NCBI GenBank assembly: GCA_030697705.1 | Contig: JAUYPE010000018.1 | Span: 1-50,241, forward strand | Origin: a bacterium | Lineage (GTDB): Bacteria > Patescibacteriota > Minisyncoccia > Sungbacterales > HO2-52-23 | DNA: 50,241 bases | Reading direction: 5' to 3' | In this document: positions 1 to 50,241 of the stretch, in pieces | How positions within the stretch are numbered: the first letter of the stretch is position 1 | How the letters are laid out: every line of letters begins with the position of its first letter | The notes under the pieces: generated by a model | Told to the model about the DNA's origin: nothing | What the model saw: only the letters and a program-made list of their open reading frames with translations | Database searches by the model: none | Made by a program: the position numbers and the translations under genes

Positions 1-969
1 CCGGCATACCGGATTTTTAATCTTGACGCGCTCACCTACGCGGGAAATCCCGATAATCTTGTAGATATAGAAGCGGCGGAGGCGTCTCTTCCTGCACAAG
101 ACCGGCGGTATTTTTTTGTCCATGGCGATGTGTGCGACGGCGTCCGGCTTGATGAGCTATTTTCAAAAAATCAATTTGAGCTGGTTATGCACTTCGCCGC
201 CGAAACACATGTGGATCGTTCGCTCATGAACGCGGCGCACTTTATCCGCACAAACATTGAGGGGACGCGCACCCTTATGGAGGCGGTACAGAAAAACAAG
301 ACGCCCCGCTTTGTTCATATCTCCACAGACGAAGTATACGGTTCTCTCGCCGACGGGTGGGCGAATGAAGAGGCGCCGTTCCGTCCTTCCAACCCTTACG
401 CGACCTCCAAGGCGGCAGCGGATTTGTTCGTGCAGTCCTATCGGAAGGCATACGGGATTCCAGCATTGATCGTCCGCGGATCAAATAATTACGGTCCGTA
501 CCAATACCCGGAAAAATTGATTCCCATGGCGGTGACGAATCTCATGGAAGGAAAAAAAATTCCCCTTCATGGTACGGGCGAACATGTGCGGAGCTGGCTG
601 CATGTCAATGATTTTAGCGCCGCCATAGACACCATAGCGCATCACGGTGCCGATGGCGCGGTTTATAATGTTGCGGGCGAGGAGCGGTCAAATCTGGAAA
701 TACTTCGGCTTATCGGCGGGCACATGGAGAAAAATACGGATGAGCATCGGGTGCATGTCGCGGACCGGCCGGGAGCGGATTTGCGCTATGCGCCGACTGC
801 GGTAAAATTGGAATGCGAGCTCGGGTGGCGGCGCACGCATACGATGGATGAGCATCTCGGCGGCGTGGTGGCGTGGTATCGCGATAACCGGCCATGGTGG
901 GAGAAGATCAAAGGTACGAGCGAGTTTCAGGAGTCCTACCAAAAGCAAGCAGCGGCACAGTGGTATTGA
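1..969 (+). CDS. rmlB: dTDP-glucose 4,6-dehydratase (SDR), 5'-truncated by window edge
   Basis: Frame 1 is open from base 1 (PAYRIFNLDALTYAGNPDNL...) into the listed ORF; HFAAETHVDRS, STDEVYG, YATSKAAAD motifs. Confidence 0.93.
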   Translation, partial: PAYRIFNLDALTYAGNPDNLVDIEAAEASLPAQDRRYFFVHGDVCDGVRLDELFSKNQFELVMHFAAETHVDRSLMNAAHFIRTNIEGTRTLMEAVQKNKTPRFVHISTDEVYGSLADGWANEEAPFRPSNPYATSKAAADLFVQSYRKAYGIPALIVRGSNNYGPYQYPEKLIPMAVTNLMEGKKIPLHGTGEHVRSWLHVNDFSAAIDTIAHHGADGAVYNVAGEERSNLEILRLIGGHMEKNTDEHRVHVADRPGADLRYAPTAVKLECELGWRRTHTMDEHLGGVVAWYRDNRPWWEKIKGTSEFQESYQKQAAAQWY

Positions 970-1008
970 GCGGGATGTTTGCATTACTTACTAATTTTTT
1001 TCTTCATC

Positions 1009-1950
1009 ATGATGAGGATTCCCTCCATCGACTACCGTGCACATCCGGCGTACCGTTATGCACCTACGATTCGCGGTCGCTACGAGGCAATGCGCATATT
1101 TCTGCCGATGTTTTTTGGGGCGCTCCGGCAGCGTATGCGCGTGCGGCCAAACATTTGTACCGATGGGTGTGAATTGGGGCGGAATGGAGTTGTTGCCTAC
1201 CGCATAGCTCCCGAAACCATAGCTACGCTACGCGGATATGCGGAGCCCTATATCAGCCAAATCCTCAAAAACAAGGATGAAAAAGGAGTAAGTATTTTTA
1301 AAGAGAAGGTTGTGCAGGTTCCAGCGCGCAAGTCCCCGGAGTTTTTTCAGGCAGTTGCCGGTTTGCTGGACGGGCTCGGTATCATCCGCCGCGCGGAGCA
1401 CTATCGCGGTTATCCATTGCGTCTGACAAACCTCGCTGTGCAGGTGGGAGATCCAGAGGATTCTGACTGGCGCAATCATTTTAAGGATGTCGGTGTCGCC
1501 GACCCGCCAACGGCTTACTATCATATTGATGGGAGTCTTGGCCATATGAAGGCGCTCATCTATTTGACCGAGGTTGGCGAGGAGAATGGGCCGTTTTGTT
1601 ATGTGCCGGGGAGTAACACCGTGCTTGGCGTGTGGGAGCATGCAATTCGCTATGCCAATGATAAGGCGAAGACGGACAGTTGTGACCCCGAGCGCCGCAA
1701 AATTTTTGCCGCACTGCCGCGCGCGTTCCAAAAAAAATCGGAATTCGGCAACGATATGCGAGAGGGGTTTAATGCTCTGCTCAAGAATGAGTATAAGATT
1801 CTTTCCGCGCGGGACGGCAATCTCTTTTTATTTGACAACAACATCTTGCACCGCGGCGGGATGGTCGCTCAAGGTCGGCGCATTATTCTCCAGATAAATT
1901 TCCGGCCGCTCAACGACGGCTATCGCAAGGGTTCCGATTTTCAAATGTAA
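1009..1950 (+). CDS. Phytanoyl-CoA dioxygenase (PhyH)-like Fe(II)/2OG oxygenase
   Basis: YYHIDGSLGHMKALIYLTEVGEENGPFCYVPGSN and distal LFDNNILHRGG; start chosen at ATG 1009 (ORF track 979). Confidence 0.7.
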   Translation: MMRIPSIDYRAHPAYRYAPTIRGRYEAMRIFLPMFFGALRQRMRVRPNICTDGCELGRNGVVAYRIAPETIATLRGYAEPYISQILKNKDEKGVSIFKEKVVQVPARKSPEFFQAVAGLLDGLGIIRRAEHYRGYPLRLTNLAVQVGDPEDSDWRNHFKDVGVADPPTAYYHIDGSLGHMKALIYLTEVGEENGPFCYVPGSNTVLGVWEHAIRYANDKAKTDSCDPERRKIFAALPRAFQKKSEFGNDMREGFNALLKNEYKILSARDGNLFLFDNNILHRGGMVAQGRRIILQINFRPLNDGYRKGSDFQM

Positions 1951-1957
1951 TTACTTA

Positions 1958-2099
1958 TAGGACTTACGCACTCTATCGTTTTTTGCTGTCATTCCCCTGA
2001 AAAGGGGAATCCAGATGATGCGGTATGGCTCTGGATTCCCGCTTTTGCGGGAATGACAAGAGAAGAAACATGAGAATATGCTGAAGTGCGTAAGTCCTA
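1958..2099. mobile_element. MITE-like element, 142 bp, perfect 15-bp TIRs and flanking ACTTA direct repeats
   Basis: taggacttacgcact (1958-1972) is the exact reverse complement of agtgcgtaagtccta (2085-2099); ACTTA at 1953-1957 and 2100-2104; nested imperfect inverted repeat 1987-2014 / 2031-2058. Confidence 0.8.
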
Positions 2100-2168
2100 A
2101 CTTAATTACTATTCCTCACCGGTGCGGATAGAGTATTATGTTGTGGGGGTACTCGATGCTGTTTGGTT

Positions 2169-3980
2169 ATGACACGACTGATCCGATATCATGCGGCGGC
2201 TCTTCTGCTCTGTCTGCTTGTGGGTGCCGTTTACGCAAGTCATCATTTTTTTATCCCGCGCTTTTTGGACGGATCGCGGGAGGTTTATGAGCCGCTGACG
2301 CGCACGGCGTATTTTGATGAGGCGGTTTTTTACGGGCCGCGGGCAAACGCCGCCTATCAAGGACCACTCGCGGTGGGGGATACCGGTGTGGCGGAGTATC
2401 GTACCGTGCCGACACCGTTCTCACTGGTGAATCCGGCACTGCTTGGCGTGCTTGGGCGTCTGCTCGGTTCAGTACGCCGTGCGTTTATCGCTTCTGATTT
2501 TATATTCCCTGCGGCAATTTTTTTGCTGGTTTATTTAATTTTCTGCAAATTGGCGGTGTCGCGAAGTGTTGCTCTGACAGGAAGCGCGATTTTTTTGTTC
2601 GTGCCGAAAATCGGCGTGTCGCTCCCGCCGCTTTCGCTTGCACATCTTGGAGAAATAAGCCATACGCTCTTTCCGTTTCTTCTACGCACCGATGTCCTTC
2701 CGTTTACGCAATTTGAGGAGCCAAAAATAACTTTTTTATTTTTTACGCTTGCCTTTTATTGTGTTTATCGCGCACTCAACCGCGAGGAGCCGCTCATGAT
2801 TGTCGCGGCGGGCGTAACTTTCGGTTTATTATTTTATACATATCTCTACGATTGGGCATTGTTTCTAGTGGCGCTGTCCCTGCTTGCCGTGTGGTTTATC
2901 GCGCGTAAAGAATATTCCCGCGCAAAAAAAATAGCCATCGTCATCGGTATCGGCCTGCTCGTTTCGGTGCCGTATTGGATTCATTTGGCGGAGGTGCGGC
3001 ACGCGGTACAGGCGCGTGACATCCTCGCGCGCGTGGGTGGGGAGTTTTCCCATCGTTTCCGATTTGCGACGGTTTGGAAGAGCTATCTCCGCACCGCCGT
3101 ACTGGCGGGACTTCTGTTTTCTACCCTGCGCAAAAAACATCTGCTCGCGGCGGCATTTATCTCTTCATTTCTCTTTGCTTATGTTGTCGCAGTAAACGCG
3201 CAGGTGGTGATAGGGTTTAATATACAACCCGACCATTGGTACCGGACGCAATTCTTCCCCATTACCGCCGCGCTTGTGATTCTTCTGTTTTTAGCTTGTC
3301 AACGATGGCGACACCGGGTGAGCGAATTGGTACGTGTTGGGGCGGCGGCGTGTTTTCTGGGATTTTTTCTTGTCACCGCGCTCATGGGGCAGTATGCCTA
3401 TAGTGTGGCGCGCGCCCGCGAGTACGCGCTTCCCCTTGCTCGTGCCAAAAGTTATGCGTGGCTGAATGAGTATACGCCACCGGGTTCCGTCGTGGGTTCA
3501 ATTTCGTTTGAGACGACAAACGATGTGGAACTCCTGACCCATAATCGCGTCTACTTGCCGATGTTCAATACAGCCGTCCCGTCAAAGGAGGTGTGGGAAC
3601 GGTTTTTATTTCTTGCAAAAATTTACCGTGTGCCGCCCGAACGGCTTGCCGATACTATCCGCAACGGTCCGACAGCATTCTTTCTTTTTATGGAAGAATA
3701 CGGAAGCCGCGGATTTGATAGCGCGTTTGGGAAGTATGAGCGCAAGGTTCCCGAAAGTATCGCGGCGGAAGAAATTCGTGTCTATAAAGAAATGGCTCGC
3801 CATCCGCTTACACTGCCGCCACCGCATCAATTGGATTATCTTTATGTGAGCGATCGCGAGCGCGTGATTGGCGAAGATCCTGCTGGTGTGTTTCCTCATC
3901 TCAAAAAAATATACGATCGCGGTGGGATCATCATCTATGAAATCATTCCACCCATTGCGGCGGGGGCGGAAAAGCTCTAG
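2169..3980 (+). CDS. Multi-pass membrane protein, GT-C glycosyltransferase-like
   Basis: ~600 aa, many hydrophobic TM segments with a soluble C-terminal part; glycan locus context. Confidence 0.5.
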   Translation: MTRLIRYHAAALLLCLLVGAVYASHHFFIPRFLDGSREVYEPLTRTAYFDEAVFYGPRANAAYQGPLAVGDTGVAEYRTVPTPFSLVNPALLGVLGRLLGSVRRAFIASDFIFPAAIFLLVYLIFCKLAVSRSVALTGSAIFLFVPKIGVSLPPLSLAHLGEISHTLFPFLLRTDVLPFTQFEEPKITFLFFTLAFYCVYRALNREEPLMIVAAGVTFGLLFYTYLYDWALFLVALSLLAVWFIARKEYSRAKKIAIVIGIGLLVSVPYWIHLAEVRHAVQARDILARVGGEFSHRFRFATVWKSYLRTAVLAGLLFSTLRKKHLLAAAFISSFLFAYVVAVNAQVVIGFNIQPDHWYRTQFFPITAALVILLFLACQRWRHRVSELVRVGAAACFLGFFLVTALMGQYAYSVARAREYALPLARAKSYAWLNEYTPPGSVVGSISFETTNDVELLTHNRVYLPMFNTAVPSKEVWERFLFLAKIYRVPPERLADTIRNGPTAFFLFMEEYGSRGFDSAFGKYERKVPESIAAEEIRVYKEMARHPLTLPPPHQLDYLYVSDRERVIGEDPAGVFPHLKKIYDRGGIIIYEIIPPIAAGAEKL

Positions 3981-3994
3981 TATTGCCCTATCCT

Positions 3995-4387
3995 ATGCGT
4001 ATTATCCGCAATAAAAAATCGTTGTTTGTGGATGCGCGGGGGGCGATTACGAATCTCTTGGACGAGGGTGTCGTTATCAAGAGTATCTTGCTGACCTCAT
4101 CGGTCTCCGGTGCGATTCGAGCAAATCATTACCACAAGAAAGATGCCCATTATGTCTATCTTGTCTCCGGAAAAATGGAGTGGCGTGAACGGTCGGCTGG
4201 GGATATGGGTGAGGGGGTCACTGAAATCTTACAGCCGGGCGATATGGTGTTCACGCCGCCGATGACCGAGCATGCGTCGTGCGCGCTTGCACCCTCGGTC
4301 TTTCTCGCGTTTGCCACCGAGCCGCGGAGTCGTGAGGAGTACGAAGCGGATACCGTGCGCGTATCGCTTATTGAAGAAAAAGCATAA
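3995..4387 (+). CDS. Cupin-domain protein
   Basis: ANHYHKKDAHYVYLVSGKMEW...ILQPGDMVFTPPMTEHA. Confidence 0.75.
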   Translation: MRIIRNKKSLFVDARGAITNLLDEGVVIKSILLTSSVSGAIRANHYHKKDAHYVYLVSGKMEWRERSAGDMGEGVTEILQPGDMVFTPPMTEHASCALAPSVFLAFATEPRSREEYEADTVRVSLIEEKA

Positions 4388-4388
4388 A

Positions 4389-4547
4389 AGACCTACTGCA
4401 CAATAACCTTTCTGCTACGATGATGATTTTTCGGCTGCAAACAACTCATCGTTCGTCAATGAATACCACGTATTCACCTCCTCACGCTTCGTTGTTTTCG
4501 CACGAAAAATCATCATCTCGCTACGAAAATTATTGTGCAGTAGGTCT
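4389..4547. mobile_element. Palindromic MITE-like element, copy 1 (159 bp)
   Basis: Perfect 18-bp TIR agacctactgcacaataa / ttattgtgcagtaggtct; inner stems 4419-4433 / 4503-4517 and TGAATAC-CAC-GTATTCA; second same-length copy at 49255-49413. Confidence 0.85.
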
Positions 4548-4565
4548 AACGAATTTTTCTTGACC

Positions 4566-5558
4566 ATGATGCGCCGTCTGCTTGCCCATGTCTATCATCT
4601 GGGAGTCGTGCATCCCTACTGCACGGTGCGGGCGTGTTTTCCCGTGTGGTATGGGGTGGCGAATAAAGAGGGAAGGATGCTCTTTGAAAAAAATAAGCCG
4701 AAACTCAATCCCGTGCAGGAGCGCATCGTTGCGGATCTCAATCACAGCGGCATCGCCGTCTCGTCGCTGGAAGATCTCTTTCCGGGAGATTCACCGTTGG
4801 TGATATTGCAGGAAGCGGCACGCCGTTATGAGCGCGACGGGGTAGTCAAAAGCGGCAAACAATTCTTGCAGTTTTTCTGGGATCTGAAGCCGACGCTTGA
4901 TCTTGAAAATCCCTTTATCAAAATGTCGCTTGACGCACGTGTTCTTGATACCGTTAACTCCTATCTTCATATGTGGGCGAAGTTTTATTTTTTTTCGCTC
5001 AACCGGACGGTGCCGATTGCCGCGGGTGCCAAGCCACAGCAATCCCAGCGCTGGCATCGCGATCCGGAAGATAAAAAACTGTGTAAAATATTTTTGTATT
5101 TGAATGATGTGGACGCGACAGCGGGGCCGTTTATGTATGTGAAAGGATCGCATTACGGCGGACGATGGCGGCATCTTTTCAGGCAACGGCCGCCGCACGG
5201 AAGCCGCGCGCCCTACGGCGAGGTGGAGCGGCGCGTTCCATCCGGTGATATTCTTGCGGCTACGGGTCGTGCGGGGACACTTATTTTTTGCGATACCAGC
5301 GGACTTCACAAGGGCGGGTATGCCACTGCCAATGAGCGTATCATGTATACCGGCGTGTTTGCCTCCGCGGCGTCGTACAAGTACACCGCCAATCCCGCGA
5401 TTGTCTATCCGGACGGCGATAAACAAAAAAACACCCGCGTTGATTTAAGCCCCGCGGCACGGTATGCGCTGGTGCCGTCCCGACAGAGTATGGTTCAGAA
5501 AATAGAAAAGCGCATCAAGGCGGGCGGAAAAGACGAGATGATGCCCGCCGAGGGATAA
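4566..5558 (+). CDS. PhyH-like Fe(II)/2OG dioxygenase
   Basis: QSQRWHRDPEDKKLCKIFLYLNDVDATAGPFMYVKGSHYGG and CDTSGLHKGGY; upstream ORF start lies inside the repeat, so ATG 4566 preferred. Confidence 0.75.
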   Translation: MMRRLLAHVYHLGVVHPYCTVRACFPVWYGVANKEGRMLFEKNKPKLNPVQERIVADLNHSGIAVSSLEDLFPGDSPLVILQEAARRYERDGVVKSGKQFLQFFWDLKPTLDLENPFIKMSLDARVLDTVNSYLHMWAKFYFFSLNRTVPIAAGAKPQQSQRWHRDPEDKKLCKIFLYLNDVDATAGPFMYVKGSHYGGRWRHLFRQRPPHGSRAPYGEVERRVPSGDILAATGRAGTLIFCDTSGLHKGGYATANERIMYTGVFASAASYKYTANPAIVYPDGDKQKNTRVDLSPAARYALVPSRQSMVQKIEKRIKAGGKDEMMPAEG

Positions 5559-5568
5559 TATTTTTTCT

Positions 5569-6558
5569 ATGATTCTTCGCTTCGGACTTATCGGTCTCGG
5601 CTATTTCGGTAAAAATTATCTTCGCCTTCTCCAACAGATGGAGGGAGTTGAGCTTGTCGCCGTCGCCAATCACGAACCAGAGGCGTTTGTCGCGCATGCC
5701 GCTCTTCTGCCGCCTGCTATCAAACGGTACCAAGATGCCGCAGAACTTATCGCCGATCCGGCAATTGATGCGATTGTTATTGCCACACCCGCATCAACGC
5801 ATGTGGCGCTTGCGCAACAGGCATTGGAAGCTGGCAAACATGCGCTCATTGAAAAACCGATGGTGCGTTCATCCGTTGAGGCGGAAGAACTGGCGCGTGC
5901 GGTGAAAGAGTCGGGCAAAATTCTTATGGTCGGACATCAATATATCTATCACGACTCCATTCGCCATTTAAAAAAAGAGCTAGAATCGGGACGGCTTGGC
6001 CGCGTGGCTTTCGTCTTTGCCGAGCATTTTTATTTCGGTCCCGTCCGGAATGATATCCCTCTCTTATGGGAGACGGCGACGCATGAACTCGCCTTACTGG
6101 ACTATGTTTTTGGATCGCGTGAGATAACAAGCGTAAGCGGCAAAAAGATCTCGGTTGTCGGTGGCGGACAGGATGACTTTATCCATACCGCGATTTCATT
6201 TGCCGACGAGATGGTTTTGAATGTGTCCGTCTCGTGGTTTATGCCACAAAAAATTCGGCGCATGGCGTTTATTGGAACGAAAGGGATCGCTCTTTTTGAT
6301 GACCAGCTTGCCAAACAAAAACTTAAATTCATCATGCAGAAGTACCCCGCGACATGTGAGGGAGATACCGCTTCAACGTGGTTTGGCGCGGCGGAGGAAA
6401 AAATAATTATCCCAGATGTCGCCGCTCACGAGCCACTCCGGAATGAAGTTGAGCATTTCATCTCGTGCATCCGCTCCGGTGCCGAGCCCCTCACCGGCAT
6501 CGCACACGGCATGCGCATTACGCACCTTCTAGAGGAGATTGATAGCCGTCTTGGATAG
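5569..6558 (+). CDS. Gfo/Idh/MocA family oxidoreductase
   Basis: N-terminal LRFGLIGLGYFGKNYLR Rossmann motif; EAGKHALIEKPM. Confidence 0.88.
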   Translation: MILRFGLIGLGYFGKNYLRLLQQMEGVELVAVANHEPEAFVAHAALLPPAIKRYQDAAELIADPAIDAIVIATPASTHVALAQQALEAGKHALIEKPMVRSSVEAEELARAVKESGKILMVGHQYIYHDSIRHLKKELESGRLGRVAFVFAEHFYFGPVRNDIPLLWETATHELALLDYVFGSREITSVSGKKISVVGGGQDDFIHTAISFADEMVLNVSVSWFMPQKIRRMAFIGTKGIALFDDQLAKQKLKFIMQKYPATCEGDTASTWFGAAEEKIIIPDVAAHEPLRNEVEHFISCIRSGAEPLTGIAHGMRITHLLEEIDSRLG

Positions 6559-6642
6559 TGAGTGAGACCATGATAAACTTTCCCCTGTTGTGTCTGTTAC
6601 GATTTGGCGCGTTATCTCGTTCTATGCTATACTGGCAATGCT

Positions 6643-7194
6643 ATGGAACCCATTAAAAAATCAAAAAACATCTCGCTCATCGTTGGTCTGGCAATTCCCG
6701 TCCTCATGATCGTGGCGGTTGCGGGGAGTATCTATATCCCGCAGTTTTTTGCGCCCAAACCGCAGTATGACTTTTTGTATACAAATGACTATTATGGGGG
6801 ACCTTATGGTGCCCAGCTCTATGAGGTGCGGAATGGAAGGGTTGTCAAAAATCCTCCGGTACTACCATTACAGGATTCTAGTGCGCCACCTTATGTCGCC
6901 AAGCCCGTTCCGGCTCCCGAGCCGCAGTTGTTTCGCTATGATGTAAAGAACGATATGAGCAAGGAAGTAGCGTTTGAAGAGGCGCAGAACTTTTCGCTCA
7001 CTACCGATCAAAAATCACCGGATGGTTTTGAGTTTCGCGATGGCTCGCGCGACGGCGACTTTTTTCCCTTTGGCAGAGGGTATGATTATAATGTGAAATA
7101 TCTCATTGGACACGGCATAAGCCGAAAGCTCAATATCTCCGTCAATCAATATCAGTATAATCCCGTTCGCTTTCTTGGGTGGATTAAGAACTAA
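6643..7194 (+). CDS. Hypothetical protein with N-terminal TM anchor
   Basis: ATG 6643 MEPIKKSKNISLIVGLAIPVLMIVAVAGSIYI then soluble region. Confidence 0.6.
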   Translation: MEPIKKSKNISLIVGLAIPVLMIVAVAGSIYIPQFFAPKPQYDFLYTNDYYGGPYGAQLYEVRNGRVVKNPPVLPLQDSSAPPYVAKPVPAPEPQLFRYDVKNDMSKEVAFEEAQNFSLTTDQKSPDGFEFRDGSRDGDFFPFGRGYDYNVKYLIGHGISRKLNISVNQYQYNPVRFLGWIKN

Positions 7195-7209
7195 GGCCCA
7201 CTCATAACA

Positions 7210-8241
7210 ATGGAAAAACAAGAACTCTTGCAGGAAATTCGTGCCGCCGCGGCGGATAAAAAAATATTACGCGACGAGATGATCGCGGCGTATGACGCGG
7301 GTGTGGGAGTGCCGACGGCACACCCTTCACTGCTCAAGCGGATGAACATTGCCGATGTTTTGTATTTCATCGGCGGGGCGATCGTATTTATCGGTATTGC
7401 TATACTCGTCGGTCAGCATTGGGACGAACTTGACATGCCAACGCGTATTCTCGCAACGCTGGGTTCGGGCATAGCGGCGTATATCGTTGGTGTGCTTCTC
7501 TCGCGCGACGAGCGGTTTGGTGTGGTGGGGACGGCGTTTTTCTTTCTTTCCGCATTGATCATGCCTGTCGGGCTTTCTGTGGTATTTGATGCGGCGGGCC
7601 TTGAAGTAGGGAGTGCGGGTATGCAGAGTGTTATTGCCGGTATCCTCCTCGTTGCATATCTTGCTTCATTTTTTGTTTTTCCCAGGACGCTTTTTATTGT
7701 TTTCAGCATCCTTTTCGGCACATGGCTTTTTTTCAGTTTTACAAGCTTTCTCATTCTCAATAATCCTCATCTTGCCACGGCTGAATTTTTTGAGTATCGG
7801 GTGCTCGCCGTCGGGCTCGCCTATGTGTTTCTAGGATATGCGCTGCGTGAAGCGGTTGCGACGACCGGTGAATCTCATGAAGAATACAGTGCGCTGGCGA
7901 GCTGGTTGTATGCGGGGGGTGTTGCGCTTTTTTTGGGTGCGGCGTTGGCGCTGGGCGGATGGTCGCCGAATCAGAATGCTTTTTGGGAAGTTATCTTTCC
8001 CGGATTGGTATTTGGCGTTATCTTTTTGAGCATCTATCTGCACGCCCGCTCGTTTCTCGCATTCGGTTCCGTGTACTTAATGGCGTATATTTTAAAAATT
8101 ACGGCCGAGTATTTCAGTGATACGCTCGGCTGGCCGCTCGCGCTTGTTCTCGCGGGATTGTGCCTTATCGCGATCGGTTACGGAGCGTTCCGTTTGAATC
8201 AAAACTATCTTGTGAAAGGGGTGGGGGAGGTACGTCCATAA
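7210..8241 (+). CDS. Polytopic membrane protein, DUF2157-like
   Basis: Soluble N-terminal segment then multiple TM helices (ADVLYFIGGAIVFIGIAILVGQHWDEL). Confidence 0.55.
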   Translation: MEKQELLQEIRAAAADKKILRDEMIAAYDAGVGVPTAHPSLLKRMNIADVLYFIGGAIVFIGIAILVGQHWDELDMPTRILATLGSGIAAYIVGVLLSRDERFGVVGTAFFFLSALIMPVGLSVVFDAAGLEVGSAGMQSVIAGILLVAYLASFFVFPRTLFIVFSILFGTWLFFSFTSFLILNNPHLATAEFFEYRVLAVGLAYVFLGYALREAVATTGESHEEYSALASWLYAGGVALFLGAALALGGWSPNQNAFWEVIFPGLVFGVIFLSIYLHARSFLAFGSVYLMAYILKITAEYFSDTLGWPLALVLAGLCLIAIGYGAFRLNQNYLVKGVGEVRP

Positions 8242-8251
8242 TCCTAATATT

Positions 8252-9022
8252 ATGTACGCGAAGCTCTCGATTATTATTCCCGCATACAACGAGGAAAAGC
8301 GTCTGCCCCTCACACTGGCGCGGCTTTTTGCTGTTATGGGTGAGCACTATAAAGGCCATTATGAGGTGATCATTGCGGATGACGGCAGTACCGACGAAAC
8401 CGCGCGAGAAGCGGAGAAGGAGGCCGCCCGGCACTCCGAGCTTCGCTTGGTATCGTTTGCAAAGAATCGGGGACGCGGTGCAGTGGTGCGCGACAGTGTG
8501 CTCAAAGAGGTGTCGGGGGATTTTATTTTGCAGATGGACGCGGACGGCAGTACGGAGATGGAAGCGATTCCGCGCTTTGTTTCGTATCTTACGGAACACG
8601 CGGAGGTTGATATACTCACCGGGAGCCGGACGATTGCGGGAGCAAAGATTCTTACGCCCCAGCCGTTTCTGCGTGTCGCGCTGGGGAATTGTTTTCTTGG
8701 TGCCGCAAAAATCATGTTCGGCTGGCCGATGGTTGATCGGATTAATGGATTCAAAATGTTCCGTCGCGCCGCCGCATTAGATAGTTATGCCCATCAATTC
8801 AGCGACCATTACATTGCGGAGGCGGAGATTGTTTTTGTCGCCGAGCGGCGCGGCTGGCGGGTGTGGGAACTGCCGATTCTGTGGACGGATTACCGCGACT
8901 CGCGCATAAAACCTCTTCGCGATTCATGGCGTTCGGCGGCGGGCATGGTGCGGATTCTTATCAATAATCGGCGGGGGCTTTATTCGCAGAATCTGCCCAA
9001 CCATCATGCACCGGCACATTAA
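8252..9022 (+). CDS. Family 2 glycosyltransferase, dolichyl-phosphate glucosyltransferase-like
   Basis: LSIIIPAYNEEKRLPLTL, IIADDGSTDET, LQMDADGSTE. Confidence 0.87.
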   Translation: MYAKLSIIIPAYNEEKRLPLTLARLFAVMGEHYKGHYEVIIADDGSTDETAREAEKEAARHSELRLVSFAKNRGRGAVVRDSVLKEVSGDFILQMDADGSTEMEAIPRFVSYLTEHAEVDILTGSRTIAGAKILTPQPFLRVALGNCFLGAAKIMFGWPMVDRINGFKMFRRAAALDSYAHQFSDHYIAEAEIVFVAERRGWRVWELPILWTDYRDSRIKPLRDSWRSAAGMVRILINNRRGLYSQNLPNHHAPAH

Positions 9023-9452
9023 TAGAAAAAAACAGTCACCTATTCTCTCTATTCCAAAAAGCGAAATTGATGCTGCGTTGGCGCAAAGCCCCGCCGAGGG
9101 CAAGCGGATGCTGGAGCCGATTCGCACGCTGACGACCGCGGCGGGCATGCCACTTAATATTCTTGAGGACTCGCATACGAATAATCTCGCCGAAGTTCAC
9201 AGAACGATAAGCGATCTGTGGTTGTGCTTGGAAGGGGAAGCGACTTTTATCCACGGCGGTGCATTAGTGGAGCCGCGGGTAAAAGAAAAAAACGGCGTAC
9301 GCAATGAAAACGAACTTCTCGCCGCATCAATTCATGGCGGTACCGAAACCATCATGCATCCGGGCGACTGGCTGTGGATTCCCGCGGGTACGCCCCATCA
9401 GCATCAAGCGATCGGTACCGCTCGTCTTGCTATTATAAAAATACCCGCATGA
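9006..9452 (+). CDS. Cupin-domain protein
   Basis: TIMHPGDWLWIPAGTPHQHQAIG C-terminal cupin motif. Confidence 0.65.
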   Translation: MHRHINRKKQSPILSIPKSEIDAALAQSPAEGKRMLEPIRTLTTAAGMPLNILEDSHTNNLAEVHRTISDLWLCLEGEATFIHGGALVEPRVKEKNGVRNENELLAASIHGGTETIMHPGDWLWIPAGTPHQHQAIGTARLAIIKIPA

Positions 9453-9778
9453 AAAAAAGAGCGCCGCATCCGGCTCTTCGTCTGCTCAAAAAAATACCAA
9501 GAGGAAAGGTGGTGACATATAAAGAAATAGCGCGCGCGTGTAAAACTTTCCCGCGGGTGGTCGGCAGAATTATGGCGGGCAACGCCGATCCAGTCGACTA
9601 TCCCTGCTACAAAGTCGTCGCCTCAAATGGTGCGCTTACCGGCTACAGCGCGCCGGGTGGATTAATAACAAAACGCCAACTTCTTGCCAGCGATGGCGTG
9701 CAGTTTTTGGGCGGGCGCGTTCATCCCGCATGCTTTCACCGCTTTAGCCGGATGGAGATTTCAGAAGCGCAAGAATAG
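9449..9778 (+). CDS. MGMT/Ogt-family DNA-binding domain protein
   Basis: IPRGKVVTYKEIARAC...RIMAGNADPVDYPCYKVVASNGALTGY; PC-x-x-V motif with Cys retained; start ATG 9449. Confidence 0.8.
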   Translation: MKKRAPHPALRLLKKIPRGKVVTYKEIARACKTFPRVVGRIMAGNADPVDYPCYKVVASNGALTGYSAPGGLITKRQLLASDGVQFLGGRVHPACFHRFSRMEISEAQE

Positions 9779-9913
9779 CGCTTCACCTCGCCTCTTGGCA
9801 GACCTTCCGTACAGGCGGTCTTGCTTTCTTGTCGTGCGTGTAGTACTCTATTTCAAGCTGTCGGACGGGATTTAAGTTATGTCCTTTGATATAAACGGTT
9901 GAGGAGGCGTGTG

Positions 9914-10657
9914 ATGGTGCTACCTTTCAGTTATTTCGGCAATGCGATACTTGATGCGCCATACGGCGCAAAAACAACACCCCATGATGGATGGTTTATC
10001 GGTTCTTTTTTCCCACGCGACGACCCGCGGTATGACCCTCGCGTGAGCTTGCGTTTCTCATTGCTTCCGCGCGGTGCTGGTCGGGAGGATATGACGCGCG
10101 AGTTGGACACGAGTGTCATGTGGTATGTTATTTTTTCAGGTGTGCTGGAAAATGTCTTCCAATTTTCCGGTCGTGATGAAGAGCGCGTCGTGCTCTACCA
10201 GCCCATGGACTGTGCATTGATTCAGCCCGGCCACTGTCACCGCTGGATGGTGAGGGAGGAGTGCTTGGTTTTTATGGTGCGTTGGGAAACGAGTGAGCCA
10301 AAAGACCAACTCATTTGGACGGGCAATGTGGATACTATTGCTCGCGACGGGGTGAGTTCTCTTATGGTCGGCAAGAGTGTTTTTCCGTCAAGGCATCCTT
10401 CTTGTACGGATGCTATCCAGATCAATGCGGAAAAGTTCAGGAAAGGCGCAGAGTTTTCCCTGGCGGCGAATGAAGGGCAGAGCCGGAAAGTTGTTTTACT
10501 GGTGTCCGGTGGTGTGGAGGTAATACTATCCGCAACGGAGGGGCGGTGTATCTATGTTCTGTCGCGCGAAGCGGATTATCATCTACTTTCGGATGTGGGA
10601 ACGGCGCGTACGGTGAAGGTGTTAGAGGACGCCTGCTTTATTACGGTAGCGTGGTAA
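9914..10657 (+). CDS. Hypothetical protein, possibly cupin-like
   Basis: Open frame with GAGGAGG ribosome-binding site upstream of ATG 9914; no family confidently recognised. Confidence 0.5.
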   Translation: MVLPFSYFGNAILDAPYGAKTTPHDGWFIGSFFPRDDPRYDPRVSLRFSLLPRGAGREDMTRELDTSVMWYVIFSGVLENVFQFSGRDEERVVLYQPMDCALIQPGHCHRWMVREECLVFMVRWETSEPKDQLIWTGNVDTIARDGVSSLMVGKSVFPSRHPSCTDAIQINAEKFRKGAEFSLAANEGQSRKVVLLVSGGVEVILSATEGRCIYVLSREADYHLLSDVGTARTVKVLEDACFITVAW

Positions 10658-10680
10658 AAAAGTCGGTAAGAATACATCTG

Positions 10681-10722
10681 CCGCATCTCGTTCTCGGTGT
10701 TGAACGAAGATGTGGTTTTTTT
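10681..10722 (+). terminator. Rho-independent terminator
   Basis: ccgcatctcgttc / gaacgaagatgtgg stem followed by T7. Confidence 0.8.
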
Positions 10723-10813
10723 ATTGTCCGATATTCCGGGTGGCAAAGAAACTAAAGTGGATAGAGAATAGTTTTACCCGTTATTGATTACCGTCGGATA
10801 ATGCTCATCATGT

Positions 10814-11233
10814 ATGAACGAAAAAAAGATAGAGATTTTTAAGCCGGAGGCGTGGGAGCGGGATTGGGGTCAGGAGATTCTCCTGGGGCACTCAAAAGGT
10901 AAGTACACACTCAAGATGCTGGTAAGGAAAGCTGGTGCCAAGGGGGGGCTTCAATATCACCGGGTAAAAGACGAGATTGGTTATCTTTTCTCCGGAGAAA
11001 TTTTACTTCGCTATGATAAGGGCGACGGAAAACTCACCGAAGTCAAAATGACGCCGGGTCAGAGCGTGCATATTCCGGCGGGATGCGTGCATCAGGAGGA
11101 GGCGATTACGGACTCTATTATGTTTGAGGCATCCAATCCGGTTTTTGACGACCGCGTGCGGATGGAGGAGAAGTATGGCTTGAAAATTGAAGGAGGAGGG
11201 CTTCCCACGACGACGGAGCCGAGAATTGAATAG
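10814..11233 (+). CDS. Cupin-domain protein
   Basis: LQYHRVKDEIGYLFSGEILLRY...MTPGQSVHIPAGCVHQEEA. Confidence 0.78.
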   Translation: MNEKKIEIFKPEAWERDWGQEILLGHSKGKYTLKMLVRKAGAKGGLQYHRVKDEIGYLFSGEILLRYDKGDGKLTEVKMTPGQSVHIPAGCVHQEEAITDSIMFEASNPVFDDRVRMEEKYGLKIEGGGLPTTTEPRIE

Positions 11234-11267
11234 CGAAGCGAGGATGACATCAGAGAGAGGAGGATAA

Positions 11268-11636
11268 ATGGTAGGCATAAAAATAGCAGGCACGCCGATA
11301 CTCGTCATTCGCCGGTTGGAGGAGCTTGGCGAGGCGCTGACGATTTCTCCCGTTGTGATTTACGATCCGCCGAGAGCGAGAACGAGGCGGAGAAGCTCGT
11401 TGCTCCCTGCGGTCATTGTAAAACCGTCGCGTCGGCTTGCTCCTTTGGTCTCTTTTGTTTATACGGCGGATGCGGTGTGGAGCACGGTTCTTGCGGCGAC
11501 GGAAGGATGGATAGGGATGCACCGGTTCGAATCCGCCCACTGTTTCTGTATGTGGGGAGACGCCGATGCCGCCGTTCGCGCGCTGCAAGAGATGTTTCCG
11601 GAACTTTGCCAGCAGGTTGATGTCATTATGCTTTGA
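11268..11636 (+). CDS. Hypothetical protein
   Basis: Strong ribosome-binding site (gagaggagg) before ATG; no recognised family. Confidence 0.4.
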   Translation: MVGIKIAGTPILVIRRLEELGEALTISPVVIYDPPRARTRRRSSLLPAVIVKPSRRLAPLVSFVYTADAVWSTVLAATEGWIGMHRFESAHCFCMWGDADAAVRALQEMFPELCQQVDVIML

Positions 11637-11669
11637 AATAATATCGACTGTTTTAGGCGGCTGGCATGC

Positions 11670-11704
11670 AAAAAAATGCGGAGGAGACGAGTTCGTCCCT
11701 CCGC
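11670..11704 (-). terminator. Rho-independent terminator for the minus-strand gene at 11745-12119
   Basis: Minus strand reads gcggaggGACGAACTCGTCTcctccgcATTTTTTT. Confidence 0.75.
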
Positions 11705-11744
11705 GTTGCTGTTTTAGAGGAGTATTATATCGGATTGTAATCAA

Positions 11745-12119
11745 TCAGAGTTCAAGTTTTTGAAGTTCTGCTGTGACTACGTAGACTGCAATTGCAGTGC
11801 CTGCCCATAGTACGGGTGGAAAAAAAGTTGATCTACAATCTTCAACAAACCGTATGATAAACAGATTGCCGCAAATTGCGTATACCGACCAGAAGAACGC
11901 GCCGAGGATCAGATTTGTCCAAAAGCTCTCCTTGTTGGTAGTGCTCAAGGTCTGAACAATGCTGTTATAGGCAAACAATCCGGCGATTATGACACCAAAG
12001 ATGGTGCCCGAAATCGCGTATCCACAGACGTGATAGATGTGCTGGCAGAAGATGAATGATCCTGCGGCATACGGGACGGCAATACTAGCCGTGATTGCAA
12101 ATCTTCGTGAGTGGGTCAT
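11745..12119 (-). CDS. Small multi-pass membrane protein
   Basis: Start MTHSRRFAITASIAV preceded by aaaggaac ribosome-binding site; four hydrophobic segments; downstream terminator. Confidence 0.65.
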   Translation of the reverse strand: MTHSRRFAITASIAVPYAAGSFIFCQHIYHVCGYAISGTIFGVIIAGLFAYNSIVQTLSTTNKESFWTNLILGAFFWSVYAICGNLFIIRFVEDCRSTFFPPVLWAGTAIAVYVVTAELQKLEL

Positions 12120-12225
12120 GGCAGTTCCTTTCGTGAGATTGTGGTAAGAACGAGATGACAATTGTAGCATATATGATTGTATGCGTCAAGTATTCCGGCT
12201 TATAAAAATAAGGTATGCTCGTGAT

Positions 12226-13011
12226 ATGGAAAACAAGGGATTGCGAACATTTTATGATAAGGTCTATACCAAAGGCGAGTGGAAGCACTACACCTCGCTT
12301 ATGTTTTCGGGTGACAAGGTGCCGCTGGCGAAGGATGCGGTGTTGAAGCTCGTCTCATGGAAAGGTAAAGAGGTGTTAGACGCCGGATGTGGGACGGGAG
12401 AGATGCCGTACCTTATAGCTCAAAAAGGAGCGAAACGCGTGGTGGGGATTGATTATGCCTCTTCCGCCATTAAAGAAGCGGAGAAGAATTATCATCTGCC
12501 GAACTTATCGTTCCTCTGCGCCGATCTGCAAAAAGTTAAGGGTACCTTTGACATTATCGTTTCATTAGGAACGATTGAGCATATTGACGATCCGCTTACA
12601 GCGTTGCGGCGGCTGAAAAAACTTCTCAAGCCGGGCGGTTCGCTTGTTGTTACCTGTCCTAACTGGACGAATCCGCGCGGATATGTTTTGATGGCGTTAC
12701 GCATTTTATTTGACGCAAAAATCACGCTCGCCGATTTGCATTATCTTACACCGGTTGAGATGGAGGCGTGGGCGAAAAAATTGGGTATGTCGCTACAATG
12801 GAAAACGGTTGAGCAGGAGTGGGGGCACGGCGAGAAGATGATTCGCGATCTGGCGCGCCGTCTACCCAATGTGGTGCGAGATTCTAAGTTGCTGACGGAC
12901 GTACGGCGCGTTAAGGAATTCGTAAAATGGCTGGAGAAGCACGCGCTTCCCTTTGAGCGGGAAACGCGCCACGGGGGCGCGGTGGGGGTGTATCATTTCC
13001 GACTGCAGTAG
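12226..13011 (+). CDS. SAM-dependent class I methyltransferase
   Basis: VLDAGCGTGEMPYLIAQKG, LKPGGSLVVTCPNW. Confidence 0.88.
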   Translation: MENKGLRTFYDKVYTKGEWKHYTSLMFSGDKVPLAKDAVLKLVSWKGKEVLDAGCGTGEMPYLIAQKGAKRVVGIDYASSAIKEAEKNYHLPNLSFLCADLQKVKGTFDIIVSLGTIEHIDDPLTALRRLKKLLKPGGSLVVTCPNWTNPRGYVLMALRILFDAKITLADLHYLTPVEMEAWAKKLGMSLQWKTVEQEWGHGEKMIRDLARRLPNVVRDSKLLTDVRRVKEFVKWLEKHALPFERETRHGGAVGVYHFRLQ

Positions 13012-13104
13012 TTTTGCCTTTTGTTTGTGCTTATGGTATGATACTAGCGTTGATCATGTTCTTTTCCATAGAGTGATTGTTTTTTCTGAAAAAAGGGAGG
13101 CGGT

Positions 13105-13668
13105 ATGAGTGCTGATGCCGAGAGTGTCTTCCGGGAAAATCTATCCCTATTTCTTAAAATGGCGGAGGGATACGGTGCTTTATCCCGTGAATATGAAGCG
13201 TTGGAGGATGCATTCTTAGCGTGGCGCGAGCGGTATCTAAGTATCTCCGCAAAAGTAAATGATTTTAGTTTTCGATTCCATGAAGGGGTTATGTCGTTCA
13301 TCGCGCGGAAAGTGGAAAGGGAGGGATACGCCCTTGATGAATATTTAGACGAACCGGGCGATACGGCGTTTGTTGAGTTAGCGAAGGAGGCGAGGGACGA
13401 TTTTCTACGGGTGCCTGATAATAACCATGAGTTTAAGGTCATGAGCTTGGATCTATCCGCGATGCTTGATGAGACCATCCGCCCAGTTTTAGAGCGTTGT
13501 CCCGCTGGTACTCAAGCGATCTCGAGAATCTATTCCGTTGATCTTGCGGCAAATCGTTTCCTAATTCCAGAAATTGAAACACAAGAATCAAATGATTCTT
13601 TTGGTTTTTTTATAACAGCCCTCCTTCAGCGAGAGAATGCAGGCGATGTTACGGAGCATCATGGTTAA
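13105..13668 (+). CDS. Hypothetical protein
   Basis: Open frame with gggagg ribosome-binding site before ATG; terminator downstream. Confidence 0.5.
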   Translation: MSADAESVFRENLSLFLKMAEGYGALSREYEALEDAFLAWRERYLSISAKVNDFSFRFHEGVMSFIARKVEREGYALDEYLDEPGDTAFVELAKEARDDFLRVPDNNHEFKVMSLDLSAMLDETIRPVLERCPAGTQAISRIYSVDLAANRFLIPEIETQESNDSFGFFITALLQRENAGDVTEHHG

Positions 13669-13694
13669 TCGTACCCCGCCGCAGTAAGTTGTAC

Positions 13695-13727
13695 CGCTCC
13701 GAGCCATGATGGTTCGGAGCGTTTTTT
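13695..13727 (+). terminator. Rho-independent terminator
   Basis: cgctccgagcc-atgat-ggttcggagcg followed by T6. Confidence 0.85.
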
Positions 13728-13762
13728 GAAACCGTAAGTTTATTCCACTTGTTCTATCCTTC

Positions 13763-14434
13763 ATGAAGGTGCTGATTCTGGCAGGTGGATTCGGAACACG
13801 GCTGGCGAATATTGCTGGGAGCCGTCCTAAGCCCTTGGTTGAGGTGGCGGGGCGGTCTATTTTGGAGCGGCAAATTTCTCTGCTCCGTGAACATGGTTTT
13901 GGCGATATCCGTTTGAGTTTGCACCACAAGGCGGATCAGATTATCTCCTTCTGTGATGCGCGCTGGCCGGGAAGTATTGAGTATATCGTGGAGCCGGAAC
14001 CGCTGGGAACGGGCGGAGGAATCAAGTACGCGAGCCGCGATTGGTGCGAGTCGTTTATGGTTTTGAACGGTGATATTTTGAGCGATCTTGATGTGGCGAT
14101 GTTTGCGGCATCGCATCCCAATGCGATCGGATGCGCGTATCAGGAAGATGCGCGCGGTTTCGGACTGGTGGACATTGGGGAGGGAGTAGTGCGCGCATTT
14201 CACGAGAAGCCGACGGAGCCGGTCTCAGGCTATATCAATGCGGGTTATTATTTGCTGACCCCCGAAGCGATACACAGTGTCGCCGCGGATCGGTTTATGA
14301 TTGAGACCGAAGTTTTCCCCCGCCTCGCGGCAGCAGGCAAGCTTTCCGCATTTGTCCATACTGGCTACTGGATTGACGTGGGTACGGAAGACCGTTTCTG
14401 GAAGGCGAACCGCGATCATGAAAAGGTTATATAA
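13763..14434 (+). CDS. Sugar-phosphate nucleotidyltransferase (HddC/mannose-1-P guanylyltransferase-like)
   Basis: MKVLILAGGFGTRLANIAGSRPKPLVEVAGRSILE; FMVLNGDILSDLD. Confidence 0.88.
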   Translation: MKVLILAGGFGTRLANIAGSRPKPLVEVAGRSILERQISLLREHGFGDIRLSLHHKADQIISFCDARWPGSIEYIVEPEPLGTGGGIKYASRDWCESFMVLNGDILSDLDVAMFAASHPNAIGCAYQEDARGFGLVDIGEGVVRAFHEKPTEPVSGYINAGYYLLTPEAIHSVAADRFMIETEVFPRLAAAGKLSAFVHTGYWIDVGTEDRFWKANRDHEKVI

Positions 14435-14500
14435 CAGGAACTTTGTACGCTCTCGCGGAAGAGTAGGGACACTCACCTTTCTATGCCTATCATACGAACA

Positions 14501-15445
14501 ATGAAAGACAATATATTTCGCACCTTTTGCCGTGCCCGGAATTTCCATCCGGTCTGGTATCATGTGCTCAACCGCGAGGCGAAAAAAAAATGGCGCGCGC
14601 ATCAGTCCGATACCCCCGGTGTACCTATCCAAGAGCTCATCTCATCACTTCACCGCGATGGTGTTGCCGTTACCGATGTAGCAACTCTTTTTTCCGAAGA
14701 GCTGTTTGATGCAGCGCGGCGGTTTGCCACGGAATCTTTGGCGCGTCCGGAAATACAGGAGGAGATAAAACGGCATGAGCGCATGATCATTGAGCGTGTC
14801 AAGAGTGGGGGACAGCGCAAGGGGGCAAAAAAATATCTCAAGGATTTTATCGTTGAACCGTACGGGTCAACGACCGATGAAAGAATACCTGATATCAAAA
14901 ATCCCTTTATCCGGATGAATCTTGACGAGCGTGTTATTCGTATCGCTGGTTCGTATATGGGGATTGCGCCCAAGTTGCGGGGGTTTTCCCTCCGTCAGAC
15001 GCTTCCGGTTCCTGCGGGTGCCGCGGAATATTTTTCTCAACGCTGGCACCGCGATCCGGAAGACAGAAAGATGCTCAAAATGTTTATTTATATGACGGAT
15101 GTCTTGGACGAGCAGTCAGGTCCTTTTATTTATATTAAGGGATCCCAACCCGGCGGGGTGCGCGGGAATCTGTTTCCCCAGCATCCACCAGCCGCAACAT
15201 ACCCGGAAGCGGGAGCGGTGGAGAAGGTAGTTCCACGGGAGTTGATGAAGGTGTGTCTGGGGCGCGCTGGCACCGTTGTTTTTGCTGATACCAGTGGGTT
15301 GCATAAGGGGGGATACACGATCTCTGCGCCGCGTCTTATGTATACGGGAACATTTTATTCCCTTGCCTCGCTTACGCGTCATCATCTTGCCGTGCGGGAC
15401 GACGTATCTGCCTTGTCCCCACTTGCGCGCTATGCGCTGGAATAG
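14501..15445 (+). CDS. PhyH-like Fe(II)/2OG dioxygenase
   Basis: SQRWHRDPEDRKMLKMFIYMTDVLDEQSGPFIYIKGS; ADTSGLHKGGY. Confidence 0.75.
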   Translation: MKDNIFRTFCRARNFHPVWYHVLNREAKKKWRAHQSDTPGVPIQELISSLHRDGVAVTDVATLFSEELFDAARRFATESLARPEIQEEIKRHERMIIERVKSGGQRKGAKKYLKDFIVEPYGSTTDERIPDIKNPFIRMNLDERVIRIAGSYMGIAPKLRGFSLRQTLPVPAGAAEYFSQRWHRDPEDRKMLKMFIYMTDVLDEQSGPFIYIKGSQPGGVRGNLFPQHPPAATYPEAGAVEKVVPRELMKVCLGRAGTVVFADTSGLHKGGYTISAPRLMYTGTFYSLASLTRHHLAVRDDVSALSPLARYALE

Positions 15446-15489
15446 CGAAGAGCGCGGTGGAAGAGGCGCGGCGGGAACCGCACCGGACG

Positions 15490-16872
15490 ATGAAAACAAT
15501 TCTCATAAAATTTGACAACAGTTTTTTTGTGCGCAATTTTTTGCGTACTGATGCTTTTCGGATGCTTGCCGAGGTGGAGGATACGAGAATTGTCTTTCTT
15601 GCCCCTGCGGAAAAAATAACCCACTATCGCCGTGAATTTTCATCCCCGCGCGTTTTTTTTGAAACGCTTCCCGAAACCAAACATTTCTTGAGTGAGCGTT
15701 TTTTTAAATTTATTGAGACGGCGAGCATTCATTCCCATACGGTCTCCATGATGCATCGTACCGAATACGCGCGGACCGCGGGGCAGAAGCTCTGGATCCG
15801 GCGCGCGGTGTTGTATGCTATTCGCCGCGGTCTGTGGCGATTGGGACGGTACCGGCTCTGGCGCGCATGCATTCGCAGGGTATATTTTTTGTTGCCGAGC
15901 CGTACATTCAGTTGTTTTTTTGATGCGTACCAGCCGGATCTCGTCTTTTCTCCTTCTATGGCGTATACGGACGGTCGTATGCTGAAAGAAGCGCGGCATC
16001 GCGGGGTTAAGACTATCGGTATGGTCTTAAGCTGGGACAATCTCTACAGCAAAACGATGCTTCGCGTGTTTTCCGATATACTGGTGGTGCATACCGACGA
16101 GGTCAGGGATCAGGCGGTGAAATTAGGGGACTATCCCCGCGAGCGTGTTGTCGTTTCCGGTATTCCTCAATACGACTGTTATTTCAGGAGAACCGATATC
16201 ATACCGCGCGAGCAATTTATCCAGTCAATCGGTGGTGACCCCCGCAAAAAACTTATCGTCTATGCGGTTTCCGGAAAAGCGGGATTACACATTGATTATG
16301 CTATCGTAAAACTTCTGCAAGAAGCTATTCGGCGTGGAGAGATTAAAACGCCCGCCCAACTCCTCTTGCGCGCCCATCCGCGGTATGATTTCTCGCCAGT
16401 AAAAATAAAGCAGATGCGAGAGGAGTATGGTTGTCTGGTACAGCCAGCGATGGGACATGTGGGAGAAAGCAGGGATAATTGGGAGTTTGATGCGGAGGCG
16501 GTCTCGTTTCTTGCCAATACACTCGCGCATGCGGATGTCGTGGTCGCCCTGTACACGACATTTTTTATTGAAGCGGCGCTCTTCAACAAGCCGCTGATCG
16601 CCGTCGGTTTTGATGCCGAGGAGATGGATTATTGGAATTCCGCCCGCCATTTTTTTGAGTGGGATCATCTGCGCGAGCTTGACAGATTGGGGGGTATTTG
16701 GCGCGTTGAGAGCCGTGAAGAATTGATCCGCGCGGTTAACACAGGTCTTGAAAATCCAAAGCATCTTGAAGAAGGGCGGCGGCGGATCACTCTCCACCAA
16801 AGCCAGTTTACCGACGGGAAGTCGGGCGAGCGTCTCGGTCGCATCATTCTCGCGGTGCTTTCTTCCTCATAA
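15490..16872 (+). CDS. Predicted surface-glycan glycosyltransferase (GT-B-like), paralog of 26033-27409
   Basis: Shared architecture with 26033-27409, including the YRREF/YHQREF N-terminal motif and a C-terminal ADVVVALYTTFFIEAALFNKPLIAVGF-type segment. Confidence 0.55.
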   Translation: MKTILIKFDNSFFVRNFLRTDAFRMLAEVEDTRIVFLAPAEKITHYRREFSSPRVFFETLPETKHFLSERFFKFIETASIHSHTVSMMHRTEYARTAGQKLWIRRAVLYAIRRGLWRLGRYRLWRACIRRVYFLLPSRTFSCFFDAYQPDLVFSPSMAYTDGRMLKEARHRGVKTIGMVLSWDNLYSKTMLRVFSDILVVHTDEVRDQAVKLGDYPRERVVVSGIPQYDCYFRRTDIIPREQFIQSIGGDPRKKLIVYAVSGKAGLHIDYAIVKLLQEAIRRGEIKTPAQLLLRAHPRYDFSPVKIKQMREEYGCLVQPAMGHVGESRDNWEFDAEAVSFLANTLAHADVVVALYTTFFIEAALFNKPLIAVGFDAEEMDYWNSARHFFEWDHLRELDRLGGIWRVESREELIRAVNTGLENPKHLEEGRRRITLHQSQFTDGKSGERLGRIILAVLSSS

Positions 16873-16950
16873 GGCAGGATGAAACCCTTGCCCTGCCGCG
16901 TTCGTTGAAAAAGTGCGAGTATATGGTCAGTTTATCAAGATACTACGAAT

Positions 16951-17916
16951 ATGTTTTCTCGTATCACGACCAGTGTATCCATGCGCAGTGCGCACCTCTT
17001 TTTTTGGGTTCGCTCAAGAAAACCCGTGTGGTTATATGCGGTGAACGGAAAAAGCAGGCGCGCAAAGAAAAAAAACCCGACTGCGCTCTCCGTCGTGCAA
17101 CAGCGCATCGTGACGGATCTTGGGCGCGACGGCATTGCCGTAGCGCATCTGGACGAATTTTTCCCCGCACGCGGGCTTCTGGAAAATTTTCAACAATACG
17201 TCGCGGATGGCAGGGCGCGCGCGGAGACACGAACGCATAAATCGTTTCTTAAAAATCTGTGGGATGCGGTGCCGCTTGTTGACTTCGGGAATCCCTTTTT
17301 CGTGCTGGCACTGGACGATGCTATTCTTGCGACCGTCAACGAGTATATGGGACTGTGGTCGTATTTTTTTTATCTGACGCTCAATGTGACCACACCCGTG
17401 TTGGAGGGGAGCGAGGCGGTTCAGTCCCAGCGGTGGCATGGAGATCCGGAGGATAGAAAGATGTGCAAGGTGTTTTTGTATCTGACGGATGTGGATGAGG
17501 GATCGGGACCCTTTACGTATGTGCGGGGAAGCCAGTCCGGCGGGCGCTGGCGGCATCTGTTTCGGGAGCAGTCGCCGCGCGGTATCATGCCGCCGGAGCG
17601 TCCTATTAAGGAGATCGTGCCTTCCACCGATATTATGACCTGCACAGGTAAGGCGGGAACCATTATCTTTTGCGATACGAGTGGTTATCATAGGGGAGGA
17701 TATGCCACGAAAAAAGAACGGATTATGCTCACGATGGGATACTGCTCGGGCGCAAGTCCCTATCCCATGCGCGTTCGTTTCTCCGAACTTTTGCGGGAGC
17801 AGAGAGAATACCGGGCATTAAGTCCTGCGGCGCGCCATGCCCTTACCTTTGCGCCCGGACATACCACTTCTTATTTTTTTAGAAAAATAAAGCCCCGCTT
17901 CAAATACGGTGCCTAG
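16951..17916 (+). CDS. PhyH-like Fe(II)/2OG dioxygenase
   Basis: QSQRWHGDPEDRKMCKVFLYLTDVDEGSGPFTYVRGSQSGGRWRHLF; CDTSGYHRGGY. Confidence 0.75.
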   Translation: MFSRITTSVSMRSAHLFFWVRSRKPVWLYAVNGKSRRAKKKNPTALSVVQQRIVTDLGRDGIAVAHLDEFFPARGLLENFQQYVADGRARAETRTHKSFLKNLWDAVPLVDFGNPFFVLALDDAILATVNEYMGLWSYFFYLTLNVTTPVLEGSEAVQSQRWHGDPEDRKMCKVFLYLTDVDEGSGPFTYVRGSQSGGRWRHLFREQSPRGIMPPERPIKEIVPSTDIMTCTGKAGTIIFCDTSGYHRGGYATKKERIMLTMGYCSGASPYPMRVRFSELLREQREYRALSPAARHALTFAPGHTTSYFFRKIKPRFKYGA

Positions 17917-17964
17917 AGACGAGAGCATGCTCATCCGACAAAAACTATCTCGCGCATATTACGC

Positions 17965-18696
17965 ATGACGCTTACCAAAAAAGAACTCAAAAAAGAATTC
18001 TTCCGCCGCGTGCCCAAAGCCCGCCCGTGGAGCCCCGTCCACCAGTCGTGGTTTGAATTCATGTACGCCGCGCATCTTCTAGCAAAACCCGGGACGCGTC
18101 TGCTCAATATCTACGCATCATGGGATTTTTCGGGCAACCGCGAAGAGGTATATCGCGAAAAGTTTTTTTCCGCGTGCGACTATGAATCGCTTGATTTTGG
18201 GGAAGATAAATTCATCTATCCCGCGAAAAAAGAGGGTGATGGTCGGCATGTGATTCCTTTTCCGGACAAGCACTTTGATGTGATCGTGACGACGAAGTAT
18301 ATTATGGAGCATATTTCCGAGCCGGAGCGAGTGGTGCAGGAGTTGTACCGTGTGCTTAAACCGGGCGGAGAGGTGTTTGTCGTCGCCGCGCATGTGCGGC
18401 GCCAGCACCAGAAACCATACGACTTCTTTCGCTTTACGGAGTTCGGATTGGAGCACCTTTTTAAAAAAGCGGGATTCAGGGAGTTGGCAATTACGGCGAG
18501 CAACGGATGGGCGGTTACCCTGACCTCGTATGCGTATTTTTTTGAACGGAGCATTCCCATGCCGCGTTTTTTGGAGCGTTTTTTTGATGGGGTATATTAT
18601 TATCTTGTTGAACCAATCGGTTTTTTTCTTGACCAGTTTGATAACGGGTATGGTCGCGATTTGTCGCTTTACTATCTCATACGGGCAAAACGATAA
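17965..18696 (+). CDS. SAM-dependent methyltransferase
   Basis: FDVIVTTKYIMEHISEPERVVQELYRVLKPGGEVFVVA. Confidence 0.8.
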   Translation: MTLTKKELKKEFFRRVPKARPWSPVHQSWFEFMYAAHLLAKPGTRLLNIYASWDFSGNREEVYREKFFSACDYESLDFGEDKFIYPAKKEGDGRHVIPFPDKHFDVIVTTKYIMEHISEPERVVQELYRVLKPGGEVFVVAAHVRRQHQKPYDFFRFTEFGLEHLFKKAGFRELAITASNGWAVTLTSYAYFFERSIPMPRFLERFFDGVYYYLVEPIGFFLDQFDNGYGRDLSLYYLIRAKR

Positions 18697-18717
18697 ACAT
18701 TACTCCCTCACATCATC

Positions 18718-20427
18718 ATGGCGCATCACTTGGAAAATATATTCGTCTCGCGCGGACACTCCCTCAAGGAGGTGCTTGCGATCATGGCGGTGAATAAAAA
18801 AGATTCGAGCATTCCGCCCGGTATCGCGCTGGTGGTTGAGAATGATAAAAAACTGTGTGGCATTATCACGAACGGCGATATCCGGCGGGCGTTTGCGGCG
18901 GGTATGGCGGTGACGGATCCGGTGTCGCGGGTGATGAATCCGGCGCCGTCGGTCATCGTTCGTCCGGACGGGGGCGAGATTCTGCCGCGCGTTATTGCGG
19001 AAATAAAATCAGGCCGCTGGCCCAAAGATCGGCTGGAAAAAATCATTATCACCGATCCCAAGGGTCATGTGCTGGATCTGGTGTCTTTTTATGATCTTGT
19101 CCAAAAAAGCGATACGCGCTTCAAGCATATCGGTGTGGTGGGACTCGGGTATGTCGGGCTGACGCTCGGGATCACGCTTGCTGATCTCGGTTTTATGGTG
19201 AAGGGATATGAGATTAATAAAGAGGTCGCCGAGGCGATTCGGTGCGGCAAGCCGCATTTTTATGAGGCGGGACTGGATCGGCTTCTGTCCGACCATTTGG
19301 GGAAAAATTTTGTCGTGGCGTCAGATTTTTCCAAAGAAAACAATTGCGATGTTTATTTTATCGCCGTGGGCACGCCGTTGGACGGCAATCATATTCCCAA
19401 CCTCGGACACCTTGAGGCGGCGGCGCGCCGTGTCGGTGCCGTTCTGAAATATGGCGATGCGGTGGTGCTCCGCTCAACCGTGCCGCTCGGTACGACGCGC
19501 GAAGTCGTTCTCCCCATTTTGGAAAAAGAATCGGGTTTGACGGCGGGGGAGGGATTCTTGCTTGCTTTCGCTCCGGAGCGGACGATTGAGGGCCGCGCGC
19601 TGGAGGAGCTCCGCGTACTACCCCAGGTTATCGGGGGAATTAATCACGCCTCCAGCGATCTGGTCGCCAGCATTTTTAATGTACTGTCGCACTCCACGGT
19701 TATCGTCGAGTCGCTTGAGGCGGCCGAGATGGTGAAGCTGGTGAACAATACCTATCGCGATGTTTCTTTCGGTTTTGCCAATGAGGTTTCGCTCGTGGCG
19801 CATGCGTGGGGTATTGATGCCAAGGAGGTTATTGATGCCGCAAATTACGGCTATGAGCGAAGCCGTGTGCCGAGTCCCAGTCCCGGCGTGGGCGGGTATT
19901 GTCTTGAGAAGGATCCTTATATTTTTATAGAAAGCGCGCGAAAACGCGGGTATGCCCTCCGCATGCCGGCCGATGCACGCGCAGTGAGCACTTTAATGGT
20001 AGAACGGGTTGCCATAACCATTGCTGATTTTTTGCAGGATAATAAAAAAGGTGCGAATGCCAAAATCGCTATCCTCGGTTTCGCATTTAAAGGTCGGCCG
20101 GTTACCTCCGACGTACGCGGCTCTACGACGCTCGGCGTGCTGGAGCATATCCGCGCGGCGGGTTTTAAAAACATCAATGGTTTTGATCCGGCGGTGCGAC
20201 CCGAAGATATCAAGGCGACCGGTGTGAAGCTCGCGCATTCCGCGACCGATGCCTTCCGCAATGCGGATGTGGTGCTCGTCATGACGGACCACCCTGATTT
20301 TCAAGCACTGCCCGTGCGCGATCTGCTCGCCACAACCAAAAAACCATCATTGCTTTTTGATACATGGTCGCTCTACCATCCCGATGAGGTAAAGAAAGTA
20401 AAGGGAGTGGTGTACCGGCGACTGTAA
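18718..20427 (+). CDS. CBS-domain pair fused to UDP-glucose/GDP-mannose dehydrogenase family nucleotide-sugar dehydrogenase
   Basis: CBS-like segments (LCGIITNGDIRRA...IIITDPKGHVLDLVSFYDLV) then IGVVGLGYVGLTLGITLADLGF and GVGGYCLEKDPYIF. Confidence 0.87.
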   Translation: MAHHLENIFVSRGHSLKEVLAIMAVNKKDSSIPPGIALVVENDKKLCGIITNGDIRRAFAAGMAVTDPVSRVMNPAPSVIVRPDGGEILPRVIAEIKSGRWPKDRLEKIIITDPKGHVLDLVSFYDLVQKSDTRFKHIGVVGLGYVGLTLGITLADLGFMVKGYEINKEVAEAIRCGKPHFYEAGLDRLLSDHLGKNFVVASDFSKENNCDVYFIAVGTPLDGNHIPNLGHLEAAARRVGAVLKYGDAVVLRSTVPLGTTREVVLPILEKESGLTAGEGFLLAFAPERTIEGRALEELRVLPQVIGGINHASSDLVASIFNVLSHSTVIVESLEAAEMVKLVNNTYRDVSFGFANEVSLVAHAWGIDAKEVIDAANYGYERSRVPSPSPGVGGYCLEKDPYIFIESARKRGYALRMPADARAVSTLMVERVAITIADFLQDNKKGANAKIAILGFAFKGRPVTSDVRGSTTLGVLEHIRAAGFKNINGFDPAVRPEDIKATGVKLAHSATDAFRNADVVLVMTDHPDFQALPVRDLLATTKKPSLLFDTWSLYHPDEVKKVKGVVYRRL

Positions 20428-20432
20428 GTAAC

Positions 20433-21149
20433 ATGTATAATCATCTCACCATTCTCGCTCTCATTCCCGCGCGCGGCGGGTCAAAGGGAATACCGAAAAA
20501 AAATATCAAACCGCTTGCGGGGCGGCCGCTCATCGCGCACAGTATTGTGGTGGCATTGGCATCGCGCGTGATTGACCGCACCATTGTCTCCACCGACAGC
20601 GAGGAGATTGTCGCGGTGGCGCGCGAGTGGGGCGCGGAGGTGCCTTTTATTCGACCGGCGGAGCTTGCCGAGGATCTCACGCCCGACATGCCGGTGTTTG
20701 AGCATTGTCTCTGGTGGCTCAAAGAAAACGAAGGATACGAACCTGATGTAATCGTGCATCTCCGCCCCACGGGGCCGTTACGCACCGCGGAGGAGATCGA
20801 TGAGGCGATTGAGTTGCTTGCCGCGTGTCCCGATGCAGACAGTATCCGTTCGGTGGAGCCGCCGCCGAAATCCCCCTATAAAATGTGGATGCCGGACGGG
20901 AAGTATATCAGGCCGTTTACCGAGATCGCGGGGCTTAAAGATGCCCACACGATGCCGCGCCAAATACTCCCTAAAGTATATCAGACGACGGCGGATATCG
21001 GCGTTCTGCGCCGCACGACGGTAACGGAAAAAAAGTCCGTCATCGGCGACCGCGTTTTGCCCTATGTTTTGCGCCGTCCGACGGTTGACATTGATACGCC
21101 TTTTGACTTTGTCGTCGCCGAGCTCCTTCTTGCACAAGAACATTCTTAA
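20433..21149 (+). CDS. Acylneuraminate cytidylyltransferase (CMP-NulO synthetase)
   Basis: LIPARGGSKGIPKKNIKPLAGRPLIAHSI; DVIVHLRPTGPLRTAEEIDEAI. Confidence 0.9.
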   Translation: MYNHLTILALIPARGGSKGIPKKNIKPLAGRPLIAHSIVVALASRVIDRTIVSTDSEEIVAVAREWGAEVPFIRPAELAEDLTPDMPVFEHCLWWLKENEGYEPDVIVHLRPTGPLRTAEEIDEAIELLAACPDADSIRSVEPPPKSPYKMWMPDGKYIRPFTEIAGLKDAHTMPRQILPKVYQTTADIGVLRRTTVTEKKSVIGDRVLPYVLRRPTVDIDTPFDFVVAELLLAQEHS

Positions 21150-21168
21150 AACTTAATGAGCTTTTTTC

Positions 21169-21351
21169 ATGGGTAGGGAAAAATTTATTTTGGTGCAGAG
21201 CGGTACGAATCAGATTGATCTGCTGCTCGCCAAAGGCAAGCTTGAGGAGGCGAATATTTCCGTGCGCGTAGCGTCCGACGCGGTGCAGTGGAAAATTCAT
21301 GTCGCCGCCGCTGATGTGCTGGAGGCGAAGCGCTTGATGAAGAAAACATGA
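21169..21351 (+). CDS. Small protein, possible DUF2007-like
   Basis: 60 aa between tightly packed co-directional genes; 4-nt overlap with next gene; pattern only. Confidence 0.5.
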   Translation: MGREKFILVQSGTNQIDLLLAKGKLEEANISVRVASDAVQWKIHVAAADVLEAKRLMKKT

Positions 21352-22505
21352 GAACGCCTATACTCGTTACCAACTTCGCCTACGGGACGGGGCCGTATTT
21401 GCGGACGACCGATTTAGCAGTTGCGTTGAATAACGAGCTTGAAAAATCCGGACGCGAGCGGTGCCGTATTCTTGTGCCGTGGGTGTATGGCGACCGCCAA
21501 AAAACCGTGATGCTTGAGGAATTTGCCGCGCATAACGAAAAATATCCGAATGAGATTTTACTTGATTCTGCATTAGGCGGACTTCTGCACAGTATTTTTT
21601 ATACCGGTACGCGAAGCTATGAAGACGCGCTCTGGCAGTGGGTCGCTACCTATCGTGATGTCTCGCAGGCGGCTCATGATTATCTTTCCGGTACACTCAA
21701 GGTCGAGACGCTTCATGGAGAGCGGATAAAGCTTAGCGGTAAAGATATTATTGCCGAACTTTCGCGTTCGCCGCGCATTCGCTATGATATCGCTCCCTCG
21801 TACTTCACTTCATTCGCCTATGTCGGGGAGATTCTTGAACGGGCGCAGGAAGAAGAAGGGATCGCAGTTGATCGCGCATTATTACAAAAAGGCGCAGAGG
21901 CGGCACATTGGGTGGAGAGTAATCATCGCTTTCACTGCATCGCCTGGCCGGCGACATTTGCGTATCTGGGAGATGAACGACATCAGCGTTATCCCACTGA
22001 AATTATCGTCCCGCCCATCGCTCCACCGCCGATTGCCAATGATGAGGAACTTGAGCCGGGGATTTTTGTGACGATTACCGGCATTCCCGGGCTTGAGCGG
22101 CTGTACGCCGATGCCGCGCGACTGGGACTGAAACTTTACAGTAACAACACTGACGTGGTGTCCGGGAGCGTCCATCTGTCTCCACATGTCATTCCGAACA
22201 AAAACATCTCATTCCAATTTGCCCGCGCGGGGTGGAGTTCCATTTGGTTGTCAATGATCAGCGGGACGCCGTTGGTTGTACCCGACTTTGACCTACACGA
22301 TGACCCGGAGATATTTTTCAATAACCGCTCGGTTGAAAAACTGGGACTCGGCATGATCTACCGCGGCGAGTCGCTTGAGGAGATTCTTAAACGTTCCGAC
22401 GATCTCAAAAAATCCATGGCGCGCATGAAGGACGAAGTGCTCCACCGCTTCGGCACATTTGACGGCAATCGCGCCTGCGCTGAATTGTTTGCGAAAGATT
22501 TTTAA
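21348..22505 (+). CDS. Hypothetical protein, possibly glycosyltransferase-like
   Basis: 385-aa ORF, operonic; no firm family. Confidence 0.5.
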   Translation: MRTPILVTNFAYGTGPYLRTTDLAVALNNELEKSGRERCRILVPWVYGDRQKTVMLEEFAAHNEKYPNEILLDSALGGLLHSIFYTGTRSYEDALWQWVATYRDVSQAAHDYLSGTLKVETLHGERIKLSGKDIIAELSRSPRIRYDIAPSYFTSFAYVGEILERAQEEEGIAVDRALLQKGAEAAHWVESNHRFHCIAWPATFAYLGDERHQRYPTEIIVPPIAPPPIANDEELEPGIFVTITGIPGLERLYADAARLGLKLYSNNTDVVSGSVHLSPHVIPNKNISFQFARAGWSSIWLSMISGTPLVVPDFDLHDDPEIFFNNRSVEKLGLGMIYRGESLEEILKRSDDLKKSMARMKDEVLHRFGTFDGNRACAELFAKDF

Positions 22506-22547
22506 GAAATTAAAAACGATGGCGCATGCCATCGTTTTTAATTTCTT
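22504..22547. terminator. Bidirectional terminator between convergent genes
   Basis: Perfect 20-bp stem aagaaattaaaaacgatggc-gcat-gccatcgtttttaatttctt. Confidence 0.85.
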
Positions 22548-22570
22548 GTCTTCAATTTCCTGCCATTCTG

Positions 22571-23776
22571 CTACTGTACTGCTTTTGCGGCGTTGACGCG
22601 TCCCCAGCCGTAGGTCGTGTCTTTGCCAAACGCGCCGAGGTCTTTGGCGGTGCTAAAAAGCTTGGTCTGAATTTGCGCGGTTGTCAGAGAGCTGTGAGCG
22701 GACTTCATAAGTGCGATGACGCCACTGACCATGGGCGTTGCCATACTTGTGCCGTTCCATGATGCGTAGCCGCTTCCCAGAACGGTTGAGTAAATACCGA
22801 CACCGGGTGCGGTAATGTCGAGCGTCTTGCCCCTGCCGGAAAAACTGGCAATCTTGTCTCTACTGTCAACTGCGCCGACAGTTGTGGAGTAGCTGATACA
22901 TCCCGGGAGAGAAACGCCCGCTCCGCCGCTGTTGCCTGCCGCGACCACGACCGTGATATTATGCTGGGTTGCATATTTGACGGCGTTGGTAAGATCGGGC
23001 AGGACGCCGTCGCACGATCCTTTGTAGGTATACGGTGCGGCGGTGCCTAAGCTCAAACTGATCGCATCCGCGCCGAAGTCGTCCACTGTGTCGTAGACGC
23101 CGTCTTGACCATTAACCGCCCAGTAAATTGCGGCGACGACATCGCTGAAGTAGCCACTGCCGTTCAGATCCAGTACCTTTCCCGCGATAACGCTGGCGCT
23201 CGGCGCTACGCCTTTCGCATTCGGATCAATGCCGTCGGCGGTGATGATGCCGGCGACATGACTGCCGTGGCCGTTGTCGTCCGCCGGATCCGCGTCGTTA
23301 TTGACGAAATCTTTTCCGCCAAGATAGCTAGAGATCAGCTCCGGGTGAGCGTAATTATAGCCAGTATCCAAAACGACGATCTTTCTTCCGACACCCGTAT
23401 TGCCGGATGCTTGCACAACGGACGCACCGATTTGCTGGTTGGCGCTGGCGCTCGCTGTGCCAATACGGAGACGACCTGCGGTTGCGCGAACCTCCCCTTC
23501 TTTCTCATCGTCCAGAGCAAAAACACGCACATCATCCGCGAGCGAGAGTGATGCCGCCGCCTCATCCGGACAGTAGAGTGCTTTGATGGTTTGCGTCTCT
23601 CGTACAATCGTGCAACCGCGCGCCAGAGCTCCATCAACCTCCTTTTGGGTGTGGGCGATAACGCGCCGGTGTCCGCCGGTTTTTTCCGGACTCTTCCTCG
23701 CCTGCGCGGTATTAAAGAGAAAAAATGCGAGCACGAGCATGCCCAATCCCGCAAGGTACTTCTTGGCGTGAATCAT
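22571..23776 (-). CDS. Secreted subtilisin-like serine protease (S8)
   Basis: Signal peptide-like N-terminus; VVLDTGYNYAHPEL, DDNGHGSHVAGI, WNGTSMATPMVSGV catalytic triad motifs. Confidence 0.94.
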   Translation of the reverse strand: MIHAKKYLAGLGMLVLAFFLFNTAQARKSPEKTGGHRRVIAHTQKEVDGALARGCTIVRETQTIKALYCPDEAAASLSLADDVRVFALDDEKEGEVRATAGRLRIGTASASANQQIGASVVQASGNTGVGRKIVVLDTGYNYAHPELISSYLGGKDFVNNDADPADDNGHGSHVAGIITADGIDPNAKGVAPSASVIAGKVLDLNGSGYFSDVVAAIYWAVNGQDGVYDTVDDFGADAISLSLGTAAPYTYKGSCDGVLPDLTNAVKYATQHNITVVVAAGNSGGAGVSLPGCISYSTTVGAVDSRDKIASFSGRGKTLDITAPGVGIYSTVLGSGYASWNGTSMATPMVSGVIALMKSAHSSLTTAQIQTKLFSTAKDLGAFGKDTTYGWGRVNAAKAVQ

Positions 23777-23881
23777 AGAGGTAGAAAAAATAATAAATAA
23801 TAATAACGCAACCCTTTATTTCTCCCAGTGTAGATTTTTTGCCGATACTCCGCAAGGGTGTGCAGAGTATCATGCAGAGCC

Positions 23882-23945
23882 ACCGGCGCGATTTCTCTAG
23901 CGTGCCGAACCGCTCTAGTGGCCGATTCCGAGCGCTGGTTTTTTT
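23882..23945 (+). terminator. Terminator-like stem closing a structured intergenic segment
   Basis: accggcgc ... gcgctggt (8 bp, one GU) followed by T7. Confidence 0.5.
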
Positions 23946-24038
23946 ATAAGAGATTAAACTTTACTAAAAGTCAACGAATGGCACTTATCCACAGTATTTT
24001 TTTGCTCCATATGTGGTGTAGTGTTATTCTACAAACGG

Positions 24039-24062
24039 CCACCTATAAGCAAGGTGGTTTTT
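24039..24062 (+). terminator. Rho-independent terminator-like hairpin
   Basis: ccacct-ataagca-aggtgg then T5. Confidence 0.55.
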
Positions 24063-24101
24063 GATTAAAGCAAAAACAGACGATTATTCGTCTGTTCCTG
24101 C

Positions 24102-24175
24102 GGGCCCGTAGTGTTTAACGGTTAGCACGCCTTCCTTCTAAGATCGAAGTGCCAGTTCAACTCTGGTCGGGTCCA
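24102..24175 (+). tRNA. tRNA-Arg (anticodon TCT at 24137-24139)
   Basis: Acceptor GGGCCCG/CGGGTCC, D arm GTGT/GCAC, T arm GCCAG-TTCAACT-CTGGT all pair; anticodon stem CCTTC/GATCG has two mismatches; CCA not encoded. Confidence 0.82.
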
Positions 24176-24182
24176 TTCACAG

Positions 24183-24204
24183 AAGTCGCCTTTCGGCGGC
24201 TTTT
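24183..24204 (+). terminator. Rho-independent terminator after tRNA
   Basis: aagtcgcc-tttc-ggcggctttt. Confidence 0.75.
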
Positions 24205-24393
24205 GTGTTGATGATGCCATGTGGAGACATCTATCAACACCGTAGCATAGCGAGCCGCTCGCTGTCTCTAAAATGTTATCCACAGGGGATAATGAGATTA
24301 GAGAACTTGTAGATTCGTAGGGCAATTCGCGTATAGTGTCAATAGCCGATCCGTGCAACCTTATTGCCTGAAAAGCAGTTTTACTTAGCATCT

Positions 24394-25365
24394 ATGCCAA
24401 AAATCATTGTTGAGGTGTGCCAAAATCATAACGGGGACAAGGGAGTGCTGAAAGAGATGATCCATGCGGCGAAGGAGAATGGGGCGGATATCGTGAAGGG
24501 GCAGATCATCTTCTCGGATGACTTAACGCCGCGCGAGCGATTTGACGAAGGCGAAGAGGAGCATAATGGCGTGAAGAAGACGATCAAGCGGCCGTACGCG
24601 GTAGAATACGAGCGGATGAAGTCGCTTGATCTTGCGGAAGAGGATTATCATTTTTTTGTTGACGCCGCGAATCGCGCTGGCATCACACCCATGATGACGG
24701 TATTTTCGCGTAATCGCATCCCGTTTGTCGCGGGACTTCCGTGGCAGGGGGAAAAATTCGTCAAAGTGGCAAGCTACGACTGCGCGAGCACGCCGCTTGT
24801 GCGCGAGCTCGCTGGAAAATTTGATACACTCATCGTCTCTACCGGTGCGACATTTGATGATGAGATAAAGCAAACGGCGGAGCTATTAAAAGACCGTGCG
24901 CGACCGTTCGCGTTACTCCATTGTGTGACGAGCTATCCGAATTCGTTGCAAATGGCGAACCTTGCGCGCATGGAGTGGTTGCGGCAGTTTACGCCGCTGG
25001 TCGGCTGGTCGGATCATACGCTTGTTGCCCGCGACGGAATCAAAGCCGCCAAGACGGCACTCATGCTCGGGGCGGACTTTATTGAGCGGCATTTTACCGT
25101 CTTGCCGCCGGATAAAACAAGAGACGGCCCGGTGTCCATTAATCCTGTGCAGTTAAAAAAACTCGCGGCATTTGCCAAACTGGCAAAAGACGAGCAGAAG
25201 GAAATCATTGAGCGCGAAATTCCGGAGTGGCGCGTCATGGTGGGGCACCGCGAGCGCGAGATGACGCACACCGAGATGCTTAATCGCGACTACTACCGTG
25301 GTCGCTTCGCAAGTTTCGTCAACGGCGCGTGGGTGTATAATTGGGAAGAAAGTACTATTCTGTGA
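24394..25365 (+). CDS. NeuB-family nonulosonate synthase, apparently lacking the C-terminal SAF domain
   Basis: IIVEVCQNHNGDKGVLKEMI, FALLHCVTSYP, VGWSDHTL, GADFIERHFT; ends without a clear SAF region. Confidence 0.85.
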   Translation: MPKIIVEVCQNHNGDKGVLKEMIHAAKENGADIVKGQIIFSDDLTPRERFDEGEEEHNGVKKTIKRPYAVEYERMKSLDLAEEDYHFFVDAANRAGITPMMTVFSRNRIPFVAGLPWQGEKFVKVASYDCASTPLVRELAGKFDTLIVSTGATFDDEIKQTAELLKDRARPFALLHCVTSYPNSLQMANLARMEWLRQFTPLVGWSDHTLVARDGIKAAKTALMLGADFIERHFTVLPPDKTRDGPVSINPVQLKKLAAFAKLAKDEQKEIIEREIPEWRVMVGHREREMTHTEMLNRDYYRGRFASFVNGAWVYNWEESTIL

Positions 25366-26033
25366 TCAAAGCAGTCATTTTTGATTTTGACGGGGTGCTC
25401 GTGGATTCCAACCGCTTCAAACGCGATGCGTGGTTTGAGGTGTTTCTCGAGAGTGAAGGAATCACGCGCGGGATGATTGAAGAGGTGCTCGGGCGGGTTA
25501 CGCAGACGCGCTATGATATTTTGCGCGAGATATTTCGCGTACGGGGAGGTGCGGCTGGCGGTGCGGATGCATTTGTTGAAAAATACGCAAAACGGTACGA
25601 CGAACTTGTCCAGAAAGGAATGGCGGGGGGCATACTCGTACCCGAGGCGCGCGGCGTGTTGGAGTTTCTCGCTCCCCGTTACCGGCTCTATATCAACTCC
25701 GCGACGCCGGAGGCGGCTTTGCAGGACTCGGTAAAAATGCTCGGTATTGTCGGTTATTTTGACGGTGTGTTCGGCTATCACGCGGCATATGGCGATGCGG
25801 TGACAGGCAAGTTGGAGAATGGAAAAAAAGTGCTGGCGCTTGAAAAAATAAGCGGCAAAGAAGCCGCGTTTGTCGGGGACGGCGAGGCCGACCGTGTCGC
25901 GGCCATGGAGCTCGGTTGTTTTTTTATCGGTATACCAAATAGCTTTAACGGATGGTGCGCAGGGGTATTTCCCTTGGCGCGTGATTTACGAGATGTCCGC
26001 GATGTGATTGAAGGGAAAAATCGCGAAAAATAA
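25362..26033 (+). CDS. HAD-superfamily hydrolase (phosphatase)
   Basis: VIFDFDGVLVDSNRF motif I; AFVGDGEADRVAA; GTG start overlaps the upstream TGA. Confidence 0.85.
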   Translation: MIKAVIFDFDGVLVDSNRFKRDAWFEVFLESEGITRGMIEEVLGRVTQTRYDILREIFRVRGGAAGGADAFVEKYAKRYDELVQKGMAGGILVPEARGVLEFLAPRYRLYINSATPEAALQDSVKMLGIVGYFDGVFGYHAAYGDAVTGKLENGKKVLALEKISGKEAAFVGDGEADRVAAMELGCFFIGIPNSFNGWCAGVFPLARDLRDVRDVIEGKNREK

Positions 26034-27409
26034 TGAAAACCGTTTTTCTTACCAGTTTTGAAGGAATGGAGGTAAAAAATATTCTCCGCACCTCAATCCT
26101 TACCACGCTTCTCAAGGAGCGTGATATTTGTTTGGTCATTTTTACCCACACGCCCGAGCGCATGGCGTATCACCAGCGGGAGTTTCATGATCCGCGGATT
26201 CTCTATGAGATAGTGGAAAACCCTCCCGTTCAAGGCATGAACCTTTTTTTACAGCGGATGAAATTCCTGCTCCTCAAAACCGAGACGACAGATCTGCGCC
26301 GCCGCATGCGTTATCAAGAGGACGGCAATTTCTTCACGTATGCGAGCGGCTTGACACTCAATAGACTACTGGCGCGAAAGACCATGCGGCGCGCGATGCG
26401 TTTTCTGGATTATCACTTCGTTAATAACCGTCAATATGACGGCTATTTTGAAAAGTATCACCCCGCGCTCGTGGTGCTCGGCAATCTCTTTACCGAGCCG
26501 GAAACGGATTTTTTGCGGGCGGCGAAAAAATGGGGTGTGCGCACGGTCGGCTTTATCAATTCATGGGATAAGACGACCGCGCGCTCCGTCCTGCGCGGAC
26601 TGCCGGATAAGATCATCGTTTTTAACGATATTGTTAAGGGAGAGGTTGTGGCGTACAATGACGCGGATGCGCGTGATATTTTTGTTGGCGGCATGCCGCA
26701 TTTTGACCATTATTTTTCGGGAATCGTTACGCCGCGTGATCAATTCTTGGCGAGTATGCGACTGCCGCCAAACTGTCGCTATATCGTCTACGCTCCCATC
26801 GGCAATGCTTGGAACAATTCCGACTGGGAGATTATTGATTTGCTCTATCGGCTGAATGAGGAGGGGAAGTTCGGCAAGGACATCGCGATTCTGGTTCGCT
26901 TCCCGCCCAACGACTTCATTGACCCGCACGAACTTGAACAGAGGCCTCACCTCCTTTATGAATATCCCGGTTTCCGTTTTTCCACGAAGCGCGGGACTGA
27001 CTGGGATATGGGAGAACAAGAAATGCGGCATCTTGCCGATACGCTCGCGCATATGGCGCTTCTCATCGGCTATACCTCAAGTATCGCGGTGGATGCGGCC
27101 GTTTTTGACAAGCCCGTCGTCAATATCTTTTTTGAAATAAGCGCAAAAAAATCGCTCCTCGTGTCTCCGATGCATTACTATTCCATGACGCACTACAAAA
27201 AAGCTTTTGCGGCCGGTGGCGTACGGCGCGCGGACAGTGCGGATGCGCTGGTGGCATGGGTACGGCGTTATCTGGAGAACCCCGCGCTTGACCGTGAGGG
27301 ACGGCGGCGTATTGTGCGGGAGCAGTGCGCTATCACGGACGGCACATCCGGCGCGCAGATCGCCGCATTTATTCTTGATATTCTGAAAAAATCTGCCCGT
27401 AGCGCCTAA
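26033..27409 (+). CDS. Predicted glycosyltransferase (GT-B-like), paralog of 15490-16872
   Basis: See 15490-16872; TSSIAVDAAVFDKPVVNIFFE near C-terminus. Confidence 0.55.
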   Translation: MKTVFLTSFEGMEVKNILRTSILTTLLKERDICLVIFTHTPERMAYHQREFHDPRILYEIVENPPVQGMNLFLQRMKFLLLKTETTDLRRRMRYQEDGNFFTYASGLTLNRLLARKTMRRAMRFLDYHFVNNRQYDGYFEKYHPALVVLGNLFTEPETDFLRAAKKWGVRTVGFINSWDKTTARSVLRGLPDKIIVFNDIVKGEVVAYNDADARDIFVGGMPHFDHYFSGIVTPRDQFLASMRLPPNCRYIVYAPIGNAWNNSDWEIIDLLYRLNEEGKFGKDIAILVRFPPNDFIDPHELEQRPHLLYEYPGFRFSTKRGTDWDMGEQEMRHLADTLAHMALLIGYTSSIAVDAAVFDKPVVNIFFEISAKKSLLVSPMHYYSMTHYKKAFAAGGVRRADSADALVAWVRRYLENPALDREGRRRIVREQCAITDGTSGAQIAAFILDILKKSARSA

Positions 27410-27415
27410 CCGTCC

Positions 27416-28363
27416 ATGCCACTTTCCTCCGCTTCCCAATTCATAATCGTCAATTATCACTACGTTGAAGATCCGCGACCGGATTTTTCCGGTATCCATC
27501 CATGCTCGGTTTCAGAATTTGAACGACAGGTGCGCTATCTGGTTGAAAACTATACCGTTACCTCCGTGCCCGAATTGTTTCGAGCCGTACAGGAGGGGAG
27601 GAGCGGTACCCATGCCGCGATCACGTTTGACGACGGACTGCGGGATCAACTTGAGTACGCGGTTCCCATTCTCCGGAACCATGGCGCTCCGGCTATGTTT
27701 TTTTTCATTACCGGTACACTTGAGGGATTCGTGCCGCTCGCGCATAGGATCCATCTCTTGAGTTCGCGGATGAGCATGGCGGAAATTGCGTACGCGTTCA
27801 ATGCCTTTCTTAAAGAATCATTTCCGGATGTCAGCGAGCGCTATTATATTTCCAGCGATCGGCGTCTCACTGACCGACGGCTCCATGAAGATGTTATGTC
27901 CGCTAATGTGAAAGAAACGCTCATTTTGATACCAAAAGAGATTCGTGACGCTTTTTTCCGTACCGTCGCATCGCATGTGCTTGGCGAGGACGAAGGTGTA
28001 ATTACACGGCGGCTTTTTATGAACGGGGATGAGATGTGGGAGCTGGAGCGGGCGGGATTTGCGATTGGCAGTCACACGCACTATCATGAATCGCTTGAGC
28101 ATCGGGACGAAGCGGCATTTCGGGAAGATACGGCGAAAGCACAGAAAGTATTTTCTCGCTCTCTTGGTAAAACGCCGACGGTCATCTCCTATCCGCACGG
28201 CAGATCAAGTGAGGCGACCAAGAAGGTACTTGAGGAGTTTGATTTTACGCACGGTGTGACGATTGAGCGGCGTAGCGTTACCGCGGAAGATGATCCGTTC
28301 GCCATCCCGCGGTTTGATACGACGGATCTGAAAGTTTTTTTGAATAGTGCGCATGTGTCGTAA
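27416..28363 (+). CDS. Polysaccharide deacetylase (NodB-like)
   Basis: HAAITFDDGLRDQLEYAVPIL; GFAIGSHTHYH; ISYPHGR. Confidence 0.88.
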   Translation: MPLSSASQFIIVNYHYVEDPRPDFSGIHPCSVSEFERQVRYLVENYTVTSVPELFRAVQEGRSGTHAAITFDDGLRDQLEYAVPILRNHGAPAMFFFITGTLEGFVPLAHRIHLLSSRMSMAEIAYAFNAFLKESFPDVSERYYISSDRRLTDRRLHEDVMSANVKETLILIPKEIRDAFFRTVASHVLGEDEGVITRRLFMNGDEMWELERAGFAIGSHTHYHESLEHRDEAAFREDTAKAQKVFSRSLGKTPTVISYPHGRSSEATKKVLEEFDFTHGVTIERRSVTAEDDPFAIPRFDTTDLKVFLNSAHVS

Positions 28364-28529
28364 ATGCTGAACATCGTCATCCGGTTGGCTCATTGCAAAG
28401 CGGTGAATCGCGTGGTATCATCCGACAAAAGAAATAAAAGGATTTACTGTATAGTACCCGGGCATTATGCGCGCGAAAGCAATCAAAATTTTTGTTGAGT
28501 TATAAACTTATCCACTTTTCACAAGAATT

Positions 28530-29429
28530 ATGAAACCTCAAATCACTATTTGTTCAGTTTATCATTCTCCGGCAACCAAAGCATTGCTTGACTTCAATTA
28601 TGAATTTGTGAAAGAACAGAATCCAGACGTCGTGATTAGAACACTTGTAGCCGATAATTCTCCAATCCCCCTGAATAATAATAAACCCTATACTGTCATA
28701 AAAGGGGTGGAATTTCCGACAGATGTTCACCCTTTTTACGGTGCTCCCTATCATCACGGACGGGCGATAAACAATCTTTTACCACACATTAACACGAGAT
28801 TTGTTCTTTTCCTTGATCCCGATGTATTTCTCGTATCACCTCACCCGCTACGCACCATTATAGACCTGATGAAAAAAAAGAATTTAGCATTTTTTGGTAT
28901 TCCTTGGCATCCCATAATACACAGTAGTAAGATTCGCTATTTTCCTGCAACTCATGCTTTTTTTGTGGACAGGGAGAAAATAAAAGATGGACTTGATTTT
29001 GAGCCGCAGTATCATCGTTTTCCCCAAAAGAAACCCAGCATATTACCTCTAAAAATGCAAAAAGCATGGAATCTTTTATCTTTAAAAAAGAGACGATCAA
29101 TAGGAAAATCAAAAGAGACGGGTTATAAGGTCTACGAACAATACCGTCATCTTCCCTATGCAACAGCAGTTTCCGTGATTGATTATACTCCTACGCTTCT
29201 TGATAAAGTGCTTCCCGATTCGTTGTGCTTTATGCCTAAACGAAAAGGCAGTACCACTCCAATAGGATTCAAAGAAACGGGGCATTACGATGCGCGGGGA
29301 AGAGAGTGGCAGGAATTCATGCTAGACGGCGCTCCTTTCTGTTTTCATGTGCGCGGTGGTTCCAAGAAGTTTTTTGAGGATACCGAGAAAAAAATAAGTG
29401 AGCTTGAGCTTATTCTAAAAACTTTTTAG
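28530..29429 (+). CDS. Glycosyltransferase-like protein (GT-A fold)
   Basis: ITICSVYHSPATKALLDFNY; FVLFLDPDVFLVSP. Confidence 0.6.
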   Translation: MKPQITICSVYHSPATKALLDFNYEFVKEQNPDVVIRTLVADNSPIPLNNNKPYTVIKGVEFPTDVHPFYGAPYHHGRAINNLLPHINTRFVLFLDPDVFLVSPHPLRTIIDLMKKKNLAFFGIPWHPIIHSSKIRYFPATHAFFVDREKIKDGLDFEPQYHRFPQKKPSILPLKMQKAWNLLSLKKRRSIGKSKETGYKVYEQYRHLPYATAVSVIDYTPTLLDKVLPDSLCFMPKRKGSTTPIGFKETGHYDARGREWQEFMLDGAPFCFHVRGGSKKFFEDTEKKISELELILKTF

Positions 29430-29434
29430 TTACT

Positions 29435-30268
29435 ATGCGCGTACTTCTTTTTGGCGGCACGGGACAACTTGGTTCTGAACTTTTAGCGCAAGGAACATCA
29501 AAGGGATGGACTATTCATGCGCCATCAGTGGATGAGGTAGATATTCAAAATGTGGAAGCGATAAAAAGGATTATTGCGGGAGCGCCTCCTGATTTGATTA
29601 TCAATGCGGCGGGATATCACGGACTGGCTTCGGCGGAGCGAGAACCCCAAAAAGCTCTCGCAATAAATTTCATTGCCGTGGCAAATATAGCCATCCTTGC
29701 TCAAACCTACCAAATACCATTCATAACTTATTCAACTGGTTATGTCTTTGCTGGTGATAAGGGAGATTGTTATGAAGAAGATGATGTCCCTTGTCCCATT
29801 AACGCTTACGGACGATCAAAATACATGGGAGAATTACTTGCACGGCGCAGCGCTCCCCAACTCGCAACCGTCATACGCACGAGTGTTTTATTCGGAGGAG
29901 AAAGTTTTTTGCTGAAAATTTTAAAGAAGAATAAGAATAAGGTTAAGGTGAGCGACGAGCAAATAATAAGTCCTACTTATGCTAAACATTTGGCGGCTGG
30001 CACAATACAACTTATTGAAAAAAAAGCCCCCGCCGCCATCTATCATCTCGTAAGTGAGGGCGCCTGCTCATTGGCTTATCTTGCCATGGAAACAATTAAA
30101 TTATCAGGATCATCCACTAAGATAATTCCAGTTAATTCGCGCGGATACAGAAAGGGAGTGCATCGTCCCCTTAACTCCTCGTTGCGGAATGTTCGCGCTC
30201 GGTCCCTCGGAGTAATGTTTCCCTCTTGGCAAGGAGCATTAAAAGAATATCTAAAATCTTTATCATGA
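29435..30268 (+). CDS. rmlD: dTDP-4-dehydrorhamnose reductase-like SDR
   Basis: MRVLLFGGTGQLGSELL; LIINAAGYHGLASAEREP; YGRSKYMGE. Confidence 0.82.
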   Translation: MRVLLFGGTGQLGSELLAQGTSKGWTIHAPSVDEVDIQNVEAIKRIIAGAPPDLIINAAGYHGLASAEREPQKALAINFIAVANIAILAQTYQIPFITYSTGYVFAGDKGDCYEEDDVPCPINAYGRSKYMGELLARRSAPQLATVIRTSVLFGGESFLLKILKKNKNKVKVSDEQIISPTYAKHLAAGTIQLIEKKAPAAIYHLVSEGACSLAYLAMETIKLSGSSTKIIPVNSRGYRKGVHRPLNSSLRNVRARSLGVMFPSWQGALKEYLKSLS

Positions 30269-30291
30269 TTATTCTCCATTTTTCTTCTATC

Positions 30292-30337
30292 TTAGATTCA
30301 AGCTTCTAACGCAACAGCGTCAGAAGCTTGAATCTAA
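30292..30337. repeat. Long inverted repeat (16-bp arms plus inner 4-bp stem)
   Basis: ttagattcaagcttct ... agaagcttgaatctaa with inner acgc-aaca-gcgt; no T-run. Confidence 0.8.
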
Positions 30338-30429
30338 GCAATTTAAGAATACTGAATGAAGAACAAGAAGAGAGATTCTCTTTTTTCCTGATGTTCCTTA
30401 TTCTTAATGTATCATTTATCATTTTTCTC

Positions 30430-30750
30430 ATGCGCGTAGGCATTGATCTTGTCGCGGTGAAAAAATTTCTGAAGGTTAAAAAAACGGACTACTGGCGGTG
30501 GAGTCATGTCTTTACCGTCAACGAGTGGGCGTATGCCTTTCGGGATGTTCACAGAGCGGAACATTTGGCTGGGATGTTTGCGGCGAAAGAAGCGGCGATG
30601 AAGGCGTCGGGTCGCATGGGCGTGGAGTATTTGAAATTTTTTGAAGTGCGCCATACCGCTCGGGGGGCTCCTTCTCTGCGTCGTGCGGGTTATCGGGTGA
30701 GTATCAGTCATGACCGAACTTATGCGATTGCCGTTGTACTCGTAGAATAA
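30430..30750 (+). CDS. acpS: Holo-ACP synthase / 4'-phosphopantetheinyl transferase
   Basis: MRVGIDLVAVKKF, FTVNEWAYA, AGMFAAKEAAMKA, VSISHDRTYAIAVV. Confidence 0.88.
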   Translation: MRVGIDLVAVKKFLKVKKTDYWRWSHVFTVNEWAYAFRDVHRAEHLAGMFAAKEAAMKASGRMGVEYLKFFEVRHTARGAPSLRRAGYRVSISHDRTYAIAVVLVE

Positions 30751-30767
30751 GTGACGGGGCGGAATGT

Positions 30768-32411
30768 ATGAAATTTTCGGATCTCCAACAGGAAGTCAGC
30801 GCTCTGGTGGACAAAGGCGAGTCGTCGTCCGCGCCGTATCTTTTGTGCGCCAAAAATATGGATGTGTTTGAGGACGGCACACCCTCCTATGTCCGTACCG
30901 TGCGCGCAGCGTTCCTTGGAAGCTACACCTTGCAAGGACTCGCCGAGGTGTACCGTGCGCGCGGAATTTTTCATAACATTCTCGTACAGGTCTATACGGC
31001 GCCGTACAACCAATTCAGCCAAGAGATCCTCGCGAGTGAAAGCGGACTTCACACATTCAATCCTGATCTCGTGTATCTTTTACTGGATGCCCCCGATCTC
31101 TTAAGCACTACCCACCTGGCGGATCTCATTGCCGCGTTATTAGAGCGGACGCGCGCACAAATTATTATTTTTAATTTCGTCTCCGGTCCGCGCATCGATG
31201 AAACTGCGGTTGTGGAGCGTAATCGGCAATTGGCGGCGTTGTGCGGTGAGAACACGCGGACGCATCTTTTTGATTTTCACTCGTTTCTTGAGCGTATCGG
31301 CAAAGACGCGCATTGGTATACCAAGTATGCCGACTTGGGCGATCTGCGCCTCTCGCCCGCGGCTTTTCCCGCACTCGCCGAATCTTTGCTCGGTTATGCG
31401 GTCGCCCATGCGGGGAATACGAAAAAATGCGCCGTGCTTGATTTGGACAATACCTTATGGCAGGGGATAGTGGGGGAGGACGGTCCGGAAAATATCGTGC
31501 CCGACCGGAAGCTCCAGACGCACCTACTCTCGCTTTTTGAAAAAGGCATCATCCTTGCGCTTGACAGTAAAAATAACGAGGAGGATGCCCTGCCTATTTT
31601 TGAAAATTGTCCCGACATGGTCTTGCGAAAAAATCATATCGCCGCGTGGCGAGTGAATTGGGAGAGCAAGGAAAAAAATATCGCCGAGCTTGCCGAGGAG
31701 CTGAATCTTGGCACTGAAAGTTTTGTTTTTGTGGACGACGATCCGTTTCAGCGAGGTGCGGTACGGACGGCGTTTCCCGAAATCGCCGTCCTATCTCCCG
31801 AACAGATCTATGACTACGCGGGGTTCTGTTCTTTTGCGATTACCGACGAAGACCGTCGGCGCGGCTCCATGTACGCGGAAGAACGCCAACGGCGCGAACT
31901 GAAGGGCTCGCTCCGTACCGAGGAGGATTTTCTCAAAGAGCTTGATTTGCATGTCGTCATGAACGAGGTGTCCGATGAGACGATGGCGCGCGTGAGCCAG
32001 CTTACGCAAAAAACCAACCAATTCAATCTCACGACGCGCCGCTACGGAGAGGATGATATCAGGCGACTTTTGGGAAAGGGGTGGCGGGTGTGGACGATCG
32101 GCGTAACCGACCGTTTCGGCGACTACGGAACGACGGGCGTGGTCATGATTGAACCGCAGAGCGCTGATGAATGGCGCGTTGATAACTTTCTTTTGAGTTG
32201 CCGCGTCCTCGGAAGAAAAGTGGAAGACCGTCTCGTCGCCCATCTCATTGATGCGGCCGGGCGCGCCGGGGTGCGGACGATCCACGCGGAGTATCGCGCT
32301 TCGTCAAAAAATCGGCAGACCGAGTCGTTTTGGGACCGGATGGCATTCACGCGCATAAAAGAAGATAATGAACACACTCTTTACCGCCATGAACTCACCG
32401 TTGCCACATAA
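30768..32411 (+). CDS. FkbH-like HAD-superfamily protein
   Basis: CAVLDLDNTLWQGIVGEDG; ILALDSKNNEEDA; FVFVDDDPFQRGAVR. Confidence 0.92.
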   Translation: MKFSDLQQEVSALVDKGESSSAPYLLCAKNMDVFEDGTPSYVRTVRAAFLGSYTLQGLAEVYRARGIFHNILVQVYTAPYNQFSQEILASESGLHTFNPDLVYLLLDAPDLLSTTHLADLIAALLERTRAQIIIFNFVSGPRIDETAVVERNRQLAALCGENTRTHLFDFHSFLERIGKDAHWYTKYADLGDLRLSPAAFPALAESLLGYAVAHAGNTKKCAVLDLDNTLWQGIVGEDGPENIVPDRKLQTHLLSLFEKGIILALDSKNNEEDALPIFENCPDMVLRKNHIAAWRVNWESKEKNIAELAEELNLGTESFVFVDDDPFQRGAVRTAFPEIAVLSPEQIYDYAGFCSFAITDEDRRRGSMYAEERQRRELKGSLRTEEDFLKELDLHVVMNEVSDETMARVSQLTQKTNQFNLTTRRYGEDDIRRLLGKGWRVWTIGVTDRFGDYGTTGVVMIEPQSADEWRVDNFLLSCRVLGRKVEDRLVAHLIDAAGRAGVRTIHAEYRASSKNRQTESFWDRMAFTRIKEDNEHTLYRHELTVAT

Positions 32412-32649
32412 TGCTCCGCTTGATATCCGCCGCGTACTGGGTGAGATGTTTGGCGTACCTGCCGAATCGTTGAAAGATGAGGATTCACCCGAGACGATTC
32501 CGGCGTGGGATTCGTTCCAGACGCTTATCATGTTTCAGGAGGTGGAGCGGGCGGCGGGTATCTCCTTCACGCTGGACGATATCAAGCGGGTTCGCACGGT
32601 AGGGGATCTGAAAAAAATATTACGCGCTTATCAGGTGCCCCTTCTGTGA
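32389..32649 (+). CDS. Acyl carrier protein
   Basis: ~86 aa; IPAWDSFQTLIMFQEVERAAGISFTLDDI with candidate phosphopantetheine Ser; overlaps the fkbH-like 3' end. Confidence 0.85.
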   Translation: MNSPLPHNAPLDIRRVLGEMFGVPAESLKDEDSPETIPAWDSFQTLIMFQEVERAAGISFTLDDIKRVRTVGDLKKILRAYQVPLL

Positions 32650-32654
32650 TTCAA

Positions 32655-33335
32655 ATGATTCAAAATATGATTCAAAAAACGGAGTGGGAGAATTTTTTCT
32701 CAAACAATAAAGCAACCGAGTGGTACCCGAGCGAGGCGGTGGTGCGGTTTTTGTGCTCATATAGGAAAGAACACGGCTCGTCGGGCGCGAAATTTCTTGA
32801 CCTCGGATGTGGAAACGGCCGTCATGTGTGGCTCGCGGCGAAAGAAGGATTTACTCCCTACGGCATAGATCTCTCCGAGCAGGCGATCAAACTGGCGAAA
32901 GAATGGATGGCGCGAGATGGACTCTCCTACGCGGATCTGCGGCATGGTAGTATCGCCGACCCGCTTCCGTACGCTGATAATTTTTTTGATATCGCGGTGA
33001 GTTACGGCGTGCTTGACCATATGGTCATCGCCGAGGCGCGGCGCGCACTTCAAGAGCTTCTGCGCGTATTGAAACCCGGGGGCGCCATTCTTCTGAAGCT
33101 TGAATCAAACACATCGTTTACGTTTGATTCGTCGCGACAATTCGCAAAAAACGAAATTATTCTTGAGAAGAAAGTGGAAAAAGGCATGGTACAGCATTTT
33201 TTTGATCGAGATGAAGTGGTGGCATTGGTGCGCGATTTCGTCCTCGTCCGGGCATTTCGCGAAGACCTTCGGCGATTTGATGATTTGGAAAAAAACGATC
33301 AGTCGCGCTGGATTTTCATCGGTAAAAAGCCCTAG
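32655..33335 (+). CDS. SAM-dependent methyltransferase
   Basis: FLDLGCGNGRHVWLAAKEGF; LLRVLKPGGAILLKLE; start ATG 32655. Confidence 0.85.
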   Translation: MIQNMIQKTEWENFFSNNKATEWYPSEAVVRFLCSYRKEHGSSGAKFLDLGCGNGRHVWLAAKEGFTPYGIDLSEQAIKLAKEWMARDGLSYADLRHGSIADPLPYADNFFDIAVSYGVLDHMVIAEARRALQELLRVLKPGGAILLKLESNTSFTFDSSRQFAKNEIILEKKVEKGMVQHFFDRDEVVALVRDFVLVRAFREDLRRFDDLEKNDQSRWIFIGKKP

Positions 33336-33442
33336 ACCCCCCTGCATTATAACCATTTCTCCTCTCATTAATGGTCTGACAAAGTTAGATGTTGGAAATC
33401 TCAAAGAGGAGTATGAGGTTTATGCGATAAAATAAAAGCGTT

Positions 33443-35371
33443 ATGAATAACGAGCAGCTCCATCGCAAAAAGGACTCGGCGCGGATTGTGTGGGATTCAA
33501 AACCGCGCCGCGCGCCCAATCCTAAAGACATTGAGTTTCAAACCGCCGAGGTCGTGATTCCGAATCCGGAAGCCGCCGGGCAGCTGCCAGTGTCTTTTCA
33601 AGACAAGCTCCTTGGCGAAGAAGAACTGGACAAGCAGAAAATGAATCGCCTTATCTGGGGCGACAATCTGCTCGCTATGCAGGCGCTTTTGAATCAGGGC
33701 TATGAAGGCAAAATCAATCTCATTTATATTGACCCGCCGTTTGATTCCAAAGCGGACTATTCGCATAAAATTAAACTTGGCGAAACCGAATTTACCAAAG
33801 AGCCCTCGGTGATTGAGCGGCTCGCCTACAAAGACACGTGGGTCGGCGGCACGGACAGCTATTTGGATATGCTCTATCCGCGCCTGCAATTGATGAAACG
33901 TTTACTCGCTCCAAATGGCTCAATTTATGTCCACTTGGATTGGCATGTCGGACATTATGTAAAAGTGATGATGGATGAGATTTTTGGAAAAGATAATTTT
34001 GTGAATGAAATTGTATGGAATTATGTGAGTGGTGGTATTTCAAATCAATTTTTCGCTCGGAAACATGATAATGTTTATTTTTATGCAAAAGATATAGAGC
34101 ACCACATTTTCAATGTGCAGAAAGAGCGTGATGAGGAAAAAATCGCAAAAATAAATAAATCGAAAATCTTCTCGGACGAAAAAGGTGAATACACCTGGTA
34201 TATCCGTCCAGATACAAATCCAAAAGTACCGCTAGGAGTGAAATCTTATCTTGATAAGTTTATGCAAGATGTATGGGATATACCAATTGTGAATCCCCAA
34301 GCGTATGAGCGACTTGATTATGACACTCAAAAACCATTAGCACTGTTGGAAAGAATCTTAAAGGCATCATCAAATGAAAATGATCTCGTTGCAGACTTTT
34401 TCTCTGGTTCCGGTACAACTCTTGCTGTTGCTGAAAAACTCAATCGGCGGTGGATTGGGTGCGAGCTCGGGAAAGTCGGTATACAAGTCGCGCGCGGGCG
34501 TCTGGTGGAGCAAAAATCAAAGCTGTTTCTTATTGAAAACATCGGCAACTACCAGCGCGAGATGATTTATCTTGGCGGAGCGCGGATTTACGAGATGCAG
34601 AAAATTATTTTGAAGCTCTATGGAGCAGAACCAATGGCGAACCGTAAGGATTTGGGCGTGCGGAAAACCGAGGACGGCGCGCTGGAACTCGTCTATTGCG
34701 GTTATCCCGACCGTGCGGTTGCGGCGCATAAGGTGGAGGATTTGGCGATTGAGGCGGCTACGCTTGACGGCGCGGGCTACAAACGACTCGTGATTTTGGC
34801 GTGGGATTATGAATACAATTATGACGAACTATTGCAGACGCGGATAAAAGCCGCCGGAAAGGATTTGAAAACGGAAATTATCAGCCGACAGATTCCGCCG
34901 GACATTTACGAGTATTTGAAACAGGCAAAATCAGAGGAAGATATTGAGCGGCTTTCGGATAAGGTAAAGTTTTTGGAAAAGCCGTATTTGAAATTGCTGA
35001 AACCGAAGGTGGATGACAACTCGGTTACCATCGGCATTGAAAAGTATGTGCTATATGACTTCCCGCTCGGAAATGGCAAGAAAGCGGACGAAGACCGCGA
35101 GGCATTGTTGCATCTCGTCAAGGACAATTTCGCTATCTTGATTGACTATTGGGCGGTGGATTGGGATTACGATGGACTGACGTTCAAAAGCCAGTGGCAG
35201 GATTTGCGCGGTTTGGGACGGAAGACAAAAGTAGTAACAACGGAGAAAGAACATTCTTATCCCTCGACTGTGCTCGGGACAGGCGAAAAAACGGGAAAAC
35301 ATACCATTGCCGTCCGCGTGGTAGATATTTTCGGCAACGATGCGACCGCAACAATTGATATAAAGGCATAA
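33443..35371 (+). CDS. mod: Type III restriction-modification DNA methyltransferase (Mod)
   Basis: LIYIDPPFDSKADYSHKI; VADFFSGSGTTLAVAEKLNRRWIGCE. Confidence 0.92.
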   Translation: MNNEQLHRKKDSARIVWDSKPRRAPNPKDIEFQTAEVVIPNPEAAGQLPVSFQDKLLGEEELDKQKMNRLIWGDNLLAMQALLNQGYEGKINLIYIDPPFDSKADYSHKIKLGETEFTKEPSVIERLAYKDTWVGGTDSYLDMLYPRLQLMKRLLAPNGSIYVHLDWHVGHYVKVMMDEIFGKDNFVNEIVWNYVSGGISNQFFARKHDNVYFYAKDIEHHIFNVQKERDEEKIAKINKSKIFSDEKGEYTWYIRPDTNPKVPLGVKSYLDKFMQDVWDIPIVNPQAYERLDYDTQKPLALLERILKASSNENDLVADFFSGSGTTLAVAEKLNRRWIGCELGKVGIQVARGRLVEQKSKLFLIENIGNYQREMIYLGGARIYEMQKIILKLYGAEPMANRKDLGVRKTEDGALELVYCGYPDRAVAAHKVEDLAIEAATLDGAGYKRLVILAWDYEYNYDELLQTRIKAAGKDLKTEIISRQIPPDIYEYLKQAKSEEDIERLSDKVKFLEKPYLKLLKPKVDDNSVTIGIEKYVLYDFPLGNGKKADEDREALLHLVKDNFAILIDYWAVDWDYDGLTFKSQWQDLRGLGRKTKVVTTEKEHSYPSTVLGTGEKTGKHTIAVRVVDIFGNDATATIDIKA

Positions 35372-35375
35372 TTTT

Positions 35376-37004
35376 ATGTATATCCCAGAAGACATTGATG
35401 ATATTTTGCGAAATAGAGAAAATGAGGTCTTGGAATTTAAAGAAGCCAAGGGTAATTTTGATTCAGGAGATCGATCAGATTGTTGCGCTGCAATCGCAAA
35501 CACAGGCGGAGGGAGATTATTATTGGGAGTTACGGATGCTGGAGATATAGTCGGTACCAAAGTATATATGGGTACTCTTAACAAAATCCCCCATGATGTG
35601 TATCAAAGAATCAGCGTCACAATTCTGGCAGAGGATGTTCTTCATCCGAAAGGAAGAGTGGTGGTTTTTGACATACCGTCACGACCGGTTGGTCGACGTG
35701 TAAAATCAGATGGCCATTATCGCTATCCAATTCGGAAAGGGGAATCCATCGTAGAAATGGACGATGAGGATACAAAAGCAATACTTAATGAAGTGCAGCC
35801 GGATTTTTCTTCCGGCATTATCGAGAGTTTGACCATCGGTGATATTGATGAACGAGCGGTTGATGATTTTAAAAAAAGAATGGCCGAAAAAACAGGCAAC
35901 CACGCGCTTATTAATTCCTCTACGGAGCGGATATTGCAGGACGCAGAGCTTATACGGGGCGGTAAACTCACTCTCGCGTGTCTGGTTTTGCTTGGGAAGA
36001 AAGAGAAGATTGCGGAGTTATTGCCACAGGCAGAGATTATTTACGAATGGCGCAATTCATCAGAACAAATTCACCATGACTCTCGCGTGTCTTGGAGAGC
36101 GCCGTATTTTATTGTTTACGACGATATTTGGCAAACGATTCATGCACGCAATCTCCGCACACCGTACCAGGAGGGATTTATACAGCAAGAGGTGCTGGCG
36201 TTTGACGAGAAGTCGTGTCGTGAAGCTGTTAATAACGCAGTCGCCCATCGCGACTATTCAATTAGCGGGCGTTCAGTTTTTATCTATGCGTCTCCCGAAT
36301 CATTTGCAGTAGTTAGTCCCGGAGGTTTTCCAGAACATATTACGCCAGAAAATATTTTAAAAGCCCCTCCGCACTGGCGGAATCGGCTGATTGCTGAAGC
36401 GCTTGAGCGTACAAAATTGGTAGAAAAATCTGGACAGGGAATAGATATAATTTTTGATGCGACTATCCGGCACGGAAAAGGGCTCCCTGATTTTAGAGGC
36501 ACAGATGCTTATACGGTGCGAATAAACATTCCGTCAAAAGTGAAAGACGCTGAATTCATAAGATTTTTGGAGAAAATTGTCAACGAAAAACAGATTAGCT
36601 TTTCTTTTGATGAAATTTATGAATTAGAGTTGCTTCGTGAGCAAAAAGTTGTCGCAAATCCGCAACACAAAGAAAAATTTTTGAAACTTGGGATTGTGGA
36701 AAAAATAGGCAAAACAAGCGGAACAAAATATATGCTTTCGCATAGGTATTATTCCTATGAGGAAAAGCCCGGTGCATATACAAGAATAAGAGGGCTTACT
36801 CGTGAGCATAAAAAACAGTTAATACTTGCGCATATTAAACGTGAAAGCCACGGTCAGATACGGGATTTTATAGATGCATTTCCTGAATTGAAGCGATCTG
36901 ATATCAATAATCTTCTTCAAGAATTAAAGCATGATAATCTGATCTATCTCGAGGGGAAGACACGGACAGGTGTTTGGAAGTTAGTTAAAAGAGAGATAGA
37001 TTAG
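35376..37004 (+). CDS. AlbA_2 (Schlafen-type) domain protein with HATPase_c_4-like region
   Basis: EVLEFKEAKGNFD...AAIANTGGGRLLLGVTDAGDIVG; REAVNNAVAHRDYS...VSPGGFPEHIT. Confidence 0.87.
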   Translation: MYIPEDIDDILRNRENEVLEFKEAKGNFDSGDRSDCCAAIANTGGGRLLLGVTDAGDIVGTKVYMGTLNKIPHDVYQRISVTILAEDVLHPKGRVVVFDIPSRPVGRRVKSDGHYRYPIRKGESIVEMDDEDTKAILNEVQPDFSSGIIESLTIGDIDERAVDDFKKRMAEKTGNHALINSSTERILQDAELIRGGKLTLACLVLLGKKEKIAELLPQAEIIYEWRNSSEQIHHDSRVSWRAPYFIVYDDIWQTIHARNLRTPYQEGFIQQEVLAFDEKSCREAVNNAVAHRDYSISGRSVFIYASPESFAVVSPGGFPEHITPENILKAPPHWRNRLIAEALERTKLVEKSGQGIDIIFDATIRHGKGLPDFRGTDAYTVRINIPSKVKDAEFIRFLEKIVNEKQISFSFDEIYELELLREQKVVANPQHKEKFLKLGIVEKIGKTSGTKYMLSHRYYSYEEKPGAYTRIRGLTREHKKQLILAHIKRESHGQIRDFIDAFPELKRSDINNLLQELKHDNLIYLEGKTRTGVWKLVKREID

Positions 37005-37070
37005 TTAAAGAATGATGAAAATATGGCTTAAAATAAGGGTGTGAATAAGTTGAAAGTTTAAATAGTTTTT

Positions 37071-39932
37071 ATGCCAAAGAAAGTTAAAAACAATTTACTC
37101 AATGAACTGCCGCTTGCCGCCACGCTTGCGCCGGAAGTGAAGGCGTGGGCGGATCAGGGCTGGCAGGGGGTAACCCAGACGACCTACGAACTTTTGGCGT
37201 ATTGGTTTAATCGCGACGAGGAAACGGACGAGAAATTTCATGACTGCCAGCGACGCGCGGTGGAAACGATTATTTACTGCCACGAGGTTTTGGGGATTGA
37301 AACTTTGAAGCAAGCATTTGAAAGATTCGCTCCGGAAGCACTTACGGCAAGTGCCGCGCTTTCGGAAGAAGTGCAGAATTTACCATTTGCGAAATATTGT
37401 CTTAAAATGGCAACCGGTACCGGCAAGACATGGGTTTTGGCCGCGCTTTTGGTTTGGCAGTATTTCAACGCTTTGAATGGTGAACGGCCGGGCAAGTACT
37501 CTACGCACTTTTTGCTTGTTGCGCCCGGACATGAAGTATTGAACCGCCTGCTGGATATGTTTTTGGGAAAGCATGATGTCATGACTGGCAATCGCGACAA
37601 ATCCAAATCAGATTTTGAACGAGCACTTTTTATGCCGGAGGGCGAGCGGTTTCGTAATCATTTTCATCTGCGAATACTGGAGCCGTCCGACATTCGACCT
37701 AATCTTACACCACCGGATGAGCCGTTTGTGTATATCACCAACTGGCAACAGTTTCGTTTGAAAGAATCCACCAATTTATGGGACCAACTGACGGGCGCTG
37801 ATGTTGAGGAACAACCACGCGGTGAGATTATTGCTGATTTTATGAGCGAGTATTCGGATTTGATTATTTTCAACGACGAGGCGCACCATGTCCACGACGC
37901 CAAAACCGCCAAAGGCGAGGAATTGGTCTGGCGGAAATTCTTGGTGGTACTTTATAACCGAATGGCGGAAAAGCGCGGCAGTGAAAGGGGCGTATTTTTG
38001 CAAATTGATTTTTCCGCCACGCCTTTCTATGGAAGTGCTACAAAGAAAGAGTATTTTCCCCATATCGTTTATGACTTTGACCTTGTAGAAGCGATGAGGG
38101 CTATGCTTGTGAAGCAGATATTTTTGGAAGAACGGCAAGGAATGATGGGCGAGAGAATGGAAGACCTTGAGCCCCTAGCCGAACGAGCCGAGGCGGACGA
38201 TGAACGTCGTCGTGGACAGGTTATCAGTGTTTCCGTAAGTCAAAAACTGCTTTTGGACATCGGCAGAAAAAAGATGGAGCAGATAGCCGTGGAATTTCGC
38301 GAAAAAGGAATGGATAAAAAGCCGGTGCTTTTTGTGCTTGCGGAAAATACCGAAGTGGCAGATTTGGTTGCTGAACATTTGGCTAATTTGACCGACGAGT
38401 GCGGGAGGAATTATCGCAATCAGATTCTCGTGATTCATTCTGATAAAAAGGGTGAGATGAGCGAAAAAGATTGGGAAAAGTATCGTCAGCAACTGGAAAC
38501 ACTGGATGAGTCGGAAGAAATAAACCCGATTCGCGTTGTGGTGAGCGTCTTGATGTTGCGCGAGGGCTTTGATACGCAAAATGTGGCGGTAGTCGTAGTT
38601 TTGCGAAGCGCGAAAGCCGATCTCCTCTTGGAGCAGATTGTTGGGCGTGGCGTTCGGCTGATGTTTCCAGAATATAAATATCCCGAACTTATGGACTTGA
38701 AGCGGGAGGCGCGAGAGGATGTGATGAGAAAGCGTGCGCCTAAAAACTCTTTGGACTTTCTGTTTGTCGTTGAACATCCGAAATTCAGGGGTTTTTATGA
38801 AGAATTACAGAGGCAGGGATACGCCATTGGCATGGGAGATTCTTCCGGCACGGAAACGACCGGCGACTTGGCTTTATCGGAAGCCACGCCCGAAAGAATT
38901 AAAAAATATGATCTTTTATGGCCGATACAGGTGTACGAACAGTCGCCAAAGTTTGATTTTTCCGCCATAGGTATTTCGGGGTTACCGAAGTACTCCATTC
39001 CATTTGAGGTGCTCAAAAAACAGCTTTCCAGAATCTCCATCACAGAAACACATGCCGAGACGGGCGGGAAAATAAAAACATGGAAACTGGACAATCAGTA
39101 TTTTGACTATGGCCATTTCTTGCGCCAAGCGACAATGGCAGTGGCTTCCGAGCGGGAAAAACATATTTTCACCGGTAATATGGCAGAAATTACGGCTATC
39201 ATTGATGAGTATGCCAGCAATTACTTATTCGGCGGCGAGATTGATTGGCAAAAGGCAGAAAATTATACGGTTCTTAACTACGCGCCGCTTTTTGATGATG
39301 TTGTGCGGAATGTAAGGAATGCACTATTGGCGGGTTTGGGCGCGATTCAATATGAAGTGAAAGCAGGGAAAATTGGCAGATTGAGCGATGTGAAAAAAAT
39401 TTTCGTGCGCAAATCGTTTTCCGTGCCGGTAGAGCGGTGTATTTATCCGCTTTCTGCATATTCACGCCGTGGAGAGGGTTTTGAGAAAAAATTTATGGAG
39501 GAAACTCTGGATAAATCCGCCGAGGTTGAGGCGTTTGGAAAAATCCAACAGAGAAAACACTTGCTCAATATTTCTTATCGGGACAAAGACGAAATCAAAC
39601 GGGATTATTTTCCCGACTTTATTATCAAGACAAGAGATAAAATGTATATCGTGGAGACCAAAGCCGAGGGCGAGATGCAAAATGCGGAAGGCAACGAAAA
39701 GAATTTGATCGTTTTGAAGGCGCGTGCGGCGATAAGCTGGTGCAAAACGGCAAGCCAAGTGTCGCTACCAAGCCAACCGCAGGAATGGGAGTATTTTATG
39801 CTCTCCGAAAAAACATTCAACGAAAATCGGCAGTTGGGCTTTGATGCGGTAGCGACTTTGGGCAGATTGGATTTAGAGCGACTCTTGGCGGCTGGAGCGG
39901 GTAAATTGTTTCTTATGCAAGAGGTCTTATGA
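37071..39932 (+). CDS. res: Type III restriction enzyme Res subunit (DEAD/DEAH helicase-nuclease)
   Basis: MATGTGKTWVLAALLVWQYF Walker A; NDEAHHVHD; LEQIVGRGVRLMFP; FIIKTRDKMYIVETKAEG nuclease-like motif. Confidence 0.9.
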   Translation: MPKKVKNNLLNELPLAATLAPEVKAWADQGWQGVTQTTYELLAYWFNRDEETDEKFHDCQRRAVETIIYCHEVLGIETLKQAFERFAPEALTASAALSEEVQNLPFAKYCLKMATGTGKTWVLAALLVWQYFNALNGERPGKYSTHFLLVAPGHEVLNRLLDMFLGKHDVMTGNRDKSKSDFERALFMPEGERFRNHFHLRILEPSDIRPNLTPPDEPFVYITNWQQFRLKESTNLWDQLTGADVEEQPRGEIIADFMSEYSDLIIFNDEAHHVHDAKTAKGEELVWRKFLVVLYNRMAEKRGSERGVFLQIDFSATPFYGSATKKEYFPHIVYDFDLVEAMRAMLVKQIFLEERQGMMGERMEDLEPLAERAEADDERRRGQVISVSVSQKLLLDIGRKKMEQIAVEFREKGMDKKPVLFVLAENTEVADLVAEHLANLTDECGRNYRNQILVIHSDKKGEMSEKDWEKYRQQLETLDESEEINPIRVVVSVLMLREGFDTQNVAVVVVLRSAKADLLLEQIVGRGVRLMFPEYKYPELMDLKREAREDVMRKRAPKNSLDFLFVVEHPKFRGFYEELQRQGYAIGMGDSSGTETTGDLALSEATPERIKKYDLLWPIQVYEQSPKFDFSAIGISGLPKYSIPFEVLKKQLSRISITETHAETGGKIKTWKLDNQYFDYGHFLRQATMAVASEREKHIFTGNMAEITAIIDEYASNYLFGGEIDWQKAENYTVLNYAPLFDDVVRNVRNALLAGLGAIQYEVKAGKIGRLSDVKKIFVRKSFSVPVERCIYPLSAYSRRGEGFEKKFMEETLDKSAEVEAFGKIQQRKHLLNISYRDKDEIKRDYFPDFIIKTRDKMYIVETKAEGEMQNAEGNEKNLIVLKARAAISWCKTASQVSLPSQPQEWEYFMLSEKTFNENRQLGFDAVATLGRLDLERLLAAGAGKLFLMQEVL

Positions 39933-40954
39933 AGGCACTTACGATTTGTCCCCTAGCGCCTGACGACCACGAGGCGTTCGGGTTTTATATAGCCAAGGCG
40001 TACCACGAGAAATATATTCTGCGCGACCGGCGCTATCGCGAGTGGCAATATGGCGAAAGTTTACTGCTTGCGAAACACGACGGTGTCGTCGTCGGCCATT
40101 TCGGATTCCGCGACATGCGATATAAAGTATATGATCGCACCCTATTGGTACGCGTGCTCATGAATTTGTTTGTGAACCCCGACTACCGGCTGACGGGTGT
40201 CGGCGCGATTTTAGGGCGGGAAGTATTCGGAGAAGACCATCCCGTGCTCGTCTCTGGCTATACCTCTTTGGCTGAAAAACTTTTCTCGCATCTGCGTCCT
40301 CAATGGAAAAATACGGGAGTCCTTACGCGTTTTTTTGCGGTGTTGAATCCGGCGGCTCCTTTATTTGAAAGGTACGCAATTCCTCAAACGACGCTCTCCC
40401 ATACCGAGAGTGGGGCGATAACCGTCGATGAGCGTGTGCCTTCCGGGCCGTTTATTGATGCGTGCTGGCGCTTAGCAAAAGACCGTTTTCTAGTGACGGT
40501 TGAGCGGACCGCTTCGTATGTAACTTGGCGCTTTATCCGCCATCCGTTCTTCTCGTATCTTTACCTCACCGCGCGACAAAAATCCTCTCCGGCGGGTTAT
40601 CTTGTAGGCAGGATAGAGGAGGATAAGGGCTTCCGCATCGCTCGTATCATAGACCTCATAGCCACCCCCGCGGTTGAGGGGGCGCTTTTGGGAGCTTTTA
40701 TTGAACGCGCCAAACGCGAGGGTGCGGACGGGGCTGATATGTTTTTTTCGGGTTCCGTCTATCGCGAGGCGTTGCATGGGGCGGGTTTCTTTGATGTCGC
40801 GGGTACGGATTTTGAAAAATTTCCTATCCTGTTCAGTCCGCTGTCATTCAAAAAGGCCTCAATAAATATCGGGTATGACATGAACGCACCGCTGGAGGAT
40901 TGTTTTTTTACCAAGGCGGACGGAGATCAAGATCGTCCGAATCCGTACCAGTAG
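39929..40954 (+). CDS. GNAT-family N-acetyltransferase
   Basis: VGHFGFRDMRYKVYDR...VNPDYRLTGVGAILGREVF; ATGA overlap with res. Confidence 0.65.
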   Translation: MKALTICPLAPDDHEAFGFYIAKAYHEKYILRDRRYREWQYGESLLLAKHDGVVVGHFGFRDMRYKVYDRTLLVRVLMNLFVNPDYRLTGVGAILGREVFGEDHPVLVSGYTSLAEKLFSHLRPQWKNTGVLTRFFAVLNPAAPLFERYAIPQTTLSHTESGAITVDERVPSGPFIDACWRLAKDRFLVTVERTASYVTWRFIRHPFFSYLYLTARQKSSPAGYLVGRIEEDKGFRIARIIDLIATPAVEGALLGAFIERAKREGADGADMFFSGSVYREALHGAGFFDVAGTDFEKFPILFSPLSFKKASINIGYDMNAPLEDCFFTKADGDQDRPNPYQ

Positions 40955-40964
40955 GAATAATATC

Positions 40965-42176
40965 ATGGTTTCTGTGCAAAAAAAGAGAAAAATCTGCTTT
41001 CCCATCATGAACCGGGTACACTACGCCCGGCAAAAATATCTGCTTGATTTACTGCAGGCCGACTCGCGCATCCAACTGCAAGTCGTCGTGGGAGGGTCCG
41101 CACTGCTGGAAAAATACGGCGAGCGCTTCGTACCCGCACTGGAGCAGTCGGGATTCCATGTTGACGATGCGCTCTATAATGTCATAGAGGGAGGCAACCA
41201 TATCGCGATGGCGAAAACCGCGGCGCTCACGGCGCTTGAGTTTTCCAATTCGCTCTATAAACTCAATCCAGATATTGTGCTGGTGCGCGGCGACCGGTTT
41301 GAACAGCTCGCCGTTGCGATGGTGGCGGCGTATGTGAACAAGACCGTTGCCCATATTGAGGGAGGAGATGTGTCGGGTACGATTGACGAGAGCGTCCGGC
41401 ATGCCATTACCAAGTTGGCGCATATCCACATGGTAACCAATGAAGACGCGCGCCGGCGGGTCATCCAGATGGGGGAGCGTCCCGCGAGCGTCTTTAATAT
41501 CGGATCGCCCGATGTGGAGTTCGCCGCGCGGGAGAAGAAAAAAATTGACGCCGCGCTCTGGCGCTCCATCGGTACGGGTCACGACATTGATTTTACCAAA
41601 CCCTACCTGATGGTCATGTATCATCCGGTCACCACGGAGGTGGACAATAAAGGTCCGGCGGAGGCGCTTCTTTCCGCCGTAGATGCGCTTAACATGCAGA
41701 CCGTATGGTTCTGGCCCAACAGCGATGCTGGTACCAATGAAATTGCCAAGGCGATCAGAGTGTGGCGGGAGGGAAAGAAGATAAAAAACAAGAAAATCAA
41801 ATTCGTCACCGATGTGCTCCCCGAGGATTTCATCGCACTCCTGCGCGGAGCAAGCGTATTAGTGGGCAACTCGTCCTCCGGCATTAAAGAGGCGTCGTAT
41901 CTCGGGGTTCCCGTGGTGAATATCGGTACGCGGCAAGGGGGTCGCCTGCGCGGTCCTCATGTGCGCGATGCGGGGTACGACACGAATGCCATACACGCCG
42001 CGATCCGCGCCCAGCTCAAACACGGACCGTACCATTCCTCTCATCTCTATTACCAGCCAAACACAAGCGAACGGATAGTGGACATTCTTGCCGGCGCCGA
42101 ACTCTCCATACAGAAAAAATTTATTGATGCGGAGGTTCCGCCGCTTCCGTCAACCATGAACGCGGTGGGGGTGTGA
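40965..42176 (+). CDS. UDP-GlcNAc 2-epimerase, hydrolysing (NeuC/LegG-like)
   Basis: LVRGDRFEQLAVAMVAAYVNKTVAHIEGGDVSGTIDESVRHAITKLAHIHMVTNEDARRRVIQMGE; VGNSSSGIKEASYLGVPVVNIGTRQGGR. Confidence 0.92.
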   Translation: MVSVQKKRKICFPIMNRVHYARQKYLLDLLQADSRIQLQVVVGGSALLEKYGERFVPALEQSGFHVDDALYNVIEGGNHIAMAKTAALTALEFSNSLYKLNPDIVLVRGDRFEQLAVAMVAAYVNKTVAHIEGGDVSGTIDESVRHAITKLAHIHMVTNEDARRRVIQMGERPASVFNIGSPDVEFAAREKKKIDAALWRSIGTGHDIDFTKPYLMVMYHPVTTEVDNKGPAEALLSAVDALNMQTVWFWPNSDAGTNEIAKAIRVWREGKKIKNKKIKFVTDVLPEDFIALLRGASVLVGNSSSGIKEASYLGVPVVNIGTRQGGRLRGPHVRDAGYDTNAIHAAIRAQLKHGPYHSSHLYYQPNTSERIVDILAGAELSIQKKFIDAEVPPLPSTMNAVGV

Positions 42177-42185
42177 CACTGAAAG

Positions 42186-42914
42186 ATGGCGGGTACACGC
42201 GAGAGAACGCTTATGAAAATTCTTGGTATCATAACGGCGCGAGGCGGTTCTAAAGGAATCCCTGGCAAAAATATTAAGCCGCTTGCGGGCACGCCACTAA
42301 TCGTTTACACGATTGAAGCGGCGCGGCAGTCCGGTGTTTTTGATCGCGTCATTCTTTCTACGGATGATGCGGAAATTGCCGAGATAGCTCGCGCGCACGG
42401 ATGCGAAGTGCCGTTCATGCGTCCTGCCGAGTTGGCGCAGGATACGACGCCGCATCTGCCCGTTTTACAGCATGCCGTTACGCATCTCCGAGAGCATGAA
42501 AACTATGCGCCCGACGCGGTCATGATTCTCCAGCCGACCGCGCCTTTACGCACGGCGGAGCATATTCACGAAGCGGTTAAACTTTTTGAAAAAAGTAATG
42601 CCGACTCGGTCGTGAGCGTATGCGAGGTACCGGGCCACTACAATCCGCATTGGCAATTTACCATTGATAATAAAAGTCATTTAGCAATTTTTACCGGCGA
42701 ACCATTTTCTCAAATTGTACCGCGGAGACAGGATTTATTGAAAACATATGCGCGCAATGGTGCTATTTATATATGTAAAACAATTTCTTTGTTTGATGTA
42801 GCTCTACCTTTGTATGGCAATCATGTCTTGGCGTATGTAATGAAATCGGAGGAAAGTGTAAATCTTGATACGATAGAGGACTGGAAAGAGGCGGAGAGGA
42901 TATTGATGAAATAG
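42186..42914 (+). CDS. Acylneuraminate cytidylyltransferase (CMP-NulO synthetase), second copy
   Basis: IITARGGSKGIPGKNIKPLAGTPLIVYTIEAA; MILQPTAPLRTAEHI; start may be the downstream ATG. Confidence 0.9.
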   Translation: MAGTRERTLMKILGIITARGGSKGIPGKNIKPLAGTPLIVYTIEAARQSGVFDRVILSTDDAEIAEIARAHGCEVPFMRPAELAQDTTPHLPVLQHAVTHLREHENYAPDAVMILQPTAPLRTAEHIHEAVKLFEKSNADSVVSVCEVPGHYNPHWQFTIDNKSHLAIFTGEPFSQIVPRRQDLLKTYARNGAIYICKTISLFDVALPLYGNHVLAYVMKSEESVNLDTIEDWKEAERILMK

Positions 42915-42929
42915 TAGTGTTTAAGAAGC

Positions 42930-43568
42930 ATGGAAGAAAATCTACAAAAAAAGCTAGAAAATGAACTAGAAACCTCTCTTAAAAATTATAGTGAGGGTGC
43001 CTTTCCTCAAGTTGAGCGAATGCATAAACTTTTGGATCAAGAATATGAAAAGGAAATTGACGATCAGATTAATTTTTTAAGAAATATTACCGTTATGGCA
43101 GGCGTTGTTGCTCCCTTTTCATTAACATTATTATCAGATCAATCATTGGGTGTACAAAAGCCCTTCTTACTAATAGGCTTCATCCTGTTGCTTAGTACTG
43201 TTCTTGTGACACTTCTTTCTTCCAAGAAGTTTCTATTAAACAGAAAGTATAAAGATACTCCCAACTTAGCTCGTAATCATATTATTGCAAGATGTTCGGT
43301 TGATGATCTTTTAAATATAAATAAATCTTTAAGCGACAGGGTTATTTCACTCAATGAAGTTCAAAAAAGCATTGACACTGTTTACCATAAATTTAGTAAT
43401 CTTGGCTATACAAACAAACTTACAGATTTAAGAAATAGACTTTCGGCAAGTAATCGATGGTCAATTTTTCTTTTTTCATTCGGATTAATTTCTATAATGA
43501 TGTCAGTTGTGTATACTTATTCAGTGATTTTTTTTGACTCCTTTATCAGTCTTATTATAAATTCTTAG
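42930..43568 (+). CDS. Hypothetical membrane protein
   Basis: AT-rich ORF with paired TM segments mid-protein and one near the C-terminus. Confidence 0.55.
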   Translation: MEENLQKKLENELETSLKNYSEGAFPQVERMHKLLDQEYEKEIDDQINFLRNITVMAGVVAPFSLTLLSDQSLGVQKPFLLIGFILLLSTVLVTLLSSKKFLLNRKYKDTPNLARNHIIARCSVDDLLNINKSLSDRVISLNEVQKSIDTVYHKFSNLGYTNKLTDLRNRLSASNRWSIFLFSFGLISIMMSVVYTYSVIFFDSFISLIINS

Positions 43569-43580
43569 AATAAAACTACC

Positions 43581-44693
43581 GTGGAAAAATTCTCGTTTCA
43601 TAGAAAAAATGTCTTTATCATCGCCGAGGTTGGGAAGAATTTTATTCAGACGGAAGAGGAGCGGCCCGTCGCTGAGTATCTTGAAAATGCAAAAGTGCTC
43701 GCGCGCGCGGCAAAGCTGGCGGGAGCGGATGCGGTGAAATTTCAGACGCATACGGTTGAGGACGAACAGCTCAATATCAATGTGATCTCGCCGCATTTTA
43801 AAGGGGCTGACCGTTATTCATGGGTGACGCGCAACACGAACGCAACGCCGTTTGACGGTTTTTGGAAGCCGTTAAAAACATATTGCGATGAGGTCGGGAT
43901 CATCTTTTTTTCAACGCCCATGTCGCGCGGGGCGGCGCAAAAATTGCTCCTCCTTGACCAGCCGATCTGGAAGGTTGGTTCGGGCGATATTTTGGATTTT
44001 GTCATGTTGGACTATCTCGTGGCAACCAAAAAACCGATTATCATGTCGGCGGGCATGTCCACCTTGGAAGAGCTGGACATGTCCATACACTTTCTTAAAA
44101 AACGAAACGCCGAAATCATTCTTCTTCACTGCGTGTCAAAATACCCTTGTCCGCCGGAGGAGTTGCGCTTGGCGACGATCGGGTTTTTTCAAAAACGCTA
44201 TCCGGAGCTGACCATTGGATTTTCCGACCATTCTATCGGCATTGATTCGTCGCTTGCCGCCGTGGCGCTCGGCGCAAAAGTAATTGAGAAGCACTTCTCG
44301 CTCCGCCGCGATTTATACGGCGCAGATCATAAAGTATCCATGACGCCGAGCGAAATGGCGGAATTGGTCGCCGGCATTCGTGAGTTTGAAAAAAATCCAG
44401 CGGTTGCGGAAGCGTATCTCGCTAAAGATATTGTAAAAAAAGGAATGGGAACCGCGGAGAAGGTATTGCAAGAGGACGAGGCGGTATTCCGACCTTTTTT
44501 CCGCAAGTCGCTCATGGCGGGACGCGCACTGCCAATCGGTACCGTGCTTCGTGCGGATGATATCTACGCCATGCGTCCCCAACAATTCGCCGGCGGTTTG
44601 CCCTCCGAACACTATGAAGCAGTGCTCGGTAAAAAACTTTCCCGTCCGCTCAAAAAATTTGATCCGATTACCGCGGATGTTTTTGTTGTATAG
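43581..44693 (+). CDS. NeuB-family nonulosonate synthase with SAF domain
   Basis: VFIIAEVGKNF, LAGADAVKFQTHTVEDEQ, LLHCVSKYPCPPEEL, GFSDHSIG, VIEKHFSL; C-terminal FFRKSLMAGRALPIGTVLRADDI; GTG start. Confidence 0.92.
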   Translation: MEKFSFHRKNVFIIAEVGKNFIQTEEERPVAEYLENAKVLARAAKLAGADAVKFQTHTVEDEQLNINVISPHFKGADRYSWVTRNTNATPFDGFWKPLKTYCDEVGIIFFSTPMSRGAAQKLLLLDQPIWKVGSGDILDFVMLDYLVATKKPIIMSAGMSTLEELDMSIHFLKKRNAEIILLHCVSKYPCPPEELRLATIGFFQKRYPELTIGFSDHSIGIDSSLAAVALGAKVIEKHFSLRRDLYGADHKVSMTPSEMAELVAGIREFEKNPAVAEAYLAKDIVKKGMGTAEKVLQEDEAVFRPFFRKSLMAGRALPIGTVLRADDIYAMRPQQFAGGLPSEHYEAVLGKKLSRPLKKFDPITADVFVV

Positions 44694-44787
44694 CGAGAAA
44701 CTTTGTGGCATGAGGGGGTGCTCTACTCTCCGTATCCAACCTGCGGTGGGTTGGGACAGAGCACCTTTAGTATAATGAATTGTCCAT

Positions 44788-44821
44788 ACCCGACTTGTCA
44801 TGTGATGAGTCGGGTTTTTTT
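44788..44821 (+). terminator. Rho-independent terminator
   Basis: acccgact ... agtcgggt followed by T-run. Confidence 0.8.
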
Positions 44822-44864
44822 ATTCCGTTGACGGCGCGTGCGGGATTCGGTACCATGGCTCCAT

Positions 44865-47210
44865 ATGAAGACATTTGAAAAAGCTCTCTTGTGGACGATA
44901 AAGATAGCGCTCTGGATCATTCCCGTTCTGCCGTTCTATGTGACGCCCTCGCTTCTCTTTCCGTTTATTACCGGTAAGAATTTTGCGTTCCGTATTCTCG
45001 TTGAGCTTGCTTTTGCGGCGTGGATTGGGCTCGTTGCCGCATGGCCACAGTATCGCCCAAAGCCGACGCTGCTTTTTAAAGCGATTACGGTATTCGTGGG
45101 GATCGTATTCTTGGCTGATATTTTTTCACCCAATCCTCTGCGCTCGCTTTTTTCAAACTATGAACGGATGGAAGGATTCATGATGATCGGACACTTGTAC
45201 CTATACTATCTCATGCTCTCTACCATCTTTAAAACAAAACGCGACTGGCTAGTTTTTTTCCATGTATCGCTCGGCGCGAGTTTGGCGGTTTCGTCCGTCG
45301 GTGCCTTGCAGAAATACTGTCAGAATATCGCGGAACATCTTGCATCGTGCAAGCAGTGGGCGAGTGCTCTCCAGTCCATCAATGTACCGCTAACCTCCAC
45401 CCAAGGAGGGTTTCGTATTGATGCGACCATCGGGAATCCAACCTACTTCGCTGCGTATCTTCTCTTCCATCTTTGGATAGCGCTCTTGCTCGTACGGGAG
45501 TATTGGAAAAAAACATGGCGCGCCGCTTTGTACGGTGCGGTTTTCCTTTTTGAACTCTTTATAACGTACCTTACCGCAACCCGCGGCGTGACCCTTGCAC
45601 TCGTTGCCGTGGTTCCCTTTCTGTTTCTTGTTGTCGTGCTCAACATGCGGCGTGCGCTTCCCCGTGCGTCCGCCGCGGTGAGGAAAAGTATCATTGGTGT
45701 ATTGATTTTTGTCGTGGTAGTGCCCCTGTTTCTGTGGGCGATGCGCGGTACGGGAGTCGTGCAGGGCAGTCCGGTATTGCGTCGCCTTACCGACTTTTCT
45801 CTTACCCAAGGGACTATCCAGGACCGCTTTCTTATCTGGGGTATGTCCATGCGGGGAGCGCTGGAGCGTCCATTTTTAGGTTGGGGGCAGGAGAACTATT
45901 ATCTTGTCTTTCAGAAATACTATAATCCAGGTCTGTATAGTGCCGAGCCGTGGTTTGACCGTTCGCATAATATTATCTTTGACTGGCTGGTGCATGCCGG
46001 CATACTCGGTCTCGCCGCCTATCTCGGCATTTTTGTCGTTATTTTTCTGGGTATCATCAAAGGCATGCGGCGTGGGAGTATGCCATTCTTACTGGGGCTC
46101 ATCCTGCTCGGTATGTTTATCACATACTTTCTGCAGAATCTCTTCGTCTTTGATAATTTGAACACCTACCTGCTCTTCTTCGCTTTTCTCGCGTATACGG
46201 GAATGAACATGCCGGGTGGTACACGTGAAGATGCACATGCGGGTGGAAAGAGTGGCCGGTCCGCCTCACCTGCTGTCACTATGGGGGTGACTTTTGCCGC
46301 ACTGATTATCTTTCTTCCATGGATGTACTTCGCACATGTCAAGCCCATTCGCGAGGGCTACGCGCTTATTAACGCCTTGCAGGTGAACGCGGCAAAAAAT
46401 ACCTCAAGCAATATCCTGATTGGTGTATTCCAGAGCGCACTTGCCTATCGCACTTTCGGGGATACCGAGGTGCGCGAGCAGTTAGCCAATATGGCGCGGG
46501 ATATACCGGGGGATAATCGTTATACGCCGGATGACCAAAAGAAAATAGCTGACTTTGCCGTTGATGAGCTGAAAAAACAGACTGCCGGTGACGCCAAAGA
46601 CATTAAGCATCTTCTTTTCTTAGGCTCTCTTATTGACCATCTTCTTGCCGTGACCCTCCAAAAAGATGCGCCGCTTCAAAAAATCATCGGCAACAATGAA
46701 CAGCGCCAGTACGCGCAGATGGCCGAAGACACCCTGCGTGAGGCCATACGCCTCGGACCGAATAAGCAATTTACCTATGTGGAGCTTTCGCAACTGTATG
46801 CCATTACCGGTAACGGCGACCGCGCGGTAGAGACGCTGAAGAAAGGATGGGATTTTGACCGACGCTTCAAGGCGATTGCGGAAAATCTAATCGTCCTTGC
46901 GGTGTTGACGGGCAAAAAGGATATTGTTGCGGAGATTCAAAAAGAGTATCCCCTTGAGACCTTGAATGAAACCGCTCTGGCACGGCTTGGACTTGCCTAC
47001 CGGCAAATTTCCGACTTTCCCAATGCGGTGCTGGTTTATGCGGCACTGGTAAAATCGTCCCCCAACGATGCGAAGATTCGGGCGATCTATGCGGGATTGC
47101 TCGCCCAGACGGGGCACATAGAGGAGGCGCGAGCAGAGGCGATCGAAACCGGTCGATTAGATCCTTCACTAAAAGATCAGGTTGATCATTTTCTCCAAGT
47201 ATTGCCGTAG
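44865..47210 (+). CDS. O-antigen ligase/polymerase-like membrane protein with C-terminal TPR-like region
   Basis: Multi-TM N-terminal half; central GWGQENYYLVFQKYYNPG...FDRSHNIIFDWLVHAGILGLAAYLGIF; repeat-like helical C-terminus. Confidence 0.83.
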   Translation: MKTFEKALLWTIKIALWIIPVLPFYVTPSLLFPFITGKNFAFRILVELAFAAWIGLVAAWPQYRPKPTLLFKAITVFVGIVFLADIFSPNPLRSLFSNYERMEGFMMIGHLYLYYLMLSTIFKTKRDWLVFFHVSLGASLAVSSVGALQKYCQNIAEHLASCKQWASALQSINVPLTSTQGGFRIDATIGNPTYFAAYLLFHLWIALLLVREYWKKTWRAALYGAVFLFELFITYLTATRGVTLALVAVVPFLFLVVVLNMRRALPRASAAVRKSIIGVLIFVVVVPLFLWAMRGTGVVQGSPVLRRLTDFSLTQGTIQDRFLIWGMSMRGALERPFLGWGQENYYLVFQKYYNPGLYSAEPWFDRSHNIIFDWLVHAGILGLAAYLGIFVVIFLGIIKGMRRGSMPFLLGLILLGMFITYFLQNLFVFDNLNTYLLFFAFLAYTGMNMPGGTREDAHAGGKSGRSASPAVTMGVTFAALIIFLPWMYFAHVKPIREGYALINALQVNAAKNTSSNILIGVFQSALAYRTFGDTEVREQLANMARDIPGDNRYTPDDQKKIADFAVDELKKQTAGDAKDIKHLLFLGSLIDHLLAVTLQKDAPLQKIIGNNEQRQYAQMAEDTLREAIRLGPNKQFTYVELSQLYAITGNGDRAVETLKKGWDFDRRFKAIAENLIVLAVLTGKKDIVAEIQKEYPLETLNETALARLGLAYRQISDFPNAVLVYAALVKSSPNDAKIRAIYAGLLAQTGHIEEARAEAIETGRLDPSLKDQVDHFLQVLP

Positions 47211-47311
47211 GGCGGGCATTAGTAATAATAAGGAATAATAAAGGATATTGTCACACGGCGCGGCGGGGCATGACCTCGCCCGCGCCGTACGTGTTCTAGT
47301 TCTTAGCGCTT

Positions 47312-48202
47312 ATGAATCAACGATTAAAAGTCGGCATCATCGGTGTCGGGATGGTGGGAACACCCCTGCGTCGTTATTTTGAAGAAGTGCAGGGATACCG
47401 GCGCGGCGAAGAGCTGTTTCTTTTTGATACGAATCCGGAAAAAAAATGCGCGGATGAGGTGAACTGTGCTGATGTTATTTTTGTGTGCGTTCCCACGCCG
47501 CGTGCGCCGACCGGATCGGCAAGTTTGGAGGCGGTGAAAAGCGCATTTGTCGGTATTGCTGACGGCAAGATTGTCGTGCTGAAATCAACGGTTCCGCCCG
47601 GCACGACCGAGGCGCTGCAGAAAAAATATCCCGCGCTCAAAATTCTTTTCAATCCGGAATTTTTGACGGAAAAACGCGCATGGGAAGATTTCTTGAAACC
47701 CGACCGCCAGATTGTCGGGTTTACCGCCTCCAGTTTGGACGCAGCGCATGCCGTTCTGTCCCTCTTGCCAAAAGCGCCCTTCATGTCGCCATGGGGGATG
47801 AATACCTACCGACCGGTCAAAATCACGGCAACGGAAGCAGAGATAATTAAGTATGGCGGTAATATCTATTTTGCGCGCAAGATCAATTTTGCCAATGCGC
47901 TTTTTGACTTGGCAGCTTCCCACGGCGTTGACTACGAACATATCCGTCTTGGAATGGCGGCTGACTTTCGCATCGGCGACTCGCACCTGGATGTCAGGCA
48001 CGGCGGCTACCGCGGATTCGGCGGCTACTGTTTTCCCAAGGATTTAGACGCGCTTCTTGCGCACTTTAAAGAGCGAGGACTTATTGAGGATGTCAAGCTT
48101 TTGCAAAGCGATCGGGATTTTAACGAGAAATTACTTATCAAGCAAGGGCTTACCTGGGAGGAAGTCAGCGTGCACGATTCTGAGGCGGAAGAAGATGAAT
48201 AG
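47312..48202 (+). CDS. UDP-glucose/GDP-mannose dehydrogenase family protein, short form
   Basis: VGIIGVGMVGTPLRRYF; VVLKSTVPPGTTE; GFGGYCFPKDLDAL; 296 aa. Confidence 0.85.
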   Translation: MNQRLKVGIIGVGMVGTPLRRYFEEVQGYRRGEELFLFDTNPEKKCADEVNCADVIFVCVPTPRAPTGSASLEAVKSAFVGIADGKIVVLKSTVPPGTTEALQKKYPALKILFNPEFLTEKRAWEDFLKPDRQIVGFTASSLDAAHAVLSLLPKAPFMSPWGMNTYRPVKITATEAEIIKYGGNIYFARKINFANALFDLAASHGVDYEHIRLGMAADFRIGDSHLDVRHGGYRGFGGYCFPKDLDALLAHFKERGLIEDVKLLQSDRDFNEKLLIKQGLTWEEVSVHDSEAEEDE

Positions 48203-48223
48203 TAAAGAATCATCAAAATCTTT

Positions 48224-49135
48224 ATGAAATATATCGTAACGGGCGGGGCGGGATTTATCGGCTCGCATATCGTTGATCAACTTGCGGCGGGAGGTCACGA
48301 GGTACATGTCGTGGATAATTTTTTGACGGGCAAGCGCGAACGTGTAGAAGGGAAGGCGACGATTCATGAAGAAGACATTCGCAATTTTGATGCGCTCGCG
48401 CCGCTTTTTAAAGGAATGGTGGGTATCTTTCATACCGCCGCCCAGCCGCGGATGCAGTACTCCATCAAGGAGCCGCGTCTGACGAACGACATCAACATCA
48501 CCGGCACGCTCAATGTGCTTCTTGCCGCGCGGGATGCCGGCGTGCCGCGCGTCGTATATTCGGCCTCATCCTCCGCCTACGGTCCGCGCCATCCCATGCC
48601 GCTCCGCGAGGATATGGCGCCCGAGCCCGTTATTCCCTATGCCATTCAGAAGCGTGTGGGGGAGCAGTACTGCGTCATGGCGTCGCGCTTTTATGGTTTA
48701 AAAACAGTCGCGCTTCGTTATTTTAATGTCTACGGTCCGCGCCAAACGACGACAAAAGACGGTCCCTACGCCACCGTCATCGGTATTTTTCTTGAACAAC
48801 GCAAAAACAACCACCCGATGACGATCGTGCCGGACGGTACCCAGCGGCGCGATTTTACCCATGTAGGTGACATCGCGCGGGCGAATCTTCTCGCGATGGT
48901 ATCGGACAAGGTAGGAGTAGGCGAGATTATCAATATAGGCACAGCGACGAACTACAGTGTCCTGCAAGTTGCCGATATGATCGGGGGTGCGCAGGAATTT
49001 GCCGAGCCGCGACAAGGAGAGGTACGCGAGACGCTCGCAGACAACACGCGTGCGCGCGAGCTCATCGGTTGGGAGCCGAAGATTTCATTTGAAGAAGGGA
49101 TCAATGAACTAAAAAAAATGATGGGGATCGCGTAA
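48224..49135 (+). CDS. NAD-dependent epimerase/dehydratase (UDP-glucose 4-epimerase-like SDR)
   Basis: YIVTGGAGFIGSHIVDQL; ASSSAYG; LRYFNVYGPRQ; RDFTHVGDIARANL. Confidence 0.92.
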   Translation: MKYIVTGGAGFIGSHIVDQLAAGGHEVHVVDNFLTGKRERVEGKATIHEEDIRNFDALAPLFKGMVGIFHTAAQPRMQYSIKEPRLTNDINITGTLNVLLAARDAGVPRVVYSASSSAYGPRHPMPLREDMAPEPVIPYAIQKRVGEQYCVMASRFYGLKTVALRYFNVYGPRQTTTKDGPYATVIGIFLEQRKNNHPMTIVPDGTQRRDFTHVGDIARANLLAMVSDKVGVGEIINIGTATNYSVLQVADMIGGAQEFAEPRQGEVRETLADNTRARELIGWEPKISFEEGINELKKMMGIA

Positions 49136-49254
49136 TATCAAAGATAAAAAAGTTGTCTGCAGAGGATGATCGGTCACGTTATTTACCAATAGTTCATAGA
49201 CAAAGGTCGCTGCGATACAGAGTAGCTTGCATTATTATTCAATCAGATAATTTT

Positions 49255-49413
49255 AGACCTACTGCGCAATAACCTTTCTACTGCACTTATGCTTTTTCGG
49301 CTGCAAACAACTCACCGCTCGTCAATGAATACGCTGTATTCATCTCCTCGCACTTCATTGTTTTCGCACGAAAAAGCATAAGTTCGTAACGAAAATTATC
49401 ACGCAGTAGGTCT
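49255..49413. mobile_element. Palindromic MITE-like element, copy 2 (159 bp)
   Basis: Same length and layout as 4389-4547; TIR agacctactgcgcaataa / ttatcacgcagtaggtct; inner stem 49285-49299 / 49369-49383. Confidence 0.85.
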
Positions 49414-49476
49414 ATTCTATTTTTTGTGTCGCTTGAATCTATCCCGCACAATACAAACAAGGAGGGTGGTTCCGAT

Positions 49477-49845
49477 ATGCCGGAGACCCGTGAAGTAAAA
49501 AAAGAGCGCGAACTGATGCTCATTCAAGAATACTCCCTGCCGCTCACGGCACTTCATTTGCAGGGAGGGGAGACCTCGGTGGATCGGGCTATCAATGTGG
49601 CGCCCAATACGTGGAATGAGAACGACGGCGTCATCGTGTGGCTTGACCGCAACGGACGCATATACGCGACCCCCGGTTCGGACCATACGCGTGAGATAAT
49701 GTTTGAACATCTTACCAAAGATGAGAGCATCGGCGTTCCACACCTAAACAGTAAGGAGGTATGGGGTGACAAGGCCGAGGGGGGCGGCACTAACGATTTC
49801 CGCGAATGGGAAAGATTGCGTGCGCGTGCTTCCGGTGACCGATAA
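49477..49845 (+). CDS. Hypothetical protein
   Basis: ggaggg ribosome-binding site upstream of ATG 49477; no family recognised. Confidence 0.5.
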   Translation: MPETREVKKERELMLIQEYSLPLTALHLQGGETSVDRAINVAPNTWNENDGVIVWLDRNGRIYATPGSDHTREIMFEHLTKDESIGVPHLNSKEVWGDKAEGGGTNDFREWERLRARASGDR

Positions 49846-49888
49846 GCATGGAGAAATAGTGGGGATTGTGTAGTGTGAAAAATGTAAT

Positions 49889-49920
49889 AAAAACAGAGCG
49901 ATATATTTCAATCGCTCTGT
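49889..49920 (-). terminator. Rho-independent terminator for the minus-strand gene at the window end
   Basis: acagagcgat / atcgctctgt stem; minus strand continues into a T-rich tract. Confidence 0.65.
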
Positions 49921-49951
49921 TGGCTAGGGAAGGGAACCGAGTTGGGCGTTA

Positions 49952-50241
49952 TCACAAAGAGTCGCCGTCTCGAGCAAAGCACTTTTCGCAGAGTGGTCTC
50001 AAGTGCAACTGCTCCGTCCCCATCTTGCGGATGAACCAAAGAGGAACTGTTTCAATGGGAACAGGGATACTACCGCTTTCCTCGAGCTCCTCTAGGGTAG
50101 CCACATACTCTCTAATAACGCTATAATCCTTCTTTGCGCAGTCGGCGCAAGGATCATTGGCCCCCGCATAGGCCATTCTTACCCTAGCCGTGTACATTTT
50201 ACCCTTGTACTTGAACTCGTCTAGCTCTGTGAGTCCGTAAC
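49952..50241 (-). CDS. Hypothetical protein with two CxxC motifs (possible zinc ribbon), 5' end beyond window
   Basis: CADC and CEKC; minus frame stays open to the window edge (YGLTELDEFKYKGKMYTARV...). Confidence 0.6.
   Translation of the reverse strand, partial: YGLTELDEFKYKGKMYTARVRMAYAGANDPCADCAKKDYSVIREYVATLEELEESGSIPVPIETVPLWFIRKMGTEQLHLRPLCEKCFARDGDSL

Follow-up and report, generated by a model that had tools for sequence, protein, structure and literature searches.

Background

Members of the ISL2 group of the IS5 family and their MITEs are recognised by ends of about 18 bp beginning with AGACC, by 3-bp duplications of the form ANT and by a full-length partner of the DDE_Tnp_4/HTH_Tnp_4 type, and all of these features recur in the palindromes described here and their full-length partners. 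Unlike ISL2-group MITEs, however, our palindromes contain no transposase gene remnant that we could recognise, their body is a conserved hairpin core, and the same core is found on other types of ends. In ordinary MITEs the ends are kept and the bodies decay, whereas in the present family the ends vary strongly and it is the hairpin core that is conserved across the Patescibacteria. With ERIC, RUP, NEMIS/Correia and the Rickettsia palindromic elements the family shares a size within the range of 100-200 bp, an almost wholly palindromic sequence and a stable hairpin (in part after PMC10969869), yet it differs from them in its phylum-wide core, its differing end types, its two conserved asymmetric loops and its almost fixed length, and from the Rickettsia elements also in being mostly intergenic. 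The REP/BIME sequences of RAYT transposases likewise form hairpins with conserved imperfections and strand asymmetry, but the palindromes of the Patescibacteria are far longer and have target duplications and terminal inverted repeats. Finally, homogenisation of the arms and inversion of the centre between copies are reminiscent of template-switch (quasipalindrome) hotspots, which represent a mutational process rather than a family and to which one of the asymmetric loops, loop 1, is resistant here.

Results and discussion

The window, the whole stretch of 50,241 nucleotides that was analysed (contig C22), belongs to a genome of 858 kb in 30 contigs. The original prediction placed two palindromes of equal length at 4389-4547 and 49255-49413, and both indeed measure 159 bp and pair without gaps, position i with position 160-i. 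Their features are as follows.

4389..4547, + strand (the orientation with module TTTCTRCTGCAAT on the left): MITE copy 1, 159 bp; covariance model 152.5 bits on + and 83.8 bits on -
4389..4406, + strand: left terminal inverted repeat of copy 1, AGACCTACTGCACAATAA; agrees at 16 of 18 positions with AGACCTACTGCACGATTA, the left end of an autonomous element in genome G006
4530..4547, - strand: right terminal inverted repeat of copy 1, reading AGACCTACTGCACAATAA on the - strand; complements the left end perfectly; the G006 right end is AGACCCACTGCACAATTA
4407..4420, + strand: module X, left half of internal loop 1, CCTTTCTGCTACGA in copy 1, consensus TTTCTaCTgcaA; among the most conserved columns in 102 copies
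4516..4530, + strand: module Y, right half of internal loop 1, consensus TTTCGTWACGAAAA; from orientation count and conserved columns
4419..4433, + strand: left arm of the inner 15-bp stem of copy 1; four compensated differences from copy 2
4503..4517, + strand: right arm of the inner 15-bp stem of copy 1; from the pairing comparison with copy 2
4460..4476, + strand: apical hairpin of copy 1, TGAATAC-CAC-GTATTCA, from the sequence; an exact inversion of the central 43 bp, which surround the apex, occurs among related copies
49255..49413, + strand: MITE copy 2, 159 bp, 84% identical to copy 1
49285..49299, + strand: left arm of the inner stem of copy 2, ACTTATGCTTTTTCG; from the pairing comparison with copy 1
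49369..49383, + strand: right arm of the inner stem of copy 2, CGAAAAAGCATAAGT; from the same comparison

Watson-Crick pairs are formed at 56 of 78 paired positions in copy 1 and at 54 of 78 in copy 2, and the predicted RNA folds of -68.5 kcal/mol (z = -14.5) and -60.4 kcal/mol (z = -10.0), respectively, lie far below those of shuffled sequences. The inner stem reads GATGATGATTTTTCG/CGAAAAATCATCATC in copy 1 and ACTTATGCTTTTTCG/CGAAAAAGCATAAGT in copy 2, and all four substitutions are matched on the opposite arm, as had been claimed. The wider description of the stem differences as fully compensatory holds for this stem but not for the element as a whole: the 25 differing sites comprise six compensated pairs, six pairs that are paired in one copy only, three differing pairs that are unpaired in both, and the apical loop, which had rightly been given as CAC in one copy and GCT in the other. 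On the + strand every one of the six half-changed pairs is A-C, which makes it G-U on the - strand. Copy 1 begins directly after the stop codon of a cupin gene (3983-4387).

The palindromes form a widely distributed multi-copy family with AGACC...GGTCT ends and 3-bp duplications, to which autonomous elements with such ends can be matched. About 16 copies or fragments are present in this genome, and a covariance model built from 20 gapless copies, which align across 159 columns with zero gaps, gives matches in 92 of 384 genomes (79 genera) from a sample of the class and in 38 of 380 from a sample of the phylum. Copy numbers based on the model are lower bounds, because no more than seven candidates were scored in each genome, and the E-values of the model are rough. 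Because the copies in distant genomes carry the same internal motifs, the model does not simply match any hairpin, and within the window it matches copies 1 and 2 only. Many copies were found in G002, G004, G010 and G011, which belong to the same family as the window's genome, and named records with copies include Candidatus Azambacteria, Liptonbacteria, Portnoybacteria and other Parcubacteria. Copy length is nearly always 154-165 bp, and the copies are mostly intergenic as judged with a simple ORF finder rather than a gene caller. Some copies of this genome lie at contig ends, so that the family probably breaks the assemblies of these metagenome genomes. The viral contigs of IMG/VR gave zero matches to the X...Y pattern, and a search of Rfam at gathering and permissive thresholds returned no real family, its sole match, MIR869 (20.8 bits against a cut-off of 330), being a chance hairpin similarity. 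In the open-access literature that was searched, we found no description of the family.

Evidence for mobility comes from the flanks and from the ends. Most copies end AGACC...GGTCT, and among 94 copies with AGAC...GTCT ends 41 are flanked by identical 3-bp sequences, as compared to a mean of 11.3 and a maximum of 22 in 1000 shuffles; repeat lengths other than 3 bp show no enrichment. The duplications have the form ANT, with AAT and ATT dominant, in agreement with the ISL2 group and with the target ANT reported for bacterial IS5 transposons (PMC4482050). The window copies themselves lack an exact duplication (flanks aaa/aac and ttt/att), but like the family they are short and non-coding, with perfect 18-bp ends in copy 1. 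Three autonomous elements have similar ends:

L147, 1445-2501: ends AGACCTGTTGCACAATAG, duplication TAT; protein matching Pfam DDE_Tnp_4 (5e-26) and HTH_Tnp_4 (2e-6)
L154, 1390-2417: AGACC-type ends, duplication ATT
L149, 1397-2440: duplication ATT; protein matching Pfam DDE_Tnp_4

The mobilising partner may belong to the ISL2 group of the IS5 family, with which the DDE_Tnp_4 and HTH_Tnp_4 matches fit. A mobile palindrome with AGACCTACTGC ends had been proposed, and the duplications together with these elements bear this out. The full-length element that was expected to share the terminal repeat has its nearest counterpart in G006, another genome of the same family, where the left end AGACCTACTGCACGATTA occurs at four contig ends and the right end AGACCCACTGCACAATTA at four, the latter agreeing with copy 1 at about 15 of 18 positions, and where the element encodes an apparent start and end of an IS5-type transposase. 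In contrast, there is no sign in support of the idea that a transposase recognises the hairpin, as the cognate IS5-type elements have ordinary ends of about 18 bp. The G006 left end CCCTTTCTGCTATGATGAG resembles module X. We also considered whether the MITE arose from an insertion sequence through a simple internal deletion; this is unsupported, because the G006 right end shows no module Y.

No transposase had been seen in the window, and we noticed none among the flanking genes and repeats that were examined, which are part of its gene content; nor was an autonomous element with the ends of the window copies found in this genome. The IS5-type element L138 of this genome has a second end type, AGACCATTACAAAACTC, which recurs exactly on a palindrome of G002 (L093, 223-384). 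Matching autonomous elements were not found for the end types AGAGCC, AGGGAC and GAGGTC; the zero matches obtained with the pattern GAGGTCATCTNNAAANYTC for a GAGGTC partner are no evidence, as this pattern misfits the known copies. In L015 an oxidoreductase-like gene has its start codon directly after an isolated left end that includes TATGAT (421-457), which suggests that the end may supply a promoter there, and at L002 (1501-1503) the upstream reading frame stops at a TAG formed at the junction with the first bases of the element.

Across the class the terminal repeats vary widely (AGACC-, AGGGAC-, AGAGCC-, AGAACC-, GAGGTC- and others), each being matched on both arms. The most conserved columns in 102 copies are internal, TTTCTaCTgcaA opposite TTCGnnaCGAAA and TTTnGgCt opposite TcgCtcnAAA, and these two sets of columns correspond to two asymmetric internal loops with fixed spacing between covarying stems. 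Loop 1 has X on the left and Y on the right in 113 of 132 copies, which are all that can be scored, and is never flipped or symmetrised. Module Y, TTTCGTWACGAAA, is itself a short local palindrome of 13 bp that is kept across the phylum. Probably the core is a cargo able to persist on IS5-type ends of several kinds. L011, a copy of 53 bp with AAT on either side, matches, apart from one compensated pair, a copy 1 that has been shortened by deletion between its two CGTAGC repeats. Several copies (L091 421-621, L095 367-567, L093 426-625, L032 1501-1701, L080 313-516, L081 383-592, L082 324-532 and L120 329-617) have an extra hairpin, AGACGCGAGG...CCTCGCGTCT or ...CCCGTCT, nested at similar positions in the right arm, as if another palindromic element targeted the hairpin; in L009 (1501-1712) the right arm contains an inserted hairpin of the CCGCCAGAGGCGGA...TCCGCC type.

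What, then, keeps the arms paired? In the 20 gapless copies 34 of 57 pairs show two-sided changes, as compared to a shuffled mean of 16.5, with none of 500 shuffles reaching the observed value, and the number of two-sided change cells is 126 as compared to 31.7 in shuffles; when the partner is slid by 1-3 columns, only 6-12 pairs show such changes. The covariation claimed from the two window copies is therefore genuine and, as would be expected of a structured RNA, exceeds chance and relatedness. Template switching between the arms of inverted repeats, a described process (PMC8604942, PMC8794818), can however also cause covariation, and it is seen directly to act on this family: of two copies from a single genome, L017 and L020, one has its central 43 bp exactly inverted in place relative to the other, a single base being the only further difference, and symmetrised modules occur in L022, L094 and L096. 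Since template switching yields the same pattern and its footprints are present, covariation alone is insufficient to establish selection. Close copies differ by one-sided changes, and with distance two-sided changes rise while one-sided changes reach a plateau of about five per copy pair.

The mismatches that remain in the stems show a strand bias. Isolated stem mismatches on the reference strand are A-C in 79 and G-T in 27 cases, with one copy per genome the numbers are 37 and 12 (p = 0.0005), and by column they are 34 and 10. As A-C on the reference strand is G-U on the other, this suggests selection on folding of the bottom strand, on which G-U would be tolerated as in a structured RNA, and it leads us to reject the reading of the covariation as an RNA of the + strand, on which the stem mismatches are A-C and not G-T. 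One-strand cytosine deamination is an unlikely cause of the bias, since there is an excess not only of G>A (60, as compared to 34 C>T) but also of T>C (105, as compared to 44 A>G) and the copies lie in both orientations relative to the neighbouring genes. This orientation is random (35 and 29), which also makes a read-through mRNA unlikely as the selected molecule. With RNA parameters the bottom strand has the better fold in 112 of 116 copies, with DNA parameters in 109 of 116, and its average advantage is 13 kcal/mol, but this advantage is not independent evidence because the loops are shared by descent. G-U makes up about 3% of pairs, which is low for an RNA. In combination, the tests favour, without proving, selection on one strand, and they hint that this strand is kept foldable for an unrecognised job performed in the hairpin.

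We therefore consider it likely that the element is a non-autonomous palindromic MITE that is mobilised in trans by IS5-family transposases and whose conserved hairpin core is kept by fold selection together with template switching. DDE transposases of the DDE_Tnp_4/HTH_Tnp_4 type, fitting the ISL2 group, would recognise the ends of about 18 bp and move the element, with duplication of a 3-bp ANT target. The body would be a hairpin core in which two asymmetric internal loops keep their sequence and spacing while the stems change with compensation, and pairing would be kept in part by a need for the bottom strand to fold, an RNA hairpin being the most likely form, and in part because template switching during replication carries mutations from arm to arm. 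A further step, for which we have only modest expectations, is that a structured module of this kind, a bottom-strand RNA hairpin, spread in the Patescibacteria as a MITE body and acquired different IS5-type ends by symmetric change of both arms.

A rival account, in our view unlikely, would dispense with fold selection and attribute all compensation in a functionless core to template switching by arm homogenisation and spacer inversion. The 43-bp inversion and the symmetrised copies are textbook footprints of that process, and the succession of one-sided by two-sided changes looks as if mutations were later copied to the other arm, although selection in two steps predicts the same. Yet switching should erase asymmetric loops, whereas loop 1 is asymmetric and unflipped in 113 of 113 scorable copies, no columns are better conserved across the phylum than those of the loops, and the excess of A-C over G-T among unrepaired mismatches is not obviously predicted. 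The original prediction had gone straight from covariation to selection on folding rather than copying; this step was too simple, but selection on folding finds support in the asymmetric loops and the A-C bias. Conversely, the core may be a structured bottom-strand RNA with a function of its own that is carried on borrowed transposon ends, a possibility that we put forward tentatively: covarying stems, conserved internal loops, nearly fixed length, the better fold of the bottom strand and a strand-specific tolerance of wobble pairs in both core and ends would fit such an RNA, while the missing Rfam family, the random orientation to genes and the low G-U content do not.

The asymmetric modules might instead be DNA-binding sites for a host protein or regulator, with module Y resembling a dimeric operator. 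Its conserved 13-bp palindrome and the precedent of small bacterial palindromes (REP/BIME) as protein targets (PMC2817692) speak for this, but it is an improbable explanation of the core, as both the A-C bias of the stems and the conserved partner X would be left unexplained. We give hardly any credence to an element of the REP/RAYT type that a tyrosine (Y1) transposase would move in the form of a single-stranded hairpin. Strand asymmetry, a hairpin with conserved mismatches and intergenic position would agree with it; terminal inverted repeats, the 3-bp duplications where none would be expected, DDE elements whose ends are of this kind and a length four times that of a REP contradict it. A functional core would represent an unrecognised structured element in a phylum of reduced genomes. 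Should the core be functionless, the family would document template switching in nature with unusual clarity, through compensation that RNA finders would misread as selection. Either way it is a ready test set for separating the two.

Other features of the window

A second, nested intergenic palindrome at 1958-2099, with outer arms TAGGACTTACGCACT.../...AGTGCGTAAGTCCTA and an inner hairpin TGTCATTCCCCTG...GGGAATGACA, has no match to the covariance model and looks like another small mobile palindrome. Three similar genes encode products of 320-341 aa (ORFs 4533-5558, 14483-15445 and 16951-17916; similar stretches at 4898-5200, 14890-15102 and 17280-17582), and ORF 4533-5558 and ORF 979-1950 show weak matches to PhyH (phytanoyl-CoA dioxygenase).
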